Of a stretch of 64,000 nucleotides of DNA, positions 1 to 64,000 are shown piece by piece (the stretch's first letter is position 1; each line of letters begins with the position of its first letter). The stretch is from Stenotrophomonas sp. ASS1. Lineage in GTDB: Bacteria > Pseudomonadota > Gammaproteobacteria > Xanthomonadales > Xanthomonadaceae. The translations under genes were made by a program, and so were the position numbers. The stretch is taken from assembly GCF_004346925.1 (NCBI RefSeq), contig NZ_CP031167.1:1322001-1386000 (forward strand), given 5' to 3'. A model generated the notes under the pieces. That model saw nothing but the letters and a program-made list of their open reading frames with translations. It was not told where the DNA came from and did no database searches.

Positions 1-2
1 GC

Positions 3-215
3 CTGGGCGCGCTGGCCGGGCGTGGCCAGCCGACCATCACCCGGGTCAAGTACAGCGCCGGTGCCGCGGTGCCGGAGGGGCTGTACATCAACGTCAGCTT
101 CCCGACCCGTTTCGCCAACAGCGCGCAGCCGGTACGCGAGCTCGTCTCGTTCCGTTTCGACGAGGACCAGGTGTGGCGCCTGGCCGGTTACAGCCTGCGT
201 GCGTCGGCACCCTGA
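3..215 (+). CDS. DUF4019-like protein, 3' end only
   Basis: Only the last 70 codons lie in the window; the start is upstream. The visible part reads as a compact beta-rich domain ending in the pattern 'DQVWRLAGYSLR', which resembles the end of DUF4019 proteins, small periplasmic or exported proteins of unknown function. The frame stays open to a TGA eleven bases before the MAPEG gene, so the two may be co-transcribed. Assignment is by motif memory only, since the N-terminus and any signal peptide cannot be seen. Confidence 0.55.
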   Translation: MGALAGRGQPTITRVKYSAGAAVPEGLYINVSFPTRFANSAQPVRELVSFRFDEDQVWRLAGYSLRASAP

Positions 216-226
216 GGAGATGATCG

Positions 227-616
227 ATGGCAACTGAACTGACGATGCTGGCCTGGTCGGTGCTGCTGGGCTTTGTCTACATCTTCGCTACCTCCACTGT
301 GGTCACCCGCGAGCGCGGGATGAAGTGGAATGCCTCGGCGCGTGATGGCGAAGCCAGGCCACTCAGCCCGCTGGCCGGGCGCCTGCAGCGTGCGCAGGCC
401 AACTTCCTGGAGACGTTCCCGTTCTTCGCTGCCGCCGCCATCGCAGTGGTCGTGGCCGGGCGCGGCAACGACACCACGGCGCTGGCGGCGCAGGCCTACT
501 TCTGGGCGCGCGTGGTCTACCTGCCGCTGTATGCCGCGGGCGTGCCCTACGTGCGCAGCCTGGTCTGGGCAGTGTCGCTGCTGTCGATCCTGGCGCTGGT
601 GTTCGCGTTGTTGTGA
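227..616 (+). CDS. MAPEG family membrane protein
   Basis: A 129-residue integral membrane protein with about four hydrophobic segments. It has the MAPEG layout: a first helix, a short polar region with 'RGMKWNASARD', the conserved 'RAQANFLETFPFFAAA' stretch with the Asn/Glu pair, then two or three helices. MAPEG proteins include glutathione-dependent eicosanoid enzymes, but bacterial members such as this one have mostly unknown substrates. A GAGGAG-like ribosome site sits just before the ATG, overlapping the end of the preceding gene, so coupling to it is likely. The family call is firm; the function is not. Confidence 0.85.
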   Translation: MATELTMLAWSVLLGFVYIFATSTVVTRERGMKWNASARDGEARPLSPLAGRLQRAQANFLETFPFFAAAAIAVVVAGRGNDTTALAAQAYFWARVVYLPLYAAGVPYVRSLVWAVSLLSILALVFALL

Positions 617-696
617 TCCCGGCCTGATCCAGATCAAGGCCGGTCAGGTGCGCGGCGCTATGCTGGCGCGGACTGAATCAACGGCAGGAGGCGCGC

Positions 697-1875
697 ATGC
701 GCAGGATGGACGTGGTGGTGGTCGGCGCCGGACCGGCGGGGCTGTGTTTCGCGCGTGCGCTGGCCGGTAGCGGCCTGCAGGTCGGGCTGGTCGAAGTTCA
801 ACCGCGCCAGGCCCTTGCCGAGGCCGCCTTCGATGGCCGTGAGATTGCGCTGACCCATGCCTCGCGGCAGAGCATGGAGCAGCTGGGGCTGTGGCAGCGC
901 CTGCCGCAGGCCGAAGTCGCTGAACTGCGCGATGCCAAGGTGATGAACGGCGGCTCGCCGTTCGCGCTGACCTTCGCCAGCAGCCAGGTGGACGGTCAGC
1001 CGCTGGGTTGGCTGGTGCCCAACCATCTGATCCGCCGCGCTGCATGGGATGCCGTGCAGGGGCAGGACGGCCTGGAGCTGTTCGACGGGCGCAAGGTTCT
1101 GGGCGTGCAGGCCGATGCGCAGGGCCACGTGGTCAAACTCGATGACGGCAGCCAACTTCATGCGCGCCTGCTGGTCGCCGCTGACAGCCGCTTCTCCGCA
1201 ACCCGCCGCATGCTCGGCATCGGCGCGCAGATGCGCGACTTCGGCAAGTCGATGCTGGTGTGCCGCATGCAGGTTGAGCGTGATCATCACCACACTGCCT
1301 GGGAATGGTTCGGCTACGGCCGCACGATGGCGTTGCTGCCGCTCAACGAAGGCCAGGCATCAGCAGTGATCACGCTGCCACCGCGGCAGATTGAAGAACT
1401 GCTGGCGATGGACGAGGTGGCCTTCGGTGAGGCCATCGGTGCCTGCTTCGAACACCGTCTTGGCCGCATGCAGCCAGCGGCCACGCCGCAGGCGTATCCG
1501 CTGGTGGGTGTGTACGCGCACCGTTTCGTCGGCGAGCGTTCGGCGCTGATCGGCGATGCCGCGGTGGGCATGCATCCGGTCACCGCACATGGCTTCAATC
1601 TGGGCCTGGCCAGCGCGCAGCGGCTGGCGCAGGGCATCGTCGAACAGCAGCGTCGCGGTGCCGACATCGCTGCCGCCGGCATGCTGGCCAGGTACCAGCG
1701 GGGTCACCGGCTGGCGTCGCGGCCGCTGTACGAGGCCACCAATGCCATCGCCAGCCTGTATACCGACGATCGCCGCCCGGCGCGGCTGCTGCGCGCGGCG
1801 GGCCTGCGTCTGGCACAGGGCGTGGCACCGTTCAGGCAGCTGATCGCCTCGCACCTGACCCAGCGCGTGGCCTGA
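697..1875 (+). CDS. ubiM: UbiM-like FAD-dependent ubiquinone biosynthesis hydroxylase
   Basis: A 392-residue flavoprotein monooxygenase of the UbiH/UbiF/COQ6 family. The N-terminus has the FAD-binding Rossmann motif 'VVGAGPAGLCFA' (about residues 6-17). A second FAD motif begins 'GDAAVGMHPVTAHGFNLGL', about residue 287; the 'HPVTAHGFN' form is what I associate with the UbiM subgroup rather than UbiH or UbiF. UbiM enzymes hydroxylate the quinone ring during coenzyme Q synthesis, some at more than one ring carbon. An AGGAGG-type site precedes the ATG at good spacing. The wider family is certain; the UbiM subtype is from motif memory. Confidence 0.72.
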   Translation: MRRMDVVVVGAGPAGLCFARALAGSGLQVGLVEVQPRQALAEAAFDGREIALTHASRQSMEQLGLWQRLPQAEVAELRDAKVMNGGSPFALTFASSQVDGQPLGWLVPNHLIRRAAWDAVQGQDGLELFDGRKVLGVQADAQGHVVKLDDGSQLHARLLVAADSRFSATRRMLGIGAQMRDFGKSMLVCRMQVERDHHHTAWEWFGYGRTMALLPLNEGQASAVITLPPRQIEELLAMDEVAFGEAIGACFEHRLGRMQPAATPQAYPLVGVYAHRFVGERSALIGDAAVGMHPVTAHGFNLGLASAQRLAQGIVEQQRRGADIAAAGMLARYQRGHRLASRPLYEATNAIASLYTDDRRPARLLRAAGLRLAQGVAPFRQLIASHLTQRVA

Positions 1876-1900
1876 ACCGGTTCAGATCAGCCCGTTCAGA

Positions 1901-2122
1901 TCAGCCGGCGGCCAGCACCCGGATCTGGCTGTCGGCGAACTCGACCACCTGGCCTGCGCGGATCTTGCAGGCCTTGCGCAGTTCGACTTCGCCGTCGACC
2001 CGCACCTGGCCGTCACCGATGACCATCTTGGCCTCGCCGCCACTGGTGACCAGGTCGGCCAGCTTGAGCAGCTGCTTGAGTTCGACGTAGTCACCGTCGA
2101 GGTCGAATTCGAGAATCTGCAT
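1901..2122 (-). CDS. Small S4-domain RNA-binding protein (YbcJ-like)
   Basis: A 73-residue protein that is essentially a single S4 domain. It has 'LKQLLKLADLVTSGGEAK' followed by 'GQVRVDGEVELRKACKIRAGQVVEF', the usual S4 pattern of a helix, the G-x-V-x-V-N/D-G turn and the K-I/L-x-x-G-D/Q strand. It resembles the stand-alone YbcJ family thought to bind structured RNA. The start at 2122 is chosen because the S4 domain begins immediately after it and a CAGGAA site lies upstream; longer in-frame starts would add unrelated sequence. It faces the 5' leader of the plus-strand DEAD-box helicase gene. Confidence 0.8.
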   Translation of the reverse strand: MQILEFDLDGDYVELKQLLKLADLVTSGGEAKMVIGDGQVRVDGEVELRKACKIRAGQVVEFADSQIRVLAAG

Positions 2123-2250
2123 GGAGCGAGGTTCCTGGGGAAGGGCGCAGCCAGCGGCCGGGCCGGTGAAGAGGGCGCGTATTGTGCGCCAGCTTGGGGC
2201 ATGACGGTACGCGCACGGCAAGCTGTACGCCTTGTTCAGGATCAATGCGG

Positions 2251-2373
2251 TATGATTCCGCTCTGAGCGAGTGAAATCTCCTCCAACCGAGCAGCGCCAG
2301 GGCACGCGATAAGAAGGGCGCCCAAAGCGCGGACCATCACCTTTTTTATCGCACTGCCAGGAAGACGGCAGTG
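2251..2373 (+). promoter_or_regulatory. Candidate promoter and structured leader of the DEAD-box helicase gene
   Basis: The 266-bp gap before the helicase holds a TATGAT-like -10 element at 2251-2256 without a convincing -35. It is followed by a leader of more than 100 nt ending in a hairpin (arms 2352-2358 and 2367-2373). The loop carries an AGGAAG Shine-Dalgarno-like sequence. Long structured leaders are common for cold-inducible deaD genes, but regulation here is inferred only. Confidence 0.35.
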
Positions 2374-2388
2374 TCTTCGGAGTTCCCC

Positions 2389-4347
2389 ATGTCCCAAGAT
2401 TCCCAAGCGCCGCTGCAGTTCGCGCAGCTCGGCCTGTCCGAGCCCGTGATGCAGGCGGTCACCGCCATCGGCTACGAAACCCCGTCGCCGATCCAGGCCG
2501 CCACCATCCCGGCGATGCTGGAAGGCCGCGACGTGCTGGGCCAGGCCCAGACCGGCACCGGCAAGACCGCAGCGTTCGCGCTGCCGGTTCTGTCCAACAT
2601 CGATCTGCAGCAGATCAAGCCGCAGGCCCTGATCCTGGCGCCGACCCGCGAACTGGCCATCCAGGTTGCCGAGGCGTTCCAGTCCTATTCGTCGAAGATC
2701 CCGGGCTTCCGCGTGCTGCCGGTGTACGGCGGCCAGCCGTACGGCCAGCAGCTGTCGGCCCTGCGCCGCGGCGTGCACATCGTGGTCGGTACCCCCGGCC
2801 GCGTGATCGACCACCTGGACCGCAGCACTCTGGACCTGTCCGAGCTGAAGACGCTGGTGCTGGACGAAGCCGATGAAATGCTGCGCATGGGCTTCATCGA
2901 CGACGTCGAAGCCGTGCTGAAGAAGCTGCCGGAGCAGCGCCAGGTGGCCCTGTTTTCGGCCACCATGCCGCCGCAGATCCGCCGCATCGCGCAGACCTAC
3001 CTGCAGGACCCGGTGGAAGTGACCATCGCGGCCAAGACCACCACCTCGGCCAACATCCGCCAGCGTTACTGGTGGGTGAGCGGCATGCACAAGCTGGACG
3101 CGCTGACCCGCATCCTGGAAGTCGAGCCGTTCGACGCGATGATCATCTTCGCGCGCACCAAGGCCGGCACCGAAGAACTGGCCAGCAAGCTGCAGGCCCG
3201 TGGCCTGGCCGCTGCCGCCATCAACGGTGACATGCAGCAGGCCCAGCGTGAGCGCACCATCGCCATGCTGAAGGAAGGCAAGCTGGACATCCTGGTCGCC
3301 ACCGACGTGGCTGCCCGCGGCCTGGACGTGGAGCGCATCAGCCACGTGCTGAACTACGACATCCCGTACGACACCGAAAGCTACGTGCACCGCATCGGCC
3401 GTACCGGTCGTGCCGGCCGCAGCGGCGAGGCGATCCTGTTCGCCACCCCGCGCGAGAAGGGCATGCTGCGCCAGATCGAGCGCGCCACCCGCCAGCCGAT
3501 CGAAGAGATGCAGCTGCCGAGTGTGGAAGCGGTCAACGACACCCGCATCAACAAGTTCACCTCGCGCATCAGCGAAACCCTCGGCGCCGGTGGCCTGGAC
3601 TTCTACCGCCAGCTGCTGGAGCGTTTCGAGAACGAGCAGAACGTGCCGGCCATCGAAGTGGCTGCCGCGCTGGCCAAGATGCTGCAGGGTGACACCCCGT
3701 TCCTGCTGCAGCCGCCGGTGCGTGCCCCGCGTGAAGAGCGCGCACCGCGCGAACGCTTCGACCGTGGTGACCGTCCGGAACGTGGCGATCGCTTCGACCG
3801 CAACGAGCGTGGTCCGCGCTTCGAGCGTGGCCCGCGCCGCGACGACGCCGAAGGTGGCTTCGAGCAGCGTCCGCGCCGTGAGGTTCCGCCGCGTGGTGCG
3901 CCGGAGCAGGGCATGGAGACCTACCGCATTTCGGTCGGCCACCAGCACGGCGTGAAGCCGGCCAACATCGTTGGCGCCATTGCCAACGAAGCCGGTCTGG
4001 AAAGCCGCTTCATCGGCCGCATCGACATCCACGACGACTTCTCGCTGCTGGACCTGCCGGCACAGATGCCGCCGGACGTGCTGTCGCACCTGCAGAAGGT
4101 GTGGGTGTCCGGCCAGCAGCTGCAGATGCGTGCGCTGGCTCCGGGTGAAGACACCAACCCGGCCCCGCGTCCGTTCAAGCCGCGCTTCGACAGGCGTGGT
4201 CCGGGCGGCCCGGGTGGCCCGCGTCGCGGTGGCCCGGGCGGTCCGGGTGGCCACGGTGGCGACCGCGGCGGTGACCGCGGCGGTGACCGCGACAGCCGCC
4301 CGCCGCGTCGTGACGGCTTCAAGCCGCGCGGCCCGCGCAGCTTCTAA
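2389..4347 (+). CDS. deaD: DEAD-box ATP-dependent RNA helicase (DeaD/CsdA type)
   Basis: A 652-residue RNA helicase acting on structured RNA in ribosome assembly, mRNA decay or cold adaptation. Motifs in order: Q motif with the aromatic 'F' at 11; Walker A AQTGTGKT 53-60; PTRELA 85-90; DEAD 159-162; SAT 190-192; HRIGRTGR 334-341. A basic Arg/Gly linker (about 455-510) leads to a DbpA-like RNA-binding fold ('ISVGHQHGVKPANIVGAIA'), then a tail of repeated Gly-Pro-Gly-Gly and Gly-Gly-Asp-Arg units. The ATG at 2389 has GGAG five bases upstream. A GTG six codons earlier (2371) also has a Shine-Dalgarno-like site and could give a slightly longer protein. CsdA/DeaD and RhlE-like names are both possible. 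Confidence 0.93.
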   Translation: MSQDSQAPLQFAQLGLSEPVMQAVTAIGYETPSPIQAATIPAMLEGRDVLGQAQTGTGKTAAFALPVLSNIDLQQIKPQALILAPTRELAIQVAEAFQSYSSKIPGFRVLPVYGGQPYGQQLSALRRGVHIVVGTPGRVIDHLDRSTLDLSELKTLVLDEADEMLRMGFIDDVEAVLKKLPEQRQVALFSATMPPQIRRIAQTYLQDPVEVTIAAKTTTSANIRQRYWWVSGMHKLDALTRILEVEPFDAMIIFARTKAGTEELASKLQARGLAAAAINGDMQQAQRERTIAMLKEGKLDILVATDVAARGLDVERISHVLNYDIPYDTESYVHRIGRTGRAGRSGEAILFATPREKGMLRQIERATRQPIEEMQLPSVEAVNDTRINKFTSRISETLGAGGLDFYRQLLERFENEQNVPAIEVAAALAKMLQGDTPFLLQPPVRAPREERAPRERFDRGDRPERGDRFDRNERGPRFERGPRRDDAEGGFEQRPRREVPPRGAPEQGMETYRISVGHQHGVKPANIVGAIANEAGLESRFIGRIDIHDDFSLLDLPAQMPPDVLSHLQKVWVSGQQLQMRALAPGEDTNPAPRPFKPRFDRRGPGGPGGPRRGGPGGPGGHGGDRGGDRGGDRDSRPPRRDGFKPRGPRSF

Positions 4348-4366
4348 GCCGCACCTGCGGTCCTGA

Positions 4367-4394
4367 ACAACGCCAGCCTCCGGGCTGGCGTTGT
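4367..4394 (+). terminator. Stem-loop terminator after the helicase gene
   Basis: A perfect 12-bp stem (4367-4378 with 4383-4394) closed by a TCCG tetraloop, 20 bases after the helicase stop codon. Only a short, weak T-run follows. The position and strength fit a transcription terminator or mRNA 3'-end stabiliser. Confidence 0.65.
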
Positions 4395-4409
4395 CCGTTA
4401 TGGGCCTGG

Positions 4410-4492
4410 AAAAGGGGACGGAGGGGATTAAGTCGTTTATGCCCGGCAGTGCGCTTATGCCGAAAACGACTTAATCCCCTCCGTCCCCTTTT
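4410..4492. repeat. 29-bp perfect inverted repeat with 25-bp loop
   Basis: Two perfectly complementary 29-base arms (4410-4438 and 4464-4492) flank 25 bases that hold a small inner stem (CGGCA at 4444-4448, TGCCG at 4458-4462). The arms carry the purine-rich block GGGGACGGAGGGGATTAAG. The unit is unlike the SMAG palindromes elsewhere in the window and looks like a distinct mobile or regulatory palindrome. I have a memory of similar sequence in Stenotrophomonas intergenic regions but cannot verify copy number. Confidence 0.8.
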
Positions 4493-4574
4493 CGCATGGC
4501 AAACACATTGCCGGTCATAGGCTGGGCCGGTTCCAAGGGAGGTTGTCACCGCAGCACATTCGGGGGGATCCGGG

Positions 4575-6998
4575 ATGGGTAGAAGTGGCACGGACCAGCA
4601 GAGCCGGCGGGTGCCGATGACCCGTGGCCTGGGATTGCGCTTTGCGTTGTTGACGGGCATGGCGATCGGGTTGGTCGCGCTGTCCGCGTTGATCCAGGAA
4701 CTGCAGGCGGCCTCGACGGCCTGGATTGCCGGCCAGGGCTACTGGTCGCGGGGGCAGCAGGATGCGACCGCTGCGCTGAGCCGCTACCTGGCGCGTGGCG
4801 ATGCGCAGGACCTGGATGACGCGCGCCAGGCCCTGCGGATTCCGTTGGGGGATCTGCAGGCCCGGCTGGCGCTGGAACAGGCGGTACCGGACGAGGAGAA
4901 GGCCCGGCAGGGTTTCCTGCAGGGCGGCAACGCGCGCGCCGATATTCCACGCCTGGTGTTCTCGTTCCGCTACGCCCGTGACCTGGGAGCATTCCGCGAA
5001 GCCACTGCACTGTGGCGGCAGACCGATGGTGATCTGGAGGCTGTGCAGGCCCTGGTCGCCGAGCTGCAACGGAGGCATGCGGCAGGTGAACTGCCCGTGG
5101 CCGACCGCAATCGCTACCTGCAGCAGCTGCGGGATCTCGACCGCCGCCTGCAGGTGCAGGCCCAGGCGTTCTCGCAGGCGCTGCTGAGGATGGCCACCAT
5201 GGTCCGGATCGCCACGCTGATGGTTGGTGGCCTGTCGGTGCTGGTGATCAGCCTGATGGCAGTGGCGCTGGCGCGTCGTGTAGGCAAGGACCTGACCGAG
5301 CACGAGAGCCGCTTCCGCGCGGCGTTCTACCAGGCCAATGTCGGCATGCTGAAGCTCGACACCGATGGCCGCGTGGTCGAGGCCAACCAGGCGATGGCGG
5401 ATATCCTCGACTATCGGCGCGATGTGCTGCTGCAGATGCTGCTGGGTGACCTGCTGATGGAGGGGGAACTGGTCCTCGATGGTGTCGGCCGCATCGACTG
5501 GGACCGGCAGCTGCGGCCGAGCGAGCTGCGTTTCCGCCGGCGCGATGGCAGCCTCGTCTGGGGACGCTGGAGCGGTACCGCGGTTCGCGGCTCGGGCGGT
5601 GGATTGTCGGTGTTCGCGATCATCGAGGATGTCAGCCAGAACCATGCACTGGCGCGCGAGATCGAGCATCACGCCAGCCACGATCCGCTGACCGGCCTGA
5701 TCAACCGCCGCGAGATCGAACGCCTGCTGGAACGCGCGCTGCTGCAGGTCCGGACCGACGGTGGTACGCATGCGCTGTGCTACATCAACCTGGACCACTT
5801 CAAGCTGGTCAACGACAGCTTCGGTCATGCCGCCGGCGACCAGATGCTGCGCGGTTTCGCCGACTATCTGGTGGCGGCGGTGCGTGATGGCGATTGGGTC
5901 GGCCGCCTGGGGGCCGATGAGTTTGCGGTGTTCCTCGCCCACGCCGGCCAGGATGAAGCCAAGCGGGTACTGCAGCGGGTGATCCGCAACCTGGGCCAGG
6001 CCACGTTCCCGATCAGCGAGGGCAGCCCGCAGTTGAGCTGCAGCATCGGCGTGGTCGAGGTCAGTGCCGACGCCCCCGATGTGAACTGGCTGATGAGCGC
6101 TGCCGACAGCGCCTGCTATGCCGCCAAGCAGGCCGGTCGCAACCGCGTGCACTGCTTCAACGAGAACCGCATGGCGCTGGAGGAGCGGCGGCAGGAGGCC
6201 GAGCGTCTGCAGGGTGTCAGCCTGGCCATGGCGGAGAATCGCATGCTGCTGTACGCGCAGCGCATCGCCCGCGTGGGCGATCCGTCCTACCTGCACTACG
6301 AAGTGCTGGTGCGCATGCGCGGTACCGATGGCAGCCTGCACCTGCCCGGTCAGTTCATGCCGGCGGTGGAGCGATACGGCATGGCGGTGGCGCTGGATCG
6401 GCACGTGCTCGGGCTGTTGTTCCGCCACCTGCAGGTCTGCCCGGCACACGTGCGCCAGCTGGGCCTGTGCAACGTCAACGTTTCGGCGCAGTCGATCGCC
6501 GAGCCCGGATTCCTCGCCTTCGTCTGCGACCTGCTCGAGCGCAACCGCGCGCTGGCCTCCAAGTTGTGCTTCGAGATCACCGAGACCGCGGCGATCAGCA
6601 ACCTCAGCCAGGCCCGCGCCTTCATCGATGCGGTGAAGGCACGGGGGTGCCGGATGGCGCTGGATGACTTCGGCTCCGGCCTGTCTTCCTTCGGCTACCT
6701 GCGCCAGTTGCCGGCGGACATCCTGAAGATCGACGGCGCCTTCGTGCGCGACATGGATACCGACCCTGTCAGCCACGCCACGGTGCGTGCGATCAGCGAG
6801 CTCGGGCGCGAGCTGCAGATGGAAGTAGTGGCCGAGTGGGTGGAGACCGCCGAGGTTGCCGGTGCGCTGACCCGGCTTGGCGTACAAGGGCTGCAGGGCT
6901 ATGCCATCGAACGGCCGCAGCCGCTGGAGCGGCTGACCCTGGTCGATCTGCGCCCGGTACGGCTGGTCGCGGTGAAGGGGCCGCCGGCGGCTGGCTGA
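4575..6998 (+). CDS. Membrane PAS-GGDEF-EAL protein, probable c-di-GMP phosphodiesterase
   Basis: An 807-residue signalling protein: a TM helix at about 19-43, a periplasmic helical region at 45-205, a second TM at 210-234, PAS at about 245-358, GGDEF at 365-525 and EAL at 545-790. The diguanylate cyclase signature is degenerate, GADEF at 446-450, so synthesis activity is doubtful. The EAL half keeps an EVL variant (576-578), FEITET near 666-671, DDFGSG at 697-702, LKID at 717-720 and the later VVAEWVE segment, which supports c-di-GMP hydrolysis. An in-frame ATG at 4617 is an alternative start. It is the first of three c-di-GMP genes in a row. Confidence 0.9.
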   Translation: MGRSGTDQQSRRVPMTRGLGLRFALLTGMAIGLVALSALIQELQAASTAWIAGQGYWSRGQQDATAALSRYLARGDAQDLDDARQALRIPLGDLQARLALEQAVPDEEKARQGFLQGGNARADIPRLVFSFRYARDLGAFREATALWRQTDGDLEAVQALVAELQRRHAAGELPVADRNRYLQQLRDLDRRLQVQAQAFSQALLRMATMVRIATLMVGGLSVLVISLMAVALARRVGKDLTEHESRFRAAFYQANVGMLKLDTDGRVVEANQAMADILDYRRDVLLQMLLGDLLMEGELVLDGVGRIDWDRQLRPSELRFRRRDGSLVWGRWSGTAVRGSGGGLSVFAIIEDVSQNHALAREIEHHASHDPLTGLINRREIERLLERALLQVRTDGGTHALCYINLDHFKLVNDSFGHAAGDQMLRGFADYLVAAVRDGDWVGRLGADEFAVFLAHAGQDEAKRVLQRVIRNLGQATFPISEGSPQLSCSIGVVEVSADAPDVNWLMSAADSACYAAKQAGRNRVHCFNENRMALEERRQEAERLQGVSLAMAENRMLLYAQRIARVGDPSYLHYEVLVRMRGTDGSLHLPGQFMPAVERYGMAVALDRHVLGLLFRHLQVCPAHVRQLGLCNVNVSAQSIAEPGFLAFVCDLLERNRALASKLCFEITETAAISNLSQARAFIDAVKARGCRMALDDFGSGLSSFGYLRQLPADILKIDGAFVRDMDTDPVSHATVRAISELGRELQMEVVAEWVETAEVAGALTRLGVQGLQGYAIERPQPLERLTLVDLRPVRLVAVKGPPAAG

Positions 6999-7107
6999 AC
7001 CGCGGGCGCCGACTTTGGTCTACACATGCGTGGCGTGCCCGGCTGCGATAATGCGCGCCAGGGGCGGCGCGCAGTGGGCGCGGACGTAAGCAGGAACAGG
7101 ACGTGGC

Positions 7108-8772
7108 GTGGGCGGCAGGCAGTGGCGGTATGGAACAGGAGCGGTGCTGGCCGTCCTGATGGTGTGGTTGGCGTTGCCGTGGCCGCTTCAGGCTGCAGAG
7201 GCCGTGTCGGGCCATGATTATCTCCTGGTCGGCGGCGCTACCGACGAGCCGACGCCGCACCGCGCATGCACGCCGCAGATGCTGTCCGGCGCCCGCCAGC
7301 AGGTGCTGGTACCGGCTCCGCCGCAGGGCTGGTCAGGGCAACCGCAGGCGCTGGACGTGTTCAACGTCTTTGCCGGTGAAGTGCGCGTCCAGCACGGCGA
7401 CCGCGAGATCTGCGGCAACATGCACGACGCGCGCACCCGCGATTCACGTTTCCGGGCTGGCATCGGCCTGGTGGCGGTACCGCCGGCCGGCAGCCATGAG
7501 CCGTTCCTGGTCTCCTGGCAGACACCGCTGAAGGCACGTTGGGTACCGACCCTGCGGCTGGGCGCGCCCAGCCCGGTGCAGCAGAACGACACCGCCCGCC
7601 TGCTGGTGCGCGCGGCCTGCATCGCGGTGGCGATCGCGCTGGCGCTGTCGGCGTTGATGGCCTTCCTGACCACCCGGGACCGCAGTTTCCTGGTCTACAT
7701 CGCCGGCACCACCGTGATGGTGCTGTGGCAGGCCATCCTCGGCGGGCTGAGCGGCTATCCGGAACCCTGGCTGCCGGTGGGCGAGCACGGCGCCTGGTGG
7801 CTGCTGGCGCTGACCGCTGCGACCCAGGCACTGGTGCTGCCGGCGCTGTGGCGGCTGAACGGAGGCGACCGCGTGCTGCCTCGATCGCGCCCGGCCCAAC
7901 TGGCGGTGTTGTGGACCCTGATGGCGCTGGCCGTGCTGGTGCCGTGGCTGCGCTGGGAGCATCTGGCCTGGGTCGCGAAGGGCTTGCAGGTGTCCTATCT
8001 GTCCGGATGTGGCCTGGCACTGATGGTCGGCGTCTGGGCACGCTGGCGCGGCGACCGTTGGGCACAGGCGGGTCTGGCCGCGCTGGCACCGATGCTGGTA
8101 CTGATCATCGCCGATGCCTGTGGTGCTGCGTGGCTGCTGGAATACCGGGTGGAGGCGCTGCAGCTGGCGGTGACCTGGCTGTTGATGATGGCCGCATATG
8201 CGTTGAACCAGCGGCTGGGCCGGCTGCGCCAGCAGCGTGATGAACTTCGCCAGCTGGCCGAGACCGATGGCCTGACCGGGCTTCCCAACCGTCGCGCCGG
8301 ACTGCAGCAGCTGGCCCGCCATCTGGAACGGGTGGACCGTGAGCGCGGCCCGTTGGTGATCGGCTTCCTCGACATCGACCTGTTCAAGGACATCAACGAC
8401 CGCCACGGCCACGCAGTGGGCGACCAGGTGCTGGTGGCGGTGGCGCGTGCCCTGCGCGCGGCGGTGCGCAGCCAGGACGAAGTGGTGCGGATGGGCGGCG
8501 AAGAGTTCCTGCTGCTGATGCCCGGCATGCCGCGCGAGGCGGCGTCGGCACGGCTGGACCGCCTGCGCCAGCGCATCACCGAGGCTGGCCAGGCCCTGCA
8601 GGTGCCGGGGCTGGAGGTGACCGCCAGCATCGGCCTGGCGCAGTGGCGACCGGGCGAGGACGATCTGGCCGGGCTGCTGCGGCGCGCCGACCATGCCATG
8701 TACGTGGCAAAGCGGGCGGGCCGCAACCGGGTCTTCGACGGTGAGGAGCTCGATCCGCCCGCCCTGGCATGA
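7108..8772 (+). CDS. 7TM receptor-type diguanylate cyclase
   Basis: A 554-residue protein predicted to make c-di-GMP. A cleavable signal sequence (about 1-30) precedes an extracytoplasmic sensor region (31-160) and about seven TM helices (165-367), the 7TMR-DISM layout. The cytoplasmic GGDEF domain starts near 383 ('ETDGLTGLPNRR') with an intact GGEEF active site at 463-467. An RxxD product-inhibition site (RSQD, 454-457) sits exactly five residues upstream, so feedback control by c-di-GMP is expected. The GTG start at 7108 is chosen because it gives a complete signal peptide after purine-rich sequence. It lies 109 bp after the PAS-GGDEF-EAL gene. Confidence 0.88.
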   Translation: MGGRQWRYGTGAVLAVLMVWLALPWPLQAAEAVSGHDYLLVGGATDEPTPHRACTPQMLSGARQQVLVPAPPQGWSGQPQALDVFNVFAGEVRVQHGDREICGNMHDARTRDSRFRAGIGLVAVPPAGSHEPFLVSWQTPLKARWVPTLRLGAPSPVQQNDTARLLVRAACIAVAIALALSALMAFLTTRDRSFLVYIAGTTVMVLWQAILGGLSGYPEPWLPVGEHGAWWLLALTAATQALVLPALWRLNGGDRVLPRSRPAQLAVLWTLMALAVLVPWLRWEHLAWVAKGLQVSYLSGCGLALMVGVWARWRGDRWAQAGLAALAPMLVLIIADACGAAWLLEYRVEALQLAVTWLLMMAAYALNQRLGRLRQQRDELRQLAETDGLTGLPNRRAGLQQLARHLERVDRERGPLVIGFLDIDLFKDINDRHGHAVGDQVLVAVARALRAAVRSQDEVVRMGGEEFLLLMPGMPREAASARLDRLRQRITEAGQALQVPGLEVTASIGLAQWRPGEDDLAGLLRRADHAMYVAKRAGRNRVFDGEELDPPALA

Positions 8773-8806
8773 AGCGCAGCGGGCGGCGATGCCGGATAAT
8801 GGGCCG

Positions 8807-9529
8807 ATGACCACCCGACTCAACAAACATATCGCCGACACCGGCTTCTGCTCCCGCCGCGAGGCCGATCGCCTGATCGCCGCGCGCCGCGTTACCGTCA
8901 ACGGCCATCCGGCCGGTACCGGCGCGGTGGTGGGCGAGGAAGACCAGGTGCTGGTCGACGGCCAGCCGCTGCGCGCTCGCGTGGCACGCAAGCCCGGCGC
9001 CCGCCGCCACGTCTACATCGCGCTGAACAAGCCGGTGGGCGTCACCTGCACCACCGAAACCTCGGTCAAGGGCAACATCGTCGACTTCGTCGGCCACGAA
9101 CAGCGCATCTTCCCGATCGGGCGCCTGGACAAGGAGTCCGAGGGACTGATCCTGATGACCAGCAACGGCGACATCGTCAACCAGATCCTGCGTGCCGAGA
9201 ACGGCCACCAGAAGGAGTACCTGGTGGCGGTGAACAAGCCGGTCACCGACGAGTTCCTGCGTGGCATGGCGCGCGGCGTGCGCATCCACGACCAGATGAC
9301 GCTGCCGTGCAAGGCCTCGCGCATCGCCAAGTTCGGTTTCCGCATCACCCTGCAGCAGGGACTGAACCGGCAGATCCGCCTGATGGCCGCCGAATTCGGC
9401 TATCGCGTGACCCAGCTGCGCCGCGTGCGCATCGACAACATCAAGATCGGCGCGCTGAAGCCGGGCCAGTGGCGCAACCTGACCGAGCAGGAACTGCAGG
9501 GCCTGCTGCCGAAGCAGCTGGACTGGTAA
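8807..9529 (+). CDS. rluF: 23S rRNA pseudouridine synthase RluF
   Basis: A 240-residue pseudouridine synthase of the RsuA family. An N-terminal S4 domain ('LNKHIADTGFCSRREADRLI') is followed by the catalytic 'GRLDKESEGLILM' motif with the essential Asp. 'KEYLVAVNKPVTDEFLRGM' and 'LNRQIRLMAAEFGYRVTQL' are typical of RluF, which modifies U2604 of 23S rRNA, rather than RluB or RluE. The ATG at 8807 starts directly at the S4 domain; longer in-frame starts would run into the preceding cyclase gene. It stands between two GGDEF genes without an obvious functional link. Confidence 0.9.
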   Translation: MTTRLNKHIADTGFCSRREADRLIAARRVTVNGHPAGTGAVVGEEDQVLVDGQPLRARVARKPGARRHVYIALNKPVGVTCTTETSVKGNIVDFVGHEQRIFPIGRLDKESEGLILMTSNGDIVNQILRAENGHQKEYLVAVNKPVTDEFLRGMARGVRIHDQMTLPCKASRIAKFGFRITLQQGLNRQIRLMAAEFGYRVTQLRRVRIDNIKIGALKPGQWRNLTEQELQGLLPKQLDW

Positions 9530-9535
9530 CGCGCG

Positions 9536-9605
9536 GTAGTGCCGGCCGCTGGCCGGCTGCTCCAGGCATCGAATGAGTGCGGGATGCCGGCCAGCGGCCG
9601 GCACT
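9536..9605. repeat. SMAG/REP pair in inverted orientation
   Basis: Two palindromic units face each other: a GTAG-headed unit at 9536-9558 and its inverted partner at 9585-9605, both with a GCCGGCC-GGCCGGC core. They form a 70-bp dimer directly after the rluF stop codon. This is the dimer form of the GTAG-headed REP family of Stenotrophomonas and may also act as an mRNA 3' end. Confidence 0.85.
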
Positions 9606-9673
9606 CCCCGTTGTGCGGATTGCGCACCGGCATCAGCTAGACTCCGCAGTGACCTGCCGGAACGTGACGCTGC

Positions 9674-10744
9674 ATGATCAAGCCCGACAAGCCTGCCAAC
9701 GAAGCCCTTCGGCTCGAGGCGCTGTACCGCTACCGGATCCTGGATTCGCAGCGTGAGAAATCCTTCGACGACCTGGTCGCGATCGCCAAGGCGGTCTGCG
9801 GTACCTCGATGGCGGCGGTGACCCTGATCGACGTCGAACGGCAGTGGTTCAAGTCGATCCAGGGCATCGACGCGGCGGAAAACCTGCGCAGCGAATCGAT
9901 GTGTGGCCACGCCATCCTGCAGCCGCAGGAAATCATGGTGGTCGAGGACGCGTTGCAGGACATCCGCTTCCACGACAACCCGGTAGTGACCGGCGACCCG
10001 CACATCCGCTTCTACGCCGGTGCGCCACTGATCAGTTCCGATGGCCTGCCTCTGGGCACGCTGTGCGTGTTCGATGCACATCCGCAGCACCTGCCCAGCG
10101 ACAAGGCCGAGGCACTGGCCGCGCTGTCACGGCAGGTGATGCTGGTAATGGAGCTGCGCCGTTTCGCGCTCGACATCCAGAAGCACATGCTGGAGCGCGA
10201 TGACTACGAGCGCCTGTTGGCGGAGTACCAGGACGTGCTGCTGGCGCAGAATGCCGACCTGGCCGAGCAGAGCCGCACCGATGCGCTGACCGGCCTGCCC
10301 AACCGCCGCGCAATGGCGGCGGCACTGGAAGAGGCGGTGGTGGAGATCGATGGGCAACCGGGCGTCGCCTGCGTCGCGTTGCTCGACATCGATCATTTCA
10401 AGCACATCAATGATTTCCAGGGCCACGCTACAGGCGACCGGGTGCTGGCCGAGCTGGGCGTGCTGCTGCGCTCGCACTTCGCCGGCCGCGGCATGGCTGC
10501 GCGCTACGGCGGCGAGGAGTTCGTGGCGGTAATGCCGGGCACCGACCTGCACACGGCCGAACTGCAATGCGAGTTCCTGCGCCTGGCCGTGGCTGACCTG
10601 CCGCTTGGATTCCCGGTCACGATCAGCATCGGTGTTGCCCAGCACCAGCCAGGTGAAAGCGTGGATGACATGCTGGCGCGCGCCGACAAGGCGCTGTACC
10701 GGGCCAAGGGCAATGGTCGCAACCGGGTGGAACGGGCGGGCTGA
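9674..10744 (+). CDS. GAF-GGDEF diguanylate cyclase
   Basis: A 356-residue soluble protein with no TM segment. A GAF sensor domain covers about residues 10-168, with 'SIQGIDAAENLRSESMCGHA' and 'FYAGAPLISSDGLPLGTLCV', patterns common in GAF domains fused to GGDEF. The cyclase domain (195-355) has an intact GGEEF at 279-283. No RxxD inhibition site stands five residues before it, so it may lack product feedback, unlike the 7TM cyclase nearby. The ligand of the GAF domain cannot be read from sequence. The ATG at 9674 is the only start that keeps the whole GAF domain. Confidence 0.9.
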   Translation: MIKPDKPANEALRLEALYRYRILDSQREKSFDDLVAIAKAVCGTSMAAVTLIDVERQWFKSIQGIDAAENLRSESMCGHAILQPQEIMVVEDALQDIRFHDNPVVTGDPHIRFYAGAPLISSDGLPLGTLCVFDAHPQHLPSDKAEALAALSRQVMLVMELRRFALDIQKHMLERDDYERLLAEYQDVLLAQNADLAEQSRTDALTGLPNRRAMAAALEEAVVEIDGQPGVACVALLDIDHFKHINDFQGHATGDRVLAELGVLLRSHFAGRGMAARYGGEEFVAVMPGTDLHTAELQCEFLRLAVADLPLGFPVTISIGVAQHQPGESVDDMLARADKALYRAKGNGRNRVERAG

Positions 10745-10756
10745 GCCCTGCATGCA

Positions 10757-10780
10757 GTAGATCCACGCCATGCGGGGATG
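10757..10780 (+). repeat. Degenerate SMAG unit (ATCCACGCC type)
   Basis: A GTAG head at 10757 followed by a short palindrome of the GATCCACGCC-type found elsewhere in the window. One base change weakens the stem. It lies 13 bp after the GAF-GGDEF gene. Confidence 0.75.
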
Positions 10781-10864
10781 CTTTTGCAGATGAGGTAACG
10801 CCGTGTCGCGGCCTGTGCGATTGCGCCCGGCGAATATGCCGTCCCTGTTCCCACGGACACGACC

Positions 10865-12025
10865 ATGCTGCAGACCCTGGCCATCGCCCACTATCGCTCG
10901 CTGCACGGGCTGGTACTGCCGCTGCAGCCGTTGAACGTGGTCACCGGTGACAACGGCAGTGGCAAATCCAGCCTGTACCGCGCGCTGCGCCTGCTGGCGG
11001 AGACCGCGCAGGGCGGCGTCGCGGCGGTTCTGGCGCGCGAAGGTGGGCTCGGTTCGGCGCTGTGGGCGGGGCCGGAAAAAATGGACCGTCGGGTTGCTGC
11101 CGGCGAAATTCCCTTGCAGGGCGGCCCGCGTCAGGAATCGGTGGGGCTGAAGCTGGGCTTCACCACCGACGAGTTCGGCTATGCCATCGACCTGGGCTAC
11201 CCACCGCCCAGCCGTTCGGCCTTCGCACTGGACCCGCAGATCAAGGCCGAGGCGATCTGGGCCGGGCCGTTCCTGCGCAGCGCCAACCTGCTGGTCGACC
11301 GACGTGGGGCAATGGTGCGGCAACGCCATGCGCGCGGCTGGGATCTGGTCGATGACCGGTTGTCGCTGTTCGACAGTCTGTTCACCCAGGTTGGCGATCC
11401 GCAGCGCATGCCGGAAACCATCGCCCTGCGCGAGTACATCCGTCGCTGGCGCTTCTACGACCATTTCCGCAGCGACGCCGATGCCCCGGCACGGCAACCG
11501 GCGATGGCCACGCGCACGCCGGTGCTGCATCACGACGGTCGCGATCTGGCGGCGGCCTGGGTGACCATCCTCGAGATCGGTGATCCGGGCGCACTGGCGC
11601 GCAGCGTGGAGGATGCGTTCCCGGGCGCCACGGTGGGGTTCGAGGAACTGGACGGTCGACTCGCCCTGCGCTTCCACCAGCCGGGGCTGCTGCGGCCGTT
11701 GTCGATGGCCGAGCTGTCCGACGGCACGCTGCGCTTCCTGCTGCTGGCCGCGGCACTGCACACGCCGCGCCCGCCGCCGCTGCTGGTGCTCAACGAACCG
11801 GAGACCAGCCTGCATCCTGACCTGCTGCCGGCGCTGGCGCGGCTGATCATCGCGGCCAGTGCGCGCAGCCAGGTGTGGGTGGTCTCACACGCCAGCCGAC
11901 TGATCGCAGCACTGGAGCAGGCGCCCGGCTGTCATTCGCTGCATCTGCACAAGGAACAGGGGCGCACGCTGTTGAGCGGGCAGGGCTTGCTGGATGCCCC
12001 GGCATGGCACTGGCCACAGCGCTGA
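10865..12025 (+). CDS. Stand-alone AAA/ABC-type ATPase (RecF/COG4637-like)
   Basis: A 386-residue ATPase of the SMC/RecF/ABC class. Walker A GDNGSGKSS lies at about 29-37, a signature-like LSDGTLRFLLL near 283 and Walker B 'LLVLNEPETSLHP' near 305. A D-loop/H-loop region with 'VWVVSHASRLI' follows. The N- and C-terminal nucleotide-binding halves are separated by about 230 residues with no long coiled coil and no TOPRIM nuclease domain, unlike OLD proteins. Such single ATPases are common in bacteria, and their role (repair, RNA or defence) is undefined. The gene is followed tightly by a convergent EamA gene, with no partner gene to suggest a defence system. Confidence 0.8.
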   Translation: MLQTLAIAHYRSLHGLVLPLQPLNVVTGDNGSGKSSLYRALRLLAETAQGGVAAVLAREGGLGSALWAGPEKMDRRVAAGEIPLQGGPRQESVGLKLGFTTDEFGYAIDLGYPPPSRSAFALDPQIKAEAIWAGPFLRSANLLVDRRGAMVRQRHARGWDLVDDRLSLFDSLFTQVGDPQRMPETIALREYIRRWRFYDHFRSDADAPARQPAMATRTPVLHHDGRDLAAAWVTILEIGDPGALARSVEDAFPGATVGFEELDGRLALRFHQPGLLRPLSMAELSDGTLRFLLLAAALHTPRPPPLLVLNEPETSLHPDLLPALARLIIAASARSQVWVVSHASRLIAALEQAPGCHSLHLHKEQGRTLLSGQGLLDAPAWHWPQR

Positions 12026-12055
12026 CAAGGCGATTCGCACCCTGCGCGGATACGC

Positions 12056-13003
12056 TCAATCGGCGATGTTGCGTGCTTCCGACGTACCGAGAATCTCCGG
12101 GTGCTGCACCGGCTTGCGGCGGTTCAACAACGGATGCAGGAACACCGCGCCGACGATGATCGCCACGCCCAGGTAGAACCACGGCGTGACCTCGTGCTGC
12201 TCGCGCAGCAGCACCACTGCCAGCACCACCGCGTAGACCGGTTCCAGGTTGGTCACCAGCTGCACGGTGTAGGCGCTCAGGTGGCGTAGCGCGACCAGGG
12301 CCAGGGCGAACGGCAGCAGCGTGCAGAACCCGGCCAGTACCAGCAGCAGGATGCCGTCGTGCAGGTCCGGAACCACCCATAGCGGGCTGGCCAGCGCCGG
12401 CAGCAGGTAGGGCATCAGTGGCGCCAGCAGGGTCAGGGTGAGGGTGCCGGCGCCCAGCTCCAGTGCGGTGACCGTAAGCGGATCGGCGTGGCTGACCATG
12501 CGCTTGTTGAGCGAGCCAAACACCGCCACCAGCAGCGCCGATATCGCGCCGATCAGTACACCCAGGCGCATGCCATCGGGCACGCCACCGACCACCAGTG
12601 CAACACCCGGCAGCACGGCCAGGCCGAAGGCGAGTTCACGCAGCTGGAACGGTCGCTTGGCTACCCACGGTTCGATGATCGAGGTGAATACCGGCGCCAG
12701 CGCGATGCAGGTGGCGGCCACCGAGGCGTTGGCCAGCTTCACCGCGCCGTAGAACGTCAGCCAGTGCAGGGCGACCAGCGCGCCGATGCCGGCGTAGCCC
12801 GCCACCAGGCGCAATGGCAGGGGGCGCAATCCGCGCCAGACCCGCGGCAGCAGCGCCAGCATCGCCGTCACCAGCAGCATGCGCCACCACACCAGCGGCA
12901 GCGCCGGCAGGGTGATCAACTTGCCGAGGATGGCGGTGACGCCCCACAGCAGGACACAGAAGTGGATCTGCCACAGCGCTTTGCGGGTGTCGGGTGTGCT
13001 CAT
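12056..13003 (-). CDS. EamA/DMT family transporter
   Basis: A 315-residue membrane protein with about ten hydrophobic helices in two EamA repeats, the drug/metabolite exporter layout. The first repeat begins 'KALWQIHFCVLLWGVTAILGKL' and the second contains 'LAPVFTSIIEPW'-like EamA features. The substrate is not readable. The ATG at 13003 puts the first helix near residue 15; upstream in-frame codons would run into the next gene. It ends 30 bp from the convergent ATPase gene. Confidence 0.85.
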   Translation of the reverse strand: MSTPDTRKALWQIHFCVLLWGVTAILGKLITLPALPLVWWRMLLVTAMLALLPRVWRGLRPLPLRLVAGYAGIGALVALHWLTFYGAVKLANASVAATCIALAPVFTSIIEPWVAKRPFQLRELAFGLAVLPGVALVVGGVPDGMRLGVLIGAISALLVAVFGSLNKRMVSHADPLTVTALELGAGTLTLTLLAPLMPYLLPALASPLWVVPDLHDGILLLVLAGFCTLLPFALALVALRHLSAYTVQLVTNLEPVYAVVLAVVLLREQHEVTPWFYLGVAIIVGAVFLHPLLNRRKPVQHPEILGTSEARNIAD

Positions 13004-13037
13004 CCGCCTATTGTGAGGCAAGGCGATGACCGCAGCG

Positions 13038-13868
13038 CTATCCGCGTGAGGAATTGCTGGCCCCATCTACCCGCCGCTGCAGGGCCATCGCCGCCGCCGG
13101 GTTGCGTGCCTTGCCCGCACCAATGCACAGCAGGTAGACCTCGCGCGGCTCTGACGGTGCCGGCGCGGCCAGGCAGGGCAGGTCGTCCACCGGTTCGCCG
13201 CGTGACCAGTGGAGCGCGCGTTCGGCCCAGCGCTGCTGCACGGGTGCCGGCAGACCCTCGTTCAAGCGGGCCTGGCTGCGCTTGATCCTGGCGTAGACGA
13301 AGCCGGCACTGACATCGCCGTGTAGTGGCGCCTCGTCGCTGTCCTCGATCACCAGCGCCACGCCGTGTCGACGGGCGGCAGCAACCAGTGCCGGGCCATG
13401 TGCCTCGGCGTTGCGGACCTCCAGCGCATGCTGCAGCGTCACCCCTTCCAGTTGCTTCGGCAGCTGCGCCATCAGGGCACCCAATGCATCGGTATCGGCC
13501 GGATGGCGCGGATCGAACTGCCACAGCAACGGCCCGAGCCGGTCACCGAGTGCAATCGCCGCCTGCAGGAAGGGCGCGGCCGCTTCCACCGTACTGGAGA
13601 GGTCGCGGCGCTGCACCAGGTAGCGTGGTGCCTTCATCGAAAACCGGAAACCGTCGGGTGTCTGTGCGGCCCACTGCGTGCACTGCGCCGCTGTTGGCGT
13701 GCGGTAGAAGGTGCCGTTGATTTCGATGCAGCGCAGGGCGCGGCTGGCGTGGGCCAGTTCTTCACGCTGCGGCAGGCCCACGGGGTAGAAAACGCCGCCG
13801 CGCCATTCGGGAAACACCCAGCCACCGATGCCGCAGCGGATCTCCGCCGGACGGGCGGTCGCGGTCAC
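13038..13868 (-). CDS. DUF72 (YecE family) protein
   Basis: A 276-residue cytosolic protein with the DUF72 TIM-barrel signature: 'IRCGIGGWVFPEWRGGVFYP' at the N-terminus, 'INGTFYRTPTAAQ', 'FRFSMKAPRYLVQRRDL' and 'VIEDSDEAP'. The biochemical function of DUF72/YecE is not established. The GTG at 13868 is chosen because it overlaps the TGA of the upstream VOC gene as GTGA, typical of translational coupling; a start at 13913 would overlap that gene much more. Confidence 0.85.
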   Translation of the reverse strand: MTATARPAEIRCGIGGWVFPEWRGGVFYPVGLPQREELAHASRALRCIEINGTFYRTPTAAQCTQWAAQTPDGFRFSMKAPRYLVQRRDLSSTVEAAAPFLQAAIALGDRLGPLLWQFDPRHPADTDALGALMAQLPKQLEGVTLQHALEVRNAEAHGPALVAAARRHGVALVIEDSDEAPLHGDVSAGFVYARIKRSQARLNEGLPAPVQQRWAERALHWSRGEPVDDLPCLAAPAPSEPREVYLLCIGAGKARNPAAAMALQRRVDGASNSSRG

Positions 13869-14308
13869 TGGCCGTGGTCCGCGCGCCACGGGTCGTAGCT
13901 GCCGAACCACCACAGATAGCCTTCCGGGTCGGCGCAGGCGTAGCCGCGTCCGCCATAGTCCTGGTCGGCGATGTCGATGACAATGCGGGCACCGGCGGCC
14001 TTGGCCCGTGCATAGTGCGCATCGGCATCGGTGACGATCACGCAGGCGTTCTGGGTCTGGCGGCCGCCGACCTCATCAGGCATCGCCGCATGCTGGCTCC
14101 ACTCGCTTTCCTTGTCGGCCGAGCCGAGCATGATCATGCCGGTGCCGAAGGTCAGCTGTGCATGGAAGACCGTATCGCCATCGGCGTAGACGGCCTGGGC
14201 ATGGAAGCCGAAGGCGCGCTGCAGCCAGTCGATGGCGGCCTGCGCGTCGCGATAGCGCAGGCATGGAATGATGGTGGAGCCGTTGCTCGGTTGGCCGTTC
14301 CCGCCCAT
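13865..14308 (-). CDS. VOC family (glyoxalase/bleomycin-resistance fold) protein
   Basis: A 147-residue protein with two beta-alpha-beta-beta-beta half-modules of the vicinal oxygen chelate fold. The first half begins 'IIPCLRYRDAQAAIDWLQRA' and contains 'HAQLTFGTGMIML'. The second half ends 'DYGGRGYACADPEGYLWWFG'. This is the PhnB/YraH-like subgroup, usually of unknown substrate. Its stop codon overlaps the start of the DUF72 gene by 4 bp, so both are probably one transcript. It is divergent from the serine hydrolase gene across a 110-bp gap that should hold both promoters. Confidence 0.85.
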   Translation of the reverse strand: MGGNGQPSNGSTIIPCLRYRDAQAAIDWLQRAFGFHAQAVYADGDTVFHAQLTFGTGMIMLGSADKESEWSQHAAMPDEVGGRQTQNACVIVTDADAHYARAKAAGARIVIDIADQDYGGRGYACADPEGYLWWFGSYDPWRADHGQ

Positions 14309-14418
14309 GACACCCCTCCTATGGCACAGGGCAGGGTGCGCCGCAGACCGTTACCATCGCGCGAAACCCCGGTGACGGCCTGCACATGGCCGCCACCCCT
14401 GTTCGGAGATCGTGCTGG

Positions 14419-15978
14419 ATGAAACCCTGGATTGGAGGAGCCGTGCTGCTGGCGTGCACGACCATGGCGAGTGCTGCCACCCCGGCGCAGCTGCAGGACC
14501 TGGATGCGACCGTCGAGCGCGTGCGCGCGCAGTTCGACGTGCCCGGCATTGCCGTGGCCGTGGTCAAGGATGGCGAGGTGGTGCTGGAACGCGGCTGGGG
14601 CGTGCGCGAGCAGGGCAAGCCGGAACCGGTGCAGGCCGATACGCTGTTTGCCATTGCGTCCAACACCAAGGCGTTCACCGCCACCTCGCTGAACCTGCTG
14701 GCCGAGGACGGCAAGCTGAAGATGCACGACAAGGTGATCGACCACCTGCCGTCGTTCCGCATGTCCGATCCGTTCGTGACCGGCCAGATGACGATCCGCG
14801 ACCTGCTGTCGCATCGCAGCGGACTGAGCCTGGGCGCCGGTGACCTGTTGTTCTGGCCGACCACCTCCTACAGCAATGCCGAAGTGGTGGAACGGCTGGG
14901 CAGGGTGCCGCTGAAGGGTGGATTCCGCGAGGGCTATGCGTACGACAACATCCTGTACGCGGTTGCCCAGCAGGTGATCGAGCATGTCTCCGGCATGAGC
15001 TACCAGCAGTTCCTGCAGACCCGCATCTTCGACAAGGTGGGCATGGCCGGCACACGCTACAACGCCGATCACCTGAAGCCGGGCGACAAGGCCGCGGTCG
15101 GCCACGCCAAGTACGATTTCAAGGACCTGCGTACCGTTGCACCGCTGACCTGGTCGAACAATGCCGGCGCCGGTGGCATCTATTCCAGTGCGCACGACAT
15201 GGCGCGCTGGATGCAGGTGCAGCTGGACGAAGGCAAGCTGGCCGATGGCACCGCGCTGTTCAGCGACAAGAGCCAGCAGCAGATGTGGCGGATGATCACG
15301 CCGCAGTCGATCCCGGCGCCGAGCGTGCCGGAGCTGGCACCGGCGCGGGCCAACTTCGCCGGCTATGGCGAAGGCTGGAGCCTGAGCGACTACCGCGGGC
15401 AGAAGCTGGTCTGGCACACCGGTGGCTGGCCGGGCATGGTCTCGCGGCTGACCCTGGTACCGGGCGAGAAACTGGGCGTGGTGGTGCTGACCAATCAGGA
15501 AGTGGGCGCGGCGTTCAATGCGATCACCCTGAGCGTGCTCGATGCCTACCTGGGCGGTGAAAAGCATGACTGGGTGGACGCCTATGCCAAGGCCGTGGCC
15601 AAGGGACAGGACAAGGCCGACGAGGCGTGGGCCAAGCACCAGAGCGCGCGCGACAAGGGCAGCAGGCCGTCGCTGGCGCTGGCCGGCTACACAGGCACGT
15701 TCCGCGACCGCTGGTATGGCGACATGCAGGTCAGTGCCGAGGGCAAGGGACTGCGCCTGCGCTTTGCCAAGACCGCGCAGCTGAGCGGACGCCTGGAGCA
15801 CTGGCAGCACGACACCTTCATCGTGCGCTGGGACGACCGTTCGCTCAACGCCGACGCGTTCGTGAACTTCAGCCTGGATCCGGACGGCAAGGTGCGCGAG
15901 GTGCGCATGCAGTCGATCTCCGACCTGACCGATTTCAGCTTCGATTTCCAGGACCTGCTGTTCACCCCGGTGAAATGA
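14419..15978 (+). CDS. Exported serine hydrolase, beta-lactamase/class C fold, with DUF3471-like tail
   Basis: A 519-residue protein with a signal peptide (about 1-20, 'MASAA' cleavage region). The penicillin-binding serine hydrolase motifs are present: SNTK at 81-84 (S-x-x-K nucleophile), YDN at 175-177 (Y-x-N) and HTGG at 333-336 (third box). The C-terminal 130 residues resemble DUF3471, often attached to class C-like hydrolases acting on peptides or esters. Resistance to beta-lactams should not be assumed. The ATG at 14419 is chosen because it begins the signal peptide and has GGAGAT upstream; an earlier ATG adds 11 non-signal residues. Confidence 0.85.
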   Translation: MKPWIGGAVLLACTTMASAATPAQLQDLDATVERVRAQFDVPGIAVAVVKDGEVVLERGWGVREQGKPEPVQADTLFAIASNTKAFTATSLNLLAEDGKLKMHDKVIDHLPSFRMSDPFVTGQMTIRDLLSHRSGLSLGAGDLLFWPTTSYSNAEVVERLGRVPLKGGFREGYAYDNILYAVAQQVIEHVSGMSYQQFLQTRIFDKVGMAGTRYNADHLKPGDKAAVGHAKYDFKDLRTVAPLTWSNNAGAGGIYSSAHDMARWMQVQLDEGKLADGTALFSDKSQQQMWRMITPQSIPAPSVPELAPARANFAGYGEGWSLSDYRGQKLVWHTGGWPGMVSRLTLVPGEKLGVVVLTNQEVGAAFNAITLSVLDAYLGGEKHDWVDAYAKAVAKGQDKADEAWAKHQSARDKGSRPSLALAGYTGTFRDRWYGDMQVSAEGKGLRLRFAKTAQLSGRLEHWQHDTFIVRWDDRSLNADAFVNFSLDPDGKVREVRMQSISDLTDFSFDFQDLLFTPVK

Positions 15979-16023
15979 CGTCGCCGGGCGTGGCCCTGCG
16001 CTGCCGTTTGACGAATCCCATCG

Positions 16024-16099
16024 GTAGTGCCGGCCGCTGGCCGGCAACCTGATGATCCCCGGAAGCGTCGCGAGGGGGCCGGCCAGCGGCCGGCACTAC
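16024..16099. repeat. SMAG/REP pair in inverted orientation
   Basis: A GTAG-headed palindrome at 16024 and its inverted copy ending at 16099 (CTAC) form a 76-bp dimer with the same GCCGGCCGCTGGCCGGC core as the copy after rluF. It lies between the serine hydrolase and the ABC exporter genes. Confidence 0.88.
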
Positions 16100-16177
16100 C
16101 GGAACCGCGGCGATCATCGGCTGGCGTACACACCCGGCGTGGGATACTCCGCCGGCTATTGATGGCGAGGGAATGCG

Positions 16178-18010
16178 ATGTTCCGTTGGTTTGAATCCCT
16201 GATCCCGGTGTTTCCGCCCGTGGACGGGCGCATGCCGCCGCGCAAGGTGGTGCCGTTCTACCTGCACTACCTGCGCCCGGTGTGGCCGGTGCTGCTGGCC
16301 ACCCTGATCGCCGGCCTGCTGCTGGCGCTGGTGGAAGTGGCAATGTTCGATTACCTGGGCCGCATCGTCGACATGGTCGCCGAGCAGCCGGGGGGCGATT
16401 TCTTCAAGCGCCATGCCAATGAGCTGGGCTGGATGCTGTTCATCACGGTCATCGCGCGGCCGATCCTGGTCGGCCTGCACAACCTGCTGGTCAACCAGGC
16501 CATCGTGCCTGGCCTGAGCAACCGCTCGCGCTGGCTGATGCACAACTACGTGGTGCGGCAGAGCCTGAACTTCTTCCAGAACGACTTCGCCGGCAGCGTG
16601 GCCAACCGGGTGATGCAGACCGGTACCTCGCTGCGCGAATCGGCAGTGCAGATGGTCGACTCGCTCTGGTACATCGTGGTCTACACCGGCACCGCGCTGT
16701 ACCTGTTCGCGCAGGCCGACTGGCGGCTGATGGTGCCGTTGATCCTGTGGCTGCTGGCCTATGCAGTGATCCTGGCCTACTTCGTTCCGCGCGCGAAGGA
16801 ACGCGCATGGATCGCCTCCGAAGCGCGTTCCAAGGCGATGGGCCGCATCGTTGATGGCTACACCAACATTCCCACGTTGAAGCTGTTCGCCCATGGCGGA
16901 CGCGAGCAGGCCTATGTGGCCGAGTCGATCCAGGAACTGGCGGTCAAGCACCGTGCGCAGACCCGCATCACCACCGGCATGGACCTGACCATCGCCATCG
17001 TCAACGGTTTCCTGATTGCCGGTACCTGTGGGCTCGCGCTGTGGCTGTGGAACGGTGGCCACATCACTGTTGGCGCGATCACGCTGGCGACCGGCCTGGT
17101 GATCCGCATTCACAACATGTCCGGCTGGATCATGTGGACCATCAACGGCATCTTCGAGGACATCGGCACGGTGCAGGATGGCATCACTACCATCGCCCAG
17201 CCGCTGACCGTGCAGGACCGCGAGGATGCGGTGCCGTTGCAGGTGACCCGTGGTGGCGTGCACTTCCAGGACATCCACTTCCACTACGGCAAGAAGGGCG
17301 GCGTGATCGCCGGACTGGACCTGGTGGTGAAGCCGGGCGAGAAGATCGGCCTGGTCGGTCCTTCCGGTGCCGGCAAGTCGACCCTGGTCAACGTGCTGCT
17401 GCGGCTCTACGACCTGGAAAGCGGCCGCATCCTGATCGACGATCAGGACATCGCCCATGTCACCCAGGAGAGCCTGCGCCAGCAGATCGGCGTGGTCACC
17501 CAGGACACCTCGCTGCTGCATCGCTCGATCCGCGACAACCTGCTGTATGGCCGCCCCGATGCCACTGACGAGCAGCTGCATGCCGCTGTGGCCAAGGCGC
17601 GCGCCGCAGCCTTCATCGATACGCTGGTGGACGGGCAGGGCCGGCGTGGCTACGACGCGCACGTGGGCGAGCGCGGCGTGAAGCTGTCCGGTGGTCAGCG
17701 CCAGCGCATCGCCATCGCCCGCGTGCTGCTGAAGGACGCACCGATCCTGGTGCTGGATGAGGCGACCTCGGCACTGGACTCGGAAGTGGAAGCGGCGATC
17801 CAGGACAGCCTGGACCAGCTGATGGGCGGCAAGACGGTGATCGCGATCGCGCATCGGCTGTCGACCATCGCACGCATGGACCGGCTGGTGGTGATGGACC
17901 AGGGCCGCATTGTCGAGACCGGCACCCATGCCGAGCTCATTGCGGCCGGTGGCCTGTACGCGCGCTTGTGGGCGCGGCAGACCGGTGGTTTTGTGGCTGC
18001 AGACCAGTAG
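16178..18010 (+). CDS. ABC exporter, fused permease and ATPase (MsbA/ATM1-like half transporter)
   Basis: A 610-residue half-transporter that would work as a dimer in the inner membrane. Six TM helices span about 30-330, including 'VLLATLIAGLLLALVEVAMF' and 'LTIAIVNGFLIAGTCGLALW'. The ATPase domain has Walker A GPSGAGKST near 394-402, signature LSGGQRQR near 503, Walker B 'ILVLDEATSALD' and H-loop 'AIAHRLST'. Substrate cannot be assigned; related single-gene exporters carry lipids, heavy-metal conjugates or peptides. It is followed by a SMAG unit and the Agp-type phosphatase gene. Confidence 0.9.
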   Translation: MFRWFESLIPVFPPVDGRMPPRKVVPFYLHYLRPVWPVLLATLIAGLLLALVEVAMFDYLGRIVDMVAEQPGGDFFKRHANELGWMLFITVIARPILVGLHNLLVNQAIVPGLSNRSRWLMHNYVVRQSLNFFQNDFAGSVANRVMQTGTSLRESAVQMVDSLWYIVVYTGTALYLFAQADWRLMVPLILWLLAYAVILAYFVPRAKERAWIASEARSKAMGRIVDGYTNIPTLKLFAHGGREQAYVAESIQELAVKHRAQTRITTGMDLTIAIVNGFLIAGTCGLALWLWNGGHITVGAITLATGLVIRIHNMSGWIMWTINGIFEDIGTVQDGITTIAQPLTVQDREDAVPLQVTRGGVHFQDIHFHYGKKGGVIAGLDLVVKPGEKIGLVGPSGAGKSTLVNVLLRLYDLESGRILIDDQDIAHVTQESLRQQIGVVTQDTSLLHRSIRDNLLYGRPDATDEQLHAAVAKARAAAFIDTLVDGQGRRGYDAHVGERGVKLSGGQRQRIAIARVLLKDAPILVLDEATSALDSEVEAAIQDSLDQLMGGKTVIAIAHRLSTIARMDRLVVMDQGRIVETGTHAELIAAGGLYARLWARQTGGFVAADQ

Positions 18011-18030
18011 ACCCACGCCATGCGTGGATG
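18007..18030 (+). repeat. SMAG unit (CCACGCC type)
   Basis: A GTAG head overlapping the last bases of the ABC transporter stop codon, followed by an 8-9 bp stem (CCCACGC/GCGTGGA-like). It separates the exporter from the phosphatase gene. Confidence 0.82.
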
Positions 18031-18054
18031 CATTCCTTGGGGTCGGAGGCCCGC

Positions 18055-19302
18055 ATGATTCGTTCTCTACGCCCCCTGCTGCTGGCGCTGGCGCTGGCGC
18101 TGGTGCTGGTGCTGGCACTGGTCGCCACTGCCGCAGCCGCTGCATCGCCATCAGTGGAAGGCGAAGCCCTCGAGCAGGTCATCCTTCTCAGCCGCCACAA
18201 CCTGCGCGCACCGGTGGTGGCATCGGGCGCGTTGGCCAATGCGACTCCGGAGCGCTGGCCGAGCTGGGACGTAGGCGCCGGCGAGCTGACCAACAAGGGC
18301 GGCGTGCTGGAGGTCTACATGGGCCGTTACATCGGCCAGTGGCTGCGGCAGGCAAAGTTGCTGCCGGCAACGGGCTGCCCGCAGCCGAGCGACTTCCACG
18401 CGCACGCCAACAGCCTGCAGCGCACCCAGGCCACCGCGCAGTTTTTCGTTGCCGGTGCGTTCCCGGGCTGCCACGTGACGGTGGAACAGCGCATTCCGCT
18501 GGGCACGATGGATCCGTTGTTCAATCCGGTGATCCACAACGGTGATGCGGCCTTCCGCGAACGCGCGTTGTCGGCGATGCAACAGGCGCAGGCCGCATCG
18601 GATCTGGCACCGGCGCTGGCGATGGTGGAGGCGATCACCCGCTACCCGCAGTCGGCGGCATGCAAGGGGCACAGCGACTGCCATCTGGCGCTGGCCGATA
18701 CCACCTTCAGTACGGAACCGGGCAAGGAGCCTCGCGCGTCCGGATCACTGGCGCTGGCCAGCGGGCTGGTCGATGCCTTGTTGATGGAGCACTACCAGGG
18801 CAGTGGCATCCCCCGCGAAGGCTGGGGCCGGTTGACCACCGAGGCGCAATGGCAGGCGCTGGCGCAGATCCGCAACCGCTACCAGGACATCCTGTTCGGA
18901 ACACCCGAGGTGGCGCGGGACGTGGCCGCGCCGCTTTTGGCAAGAATAAACGGGCTGTTCGAAGATCCGGCGTCACCGAAGGTGAGCCTGCTGGTCGGCC
19001 ACGATTCCAACATCGGTTCCGTACTGGCGGCGCTGGGAATCACGGACTACACGTTGCCGGGCCAGTATGAGAAGACACCGATCGGCGGCCTGCTGCAGTT
19101 TGAACGCTGGCGTGATCGTGGGGCCGGCGAAGTGCGTTTCCGCCTGGCCTACGTCTACCCGACCACCGCGCAACTGCGAGATGCGCTGCCGTTGAGCGAT
19201 GTACAGCCACCCGGTCGGGTGGAGCTCGCGCTTCCCGGGTGTGGGCAGAATGGATGCAGTGACGTGCAGTTCGAGCGCGTGCTGCATCGCGCGCTGAATT
19301 GA
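18055..19302 (+). CDS. agp: Periplasmic histidine acid phosphatase, Agp (glucose-1-phosphatase) type
   Basis: A 415-residue exported phosphatase. The signal peptide is unusually hydrophobic, with alternating Leu-Ala and Leu-Val (about 8-30). The catalytic histidine motif is RHNLRAP (47-53) and the proton-donor pair is HD (316-317, 'VGHDSNIGS'). 'GGVLEVYMG', 'ANSLQRTQATAQFF' and 'GAFPGCHVTVEQRIPLGTMD' closely follow the glucose-1-phosphatase Agp of enterics. It should release phosphate from sugar phosphates, and some members act on phytate. Start chosen by the GGAGG site six bases before the ATG at 18055. Co-transcription with the upstream ABC gene is possible but interrupted by a SMAG unit. 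Confidence 0.87.
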   Translation: MIRSLRPLLLALALALVLVLALVATAAAAASPSVEGEALEQVILLSRHNLRAPVVASGALANATPERWPSWDVGAGELTNKGGVLEVYMGRYIGQWLRQAKLLPATGCPQPSDFHAHANSLQRTQATAQFFVAGAFPGCHVTVEQRIPLGTMDPLFNPVIHNGDAAFRERALSAMQQAQAASDLAPALAMVEAITRYPQSAACKGHSDCHLALADTTFSTEPGKEPRASGSLALASGLVDALLMEHYQGSGIPREGWGRLTTEAQWQALAQIRNRYQDILFGTPEVARDVAAPLLARINGLFEDPASPKVSLLVGHDSNIGSVLAALGITDYTLPGQYEKTPIGGLLQFERWRDRGAGEVRFRLAYVYPTTAQLRDALPLSDVQPPGRVELALPGCGQNGCSDVQFERVLHRALN

Positions 19303-19306
19303 ATGC

Positions 19307-19367
19307 CATCCACGCATGGCGTGGATCTACTGGCAGGCGGGTAGTAGATCCACGCCATGCGTGGATG
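19307..19367. repeat. Two SMAG units, inverted then direct
   Basis: An inverted unit ending in CTAC (19307-19330) is followed 13 bases later by a direct GTAG-headed unit (19344-19367), both of the ATCCACGCC type. They lie in the convergent gap between agp and the DUF885 gene, directly before a terminator hairpin. Confidence 0.85.
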
Positions 19368-19393
19368 GGTCCATCCCGGGACGCCGAACAGAA

Positions 19394-19419
19394 AACGGCC
19401 CGGGTTTCCCCGGGCCGTT
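19394..19419. terminator. Bidirectional terminator between agp and the DUF885 gene
   Basis: A perfect 11-bp stem (19394-19404 with 19409-19419) with a TTTC loop sits between two convergent genes. The minus-strand side continues into a short T-rich run (from AGAAAA on the plus strand), so it can end transcription from both sides. Confidence 0.7.
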
Positions 19420-19444
19420 CCGTTTCCAACTCACATCTGCGCGA

Positions 19445-21253
19445 TCACTCGATCGGCTGGTCCAGCATCAGCTGGCGTGCGAAACGCACCGGCGGCGCGC
19501 CGTAGGACAGCATCTGGTCGTGATAGGCCTTGAGGTTGAACTTGTCGCCCAGCTTGTCCTGCATCGCCTTGCGGGTGTCGAAGTGTTCCTGCGCACCGAC
19601 GAAGTAGGTCGGCAGCTGTGCCGAGGTCAGCTGCGCGCGCACCCACTTGCCCGAGGCTTCGCTTTCCTGCTGGAAGGCATCGTGGGTCATCAGGTGCATC
19701 GCCTTTTCGCGATCCCAGTTGTCCACGTGCACGCCCTGGTCGAGGATCGCGTTGGAGATCGTGCGCAGGTAGAACTTCAGCTGCACCAGGTGGAACAGCG
19801 GGTCGTTGTTGAGGTAACCCTGCTCCTGCATCATGCGCTCGGTGTAGACCGCCCAGCCTTCGGCGAACAGGCCCGAACGCAGCACGGCACGCAGGGTGGA
19901 GGGGAACTTGGCCGAATGCCAGCCTTCCAGGTAGTGGCCCGGGGTGCCTTCGTGGATGCTCAGCAGGTGGATCATGCGCGAGTTGTACTCACGCAGGAAC
20001 GAGTCGACCTGCTTGTCGTTCCAGTCGTCCGGAATCGGCGACACGGCGTAGAAGGTCTTCAGGTTCTTGTCCAGCGGGCCCGGCGAATCGCAGTAGGCCA
20101 CGGCCACGCCACGCTGGAATTCCGGCATCAGGATGATGTCCACCGGCGCGTCGGGCAGGGTCATCAGATCGTGCTCGCGCACGAATGCGGTGGACTGCTC
20201 CAGTGCGGCCTTGGCATCGTCGACCACCTTGTCGCGCGCCGGCTTGTCGGCGTAGGCCAGCTCCAGCGCGGCCTCGATCGCCTTCTGCTGCTGCTCGTCG
20301 GTCGGCTGTGCCGGCATCTCCGGTGCGCCCGGCTTGTCCTTCAGCACGGTCTGCGCGATGCCGTACATGTCTTCGCGCACGCGCTTGAGTTCGGCGCGTG
20401 CTCGCTCGCCGATCTCCTGGCGCGACAGCGACGAGTTCAGCGCGAACTTCAGCTTCTGGTCGTACTTTTCCGCACCGATGCGGAAGTCGCCCTTGGCGTT
20501 CGGCACCAGGGTCTTGTCCAGCCAGGTCTGCTGCTCGTCCACGGCCTTCTTCAGGCCATCGATGGCGGCCTGCAGGCGCTGCTGGTCGGCCTGCGGCAGT
20601 TCACCGATGTGCGGGGTGATGAAGGTATCGACGATGCTGAGGATGCCCTTGTTCTGCTTGGCCACCGTCTCGGCGTGGATCTTCGGCACGCGGGCCGGAT
20701 CCAGGTTCTCGCGTGCCTGGGCGAAGATCGCCGGCAGCTTTTCCATACGCGCGGTGGCCGACTTCAGGCGCTCCGGCAGCGGCGCGAACTCGCGGGCCAT
20801 CAGGCCGTAGATCGCGCTGCCGGCCACGCCGTTGTACAGCTGCGGGTCCCACTTGCCGGACTGCATGACCTCGGCATTCCAGATCTCGGACTGCAGCTGG
20901 TTGCGCAGGATCGCCGCGTCCACCTGGTTTTCGCGGCCCAGCTTGGCCACCTCGATCTTGTCCAGCTCGCCCAGCAGCGCCTTGTAGGCGGCCAGGGTCT
21001 TCTGCTGGCCGGCGGCGCTCAGGTCGTCGATCTCGCTGTCATAGCGGTGGTCACCGATCTGGGTGGCGCTGACCGGCGAGAGCTGCATCCAGGTGTCCAG
21101 GGCGCGCTTGGACAGGTCGGCGAAGGCGGCATCAACAGCCGCGTCACCGGCCTGCTGGTTGGCGGCCGGGGTGGAACCGTTGGTCGGGGCGTCGGCCGGC
21201 TGGCAACCGGCAAGGGCGGCGACCAGGGCGAAGGCAAGAAGATGCGGGCGCAT
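19445..21253 (-). CDS. DUF885 family lipoprotein (putative metallopeptidase-like)
   Basis: A 602-residue lipoprotein. The N-terminus has a signal sequence with the lipobox LAGC, so the mature protein should be membrane-anchored. The conserved DUF885 hallmark 'HEGTPGHYLEGW' lies near residues 433-444. Family members share a fold with M2/M3-like metallopeptidases and the two histidines are thought to bind metal, but no canonical HExxH is present and activity is unproven. The ATG at 21253 begins the lipoprotein signal; longer in-frame extensions contain no signal. It is divergent from the GFA gene at a 113-bp gap. Confidence 0.85.
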   Translation of the reverse strand: MRPHLLAFALVAALAGCQPADAPTNGSTPAANQQAGDAAVDAAFADLSKRALDTWMQLSPVSATQIGDHRYDSEIDDLSAAGQQKTLAAYKALLGELDKIEVAKLGRENQVDAAILRNQLQSEIWNAEVMQSGKWDPQLYNGVAGSAIYGLMAREFAPLPERLKSATARMEKLPAIFAQARENLDPARVPKIHAETVAKQNKGILSIVDTFITPHIGELPQADQQRLQAAIDGLKKAVDEQQTWLDKTLVPNAKGDFRIGAEKYDQKLKFALNSSLSRQEIGERARAELKRVREDMYGIAQTVLKDKPGAPEMPAQPTDEQQQKAIEAALELAYADKPARDKVVDDAKAALEQSTAFVREHDLMTLPDAPVDIILMPEFQRGVAVAYCDSPGPLDKNLKTFYAVSPIPDDWNDKQVDSFLREYNSRMIHLLSIHEGTPGHYLEGWHSAKFPSTLRAVLRSGLFAEGWAVYTERMMQEQGYLNNDPLFHLVQLKFYLRTISNAILDQGVHVDNWDREKAMHLMTHDAFQQESEASGKWVRAQLTSAQLPTYFVGAQEHFDTRKAMQDKLGDKFNLKAYHDQMLSYGAPPVRFARQLMLDQPIE

Positions 21254-21366
21254 CGGCGTTCCTGTACTGGGGTCAATTCCCGAGCATAGGCCTCCGGGGC
21301 TGCTTTGTCCCCGTGCCATAGGATTACCATGGGCACTGACAAGGACCCTCCAGCGGAGCGCAGGAC

Positions 21367-21723
21367 ATGGAATACCAGGGAAGCTGCCATTGCGGCAGGA
21401 TCGCATTCACCGTACAGGCCGAGGCGCCGATCAGCGACGTCATCGACTGCAACTGCTCGATGTGCCGTCGCCGCGGCAGCCTGCTGTGGTTTGCCCCGCG
21501 CGAGGCGTTCCAGCTGAGCACCAATCCCGCGGACGTGGCCACCTACCACTTCAACAAAGCTCACATCGATCATCACCACTGCCGCGAGTGCGGCGTTGCC
21601 CCCTACAGCGAAGCGGTGGACCCGCGCACCGGTACGCCGATGGTGGCGGTGAACGTGCGCTGCGTACCGCAGGTGGATCTGGCCACGTTGGCGGTGATGT
21701 CCTACGACGGAGCGGCACTGTGA
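21367..21723 (+). CDS. GFA/CENP-V family zinc protein
   Basis: A 118-residue protein of the GFA (glutathione-dependent formaldehyde-activating enzyme) fold. It carries the zinc ligands in the usual clusters: CHCG at 7-10, CNCSMC at about 29-34 and CRECG near 74-78. Most single-domain GFA proteins have no proven formaldehyde activity. The gene ends in GTGA, overlapping the start of the next gene, so the two are translationally coupled, which is the only functional hint. Confidence 0.85.
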   Translation: MEYQGSCHCGRIAFTVQAEAPISDVIDCNCSMCRRRGSLLWFAPREAFQLSTNPADVATYHFNKAHIDHHHCRECGVAPYSEAVDPRTGTPMVAVNVRCVPQVDLATLAVMSYDGAAL

Positions 21724-22535
21724 CGCCGCTGCGCGCGTGGACGCGTGTGGTGGCGATGCCGGTGCTGCTGCTGGCACTGGCGGCCTGTGCCAAGAACGGC
21801 GAGAGGGCGCAGGAGGCGGGTGCCGCCGCTGCCGATGCTGCTGTCGCTTCGCCGGAAGGTGCGTTCCTGGCCTACGAGCATGACGTGCAGATCCAGCTGG
21901 AAGCGGCGCAGATTGCACCGCGCATCCAGCAGGTGGCGCAGGCCTGCCAGAGTGCGAAGTTCGGTGATTGCGCGGTGCTGCAGGTCGACCAGCGCAGTGG
22001 CGAGCAGCCCAGCGGTGAGGTCAAGGTACGCATCGCGCCGAAGGGCACCGAGCCGTTGATCGCTCTGGCCGGTGAGGGGGGCACGCTGCAGTCGCGCAAT
22101 ACCCGCGCCGAGGACCTGGCGCAGGAGGTAGCAGACACCGCACTGACCAAGGCGCGGCTGGAGAAGGAACACGCGCGGCTGCTGTCCTACCAGGACCGCA
22201 AGGACCTGAAGATCGAGGACCTGATGGCGATCACCACGCGCCTGTCGGAGATCGAAGCGGGCGTCGAACAGGCCAACAAGGATTCGGCGCAGCAACGCCG
22301 GCGCATCGATACCCAGCTGGTCACGATGCACTTCGATACCACCTCGGGCCAGCGCAGCCGCAGCGAGATTGGCGAGGCGCTGAGCGAATCGGGCAGCATC
22401 CTCAGTACCAGCGTTGCGTTCCTGATCCGCGCCGCGGCCGCGCTGCTGCCGGTGGCGGTGCTGGCCCTGATCGCGGCCTGGGGTGTGCGGGCGTGGTGGC
22501 GTCGCCGCCGCCGCAGGCTGCCGCCCAGCCTCTGA
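21720..22535 (+). CDS. DUF4349-like lipoprotein with C-terminal TM helix
   Basis: A 271-residue protein. The N-terminus has a lipobox-like end ('VLLLALAACAK'), a low-complexity Ala linker, then a domain with 'NTRAEDLAQEVADTALTKARLEKEHARLLSYQ', matching DUF4349 proteins with their central coiled coil. The end holds one TM helix ('AAAALLPVAVLALIAAWGV') and an Arg-rich tail. Function unknown; DUF4349 proteins are envelope-associated. The GTG at 21720 overlaps the GFA stop as GTGA, favouring it; an ATG at 21756 would also give a full lipoprotein signal. Confidence 0.75.
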   Translation: MTPLRAWTRVVAMPVLLLALAACAKNGERAQEAGAAAADAAVASPEGAFLAYEHDVQIQLEAAQIAPRIQQVAQACQSAKFGDCAVLQVDQRSGEQPSGEVKVRIAPKGTEPLIALAGEGGTLQSRNTRAEDLAQEVADTALTKARLEKEHARLLSYQDRKDLKIEDLMAITTRLSEIEAGVEQANKDSAQQRRRIDTQLVTMHFDTTSGQRSRSEIGEALSESGSILSTSVAFLIRAAAALLPVAVLALIAAWGVRAWWRRRRRRLPPSL

Positions 22536-22566
22536 GGTGAAGGTTGATGCCGGCAACCCGCCGGCA

Positions 22567-22860
22567 TCAGCCCTCGTCGGTCTCGTACTCGACGAACACG
22601 TCCAGCTCCAGTGCCAGTTCCTGCACGGCATCGCGCACCTTCTGCGCGGTGCTTTCATTGCCGACTTCCACTTCCAGTTCGTGGATGCCCGGGCCGATGT
22701 CATCGGACAGCCCGGCCGAACTGGAATCGTCGTCGTCCATGTGCGGCATCAGGTCGTCGGTTTCCTCGACATGTTCGATGCCGTCCAGGCCGAGCAGCAG
22801 GTCGCTGATGGCACGGGCGTCGTCTTCGGTTCCGGTGATGCGCAGTCGCAGCATGGCCAT
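22567..22860 (-). CDS. Small acidic protein, unrecognised
   Basis: A 97-residue very acidic protein with a run of four Asp followed by three Ser near the middle. Predicted secondary structure runs strand, helix, loop, strand, helix, strand, so a ferredoxin-like (ACT-like) fold is possible, with 'LRLRITGTEDDARAISDLL' at the start and 'IHELEVEVGNESTAQKVRDA' later. I do not recognise the family. It sits alone on the minus strand between the DUF4349 gene and a LysR gene. A start at codon 3 is equally possible. Coding is supported by consistent codon use and clean ends. Confidence 0.6.
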   Translation of the reverse strand: MAMLRLRITGTEDDARAISDLLLGLDGIEHVEETDDLMPHMDDDDSSSAGLSDDIGPGIHELEVEVGNESTAQKVRDAVQELALELDVFVEYETDEG

Positions 22861-22928
22861 GGCGTCGATACGGTGTGGGGTTGCCTGCAGCCTAGCCAGC
22901 GTGAAGCAAAGAACGGGTGAGGGCGCAG

Positions 22929-23873
22929 TCAGGCGCGTGTGGCCGGGCGCCCGAGCAGGCTTTCCGGCAACGCGGGAATCGGCGTGCGTTCGTCCTGCGC
23001 CTGCTCCAGCAACCAGTCAATGAACAGGCGCGCGGCGTGGCTCGGCGGTTGCCCTTCGGCGTGCACCACGTGATACGCATAGCGCGCTTTCAGTGCCGGG
23101 CCGGGCAGGCGTACCACTTCGTAGCGCTGCAGGTAGGGCTGCGCGATGTGGGTACGTGCCAGCACCGCGCCCATGCCGTACACCGCGGCACGCATCGCAT
23201 CGGTACTGTCGGCGAAGGTGTGCATCGGCGGCAGTGGCGAGGGTGGGCGCACGCCGGCATGGCGGAACCAGTCACGCCAGCCCTGCGGCGACAGATCGGT
23301 CAGCAGCGGCAGGTCGGCGATGCGCGCCGGATCGACCAGCGTTTCAACCCCGGCCAGCGCCGGCGAGGCCACCGGGAACAGGTAGTCATCCATCAGGTGC
23401 TGTGCACGCAGGCCCGGCCACTGGCCCAGGCCATAGCGGATGCCGACTTCCGGGCCGTTGTCGTCGTAGCGATCCAGACCGCTGCCCGTGTGCAGTTCGA
23501 TGCGGATGTGCGGATGGGCCTGGGTGAAGCGTGGCAGCCGTGGCAGCAGCCAGCAGTAGGACAGCGAGCGCAGCGTGGTGATCCGCAGCGGCACGCTGTC
23601 GGCATCCGGCTGCAGGTGATGGGCGACGGCCGCGACATCGGAGAAGGCGGCGCTGGCGGCGTCGGCCAGCTGCCGGCCCTCGGCAGTCAGGCGCACGCCG
23701 CGGGCGTGGCGCAGGAACAGCCGGGTTTCCAGCACCTCCTCCAGCCGGCGCACATGGTGGCTGACCGCGCTGGCGGTCAGGTGCAGCTCCTGGGCGGCCT
23801 GGGCGAAGTTCTGGTGGCGCGCGGCGACCGCGAACACGGCCAGTGCGGGGAGCAGGGAAGGGCGTAGCTGCAT
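22929..23873 (-). CDS. LysR family transcriptional regulator (GcvA-like)
   Basis: A 314-residue DNA-binding regulator. The N-terminal winged helix reads 'LPALAVFAVAARHQNFAQAA' and 'LHLTASAVSHHVRRLEEVL', the GcvA-type LysR helix-turn-helix, with 'FLRHARGVRLTAEGRQL' after it. The rest is the periplasmic-binding-like effector domain. It faces an EamA exporter gene across a 115-bp gap, so it probably controls that gene and itself. The start at 23873 is placed directly before the helix-turn-helix, as in most LysR proteins; a far upstream start would add over 100 non-conserved residues. Confidence 0.9.
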   Translation of the reverse strand: MQLRPSLLPALAVFAVAARHQNFAQAAQELHLTASAVSHHVRRLEEVLETRLFLRHARGVRLTAEGRQLADAASAAFSDVAAVAHHLQPDADSVPLRITTLRSLSYCWLLPRLPRFTQAHPHIRIELHTGSGLDRYDDNGPEVGIRYGLGQWPGLRAQHLMDDYLFPVASPALAGVETLVDPARIADLPLLTDLSPQGWRDWFRHAGVRPPSPLPPMHTFADSTDAMRAAVYGMGAVLARTHIAQPYLQRYEVVRLPGPALKARYAYHVVHAEGQPPSHAARLFIDWLLEQAQDERTPIPALPESLLGRPATRA

Positions 23874-23882
23874 GTCCAGCCT

Positions 23883-23895
23883 CAAACCATATTTG
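23883..23895. promoter_or_regulatory. Candidate LysR operator
   Basis: A short palindrome CAAA-N5-TTTG sits 9 bases before the lysR start codon in the divergent gap. LysR proteins bind such T/A-rich dyads. It is the only clear dyad in the gap, but the link is inferred. Confidence 0.35.
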
Positions 23896-23988
23896 TGGCT
23901 GGCAGCGATACTACGCGCTTGTGTGGCGGGCGTCTGCGCCTGATCCTGTCTGCCTTGGCGAGGAACAGACGATGGACGGAGGCAGGGC

Positions 23989-24861
23989 ATGAATGCGGTC
24001 CCACAGGCGGCCGAGCGCGACTGGCGCACGCCGCTGGAATTGACCCTGCTGGGCGCCATCTGGGGCTGCTCGTTCCTGTTCATGCGGGTGGCGGTGCCGT
24101 CGTTCGGCCCGTTCGCGCTGGTCGAGGTGCGGCTGGTGCTGGGCGCGCTGGTGCTGCTGCCGTTCCTGTGGCGCGCCCGCGCGCAGTTCCCGCCGCGGCG
24201 CTGGCTGTGGCTGGCACCGATCGGCCTGATCAACTCGGCGCTGCCGTTCGTGCTGTTCGCCTATGCCGCCGAACAGGCACCGGCCGCGATCGGTGCGATC
24301 TGCAATGCGATGACCGTGCTGTTCGCCGCGCTGATCGCCTTCCTGTTCTTCGGCGAGAAGATCGGCATGCGCCGTGCGGGCGCGCTGCTGGTCGGCTTCG
24401 CCGGCGTGGTGGTGCTGGCCACTGCCAAGGTCTCCGGCCTGAGCATCGGCACCGCGGTGCTGGCCGGTGCGGCGGCTTCGTTGCTGTACGGCCTGGGCGT
24501 GAACCTGGTGAAGCGGCACATGACCGGCCTGCCGTCGGCGGCCGCGGCGGCGGCAACGCTGTCGTGTGCCTCGCTGTGGATGCTGCCGATGGCGGTCAGC
24601 CATTGGCCGCAGGCGGCGATTCCGGCCAAGGCCTGGGGCGCAGCGATCGCGCTTGGCGTGGCCTGCACCGGGCTGGCGTTCCTGATGTTCTATCGTTTGA
24701 TCGGCCGTATCGGCCCGTCGCGTGCGTCGACCGTGACCTATCTGATTCCGCTGTTCGGCGCTGCGTTCGCGTGGTTGTTCCTGGGTGAGCCGGTGACGCT
24801 GCAGATGCTGATTGCGGGTGCGTTGATTCTGGGTAGCGTGGCGGTGAGTCAGAAGGGTTGA
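23989..24861 (+). CDS. EamA/DMT family exporter next to LysR regulator
   Basis: A 290-residue protein with ten TM helices in two EamA repeats ('LLGAIWGCSFLFMRVAVPSF' and 'YRLIGRIGPSRASTVTYLIP'). Such exporters move amino acids or other small metabolites, but the substrate is unknown. It is the divergent partner of the LysR gene, a common regulator-target arrangement. It ends 9 bp before a large palindrome. Confidence 0.87.
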   Translation: MNAVPQAAERDWRTPLELTLLGAIWGCSFLFMRVAVPSFGPFALVEVRLVLGALVLLPFLWRARAQFPPRRWLWLAPIGLINSALPFVLFAYAAEQAPAAIGAICNAMTVLFAALIAFLFFGEKIGMRRAGALLVGFAGVVVLATAKVSGLSIGTAVLAGAAASLLYGLGVNLVKRHMTGLPSAAAAAATLSCASLWMLPMAVSHWPQAAIPAKAWGAAIALGVACTGLAFLMFYRLIGRIGPSRASTVTYLIPLFGAAFAWLFLGEPVTLQMLIAGALILGSVAVSQKG

Positions 24862-25133
24862 TGCGTTGGCGTTTTGCGCGTGGCGCGTGCTGAAGGTGCT
24901 TCATCGTTCATGGGCGTCACTTTTCTTTTCGCGCGAAAAGAAAAGTAACCAAAAGAAACGCGCCGCCAGGTCGCGAGCCGGTGCTGCGCACCGGTACCCT
25001 GCGCTCCTCGGCCCGTCGAGGGACGGCGCGGGAACTCGCTGCGCTCAGACACCCGCGCCTCTTCGCCCTCGCCGGACCTGCGGTGCTCGGCTCGCTCAAG
25101 GCGGACCCAGATCAAAGGCCACAGCTGCACCCA

Positions 25134-25157
25134 GTAGATCCACGCCATGCGTGGATG
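25134..25157 (+). repeat. SMAG unit at palindrome centre
   Basis: A GTAG-headed ATCCACGCC/GCGTGGAT unit located at the symmetry centre of the large palindrome. It is the same subtype as the copies near 18.0, 19.3 and 30.7 kb. Confidence 0.85.
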
Positions 25158-25244
25158 CCTTTGCCGTTGATCTTGACCTTCCAGTCCGCCTTGAGCGAGC
25201 CGAGCATCGCAGGGGAATCAGGGGCGAAGAGGCGGCGATGTCCT

Positions 25245-25270
25245 GTAGAGCCGACTGCTAGTCGGCTGAC
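25245..25270 (+). repeat. GTAG-headed REP of GCCGACT type, one arm only
   Basis: GTAG head then an 8-bp stem AGCCGACT/AGTCGGCT. It replaces the corresponding part of the left arm of the large palindrome, so it appears to have been inserted or substituted after the palindrome formed. Confidence 0.75.
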
Positions 25271-25450
25271 TTCCTCGCGCCGTCCCCTGATTCACCGAGA
25301 AGCGCAGGGGACCGGCGTGCGAAGCACGGCGGCTCGCGACCTGGCGGCGCGTTTCTTTTGGTTACTTTTCTTTTCGCGCGAAAAGAAAAGTAACGCCCAT
25401 GAACGATGAAGCACCTTCAGCACGCGCCACGCGCAGAACCCGCGACGGCG

Positions 25451-26353
25451 TTACTTCACCGGCACCGGAATACTGCAGAGATCGATATGCCCCGCCGGGC
25501 GCTTGTAGAAATCATCCACGCGATTGCGACGCGCTTCGACAGTATCGGCAAACGTCTTCGAGTCGGTACGCAGCACCTGGATCGACGTGCGCTCGGCCAC
25601 CGGCACATCGCTGGCACGGCGGATAGACACGATCGGCGTGCGCAGCTTCGGGTCGGCATAGAAACCCATCGGCGCCGGGCCGCGCGGGGTCGCGCTGAGC
25701 AGCTCCATGCCCTTCAGCACGCGGCCGACCAGGGTGATGTTGCGGTCCAGCTGGCGCGGCGACTGGCCGGTCACCACGTACAGTTCGGCACCGATGCTGC
25801 TGTCTTCCTCGTTGCTGCGGCCAGCGCCGAGCATGCCGTAGCAGTGCGCCAGCCAGGCCTTGCCGGCCTGCGGGTCCTGGCCGACCGGGAAGCCGTCGAC
25901 GAAACCGGTCTGCGCGGCCCAGCCATCGCGATCCGGCAGCACGCTGACCTTCAGGCCGGCGCTGGCGCGTTCGAATTCGGCCGGCAGCTTGCGCGCGGCG
26001 CTGCCGAACGGCTTGGCCTTGGCCGCGTCATCGGCATCGGCATCGCCGAACTGCACCACGAAGTTGTCCTGCGAGCGGTAGATGCTGGTGCCGTCCCAGA
26101 AGTGCTCGCGGGCGAAGGTCTGGATGTTGGCGACATGGCGCGGGGCGAACTGCGGCGCCAGCTCGATGATCACCCGCCCGGCCGGCAGGTCCATGTACAG
26201 CAGGTTGGCCGGGTCCGGGGTGCGCCAGTCGCTGGCCGCCGAAGCATCAAGAATCTGCTGCGGACTGCGGTAGGGCGTGGCCGCGCCGGCCAGGACGGGC
26301 AGCAGGCAGGACAGGGCGAGGGCGGTCAGGGCAAGGCGACGGCGGTGCGGCAT
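25451..26353 (-). CDS. Exported cyclophilin-type peptidyl-prolyl isomerase
   Basis: A 300-residue protein with a signal peptide (about 1-24, 'VLAGAATPY') and one cyclophilin-like domain. Visible family features are '[20 protein letters not shown]', '[20 protein letters not shown]' and '[14 protein letters not shown]'. The usual F-H-R active-site phrase reads '[13 protein letters not shown]', so the arginine may be kept but other residues differ, and isomerase strength is uncertain. It would act in the periplasm. It is divergent from the PadR regulator gene. Confidence 0.82.
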
Positions 26354-26453
26354 GGGAACCCCGGAACATGAACGAGGCTTCGATTCTGCGTGAGCGGCCC
26401 GGCCACGCCAACCGGCAGAGTGACTAACGACACACTCGCTATACCGAACTTCG

Positions 26454-26478
26454 CACTACTGTGGACTTCAACGTAGTG
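26454..26478. promoter_or_regulatory. Candidate PadR operator dyad
   Basis: CACTAC at 26454-26459 is the reverse complement of GTAGTG at 26473-26478, a 13-base-spaced dyad ending 11 bases before the padR start codon. PadR repressors often bind a dyad over their own promoter. Autoregulation is inferred. Confidence 0.4.
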
Positions 26479-26489
26479 GAGGGCCGGTC

Positions 26490-26855
26490 ATGTCCGAGGA
26501 CGATGTCCAGCTGAAGAAGTTCCAGAAGGAACTCAGCGCTGGAACGGTGTCGCTGGCCCTGCTGGCGGTGCTGGCCCGGGCTGGGGAGCCGCTGTACGGC
26601 TACCTGATCGCCAAGGAGCTGGAGCGGGTGGGCGAGGGCGTGCTGAGCGGCAAGCAGAGCGCGCTGTACCCGGTGCTGCGCAATCTGGAGGGCGCCGGCC
26701 TGCTTGAAAGCCATGTGGAGCCGTCCAGCAGCGGGCCGCCGCGGCGCTACTACCGCATCAATGAACGTGGCCGCGAGGTGCTGGCGCAATGGCGCCAAGC
26801 CTGGCAGGCCACACGCGATTCCGTCGATTCCGTGTTGGAGGGGGTACCGCAATGA
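26490..26855 (+). CDS. PadR family transcriptional regulator
   Basis: A 121-residue winged-helix protein. It follows the PadR pattern 'SLALLAVLARAGEPLYGYLI', 'SGKQSALYPVLRNLEGAGLL' and 'GPPRRYYRINERGREVLAQW', with a short C-terminal helix for dimerisation. The stop codon overlaps the next start as ATGA, so it is translationally coupled to a membrane protein with an N-terminal helical HAAS-like domain. PadR proteins paired with such membrane partners are common and probably form a signalling pair at the membrane. Confidence 0.9.
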   Translation: MSEDDVQLKKFQKELSAGTVSLALLAVLARAGEPLYGYLIAKELERVGEGVLSGKQSALYPVLRNLEGAGLLESHVEPSSSGPPRRYYRINERGREVLAQWRQAWQATRDSVDSVLEGVPQ

Positions 26856-27841
26856 ACGACCCGAGCCTGGCAGGCCGAGCCCTGCCCACGACCATCCCGC
26901 AGTACCTGGCGCAGCTGCGCGCGGCATTGGAAGGCGCCGACCCGGCGATGGTGCAGGACGCGCTGTACGACGCCGAGGAATACCTGCGCTCGGAGCTGGC
27001 GGCGCAGCCCGGCCGCAGCGAGGCCGAGGTGATCGCCGACGTTGCCGGCAGCTACGGTGCGCCGGACGAGGTAGCCGAAATCTACCGCGAGACCGAAGTG
27101 ACGGTGAATCGCGCGCTGCGTACACCGCGTGCGGATACCGCGCCGGTGCTGCGTGCGGCGGCGGAAGCCAGTGGCGTCGAGCCGGCCGCACCCCCGCCGG
27201 TACCGGTGCCGCGTTCGCTGCTGGCGCGCTTCTTCGGCGTGGTGGCCGATCCGCACACTTACGGTGCGCTGTTCTACATGCTGCTGTCACTGGCCACCGG
27301 CATCTTCTTCTTCACCTGGGTGGTGACCGGCCTGTCGCTGTCGCTGGGCCTGCTGATCCTGATCATCGGCATCCCGCTGACCGTGCTGTTCTTCGGTTCG
27401 GTGCGCGGGCTGGCGCTGCTGGAAGGGCGGCTGGTGGAAGCGCTGCTGGGCGAACGCATGCCACGTCGTCCGCGTTACACCGACCGCAGCCGCACGTGGC
27501 TGCAGCGCATCGGCGACATGTTCACCGATGGCCGCACCTGGCTGACGCTGCTGTACTTCGTGCTGATGCTGCCGCTGGGCGTGATCTACTTCACCATCGC
27601 GGTGACGCTGCTGTCGCTGTCGCTGAGCCTGATCTGGGCGCCGGTCGCGGCGATCTTCAGTGGCGACATCCCCGGCGTGTACATCAACGACGTGAACGTA
27701 CTGCCGATGGCGGCCTCGCCGCTGGTGGCGATCGCGGTTGCCGCGGCGGGGGCGCTGCTGCTGCTGCTGACGATGCATCTGGCACGCGGCATCGGCAAGC
27801 TGCATGGGCTGATCGCCAAGAACCTGCTCGTGCGGCTGTAA
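26852..27841 (+). CDS. Membrane 'sensor' protein with N-terminal HAAS-like domain, PadR partner
   Basis: A 329-residue protein. Residues 1-75 form a helical domain ('YLAQLRAALEGADPAMVQDA', 'EEYLRSELAAQPGRSEAEVI') like the HAAS/DUF1700 domains found beside PadR genes. A Pro-rich linker follows, then TM segments in pairs near 137-175, 235-270 and 290-318, with the 'sensor' domain pattern 'IILIIGIPLTVLFFGSVRGLA'-like. The ATG overlaps the padR stop as ATGA. It may hold or release the PadR protein in response to a membrane signal; the ligand is unknown. Confidence 0.8.
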   Translation: MNDPSLAGRALPTTIPQYLAQLRAALEGADPAMVQDALYDAEEYLRSELAAQPGRSEAEVIADVAGSYGAPDEVAEIYRETEVTVNRALRTPRADTAPVLRAAAEASGVEPAAPPPVPVPRSLLARFFGVVADPHTYGALFYMLLSLATGIFFFTWVVTGLSLSLGLLILIIGIPLTVLFFGSVRGLALLEGRLVEALLGERMPRRPRYTDRSRTWLQRIGDMFTDGRTWLTLLYFVLMLPLGVIYFTIAVTLLSLSLSLIWAPVAAIFSGDIPGVYINDVNVLPMAASPLVAIAVAAAGALLLLLTMHLARGIGKLHGLIAKNLLVRL

Positions 27842-27874
27842 GCGGGAATCCACGCTTCGGTAGGCTTCGCTCTG

Positions 27875-28045
27875 GTAGGTGCCAACCTTGGTTGGCACGA
27901 TCCATCAGTGCAGGGGCGCTTGGCGGAATTCGCTTCGGTAGGTGCCAACCTTGGTTGGCACAATCCATCAGATACCGGGATTCAGGGTAGAGCGCCAACC
28001 AAGGTTGGCATCTACCAGGGCATACCGACCAAGGTCGGCACCCAC
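27875..28045. repeat. Cluster of four GTAG-type REP units (GCCAACC subtype)
   Basis: Units at 27875-27898 and 27938-27961 are direct GTAG-headed palindromes with core GCCAACCTTGGTTGGC. Unit 27987-28015 has the core in inverted order and both a GTAG and a CTAC end, and 28024-28043 is a diverged relative (CCGACCAAGGTCGG). They fill the 214-bp convergent gap between the sensor gene and the PHA depolymerase gene. No gene is seen in the gap. Confidence 0.85.
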
Positions 28046-28055
28046 CCTGGGCGAG

Positions 28056-29363
28056 TTACCCCGCCTTTCGCCGCAACGGGGTGACGTTGCTCTTCTTCTT
28101 CGTGACCTTCGCCGCCGGTGCTTCGGCATGCGCGGCGAAGAAATCGCGCACCTTCGGGTACACCACTTCGCGCCAGCGACGGCCGCTGAAGATGCCGTAG
28201 TGGCCGGCGCCTTCAACGATGAAATGCTCGCGACGGTCCGCGCCGATGCCAGTGCACAGCGCCTGCGCCGCTTCGGTCTGGCCGAGGCCGGCGATGTCGT
28301 CCAACTCGCCTTCGATGCTCAACAGCGCGGTATCGCGGATCGCCGACGGATCGACCTTCTCGCCGTTGACCACCCACTCGCCACGCGGCAGCAGGAAGTC
28401 CTGGAACACCACGCGGATGGTATCGAGGTAGTACTTGGCCGGCATGTCCAGCACCGCGTTGTACTCGTCGTAGAAACGACGGTGCGCGTCGGCGTCTTCC
28501 AGGTCGCCCTTGACCAGGTCGGTGTAGAAGTCCCAGTGCGAGCTGAAGTGGCGGCTCGGGTTCATCGACAGGAAACCGGCGTGCTGCAGGAAGCCCGGGT
28601 ACACGCGGCGGCCGGCGCCGGGATAGCTGGCCGGCACGGTGTGGATGACGTTGTTCTCGAACCACGACAGCGGGTTCTGCGTGGCCAGGTTGTTCACTGC
28701 GGTCGGGCTGCAGCGTGCATCGATCGGGCCACCCATCATCACCAGCGTGCGCGGCGTCGGCTCGCCACGGCTGGCCATCAGCGAAACCGCAGCCAGCACC
28801 GGTACGGTCGGCTGGCACACACTCACCACGTGCAGGCGCTCCACGCCGAGGTGGCGGATGAACTCCTGGATGTAGGCGATGTAGTCGTCCAGGCCGAACT
28901 CGCCTTCGCTGGCCGGCACCATGCGCGCGTCGACCCAGTCGGTCACATACACGCGGTGGTCGCGCAGCAGCGTGCGCACGGTGTCGCGCAGCAGCGTGGC
29001 GTGGTGGCCGGACAGCGGCGCCACCACCAGCACGAACGGCTGGTTGAGCATGGTGTGCAGCTGGTCGGCTTCATTGCTGTGGCGCTTGAAGCGCAGCAGC
29101 TTGCAGAACGGCTTGCTCACTTCCTCGTGCACGACGATCGGCACGCGCTCGCCATCGACGTCGATTTCGTTGATGCCCCACTCGGGCTTCTCGTAATCCT
29201 TGCCGATGCGATGGAAGAGTTCATTGACCGCCGCCAGGCGATCAGCGCCGGGCATCTGCGACCACCAGTGGCCCTGGTTGGCGAAGAACCTGGCGTTGGC
29301 CTGGGCCTGGTGCACCCAGGGGGCGAGCAGGTTGCGGGTCAGTTCGTGCAGTTGATAGAGCAT
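28056..29363 (-). CDS. phaZ: Intracellular polyhydroxyalkanoate depolymerase (PhaZ)
   Basis: A 435-residue alpha/beta hydrolase of the intracellular PHB depolymerase family. The nucleophile is a cysteine in 'VCQPTVP' (Cys183), with the likely acid at Asp355/356 ('GELDD') and His388 ('GAGHYG'). These are the positions I recall for the Ralstonia eutropha enzyme. A basic C-terminal tail ('KVTKKKSNVTPLRRKAG') may bind polymer or nucleic acid. It hydrolyses stored polyester to hydroxy acids if PHA is present. No PHA synthase is in this window, so in this organism the true substrate could differ. Confidence 0.87.
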   Translation of the reverse strand: MLYQLHELTRNLLAPWVHQAQANARFFANQGHWWSQMPGADRLAAVNELFHRIGKDYEKPEWGINEIDVDGERVPIVVHEEVSKPFCKLLRFKRHSNEADQLHTMLNQPFVLVVAPLSGHHATLLRDTVRTLLRDHRVYVTDWVDARMVPASEGEFGLDDYIAYIQEFIRHLGVERLHVVSVCQPTVPVLAAVSLMASRGEPTPRTLVMMGGPIDARCSPTAVNNLATQNPLSWFENNVIHTVPASYPGAGRRVYPGFLQHAGFLSMNPSRHFSSHWDFYTDLVKGDLEDADAHRRFYDEYNAVLDMPAKYYLDTIRVVFQDFLLPRGEWVVNGEKVDPSAIRDTALLSIEGELDDIAGLGQTEAAQALCTGIGADRREHFIVEGAGHYGIFSGRRWREVVYPKVRDFFAAHAEAPAAKVTKKKSNVTPLRRKAG

Positions 29364-29456
29364 GACGACCGAATATGTATGGTCATATGTTGCCGCGCAG
29401 CATATCCCATCCGGGTGTCCCGCAGGTTAAGTTGGCTGAAAATAATGAATCCGGAT

Positions 29457-30047
29457 TCACATCCGCTCCAGCGCGGCCGTATCGCCTGCCAGAGCGGGGC
29501 CGAGCCAGCAATGCGACCCTACCGGCTGCAGACCGTGCCGGGCCAGCGTCCGCCGGTACCAGCGCGCCGGGCGGGCCTGGAAACCCTCGTGGTCGCCCTC
29601 GAACGCGTCCTCGGCGGCGAAGGTCTCCAGGAAGGCCACGCCGCCGGTCAGCTCCGCCACGCCGGCCAGTCCGGCACGCAGCTCACGGTCGGGCACGTAG
29701 TGCATCACGTCCGAGCAGATCAGCAGGTCGACCGGGGCGCAGGGCCGCAGCCAGGCGAAATCACCGAAGCGGGCCAGGTGCAGGTTGCGGGTGCGGCCGT
29801 AGCGGCGCACAGCGTACTCGCTGCTGTCGAAGCCGAGGTATTCGACCTTCGGACGCAGCTTCAGCAGGGGCGCACGCCAGGCGCCTTCGCCGCAGCCGAT
29901 ATCCAGTACGCTGCGGATCGGTCGCTCCAGGTAGTACTCGGCGCTGGCCACAGCCAATGCCACCTTGCGTGCCAGGCGGGCGCTGCCACCGATGTCGGCA
30001 CGTCGGTACCAGCGTTGGAAGTAGGCGGCGTCGTAGGTCTTGTCCAT
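29457..30047 (-). CDS. Class I SAM-dependent methyltransferase
   Basis: A 196-residue methyltransferase. The SAM-binding motif I is 'VLDIGCGEGAW', followed by 'VEYLGFDSSEYAVRRY' (motif II) and 'VDLLICSDVMHYVPD' (motif III/IV), the Rossmann-like class I layout. The target is unknown. The ATG at 30047 ('MDKTYDAAYF') is preferred to a GTG four codons earlier since it is the first ATG, though neither has a strong ribosome site. It lies 93 bp from the PHA depolymerase gene. Confidence 0.78.
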   Translation of the reverse strand: MDKTYDAAYFQRWYRRADIGGSARLARKVALAVASAEYYLERPIRSVLDIGCGEGAWRAPLLKLRPKVEYLGFDSSEYAVRRYGRTRNLHLARFGDFAWLRPCAPVDLLICSDVMHYVPDRELRAGLAGVAELTGGVAFLETFAAEDAFEGDHEGFQARPARWYRRTLARHGLQPVGSHCWLGPALAGDTAALERM

Positions 30048-30196
30048 GGGGCGGTGCACGATCGGGGAAAACGGCGCTTATCGTACGGCGTTGCGGCGTG
30101 CCATGCGTCGATGTGTCGCGGCGTGCGTGCCTGCGGCGGCCTTGCCACGGCATGCGAGAATGGCCGCCAACCTACGCCAGCCGCCGGAGCGAGCGC

Positions 30197-30652
30197 ATGC
30201 AGAGCTATTACTGGGTCAAGACCTTCCACATCGTGTTCGTGGTGGCGTGGATGGCGACGGTGTTCTATCTGCCGCGCATCCTGGTGAACCTGGCCGAGAC
30301 CGCTGGCCAGCCGGCGGTGACCGAGCGCCTGCAGCTGATGGGCCTGCGCCTGTACCGTTTCGGCCACTCGATGTTCGGCCTGGCGTTCCTGCTGGGCCTG
30401 GTGCTGTGGCTGGGCTACAAGGTCATTCCGGATTTCCCGACGATGGTTGCCTCGGGCGGCGCCGGTTGGCTGCATGCCAAGCTGGGGCTGGTGGTGCTAC
30501 TGCTGGTGTACTTCAGCTGGATCGGGCGCCTGCTCAAGGGCGTGGCCAAGGGCAGGGCGCTGCCGTCGTCGCGCGCGCTGCGCTGGATCAACGAGATCCC
30601 GTTGCTGGCCTTCATTCCGATCGTGTGGCTGGTGCTGGCCAAGCCATTCTGA
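30197..30652 (+). CDS. HemJ/CopD-like membrane protein (UPF0093)
   Basis: A 151-residue protein with four TM helices. It matches the HemJ/UPF0093 pattern 'YYWVKTFHIVFVVAWMATVF' with a conserved His near residue 11, and 'WLHAKLGLVVLLLVYFSW' with a conserved Lys. HemJ is a protoporphyrinogen oxidase of many Proteobacteria that lack HemG and HemY, and the same fold is annotated CopD. Some HemJ residues (the 'FVYH' phrase) are changed, so the heme role is probable but not certain. It is transcribed away from the methyltransferase gene and ends near a terminator shared with accA. Confidence 0.72.
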   Translation: MQSYYWVKTFHIVFVVAWMATVFYLPRILVNLAETAGQPAVTERLQLMGLRLYRFGHSMFGLAFLLGLVLWLGYKVIPDFPTMVASGGAGWLHAKLGLVVLLLVYFSWIGRLLKGVAKGRALPSSRALRWINEIPLLAFIPIVWLVLAKPF

Positions 30653-30672
30653 GGCGGGGTCATCTGCACCCG

Positions 30673-30696
30673 GTAGATCCACGCCATGCGTGGATG
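30673..30696 (+). repeat. SMAG unit (ATCCACGCC type)
   Basis: A GTAG head and perfect ATCCACGC/GCGTGGAT stem, 20 bp after the HemJ-like gene and directly before a bidirectional terminator. Confidence 0.85.
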
Positions 30697-30708
30697 CCGT
30701 CAGGGCGC

Positions 30709-30745
30709 AAACGAAAGCGCCGGGCATTGCCCGGCGCTTTCGTTT
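30709..30745. terminator. Bidirectional intrinsic terminator between HemJ-like gene and accA
   Basis: A perfect 17-bp stem (30709-30725 with 30729-30745) with a three-base ATT loop. Each outer end of the stem is A- or T-rich (AAACGAAA/TTTCGTTT), so U-rich ends arise on both strands. It serves two convergent genes. Confidence 0.85.
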
Positions 30746-30762
30746 CTGCAATCACCTGCGTG

Positions 30763-30823
30763 TTGCCGGCCAGCGGCCGGCACTACCAGGCCTACCTGCA
30801 TGCCGGCCAGCGGCCGGCACTAC
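30763..30823 (-). repeat. Two tandem SMAG units (CCGGCC type)
   Basis: Two inverted-orientation units, 30763-30786 and 30801-30823, each with the GCCGGCCAGCGGCCGGCACTAC form. They directly adjoin the 3' end of accA, so they lie in its mRNA tail. Confidence 0.87.
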
Positions 30824-30824
30824 G

Positions 30825-31784
30825 TCAGGCCGCTTCGTACGTGCCGTAGCTGCGCAGGCGGGCGTAGCGCTGTTCCAGCAGCTGCTCGGTGGACAGCTTG
30901 TCCAGCGCGTCCAGTTCGTTCAGCAGCACCGCCTTCAGGCGCTTGGCCATCTGCGTCGGGTTGCGGTGGGCGCCACCGGTCGGCTCGCGCACGACCTTGT
31001 CGACCAGGCCCAGGCTCTTCAGGCGCGGGGCGGTCAGGCCCAGCTGTTCGGCGGCATCCTTGGCCTTGCCGGCATCCTTCCACAGGATCGAGGCGCAGCC
31101 TTCCGGGGTGATGGTCGAGTACACCGAGTACTCCAGCATCACGGTGCGGTCGCCCACGCCCAGCGCCAGCGCGCCGCCGGAGCCACCTTCACCGATCACG
31201 GTGCAGATGATCGGCACCTTCAGTTCGGCCATCTCGATCAGGTTGCGTGCGATCGCTTCGGACTGGCCACGCGATTCGGCATCGATGCCCGGCCAGGCGC
31301 CGGCGGTGTCGATCAGGGTCAGCACCGGCAGGCCGAAGCGCTCGGCCATCTTCATCAGGCGCAGGGCCTTGCGGTAGCCCTCCGGCTTGGGCATGCCGAA
31401 GTTGCGCTTGATCTTTTCCTTGGTGTCACGGCCCTTCTGGTGGCCGATCACCATCACTGCACGGCCATTGATGCGTGCCAGGCCACCCATGATGGCCTTG
31501 TCGTCGGCGAAGGCACGGTCGCCGGCCAGCTCCTGGAACTCATCGAACATGACGCGGAGGTAGTCTGCGGTGTACGGGCGCGACGGATGACGGGCCAGCT
31601 GCAGCACCTGCCACGAGGTCAGGTTGCGGAAGATCTGCGCGGTGCGCATGCGCAGCTTGTCCTGCAGCGCGTGCACTTCCGCCTCGACATTGACCGCCGG
31701 CCCGGCACTGGCGTTGCGCAGTTCCTGGATCTTGGCTTCCAGGTCGGCGATGGGTTGCTCGAAGTCGAGGTAGTTCGGATTCAT
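30825..31784 (-). CDS. accA: Acetyl-CoA carboxylase carboxyltransferase subunit alpha
   Basis: A 319-residue subunit of acetyl-CoA carboxylase, which with AccD transfers CO2 from carboxybiotin to acetyl-CoA, the first step of fatty-acid synthesis. Length equals the E. coli protein. Clear family blocks: '[18 protein letters not shown]', '[19 protein letters not shown]', '[20 protein letters not shown]' and '[17 protein letters not shown]'. The ATG at 31784 gives the normal N-terminus. In many Proteobacteria it directly follows dnaE; here a lipoprotein gene lies between. It ends at two SMAG units and a terminator. Confidence 0.96.
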
Positions 31785-31897
31785 CGGAAGCCGTCGTGTA
31801 AAGAAGAGGGGAATTCTATCCGAATGCGTGCAAACCACCCGTACGCCTTCGTCTGGAAGGCGACGGTAGCGCAGCCGGGCAGGGGGCGCCAGTCAGC

Positions 31898-32767
31898 TCA
31901 GGGCACCACCAGGGCGCTGCGGCCCATCAGCTGGCTGCGCTGGGAAACGAAGTCGTTGTAGGCCTCGTTGGCCTCCCGGCCCAGCCCGCTGCCCAGGGTG
32001 GCGGTGGCCGAGGTGAAGGCCATCTGCGCGGCGAAGTCCTGCTTGCGCAGGGCCTTCTGTTCATCGGCGGTGGTGGCCTTCAGCCAGCGCGCATAGACCT
32101 CACGCAGCGGCGCGGCATGCGCCTCGAAGGCCGGCACCAGCGCCGGCAGGCTGGCCGGGGCCGGTTCCAGGCTGAATGCCGGTGCCACGTAGCCGGCCGG
32201 CTGCTCGCGCTTGAACGCACCGGGCTCTCCCATGCCTTCTTCCACGTAAGCGATGAAGTCCGGCGCGGTGAACACCTTGGCCACGATCTGGCCACCGCTG
32301 GTGTCGACGTGGGCCACCACCTTTTCCTTCGGGAAGGGCTCGCGCACGCCGTAGGTCCAGGTCTTGTCGATGAACAGTTCGTGGCTCTTTTCGAACGGGC
32401 CTTCGAAGTCGACGCCGCCCAGCTCGATGCCGGCCTTGCCGGTGCCGAAGTTCTTCAGCTTGCTCTCGTCGGTGACATAGATCTCGCGGGCGACCACGTA
32501 CTCGCTCAGGGTCGGGTTGATCAGGCCACCACGACCGTCGACGTAGACGATGAAGCGCACATCACCGAGCTTGTCGGTATGCAGGCGATGCTCGCCGACG
32601 GCCAGCGAAATCGGGCGCGAGCCCTGTGCGGCCACCGGCAGGTCCTTGCCATCGATGCTCAGTGCCAGCGGCGTGTCGGTCGGGTTGTCGATCTGGAACT
32701 CGACCTTCGAGGGCGAACAGGCGGCCAGGGCCAGCGCGGCGGCGAACGGGAACAGCAGGGTCTTCAT
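31898..32767 (-). CDS. Unrecognised lipoprotein inserted between dnaE and accA
   Basis: A 289-residue exported protein with a clear lipoprotein signal ('MKTLLFPFAAALALAACSPS', lipobox LAAC). The first mature segment looks beta-rich ('KVEFQIDNPTDTPLALSIDG', 'AQGSRPISLAVGEHRLHTD'), like an Ig-like or DUF4397-type module. The C-terminal half is helical and ends 'QRSQLMGRSALVVP'. I do not recognise the family. Start at 32767 is set by the signal sequence. It is in line with dnaE (64 bp gap) and accA (113 bp gap), so it may be co-transcribed. Confidence 0.7.
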   Translation of the reverse strand: MKTLLFPFAAALALAACSPSKVEFQIDNPTDTPLALSIDGKDLPVAAQGSRPISLAVGEHRLHTDKLGDVRFIVYVDGRGGLINPTLSEYVVAREIYVTDESKLKNFGTGKAGIELGGVDFEGPFEKSHELFIDKTWTYGVREPFPKEKVVAHVDTSGGQIVAKVFTAPDFIAYVEEGMGEPGAFKREQPAGYVAPAFSLEPAPASLPALVPAFEAHAAPLREVYARWLKATTADEQKALRKQDFAAQMAFTSATATLGSGLGREANEAYNDFVSQRSQLMGRSALVVP

Positions 32768-32831
32768 CGGCAATCGTCCTTGATACATGGAACGGGAAAG
32801 CAGGGGGTTCAGCAAAACCAGGGAGCCAGCT

Positions 32832-35800
32832 TCAGCTGGCCCACGGCGGGCTGTAGCGCACCTTCAGGGTGCGCACGGCCGGGTCGGCGCGCAGCGCCTC
32901 CATCAGCTTGGAATCGATGCGTACCGCGCTCTGCCCGGACACATCGAGCATGCCGGCGACGCCGCCGTGCGGCCCCTTCAGCAGCAGGTCCAGGCGCAGC
33001 GGCGTGCGGCCGGGGCGATGGCGGTCGAGCAGGGCGTCGATGCGCTCCCAGACCGGGCGCTGCTGGCGCAGGTCCAGGCGCAGCGAGAGCCGGGTGGCGT
33101 AGTTGGCGCAGACTTCGTCGAAGTCCCAGCACTGGCGGATGCGCAGCGCGAAGCCGCCGTTGAACTCGTCCTCGCGCAGGCCACCTTTGACCACCAGGAT
33201 GCGGTCCTTGGTCATCAGGTGGCCGAACTCGGCCATCGCGTCGGAGAATGCGCTGCACTCGACGCGGCCGCGGCCATCCTCGAGCTGGATGAAGATCTGG
33301 CTCTCGCCCTTGCGGCGCACGCCGACCACCTGGCCGGCCAGCACGGTCTGTACTTCCGGGCGCCAGCGCTTCTCGCCGCCGCCGCCGCCGCCGCCACTGT
33401 TGGCGCTCCAGATCTTCTCCACCGAGCCCAGGTCGTTGCCGACCAGGTCGCGCACATCGTCGCGCCAGGGATCGAACGGGTGGCCGCTGAGGTAGAAGCC
33501 CAGCGTGTCGCGCTCGCCGTTCAGGCGCTGCAGCAGCGGCCATTCCTCGGCTTCAGGCAGATCCAGCTGGATCGTGGTCGCGCTCGGGTCGGGGCCGCCG
33601 AACAGCGAGTTCTGCCCGGACGCACGTTCGCGCGCCATCTGGTCGGTGGCCTTGATCACTTCCGGCAGCTGCAGCATCAGCGAGGCGCGGTTATGCCCGA
33701 GCTCATCCAGTGCGCCGCAGTTGATCATCGCTTCCAGCGTGCGCCGGTTGAGCTTGGCCGATCCGACGCGGGTGCAGAAGTCGAGCAGGTCCTTGTAGTC
33801 GCCACCCTTCAGGCGCTCGTCCACCACCGCTTCGCAGGCACCCTGGCCGACGCCCTTGATCGCGCCCAGACCGTACTGGATGGTGTCCGGGGTGACGGCT
33901 TCGAACATGAAGGCGGAGTGGTTCACCTTCGGCGGCAGCACGGTCAGGCCGAGGTTGCGCACTTCGTCCAGGAAGCCGACCACCTTCTCGGTGTTGTCCA
34001 GGTCCGAGGACAGCGTGGCCGCCATGAACTCGGCCGGGTAGTGGCGCTTCAGCCACGCGGTCTGGTAGCTGACCAGTGCATAGGCAGCGGCGTGCGACTT
34101 GTTGAAGCCGTAACCGGCGAACTTCTCCATCAGGTCGAAGATCGCATCGGCCTTGGCTTCGTCCACACCGTCCTTGGCCGCACCTTCGCGGAAGATCTCG
34201 CGGTGCTTGGCCATTTCGGCCGGCACCTTCTTGCCCATCGCGCGGCGCAGCAGGTCGGCGCCGCCCAGCGAGTAGCCGCCGACGATCTGCGCCATCTGCA
34301 TCACCTGCTCCTGGTACACCATGATGCCGTAGGTGTCCTTCAGGATCGCTTCGGTGCGCGGATCGGGATAGATGATTTCTTCCTGGCCGTGCTTACGCGC
34401 GTTGAACGAAGGAATCAGGTCCATCGGGCCGGGGCGGTACAGCGACACCAGCGCGATCAGGTCTTCGAAACGGTCGGGGCGCGCGTCCTTCAGCAGGCGG
34501 CGCATGCCCGAGGATTCGAACTGGAACACCGCGCCGGTATTGCCGTTGGCAAAGATGTCCTTGTAGGTGGGCGTGTCGTCCAGCGGGATCGCGGCGATGT
34601 CCACCGGCGGAATGCCGGCGCGCTCATGGCGCTTGTTGATCGCCTTCACCGCCCAGTCGATGATGGTCAGCGTGCGCAGGCCGAGGAAGTCGAACTTCAC
34701 CAGGCCCACTTCTTCCACGTCGTTCTTGTCGAACTGGGTGACCGGGTTCTTGCCGAGGCCGTTCTCGTCGTGTTCGGCGTACAGCGGGCAGAACTCGCTC
34801 AGCGGCTCCGGCCCGATCACCACGCCACCGGCATGCTTGCCGGCGTTGCGGGTCAGGTCTTCCAGCTGCAGCGCCAGATCGATCAGGTCGCGGACATCGT
34901 CCTCGGTCTCGTAGCGCTGGATCAGTTCGGCCGACGCCATTTCCGAGCTCGGGCCTTCCTTGCCCTTGCCCAGCGCATCCTTCAGGTGGATGCCGAGGAT
35001 GTTCGGGATCAGCTTGGAGACACCGTCGACCAGGCCGTACGGGAAACCGAGCACGCGGCCGGAGTCGCGCACCACCGCCTTGGCGGCCATGGTGCCGTAG
35101 GTGATGATCTGGCTGACGCGCTCGCGCCCGTACTTGCGTGCGACGTAGTCGATCACCTCGTCGCGGCGATCCATGCAGAAGTCGATGTCGAAGTCGGGCA
35201 TCGACACGCGTTCCGGATTGAGGAATCGCTCGAACAGCAGGTTGTACGGCAGCGGGTCCAGATCGGTGATCTTCAGCGCCCACGCCACCAGCGAACCGGC
35301 ACCCGAACCACGGCCCGGGCCGATCGGAATGCCCTGGTTCTTGCCCCACTGGATGAAGTCGGCCACGATCAGGAAGTAGCCCGGGAAGCCCATCTTGATG
35401 ATGGTGTTGAGCTCGAACTCCAGGCGCTCGAAATACTCTTCGCGGGTCTTGCCCGGCGCCAGTGGATTCTTCTCCAGGCGCTCTTCCAGGCCATCGCGCG
35501 ACATCTTCTGGATCCAGGTGTCCAGGGTCTCGTCGTCCGGCACCGGGTAGTTGGGCAGGAAGTAGGTGCCCAGCCGCATCTCGATGTTGCAGCGCTCGGC
35601 CAGCGCCAGCGTGTTGTCGATCGCATCGGGGATGTCGGCGAACAGCGCGCACATCTCCTCGGCCGACTTCAGGTACTGCTGGTCGCTGTATTCGCGCGGG
35701 CGCTTGGGGTCGTCCAGCACGCGGCCGGTGGAAATGCACACGCGCGCTTCGTGCGCGCTGAAATCCGTCGGCGACAGGAAGCGCACGTCGTTGCTGGCCA

Positions 35801-36425
35801 CCACCGGCAGGCCACGCTGGCCGGCGGCCATCAGCGCGAACTGGTTGAAGGTTTCTTCGCCCTCGCGGCCGGTGCGGGTCAGCTCCAGGTGCAGACCGTC
35901 GCCGAACACGCGTTGCCAGTCGGCCAGCTGCTGCTCGGCCAGTTCATGCTTGCCGTCCAACGCCAGGCGCCCGGCCAGGCTCTGCCGGCCAGCGAGTGCG
36001 AACAGGTTGGCGTTGCCGGCCTTCAGCCAGTCCGGGTGGATTGCCACGCCGCCTTCCGGGCGATGGCCTTCCATCCAGGCGCGGGTCAGCAGCCGCGACA
36101 GGCTCAGGTAGCCCTCACGGTCGCGGCACAGCAGGGTCATCCGCCACGGGTCCTGGCCTTCCTCGGCGATCAGTACATCGGCGCCGGCGATCGGCTTGAT
36201 GCCCACGCCTTCGGCGGCCTTGTAGAACTTGACCAGGGCGAACAGGTTGTTGAGGTCGGTCACCGCCAGCGCGGGCAGGCCGAGCTCGACCGAGCGCGAC
36301 AGCAGGTTGGCCTGCTTGGCCTTCTTCGGGTCCGCCTGGTCGGGCTTGGCCGGCACGCGGATGGTCGAGTCCGCCAGCGAGAACTCGGTGTGGACGTGGA
36401 GATGTACGAAGCGGGAGTTGGACAT
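32832..36425 (-). CDS. dnaE: DNA polymerase III subunit alpha
   Basis: A 1197-residue replicative DNA polymerase. The N-terminal PHP domain starts 'HLHVHTEFS' (8-16). The palm holds the catalytic Asp pair at 411 and 413 ('PDFDIDF'), with a third acidic residue expected further on. Then come fingers, the helix-hairpin-helix 'GLGAIKGVGQGACEAVV' and the OB-fold region. A run of seven Gly from a GGC/CCG repeat lies at 1011-1017, in a linker before the OB-fold. The start at 36425 begins at the PHP domain. It follows rnhB after 218 bp and so may have its own promoter. Confidence 0.95.
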   Translation of the reverse strand: MSNSRFVHLHVHTEFSLADSTIRVPAKPDQADPKKAKQANLLSRSVELGLPALAVTDLNNLFALVKFYKAAEGVGIKPIAGADVLIAEEGQDPWRMTLLCRDREGYLSLSRLLTRAWMEGHRPEGGVAIHPDWLKAGNANLFALAGRQSLAGRLALDGKHELAEQQLADWQRVFGDGLHLELTRTGREGEETFNQFALMAAGQRGLPVVASNDVRFLSPTDFSAHEARVCISTGRVLDDPKRPREYSDQQYLKSAEEMCALFADIPDAIDNTLALAERCNIEMRLGTYFLPNYPVPDDETLDTWIQKMSRDGLEERLEKNPLAPGKTREEYFERLEFELNTIIKMGFPGYFLIVADFIQWGKNQGIPIGPGRGSGAGSLVAWALKITDLDPLPYNLLFERFLNPERVSMPDFDIDFCMDRRDEVIDYVARKYGRERVSQIITYGTMAAKAVVRDSGRVLGFPYGLVDGVSKLIPNILGIHLKDALGKGKEGPSSEMASAELIQRYETEDDVRDLIDLALQLEDLTRNAGKHAGGVVIGPEPLSEFCPLYAEHDENGLGKNPVTQFDKNDVEEVGLVKFDFLGLRTLTIIDWAVKAINKRHERAGIPPVDIAAIPLDDTPTYKDIFANGNTGAVFQFESSGMRRLLKDARPDRFEDLIALVSLYRPGPMDLIPSFNARKHGQEEIIYPDPRTEAILKDTYGIMVYQEQVMQMAQIVGGYSLGGADLLRRAMGKKVPAEMAKHREIFREGAAKDGVDEAKADAIFDLMEKFAGYGFNKSHAAAYALVSYQTAWLKRHYPAEFMAATLSSDLDNTEKVVGFLDEVRNLGLTVLPPKVNHSAFMFEAVTPDTIQYGLGAIKGVGQGACEAVVDERLKGGDYKDLLDFCTRVGSAKLNRRTLEAMINCGALDELGHNRASLMLQLPEVIKATDQMARERASGQNSLFGGPDPSATTIQLDLPEAEEWPLLQRLNGERDTLGFYLSGHPFDPWRDDVRDLVGNDLGSVEKIWSANSGGGGGGGEKRWRPEVQTVLAGQVVGVRRKGESQIFIQLEDGRGRVECSAFSDAMAEFGHLMTKDRILVVKGGLREDEFNGGFALRIRQCWDFDEVCANYATRLSLRLDLRQQRPVWERIDALLDRHRPGRTPLRLDLLLKGPHGGVAGMLDVSGQSAVRIDSKLMEALRADPAVRTLKVRYSPPWAS
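33375..33395. repeat. Seven tandem GCC/GGC triplets inside dnaE
   Basis: Seven uninterrupted GCC triplets on the plus strand code for seven glycines in DnaE (residues 1011-1017). Triplet expansion or loss would keep the frame. Confidence 0.9.
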
Positions 36426-36567
36426 GCCGGACCAGGTTGGAGCGCGCGGGCCCCGGGTGCTGACGGAAGATCGTCGCCGGGGTCGGGATGCGCTGGAGTG
36501 CCCGGTCAGGGTAGCGAGGGCAGGGGGAAGCGACAAGGACTTGACGGTGCGCCGATTGCGCGAATGT

Positions 36568-36586
36568 CGCCGGGCATGGCCCGGCG
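36568..36586. terminator. Hairpin between rnhB and dnaE
   Basis: A perfect 8-bp stem (36568-36575 with 36579-36586) with an ATG loop in the 218-bp rnhB-dnaE gap. It has no T-run, so it may be a weak terminator or processing site rather than a full stop. Confidence 0.4.
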
Positions 36587-36643
36587 CCAGCGGAGGCGTT
36601 CACATTGCCGTGAAAGCGCCGGACGATACCCGGCAGCCGTTGT

Positions 36644-37312
36644 TCAAGCGATGGCTGTGATCGCGGGGGCTGGCGCTGTTTCCAGGCACTCGCGCACCGG
36701 GGCGAAGCTGCGCCGGTGCTCCACGCAGGGGCCGTGCTCGCGCAGGGCGGCCAGGTGGGCCGGGGTGCCGTAGCCCTTGTGCTGCTCGAAGCCGTACTGC
36801 GGATGGCGGGCATGCACCTCCTGCATGTAGCGGTCGCGCGAGACCTTGGCCAGGATCGAGGCGGCCATGATCGCGCGGTCGATGCCATCGCCGCCGACCA
36901 GCGCCTGCGCCGGCAGTACCAGCCCCTTGGGCACCACGTTGCCATCGATGCGCGCGAAGCCGGCCACGTGGGCGACCGCTGCGACCACGTCGCGCATGCC
37001 CTGCAGGGTGGCCTGGTAGATGTTCAGACGGTCGATGGTGTCCACGTCCACCAGCACCACATGCCAGGCCAGGGCGCGCTCGATGATGCGGTCATGCAGC
37101 TGCTCGCGGCGCGCCGCGGTCAGCTGCTTGGAATCGTCCAGGCCGTTGATGCGCGGCCGTGCCGGGTCGAACACCACGGCCGCCACCGCGACCGGCCCGG
37201 CCAGCGGGCCACGACCGGCTTCGTCGACGCCGGCGACCAGGCGCTCCGGCTCGACCACCGCCGCGCCATCGAACAGGGTCAGGCTGGCCGCTGCGGCATG
37301 GCGGCGGCTCAT
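36644..37312 (-). CDS. rnhB: Ribonuclease HII
   Basis: A 222-residue enzyme that cuts RNA in RNA-DNA hybrids, removing misincorporated ribonucleotides. The active-site block '[15 protein letters not shown]' has the catalytic Asp30-Glu31. '[19 protein letters not shown]', 'IDGNVVPKG' and '[13 protein letters not shown]' are the other family blocks. The start overlaps the lpxB stop as ATGA, so translation is coupled. Confidence 0.95.
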
Positions 37313-38568
37313 GCCTGGGCCTGGTCGCGCATCAGCAGCTCGCCGACGGCGTCGGCGGCACGTGCCGACGCATTGCGGCGCAGGCGCTCATGCAGGCGGG
37401 CATAGGTGTCCTGCAGGTCGGTCACCCGCTGCGGGTGGTCGAACCATTGCTGGATGGCCGCAGCCAGCTTGTCCGGCGTGCAGTCATGCTGCATCAGCTC
37501 CGGTGCCAGGTCCTGGCCGGCCAGGATGTTGGGCAGGGCGAAGCGGTCGACCTTGATCAGGCCGAATGCCTTGACCAGACGGTAGGTCAGCTCGTTGACA
37601 CGGTAGCCGACCACCATCGGCCGCTTCACCAGCATCGCCTCCAGGGTCGCGGTACCGGACGCCAGCACCACCACGTCGGCCGCGATCATGGCGTTGCGCG
37701 CCTGGCCGTCGAGCACATGCGAGTACGCGACCGGCAGCGCTGAGCGCGACAGCTGCTCTTCGATCAGCCGCTTGCATGCGGGGTTGGCGGCAGGCACCAC
37801 CACGTGCAGGCCGGGGATGCGCTCGGAGACCTGCCAGGCGGCTTCGAAGAAGGGTTCACCGAGGCGCGAGATTTCGCCCAGGCGGCTGCCTGGCAACACC
37901 GCCAGCACCTTGGCCGACGTCGGCAGGCCAAGCGCGGCGCGCGCTTCCTCGCGGTTGCCCTGCAGGGGGATGTCATCGGCCATCGGATGGCCAACGAAAC
38001 GCGCGTCGATGCCGTGCTTGGCATAGATGGGCGGTTCCATCGGGAACAGGCACAGCACCAGGTCAGCGCTGCTGCCGATCTTCTCGGCGCGCTTCTCGCG
38101 CCAGGCCCAGACCGAGGGGCTCACGTAATGCACGGTGCGCACGCCGCGCTGCTTCAGCCAGCGTTCGATGCCCAGGTTGAAGTCGGGCGCGTCGATGCCG
38201 ATGAACGCGTCCGGTTGCCATTCCAGCGCACGCTGGCGGAACGCGGAACGCAGCTTGAGCAGGCGTGGCAGGTGGCGCAGTACTTCGGTCAGGCCCATCA
38301 CCGCCAGCTCGCTGGCATCGTGCCAGGTCAGGCAGCCGGCGCTGCGCATGGCATCGCCACCGATGCCGGCGAATTCGGCATTCGGAAAGCGTGCCTTCAG
38401 CTCGCGCACCAGGCCCGCACCCAGCAGATCACCGGAGGCCTCACCGGCCACCAGTGCGATCCGCAATGGGCGCTCGCTGAGCACCCGCTGCGCGGGGACG
38501 CTGCCGGCCATCGAGGCCAGCGGAATCACGGCGGCGCCGGCCGGCGCCTGGCCGGTCGTGCTGCTCAT
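37309..38568 (-). CDS. lpxB: Lipid-A-disaccharide synthase
   Basis: A 419-residue glycosyltransferase that joins UDP-diacylglucosamine and lipid X to form the lipid A disaccharide at the inner membrane. Family blocks: '[21 protein letters not shown]', '[21 protein letters not shown]', '[15 protein letters not shown]' and '[10 protein letters not shown]'. It has an N-terminal extension of about 30 residues compared with E. coli. It overlaps lpxA upstream and rnhB downstream, each by ATGA, giving a tight lpxA-lpxB-rnhB block. Confidence 0.95.
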
Positions 38569-39356
38569 CGCAGCAAGGGCCTCTCGGCGTGCTCGATGAA
38601 GTCCAGCATGGCCTTCACGTCATCGCTGTCGCGCGCCTGTTCGGTCAGCTGCACCTTGGCTTCGGCCAGTGGCAGGCCCGCCACGTACAGCGTGCGGTAG
38701 GCACGCTTGATGGCGGAAATGCGCTCGGCGTCGAAGCCGCGGCGCTTCAGGCCTTCGCTGTTGATACCGCGCGGGCGGCCCAACGAATCGGTGCCGACCA
38801 TGGTGAACGGCGGAACATCGCCATTGGTCAGCGCGCCCATGCCGAGGAAGGCATGCGCGCCGATCCGGCAGAACTGGTGGGCCCCGGCGAAGCCGCTGAT
38901 GATCACGTAGTCACCCACGGTCACGTGGCCGGCCAGGGTGGTGTTGTTGGAGAACACGCAGAAGTTGCCGACATGGCAGTCATGCGCCACGTGCGTGTAG
39001 GCCAGCATCCAGTTGTCGTCGCCGATGGTGGTGATGCCGCCGCCGCCGCCGGTGCCACGGTTCAGCGTGACGAACTCGCGGAACACATTGCGGTCGCCGA
39101 TCACCAGCTCGGTGCGCTCCCCTGCATACTTCTTGTCCTGCGGTTCGCCACCGACGGCTGCGTGGCCGATGAAGCGGTTGTCGCGGCCGATCTTCGTCGG
39201 GCCGTGGATGCTGCAGTGGGGGCCGATCACCGTGCCGGCACCGATTTCCACATCGGCCCCGATCAGGGTGAACGCGCCCACCTGGACGTCATCGGCCAGG
39301 CGCGCGGCCGGGTCGATGACGGCGGTCGGGTGGATCCGCGGTGCGTTGTCAGTCAT
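38565..39356 (-). CDS. lpxA: UDP-N-acetylglucosamine O-acyltransferase
   Basis: A 263-residue left-handed beta-helix acyltransferase, the first enzyme of lipid A synthesis, using hydroxyacyl-ACP. Hexapeptide repeats are seen throughout, for example '[20 protein letters not shown]' and '[16 protein letters not shown]'. The catalytic His lies in '[13 protein letters not shown]'. The C-terminal helical domain ends '[12 protein letters not shown]'. The ATG at 39356 gives the usual N-terminus. It follows fabZ by 16 bp and overlaps lpxB by ATGA. Confidence 0.95.
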
Positions 39357-39372
39357 TCCTGCCTCCAGTGGA

Positions 39373-39831
39373 TCAGCCCTTGGCGCCGGCGCACATGACT
39401 TCGGCCGAGGCAACGACTTCACCGTTGACCTTGGCTTCGCCGTAGTACCAGCCCATGTTGCGGATCAGGCGCTTCATCTGCACATCCAGCATCAGCACGT
39501 CGCCGGGAACGACCTGCTTGTTGAAGCGGGCATTTTCCACCTTGACCATGTAGAACAGCTTGGACTGCGCATCGCGGCCGAGCGTCAGCTGGGTCATCAC
39601 GCCACCGGCCTGCGCCAGCGCTTCGATGATCAGCACGCCGGGCATGATCGGGCGGCCCGGGAAGTGGCCCTGGAAGAACGGCTCGTTGATGCTGACGTTC
39701 TTCTGCGCAAGGATGCGCTTGGCGTCGATGTCGAGCTCAAGCACCCGGTCCACCAGCAGGAACGGGTAGCGGTGCGGGAGCAGTTCCTGGATCTGGCAGA
39801 CGTCGATCGGAAGCTGCAGCGTGTCGTTCAT
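39373..39831 (-). CDS. fabZ: 3-hydroxyacyl-ACP dehydratase FabZ
   Basis: A 152-residue hot-dog fold enzyme removing water from 3-hydroxyacyl-ACP in fatty-acid elongation. It competes with LpxA for the same substrate, so the pairing in one operon is meaningful. Motifs: '[18 protein letters not shown]' and the active-site '[20 protein letters not shown]' with catalytic His and Glu. The start at 39831 overlaps the lpxD stop as ATGA. Confidence 0.95.
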
Positions 39832-40850
39832 TCTTTCTCCTTGCCAGCAGCCAGGACGCGGCGAGCCAATGCGTCCAGCTGCTTGAAGCGCGCGGCGTTC
39901 TTGCGCCACGTGCGGTTGTCGGTCAACGGGGTGCCGGACGAGTACTCGCCCGGCTCATGGATGGAATTGCGAACCACCGACTTGCCGGTGATCACGACCT
40001 TGTCGCAGATCTCGAGGTGGCCGACCACGCCAACGTGGCCGCCGAGCAGGCAGTAGCGGCCGATCTTGGCGCTGCCGGCGATGCCGGTGCAGCCGGCGAT
40101 GGCCGAGTGCGCACCGATCTGCACGTTGTGCGCGATCTGCACCAGGTTGTCCAGGCGCACGTCTTCGTCCAGCACGGTGTCTTCCAGCGCACCACGGTCG
40201 ACGCAGGTGTTGGCGCCGATCTCGCAGTCATCGCCGATGCGCACGCCGCCGAGCTGCGGCACCTTGATCCACTTGCCGGCGTCCATGGCCAGGCCGAAGC
40301 CATCGGCGCCGAGCACGGCACCGGGATGCACACGAACCCGCTTGCCGAGCTTGACCCGGGTGACCAGGGTGACCCGCGCGATCAGCTCGCAGCCGTTGTC
40401 CAGGCTGCAGTCTTCGCCGATCACGCTGCCGGTGCCGATGATGCAGTTTTCGCCGACCACGCTGCGTGCGCCGACGGAGACGAACGGGCCGATATGCGCG
40501 CTGGCGGCGACCTGCGCGCTGGGATCGATGACGGCGCTGGGGTGGATACCGGGCGGGCGCGTCGGCGCGATGTCGAACAGCGCGGCGATCTTGGCGAAGG
40601 TGGTGTACGGGTCCTTGGCCACGAGCGCGGCGCCGGGGGCGGCCTCGGCGTCGTCGGCACGCAGGACTACCAGCGAGGCCTGGCTGTCGGCCAGTTGGGC
40701 GCGGTAGCGCGGGTTGGCGAGGAAGGTCAGCTGGCCAGGACCGGCATGGGCGAGGGTGGCCACGCCATGGATGGCGGTGGCGGGGTCGCCGTGGACCTGC
40801 AGGCCGAACTGCTCGGCGAGTTGCTGGGCGGTGTAGGTGGGAGTATTCAC
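39828..40850 (-). CDS. lpxD: UDP-3-O-acylglucosamine N-acyltransferase
   Basis: A 340-residue hexapeptide-repeat acyltransferase, third step of lipid A synthesis. It has the N-terminal uridine-binding region ('TAQQLAEQFGLQVHGDPATA', 'LTFLANPRYRAQL') and a long beta-helix with 'IGPFVSVGARSVVGENCIIG'. A catalytic His lies in 'NLVQIAHNVQIG', and a C-terminal helix follows. It is the first gene after a 508-bp gap downstream of bamA, and it overlaps fabZ by ATGA. Confidence 0.95.
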   Translation of the reverse strand: MNTPTYTAQQLAEQFGLQVHGDPATAIHGVATLAHAGPGQLTFLANPRYRAQLADSQASLVVLRADDAEAAPGAALVAKDPYTTFAKIAALFDIAPTRPPGIHPSAVIDPSAQVAASAHIGPFVSVGARSVVGENCIIGTGSVIGEDCSLDNGCELIARVTLVTRVKLGKRVRVHPGAVLGADGFGLAMDAGKWIKVPQLGGVRIGDDCEIGANTCVDRGALEDTVLDEDVRLDNLVQIAHNVQIGAHSAIAGCTGIAGSAKIGRYCLLGGHVGVVGHLEICDKVVITGKSVVRNSIHEPGEYSSGTPLTDNRTWRKNAARFKQLDALARRVLAAGKEKE

Positions 40851-40949
40851 GGCGGGAGTTTAACGTGTGACGGCATTGCGGTCATGCGGGGCGGTCATGC
40901 AGCCAACGGCAGGGCCCCTCGCGGCCGGCAGAGCCAGTGTCATGGGCTG

Positions 40950-41053
40950 GGTCGGACGGGGCGGGGCTGCGGGGGGCGGCGCAAGTACGTCCATGTAGCC
41001 TTGGTCGCCGCATCCATGCGGCTCACACCCCCGCAGCCCCACCCCGTCCGACC
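40950..41053. repeat. 26-bp inverted repeat with 52-bp spacer
   Basis: Arms 40950-40975 and 41028-41053 are reverse complements with one mismatch over 26 bp. They are very G-rich on one side, with core GGTCGGACGGGG. The spacer holds a 7-bp stem GCCGCAT/ATGCGGC. The unit is not a GTAG-type REP and looks like another dispersed palindrome class. Confidence 0.8.
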
Positions 41054-41133
41054 TCCGAGGGCGTGGCGCGAGTGCCAGCCACGGAAAAACAGAAAAGATC
41101 AAAAGCAGAGCGGGCGCTTCCGGCATCCAGGCC

Positions 41134-41161
41134 AAACGAAAACGCCGGGCAGAGCCCGGCG
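41134..41161 (-). terminator. Intrinsic terminator downstream of bamA
   Basis: An 8-bp perfect stem (41143-41150 with 41154-41161) with a three-base loop, followed on the minus strand by a T-rich tail (TTTTCGTTT). It lies about 200 bp after bamA, in its direction of transcription, so lpxD would need its own promoter or read-through. Confidence 0.7.
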
Positions 41162-41336
41162 CTTCGCATCCCGTCTGGTGGAGAGCCCCCCTTCGTTAAG
41201 GGGGGCGCGCCGCTGGGAATCGCAGGAGCGATTCCCAACGTTGCCATGCAACGGCCCGAAGGGCGCATGCCATGGATGGCATGCGTAACGGCGCGGGGGA
41301 TAGGTGAAATGCGCGGGCAATTCACCGGAGGTGGAT

Positions 41337-41367
41337 CAGTTCTGAGGAACGACGTTCCTCAGAACTG
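41337..41367. other. Perfect 14-bp hairpin over the bamA stop codon
   Basis: Arms 41337-41350 and 41354-41367 are exact complements with a three-base loop. The right arm contains the last BamA codons (Gln-Phe) and the TGA stop at 41359-41361. No T-run follows on the minus strand. It may protect or slow the mRNA 3' end. Confidence 0.8.
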
Positions 41368-43722
41368 GCCACCGAACGTGAATTGCAGACGTTCGATCTT
41401 GTCATCGTCTTCCTTCTTCAGCGGGAAGGCGTAGCTGATCGAGATCGGGCCGACCGGGGCGCGCCACAGCAGGGCCACACCGGTGGACACGCGCAGTTCG
41501 TTGGCCTTGAAGTTCTTGGTGCCGTTGTAGACGTTACCGAAGTCGACGAAGGCGGACACGCGTGCCGACGGGCTGTCGAACAGGCGCGGGAAGTAGGCTT
41601 CGACCGAACCGACGGTCTTCAGCGAACCACCCAGCGGCTGGCCTTCCGGGTAACCGTTGGTGACTTCGCGCGGGCCGAGGGTGTTGTCTTCGAAGCCGCG
41701 CACCGAGTTGGTACCGCCGGCGTAGAAGTTCTCGAAGAACGGCAGGCCGCTGGCGGTCACCGTACGGGTGGTGCCGTCCGGGTTGGTCAGCGTGCGGGTG
41801 TAGTCGTTGCCATAGGCATCGCCGTAGCCCACTTCGGCACGGGTGTTGATCACCAGCGACGGCATGATCGGCCAGTACTTGCTGATCTGGTAGTTCAGCT
41901 TGTAGTACTCGATGGTCGAACCCGGCAGCGTGGTTTCCAGGCCGATGCGCTGGTAGGTACCGCGGGTCGGCATGAAGTAGTCGTTGCGCGAGTCACGCGC
42001 CCAGCCCAGCTCGGTGCGCCAGGCATGGAACGTGCGCCTACCGACGGCGTTGATGTAGTCGATGATCGACTGCGGGGTCGAACCCTGGTAGGTGGTGATC
42101 TGGTTGCTGTCGATGCCGAACATCAGCGAGACGGTATCGGTCTCGGTGATCGGCACGCCGAACACCACCTGCGCCGAACCATTGGTGCTGTTGTACTGCG
42201 CGGTGTTGAAGTCGGAGTAGTCCAGTTCGCGCCAGGACAGGTTGTAGCCCAGCGACACGCCGTCATCGGTGAAGTACGGGTTGGTGTAGCTGAAGCCGTA
42301 GCGCTGCAGGTAGCTGCTGCGCGAGGCTTCGACCGACACGCGGTTGCCGCCGCCGAGGAAGTTGTTCTGCGACAGCTGCACCGAGGTGGTCATGCCGTAG
42401 GACTGCGAGTAGCCCAGGCCGAACACGAAGCTGCCGGACGTGGTTTCCTTGACGTTGTAGACGACGTCGACCTGGTCGTTGCTGCCGCTCACGGCCGGGG
42501 TTTCAACGTCCACCGACTCGAAGTAGCCCAGGCGCTGCAGGCGGATCTTGGAGCGGTCGATCGCGGCCTGCGAGTACCAGCTGTTCTCGAACTGGCGCAT
42601 TTCGCGACGCATCACTTCGTCGGACGTACGCGTGTTGCCACGGAACAGGATGCGACGCACCGACACGCGCGGGCCGGGCACGACCTGCATGTTGATCGCC
42701 ACGGTCTGCTCGGGGCGGTTGGTGGTCGGGATCGGGTTCACCTTGGCGAACGCGTAGCCGATGTTGGACAGCGAGTTGGTGATGGTGTCCGAGCTGAATT
42801 CCAGCAGCGCACGCGAGAACGTGTCGCCGGACTTCTGGATCACCATGCGCTCGACGTCCTCCTGCGGAAGGATCGTGTCGCCGCTGACCTTGATCTCGGA
42901 GATCTTGTACTGCGCACCTTCGGTCACGCCGGCGGTGAGGAACATGTCGCGCTTGTCGGGGCTGATCGACACCTGGGTCGAATCAATGCTGAAGTCGACA
43001 TAGCCGCGGTCGAGGTACCAGGAATTGAGCTTTTCCAGGTCGCCGGACAGCTTTTCCTTGGAGTACTGGTCGTCACGGCGGTACCACGACGCCCAGTTGT
43101 GCTCCTTGGACTCCCAGGTCTCCAGGATGTCCTTGCTCTCGAACTTCTCGGTGCCGACCAGGTTGACGTGACGGATCTTGGCCGCCTTGCCTTCCTTGAT
43201 GGCGATCGCGATGTCCACGCGGTTGCGGTCCAGCGGGCTCACCGTCGGGGTGATCTCGACGTTGTACTTGCCGCGGTCGTTGTACTGGCGGCGCAGTTCC
43301 TGGGTCACGCGGTCCAGGCTCAGGCGATCGAAGGTGCCGCCCTCGGTCAGGCCGATGTCGGACAGGCCCTTGAGCAGCTGCTCGGACTTGATGTCCTTGT
43401 TGCCGGTCACGGTCAGCTTGTTGATCGCCGGGCGTTCCTTGACGGTCACCACCAGGATGCTGCCCTGGCGGTCCAGCTGCACGTCTTCGAAGAAGCCGGT
43501 CTTGTACAGGGCGCGGATGGTCTCGCCGACCTTGTTGTCGGTGACCGTCTCGCCACGCTCCACCGGCAGGTAGGTGAATACCGTGCCCGAGCTGATGCGC
43601 TGCAGGCCATCCACGCGGATGTCGCTGACAGTGAAGGGCTCGGCTGCCTGGGCCAGGGCGGGAGCGCCGGTGACGGCGGCGAGGGCGAGGGCCAGCAGGC
43701 GGCGATTGGGGAGTCGCGTCAT
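41359..43722 (-). CDS. bamA: Outer membrane protein assembly factor BamA
   Basis: A 787-residue outer membrane protein that inserts beta-barrels as the core of the BAM complex. It has a signal peptide ('LLALALAAVTGAPALAQAAE'), five POTRA domains from about 25 to 425 ('FTVSDIRVDGLQRISSGTVF' first) and a 16-strand Omp85 barrel ending in Phe ('RLQFTFGGQF'), the usual outer-membrane signal. The start at 43722 gives a clean signal peptide; an ATG at 43800 overlaps the rseP stop as ATGA and would add 26 residues. It follows rseP by 74 bp. Confidence 0.95.
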   Translation of the reverse strand: MTRLPNRRLLALALAAVTGAPALAQAAEPFTVSDIRVDGLQRISSGTVFTYLPVERGETVTDNKVGETIRALYKTGFFEDVQLDRQGSILVVTVKERPAINKLTVTGNKDIKSEQLLKGLSDIGLTEGGTFDRLSLDRVTQELRRQYNDRGKYNVEITPTVSPLDRNRVDIAIAIKEGKAAKIRHVNLVGTEKFESKDILETWESKEHNWASWYRRDDQYSKEKLSGDLEKLNSWYLDRGYVDFSIDSTQVSISPDKRDMFLTAGVTEGAQYKISEIKVSGDTILPQEDVERMVIQKSGDTFSRALLEFSSDTITNSLSNIGYAFAKVNPIPTTNRPEQTVAINMQVVPGPRVSVRRILFRGNTRTSDEVMRREMRQFENSWYSQAAIDRSKIRLQRLGYFESVDVETPAVSGSNDQVDVVYNVKETTSGSFVFGLGYSQSYGMTTSVQLSQNNFLGGGNRVSVEASRSSYLQRYGFSYTNPYFTDDGVSLGYNLSWRELDYSDFNTAQYNSTNGSAQVVFGVPITETDTVSLMFGIDSNQITTYQGSTPQSIIDYINAVGRRTFHAWRTELGWARDSRNDYFMPTRGTYQRIGLETTLPGSTIEYYKLNYQISKYWPIMPSLVINTRAEVGYGDAYGNDYTRTLTNPDGTTRTVTASGLPFFENFYAGGTNSVRGFEDNTLGPREVTNGYPEGQPLGGSLKTVGSVEAYFPRLFDSPSARVSAFVDFGNVYNGTKNFKANELRVSTGVALLWRAPVGPISISYAFPLKKEDDDKIERLQFTFGGQF

Positions 43723-43796
43723 GTCACGTCCGGTAGGAAGGTCGATTTCATTGGTGCGGGATGCCGACGCTGTAGACGGCAACAACGTGGAAAAGT

Positions 43797-45155
43797 TCAT
43801 CGCGGGACCAGGCCGAGGATGTCGTTGTAGAACGCCAACCCCATCAGCCCGGCCAGCAACGCCAGGCCGATGTACTGGCCGGCGGCGATGGCACGCTCGC
43901 TCAGCGGGCTGCCCTTGACCAACTCGATAAGGTAATACAGCAGGTGGCCGCCGTCCAAGATCGGGATCGGCAACAGGTTGATGATGCACAGGCTGAGTGA
44001 CAGCAGGGCAAGGAACTGCAGGAACCAGTCCAGGCCGCGTTTGGCCGAGATGTTGGCTACCCGGGCGATGGTGACGGGCCCGGAAACGTTCTGCAGCGAG
44101 GCTTTGCCGGTGACGATGCGGCCCATCATTCCCAGCGAATCGGCCGCCAGGCGGCCGGTTTCGCGCACGGCCACGGTGACCGCGTCGAGCGGGCCATAGC
44201 GCAGCAGGGTGTCGTAGGGAGGGCTGAACGAGGTCGGGAACTGCACGCCGATCTGCCAGATCGGCTCGCCCTTTGAATCCTTGCCCTGGCGCGGGGTGAC
44301 TTCCAGCGCCAGGCGCTCGCCGCCCCGCAGGACCTCGATCATGCCCGGGCCGCCGGCGCGGCCCAGCGTCTGGATCTCGCCGATGACCTGGTCGGCGCCG
44401 TCGATGCGCTGGCCGTCGATCGCTACGATCAGATCGCCCGGCTGCAGCTGCCCGGCCACCACGGAGTCCGCGGTGAGCGACTCGACCAGCGCCGGTTGCA
44501 GCCACGACTGCCAGTACAGGCCAGCCAGGATCGGCACGCGCCGTTCATCGAAGCCGGGGGGCAGCTGCGACAGCGGCAGGCTGCGCACGCGCACCTGGTC
44601 GGCCGGGTCCAGCACTTCCAGCTTCACGTCGCGGCGGTCCATCGCGGCGGCGGTCAGCGCCATGCTGGCCTCGCCGAGGGTGACCACCGGGCGCTCGTCC
44701 ACGCGCAGCACGCGGTCGCCGCTGGTCAGGCCGGCGCTGGCGGCGATGCCGCTGACACGGCCGATGGTCGGCGAATAATCCTGCTTGCCGATCACGAACA
44801 TCGCCCACAGCAGCAGGATGCACAGCAGCAGGTTGGCGATCGGTCCGGCGGCGACGATGGCGATGCGCTGCCAGACGGTCTTGTGGTTGAAGGCCTGGCC
44901 GCGCTCGTGCGGGTGCACTTCGACCTCGCGCTCGTCCAGGAACTTCACATAACCGCCCAGCGGGATGGCGGCGATGGCGAACTCGGTGCCGTTCCTGTCC
45001 CGGCGCGACCACAGCGGCCGGCCGAAGCCGACCGAGAAGCGCAGGATCTTGACCCCGCACAGGCGCCCGACCCAGTAATGCCCGAACTCGTGGAACGTGA
45101 CCAGCAGCCCGAGGCTGACAATCATCCACCAGACCGATCCGATGAAGTCAGTCAT
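43797..45155 (-). CDS. rseP: Site-2 zinc protease RseP
   Basis: A 452-residue intramembrane metalloprotease that cleaves anti-sigma factor RseA and signal-peptide remnants, part of the envelope stress response. Zinc site HEFGH at 22-26 and the third ligand region 'PIPILDGGHLLYYLIEL' near the C-terminus. Two PDZ domains lie in the periplasm (about 115-300, 'IGRVSGIAASAGLTSGDRVL' and 'VVAGQLQPGDLIVAIDGQRI'). Four TM helices. It is placed between dxr and bamA as usual. Confidence 0.95.
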   Translation of the reverse strand: MTDFIGSVWWMIVSLGLLVTFHEFGHYWVGRLCGVKILRFSVGFGRPLWSRRDRNGTEFAIAAIPLGGYVKFLDEREVEVHPHERGQAFNHKTVWQRIAIVAAGPIANLLLCILLLWAMFVIGKQDYSPTIGRVSGIAASAGLTSGDRVLRVDERPVVTLGEASMALTAAAMDRRDVKLEVLDPADQVRVRSLPLSQLPPGFDERRVPILAGLYWQSWLQPALVESLTADSVVAGQLQPGDLIVAIDGQRIDGADQVIGEIQTLGRAGGPGMIEVLRGGERLALEVTPRQGKDSKGEPIWQIGVQFPTSFSPPYDTLLRYGPLDAVTVAVRETGRLAADSLGMMGRIVTGKASLQNVSGPVTIARVANISAKRGLDWFLQFLALLSLSLCIINLLPIPILDGGHLLYYLIELVKGSPLSERAIAAGQYIGLALLAGLMGLAFYNDILGLVPR

Positions 45156-45210
45156 GCAGGCTCACAGTGGCGGGCAGGGGCGGCGTCGTCATGCTGGGCG
45201 AGGCGGTCGT

Positions 45211-46401
45211 TCAGGCGGCGTCGATGGCGTTCAGGGTCAGCTGGCGTGCCCGCTGGTCGGCGGACAACAGGACCTCCAGTGTATCGGCTGGCTGGGTCGG
45301 CAGTGTTGAAAGAGCGTTAGCAACCAGCTCCGGGATGGTCAGGAAACCGATCCGGCCCTGAAGAAACGCTGAAACCGCCTCTTCATTGGCAGCGTTCAGC
45401 ACCGCCGGGGCGGTGCCGCCGGCCCGCATCGCCTGCCAGGCCAGGGCCAGGCAGGGGAAGGCGTCGGTGTCCGGGGCCTCGAAATCGAGCCGGCCCTGGG
45501 CCAGCAGATCCAGCCCGGATACGCCCGATTCAATGCGTTGTGGCCAGCCCAGGCCAACGGCCAGTGTGGTGCGCATGTCCGGCAGGCCCATCTGCGCCAG
45601 GGTCGAGCCGTCCACGAACTCGACCAGCGAGTGGACCAGGCTCTGCGGGTGCACCAGCACTTCGATGCGCTCTCCGGGGATGCCGAACAGGTGGTGGGCC
45701 TCGATCACTTCCAGGCCCTTGTTCATCAACGTCGCCGAATCGACCGAGATCTTCGGCCCCATCGACCACTTCGGGTGGGCAACGGCCTGGGCCGGGGTGA
45801 CCTGGGCCAGTTCGGCGCGGCTGCGGCCACGGAACGGGCCGCCGGAGGCGGTCAGCAGGATGCGGCGTACGCCGGCACCATCGACGCTGGCATCGCGCGA
45901 GCGCAGGCACTGGAAGATCGCGCTGTGTTCGCTGTCGATCGGGATGATCTCGGCGCCGGCGCGTTCAGCGGTGCGGGTCAGCAGCTCACCGGCCAGCACC
46001 AGCGATTCCTTGTTGGCCAGCAGGATGCGCTTGCCCGCGGCGGCGGCGGCCAGGGTGGAAGACAGCCCGGCCGCACCGACGATGGCGGCGACCACGGTGT
46101 CGCAGGCATCGCTGGCGGCCAGCTGGTCCAGCGCGGCATGGCCGGCATGCGCCTCGGTGGCCAGTCCGGCATCGCGCAGGCCATCGCGCAGCTCAACGAA
46201 CAGCGATTCGTCGGCGATCACCGCGTGCGCGGGCCGGTGCTGGCGGCACAGTGCCAGCAACGCCTGCACCTGACGACCGGCGGCCAGCACGGTGGCCTGG
46301 TAGCGCTGCGGGTGGCGGGCGATCACGTCCAGCGTGGAGGCACCGATCGAGCCGGTGGCGCCGAATACGGCGACCCGGCGCAGGTCTGCGACAGCATTCA
46401 T
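45211..46401 (-). CDS. dxr: 1-deoxy-D-xylulose 5-phosphate reductoisomerase
   Basis: A 396-residue enzyme converting DXP to MEP with NADPH in the non-mevalonate isoprenoid pathway. NADPH motif '[21 protein letters not shown]', then '[15 protein letters not shown]', '[13 protein letters not shown]' with metal ligands, and '[14 protein letters not shown]'. It supplies isoprenoid precursors used by UppS just upstream. It follows cdsA by 2 bp. Confidence 0.95.
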
Positions 46402-46403
46402 GG

Positions 46404-47240
46404 TCAGAACCCGAAGATTTCCTTGCCGAGTGCGAACACCGGCACTGCAGCCAGGACGCCGTCGACACGGTCGAGTACGCCACCATGGCCCGGAATCAGG
46501 TGGCCCGAGTCCTTGGCGCCCGCGTGGCGCTTGATCAGGCTTTCGAACAGATCACCCAGCACCGAGGCGAATACGGCCACCACCGAAGTGATCAGCAGGC
46601 CCGGCAGGTGTGCGGTATCGATGCCGGCCAGCCAGCCCAGGCCGACGGCCACGGCGACACCGGCCAGCAGGCCGCCGAACAGGCCTTCCCAGGTCTTGTT
46701 GGGGCTGATGCGCGGGGCCAGCTTGTGCTTGCCGAAGTGACGGCCGGCGAAATAGGCGCCCGAATCGGCCGCCCAGACCAGTGCCAGCGCAGCCAGCAGC
46801 CACAGGTGGCCCTGCTTGCCCGGCGGATCGCCGCCGGCATGGATCAGCACGAGCGCGGCCCAGGCTGGAACGATGGCCAGCGTACCGGCCAGCATCTTCA
46901 CGATGCGCGAGGGCGCCGACGGTTGCGCGCCGAAATTGAAGAAGCGCAGCCAGACCAGCGCCGCCAGCCACCAGGCAACACCGGCCAATGTGGTGATCTG
47001 GAACAGCACCAGCGTGCTGCCATCGGCCCACACCAGCAGCACCATCAGCAGCAGGTTCAGTACCAGCAGCACGGTGCGCGCCAGGGTGTCTTCGATGCCG
47101 GCCAGCTTCAGCCACTCCCACAGGCCGATCAGCAGAACCGCAGCGGCCGCCGCTGCCAGCCATTGGGTCGGCAGCAGCAGGATCGCGGCAATGGCGACCG
47201 GCGCCATGATCAGCGCGGCAAGGACTCGGGTCTTGGTCAT
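46404..47240 (-). CDS. cdsA: Phosphatidate cytidylyltransferase
   Basis: A 278-residue integral membrane enzyme making CDP-diacylglycerol from phosphatidate and CTP, the branch point of phospholipid synthesis. Eight or so TM helices. The C-terminal signature region includes '[20 protein letters not shown]', '[17 protein letters not shown]' and '[20 protein letters not shown]'. Its ATG overlaps the uppS stop as ATGA. Confidence 0.95.
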
Positions 47241-48004
47241 GGGCTGGAAGTCTCGGTGGCCAGTGCGGCGATCTGGGCGCTGGTCAGGCCGAAACGACGC
47301 TCACGGCTGCCGTAGGCGTCCAGCGCCTGCTGCAGCAGGGCGGGATCGAAGTCTGGCCACAGCGCCTCGGTGAACCACAGCTCGGTGTACGCCAGCTGCC
47401 ACAGCAGGAAGTTGCTGATGCGGGTGTCGCCACCGGTGCGGATGAACAGGTCCGGTGGCGGCAGGTCGGCCAGGGCGACCTGGCTGCCCAGCAGCGATTC
47501 GTCGATCTGTTCGGGCAGCAGGCGGCCGGCGGCGACTTCAGCGGCCAGCGCGCGCGCGGCACGGGCGATGTCCTGGCGGCCACCGTAGCTGGCGGCGATC
47601 GACAGGGTCAGGGTGGTGTTGTCTGCGGTGCGCTGCTCGGCCAGCTGCATGCGGCTGACCAGCCCGGCACCGAAGCGTTCGCGCTCGCCGATGAAGCGCA
47701 CGCGCACGCCACGCCGATGCAGCTCGTCCACTTCGCGGTCGAGCGCGCCGAGGAACAGCTTCATCAACGCATCGACTTCTTCCTGCGGCCGGCCCCAGTT
47801 CTCGCTGGAAAACGCGAACAGGGTCAGCGCCGGAATGCCCAGCTCAAGGCAGCGCTCGATGGTGCGGTTGACCGCACGCGCGCCGGCCCGGTGGCCGATC
47901 ACGCGCGGACGACGGCGCTGCTGTGCCCAGCGCCCATTGCCATCCATGATGATGGCAATGTGGCGGGGCAGGGCGGCCGGCAACGGAGGCGGGACTGAAG
48001 GCAT
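47237..48004 (-). CDS. uppS: Undecaprenyl diphosphate synthase (cis-prenyltransferase)
   Basis: A 255-residue enzyme building the C55 lipid carrier for peptidoglycan and LPS from FPP and IPP. The catalytic block 'IAIIMDGNGRWAQQRRRPR' has the essential Asp21. 'LFAFSSENWGRPQEEVDALM' and 'FIRTGGDTRISNFLLWQLAY' are further signatures. It follows frr by 5 bp and overlaps cdsA by ATGA. Confidence 0.96.
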   Translation of the reverse strand: MPSVPPPLPAALPRHIAIIMDGNGRWAQQRRRPRVIGHRAGARAVNRTIERCLELGIPALTLFAFSSENWGRPQEEVDALMKLFLGALDREVDELHRRGVRVRFIGERERFGAGLVSRMQLAEQRTADNTTLTLSIAASYGGRQDIARAARALAAEVAAGRLLPEQIDESLLGSQVALADLPPPDLFIRTGGDTRISNFLLWQLAYTELWFTEALWPDFDPALLQQALDAYGSRERRFGLTSAQIAALATETSSP

Positions 48005-48009
48005 CGACT

Positions 48010-48564
48010 TCAGACCGACAGCAGTTCTTTTTCCTTGTCGGCAACGACCTTGTCGACGTCCTTGATGTTGGTGTCGGTCAACTTCTGGATGTCGTCCTCA
48101 CCGCGCTTCTTCTCGTCTTCGCTGATCGCCTTGTCCTTGACCAGCTTGGCGATTTCCTTGTTCGCGTCCTGACGGATGTTGCGGATCGCGATCTTGGCGC
48201 CTTCGCCTTCCTTCTGCACCTGCTTGGCCAGCTCCTTGCGGCGCTCTTCGGTCGGCGGCGGCATGTTGATGCGGATCGCGGTGCCCAGGGTGTTCGGGGT
48301 GAACTCGGCGTTGTAGAGACCCTTTTCGATCTCCTTGATCATGCTCTTGTCGAACGGCGTGACCAGCAGCGAGTGGGCGTCGGCGTTGGAGATCGATGCG
48401 ACCTGGTTCAGCGGGGTGCTGGCGTTGCCATAGGCGCTGACCGTGACGCGGTCCAGCAGGGCCGGGGTGGCGCGGCCGGTGCGGATCGAGGTGAGGGTGT
48501 GCTTCAGAGCGTCGATGCTCTTGGCCATGCGCGTCTGCGCGTTGTTCTTGATGTCGTTGAGCAT
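48010..48564 (-). CDS. frr: Ribosome recycling factor
   Basis: A 184-residue factor that splits the post-termination ribosome with EF-G. Length and ends are standard: 'RMAKSIDALKHTLTSIRTGR', 'VSAYGNASTPLNQVASI', 'PPPTEERRKELAKQVQKEGE' and 'DKVVADKEKELLSV'. It lies 96 bp downstream of pyrH and 5 bp upstream of uppS. Confidence 0.97.
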   Translation of the reverse strand: MLNDIKNNAQTRMAKSIDALKHTLTSIRTGRATPALLDRVTVSAYGNASTPLNQVASISNADAHSLLVTPFDKSMIKEIEKGLYNAEFTPNTLGTAIRINMPPPTEERRKELAKQVQKEGEGAKIAIRNIRQDANKEIAKLVKDKAISEDEKKRGEDDIQKLTDTNIKDVDKVVADKEKELLSV

Positions 48565-48660
48565 CGCCCGGTCCTGGGTGTAACTGGAATCGGGCGATTA
48601 TAGGCGAATACGGGACGCTGCCGGGCCTGAATCGGCCCGCAGCTCGCCTGGCGCTCAGGC

Positions 48661-49389
48661 TCAGGCCGGATCGCGGCCCTGGACCAGGGTGCCGATGTTC
48701 TCGCCGTTGAGGATCTTCAGCAGCTCACCGGGCTGGCCCATGTCGAATACGCGCATCGGCAGGTCGCTGTCGCGGGCCAGCGCGAAGGCGGCGGTATCCA
48801 TCACTTCCAGGCCGCGGCGGATCACTTCGTCGTAGCTCAGGCTGTCGAAGCGGACCGCGTCGCTGTACTTGTTCGGGTCCTTGTCGTACACGCCATCGAC
48901 CTTGGTGGCCTTCAGCAGCAGGTCGGCACCGATCTCGATCGCACGCAGCGCGGCGCCGGAGTCGGTGGTGAAGAACGGGCTGCCGACGCCGGCGGCGAAA
49001 ATCACCAGGCGGCCCTTTTCCAGGTGGCGGATGGCGCGGCGGCGGATGTAGTCCTCGCACACGTCGTTGATCTTGATCGCGCTCATCACGCGGGCCTTGG
49101 CGCCCAGCTTTTCCAGGGCGTCCTGCATGGCCAGGGCGTTGATGACCGTGGCCAGCATGCCCATCTGGTCGCCGGTGACCCGGTCCATGCCGCCGGCGGC
49201 CAGGCCGGCGCCGCGGAAGATGTTGCCGCCGCCGATCACCAGCGCCACTTCGGCACCGGCCTGCTGGGCTTCGATGACCTCACGGGCCAGGCGATTGATG
49301 ATCTTCGGGTCGATGCCGTAGTCCTCATCTCCCATCAGCGCCTCCCCGGACAGTTTCAGAAGGATGCGGCGATAGGCGAGCTTGGACAT
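48661..49389 (-). CDS. pyrH: UMP kinase
   Basis: A 242-residue hexameric kinase making UDP from UMP. Blocks: '[20 protein letters not shown]', '[19 protein letters not shown]', 'GNPFFTTD'-type phrase '[18 protein letters not shown]' and '[20 protein letters not shown]'. It is the start of the pyrH-frr-uppS-cdsA-dxr-rseP-bamA series, with a promoter-like sequence just upstream. Confidence 0.96.
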
Positions 49390-49420
49390 AGGGACCTCGG
49401 GTGCGTGGAAATCGCGGGCG

Positions 49421-49448
49421 ATTCTACGCGCATGCGGCGTTGGGCCAA
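49421..49448 (-). promoter_or_regulatory. Candidate sigma-70 promoter of pyrH
   Basis: On the minus strand, TTGGCC (49448-49443) and TAGAAT (49426-49421) are 16 bases apart, 31 bases from the pyrH start codon. It would let pyrH be expressed separately from the upstream HDOD gene. Confidence 0.5.
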
Positions 49449-49484
49449 AGTGTTTTGTGCACTGCGGCGCGAAATCCTGCCGTC

Positions 49485-49504
49485 CGCCCCGCTCACGCGG
49501 GGCG
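49485..49504 (-). terminator. Hairpin after the HDOD-GGDEF gene
   Basis: A perfect 8-bp GC stem (49485-49492 with 49497-49504) with a TCAC loop, 7 bases after the HDOD-GGDEF stop codon. No strong T-run, so termination may be partial. Confidence 0.5.
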
Positions 49505-49510
49505 TCCCGT

Positions 49511-51049
49511 TCAGCCCAGCTCGGCGCCGGCGGTGGCTGAAAGCTCGTCGTGGCCGAGGGCGCCGGGGGAGCGGGCGATCACCCGGTTGCGGCCCAGGTT
49601 CTTCGAGCGGTACAGCACATCGTCGGCTGCGCGCAGCAGGTCCTGCACGTCGGCAAAGCGTTCGTAGCCGCCCTGGGTGGCCACGCCGGCGGAGAAGGTG
49701 ACGAACAGCGGGCCTTCCTCCAGCTCGGCCATCGGCGTGGCGACGATGTTGGCCAGCACACGCCGGATCACGTCCAGCGCCACCGATTCACTGGTGTTGG
49801 GCAGCAGCGCGACGAATTCCTCGCCACCGAAGCGGGCCACGGTGTCGCTGTTGCGCAGCTGGCCCTGCAGCTTGCCGGCAAAGGCGCGCAGCACCTCGTC
49901 GCCGGTCAGGTGGCCGTGGGCATCATTGATTTTCTTGAAGTCGTCCAGGTCGATGAAGGCCACCGACAGCGGCCAGCCCTGGCGCCCGGCGCGCAGGAAC
50001 TCCTGTTCCAGCACCGCCTCCAGCTGGCGGCGGTTGAGCACGCCGGTCAGGGCGTCGCGGTGGGCCTGGTCGGCCAGGCGCTTGGCCCGCGCCTCGAATT
50101 CGTCGGCGCGGCGGCGTGCCTGATCGGCATCCTGCAACTCGCGCAGGTTGCGCAGGGTGGCCAGCTCCTGCGCGTGGTCGATCAGCTCCCGGACCCGCGA
50201 GGGCGAGTTCAGGCCGGCCTCGAACAGGCTGGCGATATCCGGAAGGGCATCGCTGATGCGGGTCAGCACCTGATCGAAACGGGCGCTGTCGAGCTCCAGC
50301 CGGTCATGCACCTGGTGCAGGGCGCGTTCGCGGGCGGCATCGGCGTCTTCGTCCAGCCAGATGTCGGCGACAGCGCCGGACAGCTGTACGCAGGCCTGGA
50401 ACGGCGAATCGGCAGCGTCGTCGTCCTCGCTGTGGCTGATGCTCTCCACCAGGTAGCGCGGCAGGCCCCACTGTTCGGCCACCCAGGCGCCGACATCGGC
50501 GTGGCTGCAGCCCAGTTCCTCGCGCTCGCGTGCGACCAGATCGGTATTGTCACGGGCTTCGCGCAGCAGTGGCAGGTAGCGCTCCGATTCGGCCTGGGCC
50601 AGGCACAGCACGCCCAGGTCCTGCAGCAGCCCGGCCAGCATCAGTTCCTCCAGCCGGCGCAGGCCGCGCGCCTGGCCCAGCTGGCTGGCGGCCAGGGCGC
50701 TGAGAATGCTGCGCTTCCACGCGCGCTGGCGCAGGTCGTGGTCGGCACCGCCGCCACCGGTCAGGCCCTGGGTGACGGTGAAGCCGAGGGCGAGGCTGAT
50801 CGTGGCATTCAGGCCGAGCATGGTCAGCGCCTGGCCGAGGTTCTCGATGCGGCGGCGGCTGGCGTACAGCGGCGAATTGGCGATGCGCAGCATGCGAGCG
50901 CTCAGCGCCATGTCGATGGCGATGATGTCGGCGGCGGTGGCGATGTCCGCTTCCGGGTCCTGGGCCAGCTCGATGATGCGCAGGGCAATACCGGGTGGCG
51001 AGGGCAGGTTGCGGCAGAGCGCCAGGGCAGCTGTCAGCTCGGGAGGCAT
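49511..51049 (-). CDS. HDOD-GGDEF signalling protein
   Basis: A 512-residue soluble protein. An HDOD domain at about 10-205 ('[20 protein letters not shown]', '[20 protein letters not shown]') is followed by a helical linker and a GGDEF domain (about 330-490). The active site is GGEEF at 408-412, with an RxxD inhibitory site (RNSD 399-402) exactly five residues upstream. It should therefore be a feedback-controlled c-di-GMP synthase whose signal enters through HDOD. It lies between tsf and pyrH, where most bacteria have nothing, and has independent signals on both sides. Confidence 0.9.
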
Positions 51050-51186
51050 GTCGGGTCGTTCAATTCCATTGGGACAAGAATACCTAGGAATGCATCACAG
51101 TCCGCGATTTTCGTTCCTGCTATGTGACTGTGGATTCCCTGCGCCGAGTATCGGCTTGATTCGCGCGCAACGCAAAGGTGCCGGTT

Positions 51187-51207
51187 GTGCGCACCAACGG
51201 TGCGCAC
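51187..51207. repeat. REP-like palindrome without GTAG head
   Basis: Perfect 9-bp arms GTGCGCACC/GGTGCGCAC with a three-base loop in the 258-bp gap between the HDOD gene and tsf. It resembles the stem of GTAG-type REPs of the window but the head is altered to GGTT. Confidence 0.55.
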
Positions 51208-51246
51208 CCACCGATGGGGCATGGGTTCATCCCTTGGCCTATACGT

Positions 51247-51278
51247 AAAAAAGGAGCCGCGGTTTCCCGCGGCTCCTT
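51247..51278 (-). terminator. Intrinsic terminator of rpsB-tsf
   Basis: A perfect 12-bp stem (51251-51262 with 51267-51278) and TTTC-type loop, followed on the minus strand by six T residues (A-run 51247-51252). It lies 30 bp after the tsf stop. A strong classic terminator separating tsf from the HDOD gene. Confidence 0.9.
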
Positions 51279-51307
51279 CTGGTCGCTTCACAGCCGGAAG
51301 GCTGGAA

Positions 51308-52183
51308 TCAGACCTGCATCGCCTTGGCAACTTCAGCGGCGTAGTCTTCCACCACCTTCTCGATGCCTTCGCCGACGATCAGCAGCTTGAAGCCCGCCAC
51401 GTCGGCGCCAGCGGCCTTGACCACCTGCTCGACGGTGGTGTCGCCCAGCACGTAGGTCTGGCCGTACAGGGTCACGTCGCTGACGATCTTGTTGATCTTG
51501 CCGCTGATGATCTTTTCCAGGATCTCGGCCGGCTTGGCCTTGTCCTTTTCGGACATCTTGGCCAGCTCGATTTCCTTTTCCTTCTCGACGAACTCGGCCG
51601 GGACGTCCGCAGCCTTGTTGTGCGGCGGCTTCAGGGCTGCCACGTGCATGGCCAGGCCACGGGCCAGCTCGACGTCGCCGCCGACCAGGTCGACCAGCAC
51701 GCCAACCTTGCCGTTGGTGTGGACGTAGGCGCCGATGGTGTTGTTGCCATCAACCTTCACCATGCGACGGATCTGGATGTTTTCACCTAGGGTCTGCACG
51801 GCGGTGGCGCGGGCTTCTTCAACGGTGCGGCCATCGGCCAGCTTGGCAGCCTTCACGGCTTCGACGTCGTTGGCGCCCGATGCCAGGGCGGCAGCGGCGA
51901 CGGCATTGACGAAGGACTTGAAGTTGTCATCGTTGGCGACGAAGTCGGTTTCCGAGTTGACTTCGACCAGCACGGCCTTGCCGCCATCCTGGGCCAGGCC
52001 CAGACGGCCTTCGGCGGCCACGCGGTCAGCCTTCTTGTCGGCCTTGGCAGCGCCGGACTTGCGCATGGCTTCAGCAGCAGCGTTGATGTCGCCGTTGGCT
52101 TCGGTGAGAGCCTTCTTGCATTCCATCATGCCGGCGCCGGTGCGCTCGCGCAGTTCCTTGACCAGGGAAGCAGTGATTTCCAC
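51308..52183 (-). CDS. tsf: Elongation factor Ts
   Basis: A 291-residue guanine nucleotide exchange factor for EF-Tu. Typical N-terminus '[20 protein letters not shown]' (UBA-like), '[20 protein letters not shown]' in the core, and 'GDDTTVEQ'-like '[16 protein letters not shown]' near the end. It follows rpsB by 126 bp containing three stems, and ends at a strong terminator. Confidence 0.97.
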
Positions 52184-52210
52184 GGGATTACCTCACGAAA
52201 GAAAGGGGTT

Positions 52211-52298
52211 GGGCCGGCATGGTGGCCGGCCCGTGTGACACGGTCCTGTCACGCGCCAAAGGCTGCGCGCAGGGAGGGTGGACGCCGGGCGTCCACCC
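52211..52298. other. Three hairpins in the rpsB-tsf gap
   Basis: Stems at 52211-52218/52225-52232 (8 bp), 52235-52240/52247-52252 (6 bp) and 52276-52285/52289-52298 (10 bp) fill the gap. The last lies 12 bases after the rpsB stop codon. They may set the relative amounts of S2 and EF-Ts. Confidence 0.65.
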
Positions 52299-52309
52299 CG
52301 GGGCCTGGA

Positions 52310-53116
52310 TCAGGCCTGGGCGTCGTCGCCCTTCTTGGCAGCCTTCTTGGCCGGAGCGCGGCGGGCCGGCTTCTCTTCGCCTTCGGCAGCAGCTTCGGCG
52401 AACTCTTCCTCACGCACCGAAGCAGCGTGCGGCGCAGCAGCCTTGCCTTCCAGCACGGCGTCGGCAGCGGCGCGGGCGTACAGCTGCACAGCGCGGATGG
52501 CGTCGTCGTTGCCCGGGATGGCGTAGTCCACCAGTTCCGGGTTGTAGTTGGTGTCGACCACGGCGATGACCGGGATGCCCAGCTTCTTGGCTTCCTTGAT
52601 CGCGATGTCTTCGTGGCCGATGTCGATCACGAAGATGGCGTCCGGCAGACGGTTCATGTCCTTGATGCCGCCCAGCGAGGCTTCCAGCTTGTCGCGCTCG
52701 CGACGCAGGCCCAGCACTTCGTGCTTGACCAGCTTCTCGAAGGTGCCGTCGGTTTCACCGGCTTCCAGTTCCTTCAGGCGGGCAACCGACTGCTTGACGG
52801 TACGGAAGTTGGTCAGGGTGCCGCCCAGCCAACGCTGGTTCATGAACGGCATGCCGCAACGCTCGGCTTCTTCCTTGATGGTTTCGCGGGCGCTGCGCTT
52901 GGTGCCCAGGAACAGGACGGTGCCGCGCTTCTGGGCAACCGACGAGATGAAGTTCATCGCATCGTTGAACAGCGGGACGGTCTTTTCCAGGTTGATGATG
53001 TGGATCTTGCCGCGGGCGCCGAAGATGTACGGAGCCATCTTCGGGTTCCAGTAGCGGGTCTGGTGGCCGAAGTGGACGCCGGCTTCCAGCATCTGACGCA
53101 TGGTGACCTGGGGCAT
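52310..53116 (-). CDS. rpsB: 30S ribosomal protein S2
   Basis: A 268-residue ribosomal protein of the small subunit. It has '[20 protein letters not shown]', '[20 protein letters not shown]', '[19 protein letters not shown]' and '[20 protein letters not shown]'. A C-terminal Ala/Lys/Glu-rich tail is typical of this lineage. Start at 53116 has AGGAG seven bases upstream. It has a leader of about 210 nt that may host autoregulation by S2, as known in gammaproteobacteria. Confidence 0.97.
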
Positions 53117-53334
53117 TGCAATACTCCTGATATGGAACCGGCGTTTCCGCCCGCGGGATAGGTATGCGGGACGCGTGGAAGCGCGGATGGTTCCGGGGTT
53201 GGGCTTCCCTGTTGCCTCCGTGGCCGAACTCCTTGCGGAGCACCCCGGCACGGATGGGGGCAGCAGGTGTGGATTCACCGGTGACGTCCGGTGTGGACGG
53301 TCTCCCGCGCACGCAGGCGGCAGGAATCCGGTCG

Positions 53335-53364
53335 ATTATAGCCCGCTGGGAGCGCTCGCTGCAA
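53335..53364 (-). promoter_or_regulatory. Sigma-70 promoter of rpsB-tsf
   Basis: On the minus strand TTGCAG (53364-53359) and a perfect TATAAT (53340-53335) are separated by 18 bases. Transcription would start near 53328 and give a leader of about 210 nt. The -35 and spacer lie inside the 3' end of the upstream chaperone gene. Confidence 0.72.
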
Positions 53365-54034
53365 TTGCCGGGTCCGGCGCGGTGAGATCGACCACGCGGC
53401 CGTCCTGCAGCCGGGCCTGGAAATGGCCACCGGCATAGCCGCCGGCATGGACGGGGAGGGCCCAGCGGCGTTCCCGGCCCGCCAGCAGGTAGCCGGCCAG
53501 TCCCGGCAGCAGCAGGGTGCGGCGTCCATCGCCGGCGACGAACGCAAGATCGTGCAGGCGGGCGTGAACGGAACCTGCGTTGCGCAGTCGCAGAAGAGGC
53601 TGCGACGTGCCGGGCTCGATCCCGGCATGCAGGTCCGGCCGCGCCAGGGGCGCCGCATGCCCCCGGAACAAGGGGAGCGAGTAGCGTGGCAGGTCCGGTC
53701 CGCTGGGGCTCAGGATCACCCGGTAGGCCTGCTCGACGGCAACGGGCGACGTCTCCCGAGGCAGCAGCCATATGCGTTGACGGGTGCCGGGCGGGAGGTC
53801 GAGCCGGGCGGGGCTGGCCAGGATCTGGTCGCTGGGCCGCAGCTTTTCCGCATCGACCTGCTGTTCCCAGGCCAGGATCCGAACCTCGCCCTGCCAGCGG
53901 CCGGGCCCGGGGTTGTACAGCCACAGCTCGCCGTGCCCCCCTTCGGCGGGCAGCTGCAGGGTGGTGGGCACCAGGTCCAGCGCCGCAGCGGGCAGTGCCA
54001 GCAGCAGTGCCAGCAGGCTCAGCAGGATGCGCAT
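53336..54034 (-). CDS. Second periplasmic pilus chaperone (PapD-like, short)
   Basis: A 232-residue exported protein with a signal peptide ('RILLSLLALLLALPAAALDL'). The Ig-like first domain has 'PTTLQLPAEGGHGELWLYNP' and 'RIWLLPRE', where the chaperone's Arg/Lys anchor and G1 strand should be. The second domain reads 'QPLLRLRNAGSVHARLHDLA'. It resembles archaic chaperones, but several family residues are changed. It starts in a TGATG overlap with the mini-SCPU gene and is the last gene of the pilus operon. Confidence 0.75.
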   Translation of the reverse strand: MRILLSLLALLLALPAAALDLVPTTLQLPAEGGHGELWLYNPGPGRWQGEVRILAWEQQVDAEKLRPSDQILASPARLDLPPGTRQRIWLLPRETSPVAVEQAYRVILSPSGPDLPRYSLPLFRGHAAPLARPDLHAGIEPGTSQPLLRLRNAGSVHARLHDLAFVAGDGRRTLLLPGLAGYLLAGRERRWALPVHAGGYAGGHFQARLQDGRVVDLTAPDPAIAASAPSGL

Positions 54035-54279
54035 CAGTAGATGAGGGTCACGGCAGGCGCCGCGTCGTCGCTGTCGGCCGGCGGCGCGAGGTCGCGGATC
54101 TGTTGCGGAAGCTCGGGCGCGTCGCTGCGCCGGTGCGGTGCCGCGCATCGGGTGTTGCCGGCATCACTGCTGCAGCCCTCGACCACAGTCAGCCGGATCT
54201 GCAGGGAGGTGCTGCCGGGATCGGCCCACGCGGGCATACTGGCGACCAGCATCGCCCCGATCAGAAGTGCGCGAACCAC
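54034..54279 (-). CDS. Mini SCPU-like protein, possibly a reduced pilin
   Basis: An 81-residue exported protein. The signal sequence ends 'LVASMPAWA'. The mature part begins with a strand 'STSLQIRLTVVEGCSS', has a second Cys about eight residues later, then a proline/acid-rich stretch, and ends 'AVTLIY', like the final strand of spore-coat-U pilins. The roughly 60-80 central residues of a normal SCPU domain are missing. It overlaps the following chaperone by TGATG, favouring real translation. The GTG at 54279 is chosen because it begins the signal. It may be a degraded or specialised subunit. Confidence 0.55.
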   Translation of the reverse strand: MVRALLIGAMLVASMPAWADPGSTSLQIRLTVVEGCSSDAGNTRCAAPHRRSDAPELPQQIRDLAPPADSDDAAPAVTLIY

Positions 54280-54337
54280 CTGCCATCCACCGTACTGTAG
54301 GACCCGTTGCGCGGTATCGGCCGGATCGGCCGAATCT

Positions 54338-54477
54338 GTAGGGTCGACTGCCAGTCGACTGGTCCTGGCGCAGGAGGGATGCGCGCATCCACGCACGGCG
54401 TGGATCTACCGGAACCCACCCCGGTGGATGCCGACCATTCCAATCCATCCCGGTGGATGCCGACCGTTGGTCGGCAC
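54338..54477. repeat. Cluster of GTAG REPs and a repeated GGTGGATGCCGACC motif
   Basis: A GTAG unit of GTCGACT type (54338-54360) is followed by an inverted SMAG unit (54386-54409). Two copies of the direct repeat CCGGTGGATGCCGACC start at 54421 and 54450, and the second ends in a short palindrome. They lie inside the pilus operon between the adhesin and mini-SCPU genes. Confidence 0.75.
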
Positions 54478-54482
54478 ACAGG

Positions 54483-55520
54483 TCAGTAAGTGATCGTCAC
54501 CTGCACCAGATCGTTGTAGGTACCGGCCGGAGGCTGGCCGGTGACCGGCGGCACCCGGCCATGGATGGTCAGCTGCTGCGCGCTGCCACTTCCGGTGCCG
54601 CCAACGGTATCGACATTGAGGGTATTGCCCCAGCGCAGGCTGCGCGCGGCGTCGCGGTACAGCTCATAGGGGAGGTAGTAGGTGCCGCTGCCAATGGTGG
54701 TGGCCATGCGCCGGGTGGTGGAGGCGGCGGGGTTGTTCTGGCCGTTGTTGAGGCTAATCTGGTAGGCGGTGTTCTTCAGGCAGGTCAGCGTGAGCGTGGC
54801 GGTCCGGTCGATGTTGGCGGAAATGCTGCCGGTGACGTTGCCGAAGTCCATGTTGGTGGTGACGTAGCTGCCGCATTGCGGCAGCACGTTGGCAGTGGCA
54901 GTGAAGCTGAAGGCCGCACTGGCGCTGTTGGTGCCGGTTGCGCCGCCGTTGCAGGCGGCCGGCACGGTGGCGTTGCCGAGCAGGACTTCGTTCCAGGCCC
55001 AGGTGAGCACCACGTTGGCGCCACTGAAGGTGCTGCTGTAAGCACCCGAAGCGAGGATCTGGTTGGCGGGGATCTGCGCGAACAGCTGCACGGACTGCGC
55101 ACCGCTGCCGCCGGTCAGCAGCGGCACGTTGTAGCTCATGGTCAGTTCCTGCGCCGGCGGCGTGCCGCGTGGCACCAGGCCGGTGACCTGGCCGTAGCTG
55201 GCGTTGTTGTAGAGCTGGAAATTCATGGTGTCGCTGGTGGAAGTGGACATCGTGCGGAAGGTGGAGCTGCTGCCGCCGCCACTGCCTGCGCCGACACCCA
55301 CGCAGACGCGGACGCCGGTGGTGGCCAGCAGGCTCAGTGCGGCGGTGGTGCAGGTCACCGTGATGTTCAGCGTCGCCGCCGTAGGGCCGGGAGCGTTGCT
55401 GTTGATGTTGCCGAACGGCAGGGTCGGGTTCGCGGTTGCCGTGCAGACCGCTGTCGCCTGGGCCGGTAGTGCCGCGAGCAGGCCGGCGAACAGCAGCATG
55501 CCGAGCAGCAGCACTCTCAT
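54483..55520 (-). CDS. Two-domain SCPU pilus tip adhesin (CsuE-like)
   Basis: A 345-residue exported protein with a signal peptide ('LLFAGLLAALPAQATA') and two spore-coat-U domains. The first (about 24-185) has 'TATANPTLPFGNINSNAPGP' and a long loop with a Ser/Thr/Gly-rich insert. The second (about 195-345) ends 'PPAGTYNDLVQVTITY', the canonical SCPU strand. This two-domain layout is that of tip adhesins of archaic chaperone-usher pili, where the first domain binds surfaces. Start overlaps the usher stop as ATGA. Confidence 0.85.
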   Translation of the reverse strand: MRVLLLGMLLFAGLLAALPAQATAVCTATANPTLPFGNINSNAPGPTAATLNITVTCTTAALSLLATTGVRVCVGVGAGSGGGSSSTFRTMSTSTSDTMNFQLYNNASYGQVTGLVPRGTPPAQELTMSYNVPLLTGGSGAQSVQLFAQIPANQILASGAYSSTFSGANVVLTWAWNEVLLGNATVPAACNGGATGTNSASAAFSFTATANVLPQCGSYVTTNMDFGNVTGSISANIDRTATLTLTCLKNTAYQISLNNGQNNPAASTTRRMATTIGSGTYYLPYELYRDAARSLRWGNTLNVDTVGGTGSGSAQQLTIHGRVPPVTGQPPAGTYNDLVQVTITY

Positions 55521-57895
55521 GGCGCCACCTCCGGGATGCACGGCAGCGGTGCCGGCTTCGGCCGGGCGCCGGACGCCACTACCTTGGGCTGCTCGGGTAC
55601 CTTCACCCGGCACTGGCCGCGGCTGGTGGTGATGTACAGCACGCTGCCGGCAGCGACGTCTTCCAGATACAGCAGGCCGTCATAGCCCACCGTGGCCTGG
55701 CGTCCGCCGGGCAACTGCACTTCGCTGCCCACTTCCAGCGGCTGCCCGTCCATGCTCTGAAGCGTCAGGCTCAGAGAGGGCCGCGAGCGCAACTGGAATG
55801 TCACGTGGGTCCCAGCGCGCTGGCGCGGCGTCACCCAGTCCTCGATGCGGTCGGCACGCATGTCCTCGGGCAGGTCCAGGGTGTCGATCGAGACCCGGTT
55901 GCGCTGCCAGGACAGCAGCGGGCTGATCAGCAACAGGCCACGATCATCGGTGACGCCGATCAGGCGGTTCTCCAGCCGCACCGGCACGCCACCGACACCA
56001 TTGGTGCTGATCACCGCGAATGCATCGGAGACCTCGCGGGTGGCGAACGCGTGCCCGCCCATCCAGACCAGGCTGCCACTGGCGTTGCCGTAGGCATAGT
56101 TGAGCCCGCCCTGGCGAGAGGCGCCGAAGGAGTAGCGGCCGACGTCATTGAGGATGCCGACTTCGGCCAGGCCGCCACTGCCGTCCTCGCCGTGGCGCAC
56201 CTGCGCGCGCCAACCGATGCCGCCTGCACTGCCATCGCCGGGCACCGGCTGGGTGACGTCGGCCACCCACGTCTGGCTGTCGCCATTGCGCTGGCTGGAC
56301 AGGCTGGCCTGGCGGTTGTTGCCCAGGCTGGCCGTCACCGACAGATAGATGCTGCGGTCATCACTCTGGTCCAGGTTCTGGTTCACCGAGAGGTAGGCTG
56401 ACCAGCGCTGGCTCCAGGTGCGCGACCAGAACAGGCTGGCGTAGCGGTTGTCTTCGCCATCGGGGTAGCGCAGGCGCAGGTAGCTGGCGCTGAGCGTGCC
56501 CAGCCGCAGCAGATCCGCGCCGACCGTGGCCTGTTCGCTGATGCTGGGTGGCAGGTTGCCCTGCAGTGCGCCCAGGTCGCGGTAATCACCATGGCTGCGC
56601 ACGGTGCGCAGATTGACGTTGAGTCGGCGGTTGTTCCAACTGTAGCCCAGTGCCCATTGCCCGCCCTGCAGGCCGTGATAGTCACTGTGCGCATAGGCGG
56701 CGTTGAACACGCCCGCGCCACCCAGCAGCCACCAGCCGCCGATGCCGGCCTGGGCCAGGCCACCACCGCCTTCGGCATGAGCCTCGCCGGTGAACGTGTC
56801 ACTGATGCCACCGCGCCAGCTGGCACTGGCCACGGTGCGGTCGTCGTAGGCGAAGGAGCGCTGGCCGAAGTCCTCACGCAGGTGGCCGATGCCGGCGGAC
56901 CAGTCCGACAGGCCCTTGGCCAGCAGCTGCTGGGTGCCATAGAAGCTGAAATCCAGGGTCTGCATGCGGCCGAACGCATCGGTCACCACCACCTGTGCGC
57001 TGCCGGTGCCGCTGATCCCCGGCTGTGCGGCCAGCTGGAACGGGCCGACCGGGACCTGGCCGCTGTACTGGCGCAGGCCATCGACGTACAGCTCGACCGT
57101 GGACGGCACCACCGCCTGGCCGAGGAAACTGGGCGTGGGGGTCAGCACGCGATAGGGCTGCAGGCCGTAGTTGCGACCGATCTGCAGGCCACCCAGGCGC
57201 ACCGGACGGGTCCAGTCGACGAAGCCGCTGTAGAAATCGCCGACCTCCAGCGTCATCGCCTGGTCGGGGAAATCCAGGCTCCAGCGCGTATCCAGGCGCA
57301 CGCTCTCACCACGCCAGCGACGGTCGCCAGGCTGCTGGTAGCGCCTGCTGACCGCGGTGTTTTCGAAGGTGCCGTTGCCGACGCCGAACAGGCGCAGTTC
57401 GGAGCTCAGGCTGAGGTTGCCCAGCGTATCCACCCGGCTGCCATACACGTCGTAGTTGAGCAGCAGTCCGGGTGAGGCACTGCTTGCGGGCGCGCGTGTC
57501 TGCGGGCGGCTGAGCACGGTGGTTGGCAGGGTCAGCTGGTCCAGTGGCACGTCCAGCGCCAGGGTCTGCAGGCGTGCGTCATAGCGCACCACCGCGCCGC
57601 TGATCTGGTCCAGATACACCGGTGCATCGCCGTGGGCGTTGAAGCCGAGCTGGCGCAGTACGTCGGGGCTGGCCTGCAGGCGGCCACGGTTCTCGATGAA
57701 AGGCAGCAGTCCGCGTGGGGTGCTGTTGAGCGAAACGTCCAGGTACAGCGTCTGGTTGGCGGTCAACGGTGTGGGCGGTGGCAGCATCGCATCGGCGGAG
57801 ATGCCTGATACATCGGCGGTGGCGGTAGCCGCTGCACCGGACACATCGGCGGCTTGGGTCGCCGCAGGAGCCAGGGCAGCAAGCAGCGCGCCCAT
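55517..57895 (-). CDS. Outer membrane usher of archaic chaperone-usher pilus
   Basis: A 792-residue FimD/PapC family usher. Signal peptide, then an N-terminal periplasmic domain ('QTLYLDVSLNSTPRGLLPFI'), a 24-strand barrel with plug ('GVGGVPVRLENRLIGVTDDR', 'ISPLLSWQRNRVSIDTLDLP') and C-terminal domains ('GRQATVGYDGLLYLEDVAAG'). It moves pilin across the outer membrane. The start at 57895 has GAGG five bases upstream and lies 7 bp after the chaperone stop. A start at 57949 has no ribosome site and overlaps the chaperone gene. Confidence 0.9.
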   Translation of the reverse strand: MGALLAALAPAATQAADVSGAAATATADVSGISADAMLPPPTPLTANQTLYLDVSLNSTPRGLLPFIENRGRLQASPDVLRQLGFNAHGDAPVYLDQISGAVVRYDARLQTLALDVPLDQLTLPTTVLSRPQTRAPASSASPGLLLNYDVYGSRVDTLGNLSLSSELRLFGVGNGTFENTAVSRRYQQPGDRRWRGESVRLDTRWSLDFPDQAMTLEVGDFYSGFVDWTRPVRLGGLQIGRNYGLQPYRVLTPTPSFLGQAVVPSTVELYVDGLRQYSGQVPVGPFQLAAQPGISGTGSAQVVVTDAFGRMQTLDFSFYGTQQLLAKGLSDWSAGIGHLREDFGQRSFAYDDRTVASASWRGGISDTFTGEAHAEGGGGLAQAGIGGWWLLGGAGVFNAAYAHSDYHGLQGGQWALGYSWNNRRLNVNLRTVRSHGDYRDLGALQGNLPPSISEQATVGADLLRLGTLSASYLRLRYPDGEDNRYASLFWSRTWSQRWSAYLSVNQNLDQSDDRSIYLSVTASLGNNRQASLSSQRNGDSQTWVADVTQPVPGDGSAGGIGWRAQVRHGEDGSGGLAEVGILNDVGRYSFGASRQGGLNYAYGNASGSLVWMGGHAFATREVSDAFAVISTNGVGGVPVRLENRLIGVTDDRGLLLISPLLSWQRNRVSIDTLDLPEDMRADRIEDWVTPRQRAGTHVTFQLRSRPSLSLTLQSMDGQPLEVGSEVQLPGGRQATVGYDGLLYLEDVAAGSVLYITTSRGQCRVKVPEQPKVVASGARPKPAPLPCIPEVAP

Positions 57896-57902
57896 CAACG
57901 CC

Positions 57903-58652
57903 TCAGCGAGCCGATGGGGGCGACAGCGGCGTCTGTTCCGACTCGCCATTGAGCTTGGCCGTGATCTGGTCGTTGTCGTGGTCGATCGCCGTGCGCTCGA
58001 TCGGCCAGCGCATCACCTGCCCGGGCAGCACGTAACCCAGCAGTCCGGGATGCACGATGCGTGGGCGCGTGGGGCTGCCCAGCGCAAGATCGGCGATCTG
58101 CGCATAGCTGTTGCCTGCGTTGGCCACCTCGACGACGTTGCGGCCATCGGGCAACTGCACCAGGCGGGCCTGCAGCTGCGGCGCAAGCTTGCCGGCGGCG
58201 GGCTGCACGAACACCGGTATCGAATAGCGCAGCACGAACTGCATGCCGTCGGCGCGGGTGGCCAGGTCGGGCACCTCGTCAACAATCAGCCTGTAGTACT
58301 GCTGTGCCGGCGGTGGCGTCCTGTCCGGACGCATCACCCGGACCAGCTGCTGCTGCCCGGCAGCCAGTTCCTGCATCGGCGGGGTGACCACCAGTTCATC
58401 GGTGGGCAACAGTTGCTCCTGGCCGTCCTGCTGCACCCAGCGGAACACCCGAACCTGCAGCCTCACCGGCGAGGTGCCACTGTTGGTCAGCCAAAGCTCG
58501 CCGGCACGCTGGCGCGCTTCCAGCTGCAGGCTGGTCGGGGCGACCTGCAGGCTGGTGGCTTCGACCGAGGCGGCGAATACCAGGCTCAGGACGAGCAGCG
58601 CCACGCCGGTGGCGCGCCACGGGCGGGGTCCGGCCATGCGGGCGTGCTCCAT
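57903..58652 (-). CDS. Periplasmic pilus chaperone
   Basis: A 249-residue PapD-like chaperone. Signal peptide, then an Ig-like domain with 'QVAPTSLQLEARQRAGELWL' and 'QVRVFRWVQQDGQEQLLPTD'. The chaperone signature follows in 'PPMQELAAGQQQLVRVMRPD' and 'YYRLIVDEVP'. The second domain has 'GNSYAQIADLALGSP' and ends polar. It folds SCPU subunits by donor-strand complementation. Starts in a TGATG overlap with the upstream pilin gene. Confidence 0.9.
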   Translation of the reverse strand: MEHARMAGPRPWRATGVALLVLSLVFAASVEATSLQVAPTSLQLEARQRAGELWLTNSGTSPVRLQVRVFRWVQQDGQEQLLPTDELVVTPPMQELAAGQQQLVRVMRPDRTPPPAQQYYRLIVDEVPDLATRADGMQFVLRYSIPVFVQPAAGKLAPQLQARLVQLPDGRNVVEVANAGNSYAQIADLALGSPTRPRIVHPGLLGYVLPGQVMRWPIERTAIDHDNDQITAKLNGESEQTPLSPPSAR

Positions 58653-59182
58653 CAATAGGTGATCGTGGCGGTAACCGTATCCAGGTAGTTGCCGGTCGCC
58701 GGGTTGTTGGTGCTCAGGTTCAGAATCTGGCCGTAGACGATGTAGGGCACGGCCAGGCCGGTGCCGATGCCAGCCTGGGTGTTGGTGCCGGAGGTGGCAC
58801 CCCAGACCAGGGTGTGCGCGGCGTCCTGGTAGAGCTGGTAGCCGACGTAGTTGTTGGCGGTCACCGCGGCGTTGGTGTTCTTCATCCGGCGAGTGGTGAC
58901 GTCATTCGCGGTGCTGGCATTGGCACCCGCATTCAGTGAAATCGTGTACGGGGTCAGTGCCGAGCACTGGGCGGTCACCGTGCCCTGACCCAGGGTGGGG
59001 GTCGCGGTGGTCGAGGCCGCCGTGCCGAAGTCAACGTTGGTGGCGGCAGCGGCCGTGATCGTGCAGGCCTTGGTCACCACCAGGGTGACATTGAAGGTGG
59101 TGGTGTCTGCGGCCAGGGCCGGGCCGGACAGCAGGACCCCGGCCAGGGCCCAGGCAAGCGGGGAACGAAGCGCGGATCGCAT
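58652..59182 (-). CDS. SCPU domain major pilin subunit
   Basis: A 176-residue exported pilin. Signal peptide ('ALAGVLLSGPALAAD'), then one spore-coat-U domain: 'NVTLVVTKACTITAAAATNV', a second Cys at 'TAQCSALTPYTISLNAGANA', 'RRMKNTNAAVTANNYVGYQL' and the final strand 'NYLDTVTATITY'. It is the first gene of the operon and the only full-length, single-domain subunit, so it is probably the shaft pilin. The start at 59182 has GGAGG seven bases upstream. Confidence 0.88.
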   Translation of the reverse strand: MRSALRSPLAWALAGVLLSGPALAADTTTFNVTLVVTKACTITAAAATNVDFGTAASTTATPTLGQGTVTAQCSALTPYTISLNAGANASTANDVTTRRMKNTNAAVTANNYVGYQLYQDAAHTLVWGATSGTNTQAGIGTGLAVPYIVYGQILNLSTNNPATGNYLDTVTATITY

Positions 59183-59421
59183 GGACAACCTCCCTGACCC
59201 GAAGGTCCGTTGAACAAGGCGAAGGCGGCACGTTCGGCACCGCTTCGGCGACGGTGACCCCAGCTTAGGAGGCGTAAGTGTCTGTATTCCGTGATAAACA
59301 GGGAGGCGAAAGGGGGGCGGCGATCACGCTTTCACTTTCCTTGCCGGAACCGTGCATGGCCCGGATCGCCAGTTGGGTGGCGTTCGTTCAGATTGTGGCC
59401 GGATCGGCGATAATGGGGGCC
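59183..59421. promoter_or_regulatory. Divergent control region of pilus operon and map
   Basis: This 239-bp gap separates the pilus operon (minus) from map (plus). A GATAAT-like -10 for map lies at 59409-59414. No clear promoter for the pilus is readable. Base composition dips in the middle (TGTATTCCGTGATAAACA), a likely place for regulators. Confidence 0.4.
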
Positions 59422-60198
59422 ATGAGCGTGAATCTGAAAACCCCGCAGGAAATCGAGATGATGCGAATCGCCGGCCGCCTGGCCAGCGAAGTGCTCGACA
59501 TCGTCACCCCCCACGTCAAGCCCGGTGTCACCACCGAGGAACTGGACCGCATCTGCCACGACCACATCGTGAACGTGCAGGGCGCCGTTCCGGCCAACGT
59601 CGGCTACCGCGGCTTCCCGAAGACCGTGTGTACCTCGGTCAACAACGTCATCTGCCATGGCATCCCCAGCGAAGGGAAGGTGCTCAAGGATGGCGACATC
59701 ATCAACATCGACGTCACCGTCATCAAGGATGGCTGGCACGGCGACACCAGCCGCATGTACTTCGTCGGCACCCCGTCGGTGATGGCCCGCCGCCTGGTGG
59801 AAACCACCTACGAAGCCATGTGGCGCGGCATCCGCGCGGTGCGTCCGGGCGCGACCCTGGGCGACATTGGCCATGCCATCCAGAGCTATGCCGAAGGCGA
59901 GCGTTTCAGCGTGGTGCGCGAGTACTGCGGCCACGGCATCGGCAAGGTCTACCATGATGAACCGCAGGTGGTGCATTACGGCCGCCCGGGCCAGGGCCTG
60001 GTGCTGCAGCCGGGCATGACCTTCACCATCGAGCCGATGATCAACGAGGGCACCCGCTACAACAAGGTGCTGCCGGATGGCTGGACCGTGGTGACCAAGG
60101 ACCGCAAGCTGTCGGCACAGTGGGAGCACATGATCGCGGTCACCGAGACCGGCGTGGACGTGCTGACCCTGTCGCCGGGCGAGTCGCAGGTCTCCTGA
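59422..60198 (+). CDS. map: Type I methionine aminopeptidase
   Basis: A 258-residue metalloenzyme that removes initiator Met. Pita-bread fold with metal ligands in 'INIDVTVIKDGWHGDTSRMY', the His in 'YCGHGIGKVYHDEPQV' and Glu residues in 'MTFTIEPMINEG'. Start at 59422 with a G-rich ribosome site; longer in-frame starts lack conservation. In many bacteria map is next to rpsB; here a pilus operon is inserted between. It precedes glnD by 2 bp. Confidence 0.96.
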   Translation: MSVNLKTPQEIEMMRIAGRLASEVLDIVTPHVKPGVTTEELDRICHDHIVNVQGAVPANVGYRGFPKTVCTSVNNVICHGIPSEGKVLKDGDIINIDVTVIKDGWHGDTSRMYFVGTPSVMARRLVETTYEAMWRGIRAVRPGATLGDIGHAIQSYAEGERFSVVREYCGHGIGKVYHDEPQVVHYGRPGQGLVLQPGMTFTIEPMINEGTRYNKVLPDGWTVVTKDRKLSAQWEHMIAVTETGVDVLTLSPGESQVS

Positions 60199-60200
60199 CG

Positions 60201-62828
60201 ATGCTGCCGGCGAGTTCGCTGCTGGACACGCCGGCCGCGTCGCTCAACGACCCGGACTGGGCTGCTGCCGCGCGCCAGGCGCTGCAGCAGGCCGACGCGC
60301 GCCTGTACCGCCGCTTCGACCAGGGCGACAACATCGAGCGCCTGCTGGCACTGCGCGCGCGCGCTGCCGACCATCTGATCCGCCTGGCCTGGCAGCGCTG
60401 CCTGCCGGCCGACAGCGGGCTGTCGCTGTTCGCGGTCGGCGGCTATGGCCGCGGTGAACTGTTTCCGCGTTCGGACATCGACCTGCTGGTGTTCGGCGAT
60501 CCGCCGGCACAGCTGGCCCATGAGGCGGCGCTGGCGCGCCTGTTCGCACTGCTGTGGGACTGTGGGTTGGCCGTCAGCCATGCGGTGCGTTCTGCATCGC
60601 AGTGCCGCGAGGCGGCAGCGGACCAGACCGTGCTGACCGCGCTGATCGAGGCGCGCCCGATCCTGGCCGATGATGTGGCGCGCCGCGCGCTGCGCGAGGC
60701 CGTCGACGATCGTGAACTGTGGCCGGCGCGCACCTTCTTCCTGGCCAAGCTGGAAGAGCTGCGCAACCGACACCAGCGCTTCGGCGACACCGCCGACAAC
60801 CTGGAGCCGGATCTGAAGGATGGCCCCGGTGGCCTGCGCGATCTCAACACGCTTGGCTGGATGGCACTGCGTGCGTTCGGCGTGCGTGACCTGGAGGCGC
60901 TGGTCGGGCTCGGCCATCTGGGCGCAGACGAAGCGGCAGCACTGAAGCGCGAACGTGCGGTGCTGGCGCGGCTGCGCTTTGGCCTGCATCTGGTCGCGCG
61001 TCGCCCGGAAGAGCGCCTGCGTTTTGATTACCAGAAGACCCTGGCGGCACGCCTGGGCTTTGAAGACGATGCCGAGAATCTCGGTGTCGAGAAGATGATG
61101 CAGGGGTTCTACCGTGCTGCACTGGTGGTGCGCCGGATCAGCGACCGCCTGTTGCAGCGCTTCGAGGAGCAGTTCGACGGCGAGGCGCAGCCGGAGCCGT
61201 TGACCGTGGGTTTTTCCCTGCGCCGTGGTTACCTGGCGGCCAACGAAGCCGACTGGCCGCGCGGCGACATCGGCCAGGTGTTCGCGCTGTTCGCCAGCTG
61301 GGCCAACAATCCGCAGGTGCGCGGCCTGCATTCGCTGACCGCGCGTGCGCTGGCCGAAGCGCTGCCGCTGCTGCCGGCCTACGACCAGGCTGATGCCGAT
61401 GCACGCGAGCAGTTCCTGGCGCTGCTGCGCGGCCAGCGCCCGGTCGATACGCTCTCGCGCATGGCGCGGCTGGGCGTGCTTGGCCAGTGGATTCCCGCGT
61501 TCGCCCAGGTCAGCGGGCGCATGCAGTTCGACTTGTTCCATGTCTACACCGTCGACCAGCACACGCTGATGGTCCTGCGCAACATCGGCCTGTTCGCCAG
61601 CAGTCGCGCCGACGAGCGCTTCTCGATCGCGCACGAAGTGTGGCCGCGCCTGCGCAAGCCCGAACTGCTGCTGCTGGCCGGCCTGTTCCATGACATCGCC
61701 AAGGGCCGTGGCGGCGACCATTCGGAGCTGGGCGCGGTGGACGCGCGCGCGTTCTGCCAGGCGCATGCGCTGAGCACGTCCGACACCGAACTGGTGGCGT
61801 GGCTGGTCGAACAGCACCTGCGCATGTCGGTGACCGCGCAGAAGCAGGACATCGCCGACCCTGAGGTGATCCATCGCTTTGCCACCCTGGTCGGCAGCCG
61901 CGACCGCCTGGACTACCTGTACCTGCTGACCTGCGCCGACATCGCCGGCACCAGCCCCAAGCTGTGGAATGCCTGGAAGGACCGCCTGCTGGCCGACCTG
62001 TACTTCGCCACCCGGCGCGCGCTGCGCGAGGGGCTGGAACACCCGGTGCCGGCGGCCGAGCGCGTGGCCGAAGCGCGTGACAGCGTGCGCGCGCTGGTGC
62101 GCGAGCGGGGTTACGACGATGCCACCATCGATCGCCAGTTCGCGGTGATGCCCGACGAAGGCTTCATCCGCCTGCGCCCGGAGCAGCTGGCCTGGCAGGC
62201 TGCCGCGCTGGTGCCGGTGAAGCAGGGCCAGGCGCTGGTAAAGGTACGCCGGATCAGTGTCGACGATCCCGCGCTGGAAGTCTTCGTGCATTCGCCGGAC
62301 CGCGACGGCCTGTTCGCCGCGATCGTGATGACGCTGGACCGCAAGGGCTACGGCATCCACCGCGCACGCGTGCTGGACGGTCCGGCCGATACCATCTTCG
62401 ATACCTTCGAAGTGAACCCGGCCGATACCTTCGCCGATGGCAGCAGTGCCAACCTGGAAGCGGCGCTGCGCGAGGCACTCGGCGGTGACCTGTCGCGCCT
62501 GCGGCCGTCACGCCGGGTGGTGCCACGGCAGCTGCGGCACTTCCGCTTCGCCCCGCGCATCGAATTCCGCGATGAGCCGGGCGCAACCCGTTTCGCCCTG
62601 GTCGCCCCCGACCGCCCCGGCCTGCTGGCCGATGTGGCGTTCGTGCTGCGCAATCAGGGCCTGCGCGTGCATGATGCGCGCATTGCCACGTTCGGCGAAC
62701 GCGCCGAAGACACCTTCGTGATCAGTGACGAACACGATCTCCCCCTGACTGAACCTGCCCGGCAGCAGCTGCATGACGCGATGCTGGCCTGCCTGGACCC
62801 TGATCGAAACGCCGGAGACCCCGCCTGA
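60201..62828 (+). CDS. glnD: PII uridylyltransferase/uridylyl-removing enzyme
   Basis: An 875-residue bifunctional enzyme sensing glutamine and modifying PII. Nucleotidyltransferase motif '[20 protein letters not shown]' (about 80-99). An HD domain for uridylyl removal follows with '[20 protein letters not shown]' (HD near 497). Two ACT domains at the C-terminus (about 700-870), for example '[20 protein letters not shown]' and '[20 protein letters not shown]', bind glutamine. Its stop overlaps the dapD start as TGATG. Confidence 0.95.
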
Positions 62829-63907
62829 TGGCCACCAAGCCCGCCAAGAAGACCGCCGCGACCCCCAAGAGCGCAGCGGCCCGGAAACCTGCTGCTGCCG
62901 CACCGGCCGCGAAGAAGACCCCAGCGCCGAAGAAGGCCGCTGCGGTGAAGGCCCCGGCGAAGAAAGCGGCTGCGGTGAAGCGTGCTGTGAAGAAGCCGGC
63001 GCCGGCCAAGAGTGCCGAAGCGGTCCGCGCCGAAACCATCGCCCGCAAGTCGCTGCGCAAGCCGTCGGCCCCGGGCGTGGAAGAGCTGAAGTTCGGCATC
63101 GAGAGTGCCTTCGAGCGCCGCGCTACCTTGACCCTGCACGAGCTGGAAGGCTCGACCAAGCCGCTGGTCAACCGCGTGATTGACGGCCTGGAGAGCGGTG
63201 AGTTCCGTGTTGCCGAGCCGGACGGCCAGGGTGGCTGGAAGGTCAACGAGTGGCTGAAGAAGGCCGTGCTGTTGTACTTCCGTGTCAATGACATGGCCGT
63301 GGTCGACGCCCGTCCGGCGCCGTTCTGGGACAAGGTCGAATCGCGCTTCGCCGGCTATGACGAGGCGAAGTTCCGCCGTGGTGGCGTGCGCGTGGTGCCG
63401 GGCGCGATCGCCCGCCGCGGCACCTACTTCGGCAAGGACGTGGTGCTGATGCCGAGCTTCACCAACATCGGCGCCTACGTCGGCGAAGGCACCATGGTCG
63501 ACACCTGGGCCACCGTCGGTTCCTGCGCGCAGATCGGCCAGCACTGCCACCTGTCCGGCGGCGCCGGCATCGGCGGCGTGCTGGAGCCGCTGCAGGCCAG
63601 CCCGACCATCATCGAGGACCACTGCTTCATCGGTGCGCGTTCGGAAGTGGTGGAAGGCGTGGTGGTCGGCCACCACAGCGTGATCGGCATGGGCGTGTTC
63701 CTCAGCCAGAGCACCCGCATCTACAACCGTGCCACCGGCGAAATCACCTACGGTTACATCCCGCCGTACAGCGTGGTGGTGTCCGGCTCGCTGCCGAGCA
63801 AGGACGGTACCCATTCGCTGTACTGCGCGGTGATCGTCAAGCAGGTTGATGCCAAGACCCGCAGCAAGACCAGCGTCAACGACCTGCTGCGCGGCCTGGC
63901 CGACTGA
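62828..63907 (+). CDS. dapD: Tetrahydrodipicolinate N-succinyltransferase with histone-H1-like tail
   Basis: A 359-residue enzyme of the succinylase lysine/DAP pathway. The catalytic part (about 86-359) is a hexapeptide beta-helix protein like the 274-residue E. coli DapD ('[20 protein letters not shown]', '[20 protein letters not shown]', '[20 protein letters not shown]'). Before it lie some 80 residues with about 16 Lys and many Ala and Pro, in AKK, APA and AAAVK patterns, like a histone H1 or RNA-binding tail. The ATG overlaps glnD's stop as TGATG, so the tail is probably translated. A GTG at 63077 could give a tail-less form. Confidence 0.92.
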
Positions 63908-63909
63908 AG

Positions 63910-64000
63910 GTGACTGCGCCGGAGGATCTGGCGCAGTCCGCGATCTACCGGCATCCGTCCGACACCCTGGTCGGGCGGATGCTGCCGCGCCTGCTGCACG
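63910..64000 (+). CDS. Unidentified gene, 5' end only
   Basis: A GTG start 2 bases after dapD opens a frame that stays open to the window's end (30 codons; 'TAPEDLAQSAIYRHPSDTLV'). A weak GAAGG ribosome site overlaps. The protein family cannot be told from 30 residues. Its position suggests an operon with dapD. Confidence 0.4.
   Translation, partial: MTAPEDLAQSAIYRHPSDTLVGRMLPRLLH

Follow-up and report, generated by a model that had tools for sequence, protein, structure and literature searches.

The closest described systems are the TIRYTs and their associated TIR families, which were reported in 2013 by Di Nocera, De Gregorio and Rocco (PMC3733652). According to the available text of that paper, S. 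maltophilia K279a possesses two TIRYT genes (ORF1152 and ORF4509), the TIRs of ORF1152 are self-complementary, and TIR families are likewise present in strains R551-3, JV3 and D457. In this arrangement, also termed a TIRtron, a Y1 HuH gene is bracketed by inverted repeats that are unrelated to GTAG REPs and that recur genome-wide singly, as dimers or in groups; as far as that text describes them, both features are shared by the family analyzed here. In the TnpAY1 classification of Quentin et al. (2018; PMC6006769), which cites Di Nocera for the TIRs, the TIRYTs constitute subclass 2.1, which is equated there with RAYT group 1 of Bertels et al. (2017); the accessible portions of that classification state that neither an automatic nor a manual search detected REP-like sequences near subclass 2.1 genes. 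The transposases considered below resemble subclass 2.1, as characterized in those portions, in their Y---NP tyrosine motif, C-terminal extension and low copy number, and they are likened to the mostly proteobacterial group 2.1.1 by such features rather than by placement in a tree. A second relevant system is that of the Stenotrophomonas REPIN/SMAG GTAG repeats (Nunvar 2013; PMC3686654), which, within what is accessible of that study, are similarly described as intergenic inverted doublets exhibiting vertical persistence, with one low-copy Y1 protein mobilizing each repeat class. These are, however, GTAG-tagged short palindromes of a different sequence, whereas the family described here has an arm of about 30 nt, lacks a GTAG tag and terminates in A4 and T4.

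The hairpin of interest is located within a 64-kb window (the whole stretch of DNA that was analyzed; 64,000 nt) of the genome of Stenotrophomonas sp. ASS1, termed here G000, which corresponds to positions 1,322,001 to 1,386,000 of NZ_CP031167.1. The left arm (TIR copy 1; 30 nt; + strand), defined by the inverted repeat and by core matches, occupies positions 4409-4438 and contains a 19-nt core, GGGGACGGAGGGGATTAAG, at 4414-4432 that is preceded by AAAA at 4410-4413; the right arm (TIR copy 2, inverted; - strand) occupies 4464-4493, with its core at 4470-4488 and TTTT at 4489-4492. The two 30-nt arms are 100% complementary and are spaced 25 nt apart. An initial sequence-only reading, which had proposed perfect 29-bp arms, was thus correct regarding their exactness, but each arm is one base longer. 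The intervening 25-nt loop (4439-4463; no strand), as delimited by the fold and by orthologue alignment, has its own small stem, as had been proposed: in the DNA fold CGGCA at 4444-4448 pairs with TGCCG at 4458-4462. This loop type is conserved across most orthologues of the site. The DNA fold of the element has an energy of -43.4 kcal/mol, compared with an average of -15.5 for shuffled sequences (z = -10.8; none of 200 shuffles equaled it), and matches to the arm core within the window number two, namely both hairpin arms, versus zero expected.

The window hairpin is not between convergent genes: it lies 62 nt past the stop codon of a DEAD-box RNA helicase gene of the DeaD/DbpA type (2371-4347; + strand) and 80 nt ahead of the start of a gene encoding a PAS-GGDEF-EAL protein (4575-6998; + strand), both of which run in the same direction. 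The terminator that was said to precede the hairpin corresponds to a separate, 12-bp terminator-like stem (4367-4378 / 4383-4394; + strand), which is outside the element and is present in many orthologues. This stem is conserved across most of the genus, including species without the hairpin, and, located 3' of the helicase gene, it looks like that gene's own terminator. An Rfam search with the bare hairpin yielded nothing above threshold (sub-threshold, miRNA-type matches were dismissed as chance), and neither the plasmid nor the phage collection searched contained a match to the element.

That the hairpin belongs to a dispersed palindrome family, as had been suspected, is evident from the 4.56-Mb G000 chromosome, where the arm core has 93 matches (with at most three mismatches) versus zero for a reversed-pattern control; these correspond to 43 hairpins plus 7 solo arms. 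Over both arms the consensus is AAAAGGGGACGGAGGGGATTAAGTCGTTT, and 32 of the 43 hairpins have the same 22-nt core in both arms. An A4 starts the left arm in at least 39 of the 43 hairpins and a T4 ends the right arm in all of them. Loops are of 6-7 nt (n = 21), 15-18 nt (n = 16) or 25-127 nt (n = 6), so that the window copy, with its 25-nt loop, is among the less compact. Within-element arm identity (1195 of 1247 cells) is higher than in any of 5000 shuffles (mean 1170.7), so that each pair of arms behaves as one unit in its evolution or spread. One copy (L032 232-409; G000 2107432-2107608) has a 127-nt loop holding a second, perfect-looking hairpin that starts GTGGGGACGTAAGGTGTTGATC and that is perhaps a further TIR-like family nested within the arm family.

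Whether other copies exist in related genomes had been regarded as distinguishing a mobile palindrome from a local regulatory hairpin; a search with the 22-nt arm core, GGGGACGGAGGGRATTAAGTCG, found it in 39 of the 91 genus genomes, with 1 to 104 copies per arm-bearing genome (both strands). That the genus is Stenotrophomonas is supported by a protein of one such genome (L110), which shares 98% identity with an S. pavanii protein in a named collection. The 19-nt core was found in 15 of 61 relatives, every one of the same genus, and was absent from all 24 genomes of other genera searched. Searching the literature for the arm sequence GGGGACGGAGGG found no match in text, letters inside figures being outside its reach.

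A transposase gene flanked by the arm, which the sequence-only reading had suggested looking for, occurs in relatives. In G029, for example, two inverted arms 876 bp apart enclose a single gene. The protein encoded by such genes is 234-239 residues long and matches Pfam Y1_Tnp (E = 1.5e-12) as well as NCBIfam REP_Tyr_transpos, the latter at 69 bits, which is under the 80-bit cut-off; the HuH and tyrosine motifs are invariant across 15 aligned transposases. Transposases of this clade (at least 62% identity) were found in 20 of the 91 genus genomes, and in all 20 of these the gene is flanked on both sides by arms in inverted orientation having 0-1 mismatches to the 22-mer. The arm occurs in all 20 genomes with the transposase clade versus 19 of the 71 others (Fisher p = 1e-9, a guide value only, inasmuch as it ignores phylogeny). 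Because those 19 arm-bearing genomes lack the cognate gene, the arms can persist without it.

More divergent transposases, at about 50-55% identity, carry different TIRs that have a core in common, such as GGGGACGGGTGTA and AGGGACGGAGGTAGTTAAT. TIRs of the latter type are present in 2-9 copies each within G023, G080, G013 and G093 (that is, within all four genomes harboring that sub-clade), and in 1-2 copies each within G064, G019 and G101, while all 39 genomes bearing the G000-type arm lack them; the sister arm sequence is GGGACGGAGGTAGTTAAT. Homologues elsewhere, of which the flanks of 32 were surveyed (hand-chosen from 80 named loci), mostly have related inverted repeats on both sides, for example AAAGGGGACGGAGGGAATTAAG in Luteimonas and GGGGTCAGAACACTT in Rheinheimera; two of the 32 are without an inverted repeat and several have 9-12-nt, chance-level matches alone. 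The start of the arm, GGGGACGG, matches the TIR motif GGGGWSAS at seven of eight positions, and homologues elsewhere show GGGGTCAG and GGGACGGAGG.

Given that the second TIRYT of genome G085 has self-complementary TIRs like those of ORF1152, namely GGGGTCAGATCCC, the G000-type arm fits ORF4509. Hence, the arm family is probably the ORF4509 TIR family of S. maltophilia, a match made by map position in G085 and by exclusion rather than by sequence letters.

The arm-flanked transposase is absent from G000 itself (protein search, E ≤ 1e-10). In relatives the usual order of the locus is: a TonB-like gene, a solo arm, an AraC-like gene, arm-tnpA-arm and an ABC permease gene (names read off the translations by eye); the solo arm, about 1.2 kb upstream and past the TonB-like gene, is present in 16 of the 20 transposase loci (L100-L115). 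At this locus G000 still has the solo arm and the two neighbouring genes, but in place of arm-tnpA-arm it carries an unrelated gene together with a GTAG repeat, which indicates that G000 has lost the transposase and that the solo arm remains in its usual place. The unrelated small gene lies at about 2592-3018 of L336 (G000 near 4351391). Since the divergent transposases of G023 and G094 occupy the same locus as the clade transposase, the transposase is an old resident there rather than a frequent jumper.

Because the same arms flank the transposase in all 20 of the clade genomes and because the arm is restricted to the genus in our sample, the hairpin is quite likely to be a non-autonomous TIR dimer of a TIRYT, a Y1/HuH transposase of the single-strand type belonging to the IS200/IS605-RAYT superfamily. 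In the published REP model, folded single strands are the substrate that a Y1 protein cuts and religates. The TIRYT, by homology, would nick and rejoin the folded single strand at its A4-GGGG / CCCC-T4 ends and would thereby have copied the two-arm unit into gene ends, where copies may be retained by selection or by mere tolerance. Between convergent genes the settled element could then serve as a bidirectional intrinsic terminator, with a GC-rich stem and a T tract on each strand--a role that might preserve the stem once the transposase is gone. Such mobility is inferred here from how the hairpin is distributed among genomes.

The window site was compared with its orthologues in an alignment of 50 genomes. 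The hairpin is at the same position in about 30 species, whose flanks differ by 5-20%; it is decayed in G036, which has one arm left genome-wide; it has lost part of its second arm in G033; it occurs as a compact variant in G100 and G105; and it is missing from others. (Interpreting the compact hairpin of G100 as an ORF1152-type TIR was rejected, because TIRs of that type read GGGGTCAGATCCC.) Being orthologous across so many species, the window copy is old, with its arms maintained, rather than newly arrived; recent spread, which the sequence-only reading had offered alongside selection as an implication of the exact arms, is not supported at this site, given this age, the absence of a target duplication at the empty sites examined and the lack of a transposase in G000. 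Exact arms reflect stem maintenance or arm-to-arm homogenization as much as youth.

Members of the family are typically positioned at gene ends. Based on gene calls from a codon model trained on the 64-kb window, convergent genes flank 26 of the 43 G000 hairpins (19 of the 32 for which both sides are well scored), and 42 of the 43 adjoin a gene 3' end on one side or both. By comparison, 6 of 44 adjacent gene pairs within the window are convergent (by our own gene calls), and thus the hairpins show a strong convergent excess (Fisher p = 5e-6). A stop codon is within 10 nt of the element at 49 of 63 scored 3' ends (median 5). On both strands of the element the stem is followed at once by a T tract (...CCCCTTTT); in other words, because right arms end in T4 and nearly all left arms start with A4, each strand reads as a stem plus a T tract. 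A scan for the intrinsic-terminator consensus returned no sites at the window hairpin, the loop of which exceeds the scan's 8-nt limit. The placement and the T-tract ends suggest that hairpins between convergent genes act as bidirectional terminators; a useful role of this kind is favoured by those tracts and by the exchange of unrelated hairpin families within one slot.

The slots themselves are variously empty, filled or differently filled. One slot is truly empty in two distant species, where the convergent stop codons abut (TGATCA), and at another a single base separates the stops in two species; at the empty sites compared, the G000 hairpin sits exactly between the convergent stops. Target duplications between genomes, which the sequence-only reading had proposed checking for, were not seen at the empty sites of G014 and G062 nor at the near-empty sites of G070, G029 and G092, these comparisons being few and distant. 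Occupied slots are, however, the commoner case. At four convergent slots, species without the hairpin mostly have GTAG REPs, in 21 of 37, 16 of 35, 24 of 40 and 18 of 40 rows, where slot classes are based on loose patterns with some overlapping labels (for example, L154, L155 and L371 are each tagged as two families) and where rows with one flank missing are left out (1 of 50 at the window slot and 2 at L046). At two slots other species have the TIR hairpin of their own divergent transposase, namely G023, G080 and G093 at one and G094 at the other. Three of seven distinct sister-family slots (grouped into seven by eye from their flanks) coincide with G000-family slots; with the number of possible slots set at 600 to 3000, at least three of seven would be shared by chance with a probability of 0.015 to 0.0002 and, over the same range, at least four of all 24 with a probability of 0.10 to 0.0004. 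These values are suggestive of slot sharing between hairpin families beyond chance. The notion that all slots are shared by descent is weakened by G029, which has the same arm and for which 1 of 13 non-transposase slots coincides with one in G000 (13 of its 14 were compared), and by G102, for which none of four compared slots does. Compensated arm changes are clear relative to shuffles at one of five slots, marginal at two and lacking at the other two, in a test that counts two genomes (G100 and G032) twice.

Such observations bear on the possibility that the hairpin is purely a host terminator or an mRNA-stabilizing structure, spread by selection and gene conversion without any transposase. 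Its location between convergent stops, its T tracts on both strands, the compensated changes at some orthologous slots, its persistence in the 19 genomes lacking the cognate gene and its replacement by other hairpin families within the same slots would all be expected of a host structure; nevertheless, this is improbable given that in 20 of 20 relatives a transposase gene stands between copies of the identical arm and that arm sequences vary with transposase clade. A different proposal, under which the TIRYT is a domesticated editor that maintains bidirectional terminators, is that gene-end slots are kept filled and that the hairpin in a slot is edited in situ to follow the divergence of the resident transposase and its TIR. 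This would be in keeping with orthologous slots that hold a 4509-type hairpin in one clade and a differently spelled TIR hairpin of the local transposase in another, the transposase being at a single syntenic locus in both; as a general account it is speculative and rather unlikely.

Mobilization from outside the TIRYT group may also be considered. The family has the general form of a GTAG (SMAG) REP/REPIN (an inverted-repeat hairpin in tens of intergenic copies) and G000 encodes three Y1 proteins, one of which, as a RAYT, could in principle move it. Yet the arm consensus is devoid of a GTAG/GTGG tag at the stem foot and resembles none of the 13 Stenotrophomonas REP classes (SM1-SM13) in the published descriptions available, which agrees with the earlier assignment of the hairpin to a non-SMAG type; moreover, all three Y1 genes lie within GTAG repeats matching published classes SM8, SM3 and SM12, with no arm inside their 1.5-kb flanks, which makes this origin very unlikely. 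A classical MITE, moved by a DDE transposase and bordered by target-site duplications, would also be short and non-coding with long perfect inverted repeats, but hardly any credence can be given to this, considering that the empty and near-empty sites examined show no such duplication and that the gene flanked by the arm encodes a Y1 rather than a DDE protein. The TIR dimer of a TIRYT remains the preferred interpretation.

The accessible text of PMC3733652 contains nothing on loss of a transposase with retention of its family, nor on TIRs fitted tightly between convergent stop codons or slots shared between families. Relative to the published text available, four findings are new: a hairpin population orphaned of its transposase, convergent placement tight against the stop codons, arms that match the transposase clade, and slots held in common by different families. 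An apparently one-off hairpin thus becomes part of a transposase-linked repeat system within subclass 2.1, where the classification, in its available portions, found no repeats. With the arm and its cognate gene now identified, along with genomes that have or lack that gene, the 43 orphaned, intact hairpins of G000, alongside populations having a live transposase, provide a natural experiment on whether such elements persist by movement or by usefulness; because they fit almost perfectly between convergent stop codons, the idea that they are useful can be tested directly.

Two further observations concern neighboring elements. At the convergent slot L040, G035, G073 and G098 (L203, L204 and L244) carry some 700 bp of inserted sequence in place of a hairpin. 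A second (1152-type) TIRYT is found at L345, L342 and L341 (in G085, G100 and G095, respectively); its loci are ringed by several self-complementary GGGGTCAGATCCCTTTCGC...GCGAAAGGGATCTGACCCC hairpins, some of them in tandem, and in several genomes its gene has an internal stop.

Follow-up and report, generated by a model that had tools for sequence, protein, structure and literature searches.

GTAG REPs (SMAG) and their dimers, the BIMEs and REPINs, are dispersed palindromic non-coding repeats that often occur as opposite-orientation dimers, and according to PMC3733652 they are placed mostly in convergent and unidirectional gaps. The element described below resembles them in being dispersed, palindromic, non-coding and dimeric. 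A further point of reference is the TwoAYGGAY RNA (RF01731), which was listed as a probable RNA without an assigned function (PMC2864571) and was suggested to bind CsrA (PMC4333381).

Architecture of the palindrome

The window, a stretch of 64,000 nucleotides, was taken from the complete 4.56-Mb genome of Stenotrophomonas sp. ASS1, a member of the Stenotrophomonas maltophilia complex, and the region is 91–94% identical to S. maltophilia PC315. A nested palindrome of 569 bp (24871–25439) fills the gap between two converging genes, for an EamA-family transporter on the left (23989–24861, plus strand; Pfam PF00892, E 2e-40) and for a cyclophilin-type peptidyl-prolyl isomerase on the right (25451–26353, minus strand; Pfam PF00160, E 5e-21). 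A preliminary description had reported this arrangement, with ends lying 9 and 11 bp from the two stop codons, and its account of the letters was reproduced throughout. The outer arms (24871–24980 and 25330–25439) are reverse complementary at 108 of 110 positions, with mismatches at 24874 and 24918. The self-palindrome of the right arm (25361–25394) is perfect across 34 bases, that of the left arm (24916–24949) carries one C/T change, and similarity runs inward in one block of 59 bp (81%) and another of 45 bp (78%). The extra REP that had been assigned to one arm was located at 25245–25267, and a further GTAG-type REP, beyond the one previously noted, was found at the palindrome centre (25134–25157); both read on the plus strand.

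The single-strand fold of the palindrome was computed at -458 kcal/mol, compared with -232 ± 7 kcal/mol for shuffled sequences (z = -33), and the hairpin core was absent from all shuffled windows used as a control for chance. The palindrome is not a chance product. A coding element was considered and rejected, as the open reading frames inside the palindrome had no Pfam or NCBIfam match; the element is a real, non-coding composite repeat.

The composite is built from two structured units arranged tail to tail around a REP-bearing spacer. A unit measures about 205 bp and comprises a self-palindromic hairpin of 30–34 bp followed by a branched stem. Units open with a TTACTTTTC hairpin, the sequence of which is AACCAAAAGAAACG or AACCAAAGAAACG, and the branched stem of Stenotrophomonas units bears a conserved loop, AACTCGCTNCGCTCARACA. 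Two stem types were distinguished, CGAGGG/CCCTCG and GAATCAGGGG/CCCCTGATTC, in which both sides change together. Unit A (24910–25112, plus strand; HMM match at 24911–25114) has the stem type CGAGGG...CCCTCG, shares 90–96% identity with four to five single units located at other places in the genome, and has the left-arm self-palindrome as its 34-bp hairpin (24916–24949, plus strand; one mismatch). The inverted unit B (25178–25400, minus strand), likewise matched by the HMM, has the stem type GAATCAGGGG...CCCCTGATTC and the perfect 34-bp palindrome as its hairpin (25361–25394, minus strand), with the REP at 25245–25267 standing in place of its conserved loop. The 79-bp spacer between the tails (25106–25184) contains the central GTAG-type REP, and the spacers of other pairs hold the same REP type. 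Since three independent pair sites have homologous spacers, the pair is one element. The left outer flank (24871–24909) and the right outer flank that mirrors it (25401–25439), about 39 bp per arm, belong to the inverted arms and lie mostly outside the repeated unit; they are largely site-specific apart from a short GTTCATGGGCG stretch.

Two variants of the unit were observed in other loci. At L029 (genome G017), L098, L100, L103, L105 and L127, the hairpin loop of the unit contains another inserted palindrome, about 100 bp long (GATGGCGCACATCCATGTGCGCCACCC...GCACGAGCAA), and the hairpin arms are kept. At four loci of more distant Stenotrophomonas (L114, L115, L116 and L118), units or hairpins are paired in head-to-head orientation with the hairpins adjacent, and the tails are followed by GCAACA-type simple repeats.

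Copies and gene context

The proposal that the palindrome is a dispersed element was borne out. A search of the source genome with the outer arm returned at least six further copies, and a search with the whole unit returned at least 13 matches at no fewer than ten sites, one match being partial; relatives had up to 11 unit matches among the matches listed. Arms are thus present beyond the window site, and the interior is conserved at other copies, as in the single units that closely match unit A. Tail-to-tail pairs were found at three independent convergent sites, namely eamA/ppi, suhB/htpX and a response regulator/cytochrome b561 gap, with gene names taken from translations. The pair spacers of about 80 bp share a mean identity of 0.71–0.81 between sites, against 0.50 for shuffled spacers (both orientations).

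Within the source genome, nine of ten sites among the matches listed are convergent gaps, compared with 6 of 44 gene pairs in the window (binomial P 2e-7). All 34 called tail-to-tail pair loci of the species complex were also convergent according to gene calls from a simple composition-based script; each orthologue was counted on its own, and the 34 represent about three orthologous sites rather than as many independent ones. The hairpin ends of the composite are those nearest the stop codons. The composite is dispersed to about ten sites in the source genome, nearly all of them convergent gaps. In other genera, 4 of 65 lay in divergent gaps, against 40 of 189, and orientation relative to the upstream gene varied, with 43 sense and 32 antisense. 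The idea that units follow genes in the sense orientation was dropped as evidence, being a trivial outcome of convergent placement.

Variation at orthologous sites

The eamA/ppi site was compared across nine species. Six of them carry allele X in one arm (TTTTCGCGCG-like hairpin, ACGCGCCGCC) and allele Y in the other (TTTGTACGC hairpin, ACGTTCCGCC), and the two arms agree at 88–92 of about 105 positions. Allele X occupies the left arm in four of these species and the right arm in the other two; inversion has therefore exchanged the arms. The source genome has X in both arms (104 matches, two mismatches), and the right arm is a mosaic in G022 and G017. Gene conversion, one of three explanations offered in the preliminary description for the near-identical arms, is supported by these orthologues, most species having two different arm alleles and the source genome one of them twice. 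On the aligned sequences, the near-identity is best read as lineage-specific conversion in which Y would have been overwritten by X, which is the simplest account. Selection for a perfect outer stem, the second explanation, found no support, given the lower agreement of the arms elsewhere, and neither did recent formation, as many species share the element at this site.

Orthologous sites were empty at L032, L034 and L042 and held a remnant at L036, so the element is dispensable between eamA and ppi. A single-gene tree with weak support suggests an old gain and several losses. In the suhB–htpX gap of G022 (L304), the left flank, a hairpin and the right flank were left as one palindrome; as a self-palindrome is a direct and an inverted repeat at once, this form is the one expected of a deletion between the two hairpins. 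Taken together, the orthologous sites display what conversion, inversion, collapse and loss have left behind.

Two other rearrangements were seen. In G035 (L309), the suhB–htpX gap lacks the units and retains most of the spacer, flanked by two inverted REPs, as though another repeat had taken the place of the arms. At eamA/ppi in G005 (L030), an insertion-sequence-like stretch separates or disrupts the units.

Fold and covariation

An alignment of 43 units showed standard pairs in 97% of cells. Changes on both sides of a pair were found in 184 cells, compared with 63 in shuffles that disregard the relatedness of units, and covariation was 0.317, against at most 0.080 when partners were slid, which abolished the signal. 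The number of further pair types in the same 43 units showed no excess over shuffles. The stems thus display the compensatory changes sought in a structured RNA, a pattern that templating at the DNA level could equally give. As G–U intermediates are few in the unit stems, much of the covariation may stem from arm-to-arm templating rather than from selection on RNA.

Occurrence beyond the genus

A search for the exact hairpin 23-mer CAAAGAAAAGTAACCAAAAGAAA returned at least 120 stretches. Taxa among the matches listed included Xanthomonas, Dyella, Lysobacter, Luteimonas, Pseudoxanthomonas and Frateuria and, further afield, Burkholderia, Silvimonas, Aggregatibacter, Desulfobacterales, Selenomonadales MAGs and others, where MAG assignments can be wrong; a few matches, such as those in A+T-rich genomes, are probably due to chance. 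The scan fixed only the 3' arm of the hairpin, and a complementary 5' arm with at most two mismatches was present in 101 of 110 distinct instances among the matches listed, whereas the best shuffled control had four mismatches.

A covariance model built from the Stenotrophomonas interior alone, with the hairpin left out, gave 25 matches at E < 0.01 (E-values being rough) in 99 of the 23-mer loci. Twenty-four of the 25 lay directly behind a same-strand hairpin, 20 as judged by the motif test and four, with variant hairpins, by eye. The branched fold was thereby often recovered at loci chosen only by the hairpin 23-mer, in Xanthomonas, Silvimonas, Polaromonas and Desulfobacterales. Some elements outside the genus form tail-to-tail pairs, a Polaromonas MAG (L189) providing one example. 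Aggregatibacter and similar loci present the loop on unrelated, A+T-rich paired stems. Within the family, the interior model recognised copies in 11 of 60 genomes (counting the source genome), with up to 22 per genome, and the exact hairpin was present in 11 of 398 sampled genomes of the phylum, against none for the backward control.

The hairpin alone, as opposed to the unit, was found in large replicons of Burkholderia and Paraburkholderia, in a few others and in two IMG/VR contigs; phage records contained none. One large replicon of Paraburkholderia caribensis (NZ_CP012748.1; L300) yielded at least 40 pieces matching the hairpin query, so some Burkholderiaceae may hold many copies. In Burkholderia seminalis (L207), the arms of a tail-to-tail pair reach about 100 bp beyond the hairpins, and both hairpins are abutted by Rfam Bp1_684 matches.

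Origin and function

The function of the unit family is one that we infer. The reading adopted, to which we give about an even chance, is that the composite is kept in convergent gaps through a role at the 3' ends of RNA, while its two ends recombine with or template each other. Transcripts extending past either stop codon would fold the unit into a stable 3' structure, which could shield the mRNA end and curb read-through into the converging gene, as has been proposed for REP/BIME repeats; such 3'-end protection would explain why the element persists in convergent gaps. As each end is self-palindromic, the two ends are inverted and direct repeats of each other, and homologous recombination or templating between them may have made the forms with an overwritten arm, with flipped arms or interior, and with a collapsed interior, judging by the products. 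An RNA role is opposed by the suhB–htpX site, where the unit lies beyond ordinary terminators and so would be little transcribed, and by several related species that do without the element at eamA/ppi and suhB–htpX with no visible harm.

The two-way transcription terminator of the converging genes that was originally suggested has been weakened and now appears improbable. The position between the stop codons and the very strong fold would suit it, and the eamA/ppi gap shows no other terminator, which leaves room for a local role there; however, the element lacks a U-tract, a terminator scan found none within it, and close relatives have no element at eamA/ppi. As read from the sequences, the suhB and htpX genes possess canonical hairpin-plus-T terminators with or without the element, which lies between the two; as these terminators stand outside the element and are kept in species lacking it, a terminator role is not required there. 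Of the earlier interpretation, dispersal and conversion thus stood, selection on the outer stem and recent formation found no support, and the terminator idea was weakened. Binding of CsrA/RsmA, as proposed for TwoAYGGAY (PMC4333381), is very doubtful: although elements built to the same plan carry TwoAYGGAY matches on their opposite strand, the window copy gave no such match, and its loop on the TwoAYGGAY strand (TGTCTGAGCGCAGCGAGTT) lacks GGA.

The element might instead be, above all, a mobile repeat of a non-autonomous, REPIN- or MITE-like kind, the composites of which move and are merely tolerated in convergent gaps, a possibility that we rate as substantial though short of even. It would account for entire composites with homologous spacers at three sites, the 13 or more units per genome, presence or absence among close species, the avoidance of divergent gaps in other genera (the 4 of 65 against 40 of 189 given above) and the patchy occurrence over distant taxa. 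It fits less well with the conservation of sites across species, with comparisons to empty sites that show neither target duplication nor a clean junction (gaps rewritten by REPs blur the junctions) and with the lack of an adjacent transposase or of a match to the unit among 72,556 records of plasmids and 50,697 of phages; no mobilising enzyme was found for the element. Unit number did not track RAYT number in 37 genomes (rho 0.27, P 0.11; units among the matches listed), with two genomes having units and no RAYT match and 13 having RAYTs and no units among the matches listed. None of 33 sampled RAYT loci (the three Y1-transposase genes of the source genome and 30 from relatives) carries the unit, and a RAYT/TIRYT origin was rejected on these grounds. 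The conversion and inversion products directly observed, together with stems that swap block-wise and have almost no G–U intermediates, would also suit functionless pairing, in which inverted copies template each other in replication or repair and stems stay complementary by mutation alone. We consider this unlikely, as single units without a nearby inverted partner retain their stems, and distant loci, including those of Aggregatibacter, share the loop and hairpin on sequence-unrelated stems, so that more than self-templating is needed. REPIN-like, non-autonomous mobility is plausible as a route of spread, and we lean towards a 3'-end RNA role combined with such spread over mere tolerance of a mobile repeat, the evidence being common to both.

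More broadly, we propose tentatively, and with somewhat less than even confidence, that the hairpin-led branched unit, often tail to tail, may be one hitherto undescribed family of structured elements that extends over Gammaproteobacteria, Burkholderiales among them, and into other groups. Fragments of its opposite strand would then have been annotated as TwoAYGGAY and as one or more sRNA families of Aggregatibacter, and the conserved hairpin and loop would share a common molecular partner, protein or RNA. If true, several orphan RNA annotations become pieces of one widespread element, and the search for a partner becomes concrete, directed at an invariant hairpin and an equally invariant 19-nt loop carried by stems that change freely. 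The orthologous series, in which a long natural palindrome is seen converted, inverted and collapsed, offers a good system for studying how bacteria tolerate and homogenise palindromes.

Comparison with known repeat and RNA families

The literature search returned no description of the unit family, and the motif was not printed in a relevant context. An Rfam scan of the window at family thresholds found no known RNA family, the weak matches being chance miRNA models only, and TwoAYGGAY had no match in the window, nor at E <= 1 around the element. Riboswitch matches in the 23-mer loci lie outside the element. Three TwoAYGGAY matches were obtained elsewhere (two at L177 and one at L208), on the strand opposite the hairpin-first reading of elements that share the hairpin and the plan; unlike that RNA, the Stenotrophomonas unit has the conserved AACTCGCTNCGCTCARACA loop rather than two AYGGAY hairpins. 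The AaHKsRNA22 family (RF02902, Aggregatibacter sRNA 22) overlaps the L203 element, also on the opposite strand. The overlapped copy shares hairpin and loop with the unit but has AT-rich stems of unrelated sequence, and the model spans part of the element only. At the fourth stem position of the hairpin 5' arm, C was found in 49 and T in 53 of 107 instances among the matches listed; this C/T alternation gives C–A on one strand and G–U on the other, a hint in favour of the strand opposite the hairpin-first reading.

The TIRs that border TIRYT genes of S. maltophilia (Di Nocera et al. 2013, PMC3733652), as represented by the inverted repeats at the 33 sampled RAYT loci, differ from the unit in sequence, an example being GGGGTCAGATCCCTTTCGC. 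Self-complementary GGGGTCAGATCCCTTTCGC repeats flank RAYT-type genes at L135, L137 and L141 and probably correspond to the TIRs that Di Nocera et al. described.

The window element itself includes two GTAG-type REPs, and of its parts only these small inserted repeats are REPs. A GTAG REP (SMAG) measures 20–40 bp, is tagged with GTAG at one end and belongs to a large family, whereas the unit measures about 205 bp, is branched, has no GTAG start, occupies about ten sites and flanked a RAYT gene at 0 of the 33 sampled loci. In common with BIME and REPIN dimers, the composite has opposite-orientation units, here around a homologous spacer of about 80 bp at three independent sites, and is dispersed as a whole; unlike them, it shows no adjacency to RAYT genes and no significant relation to their copy number. 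As a kind, therefore, and despite lacking the defining marks of a GTAG REP and the association with RAYT genes, the composite works like a very large BIME or REPIN.
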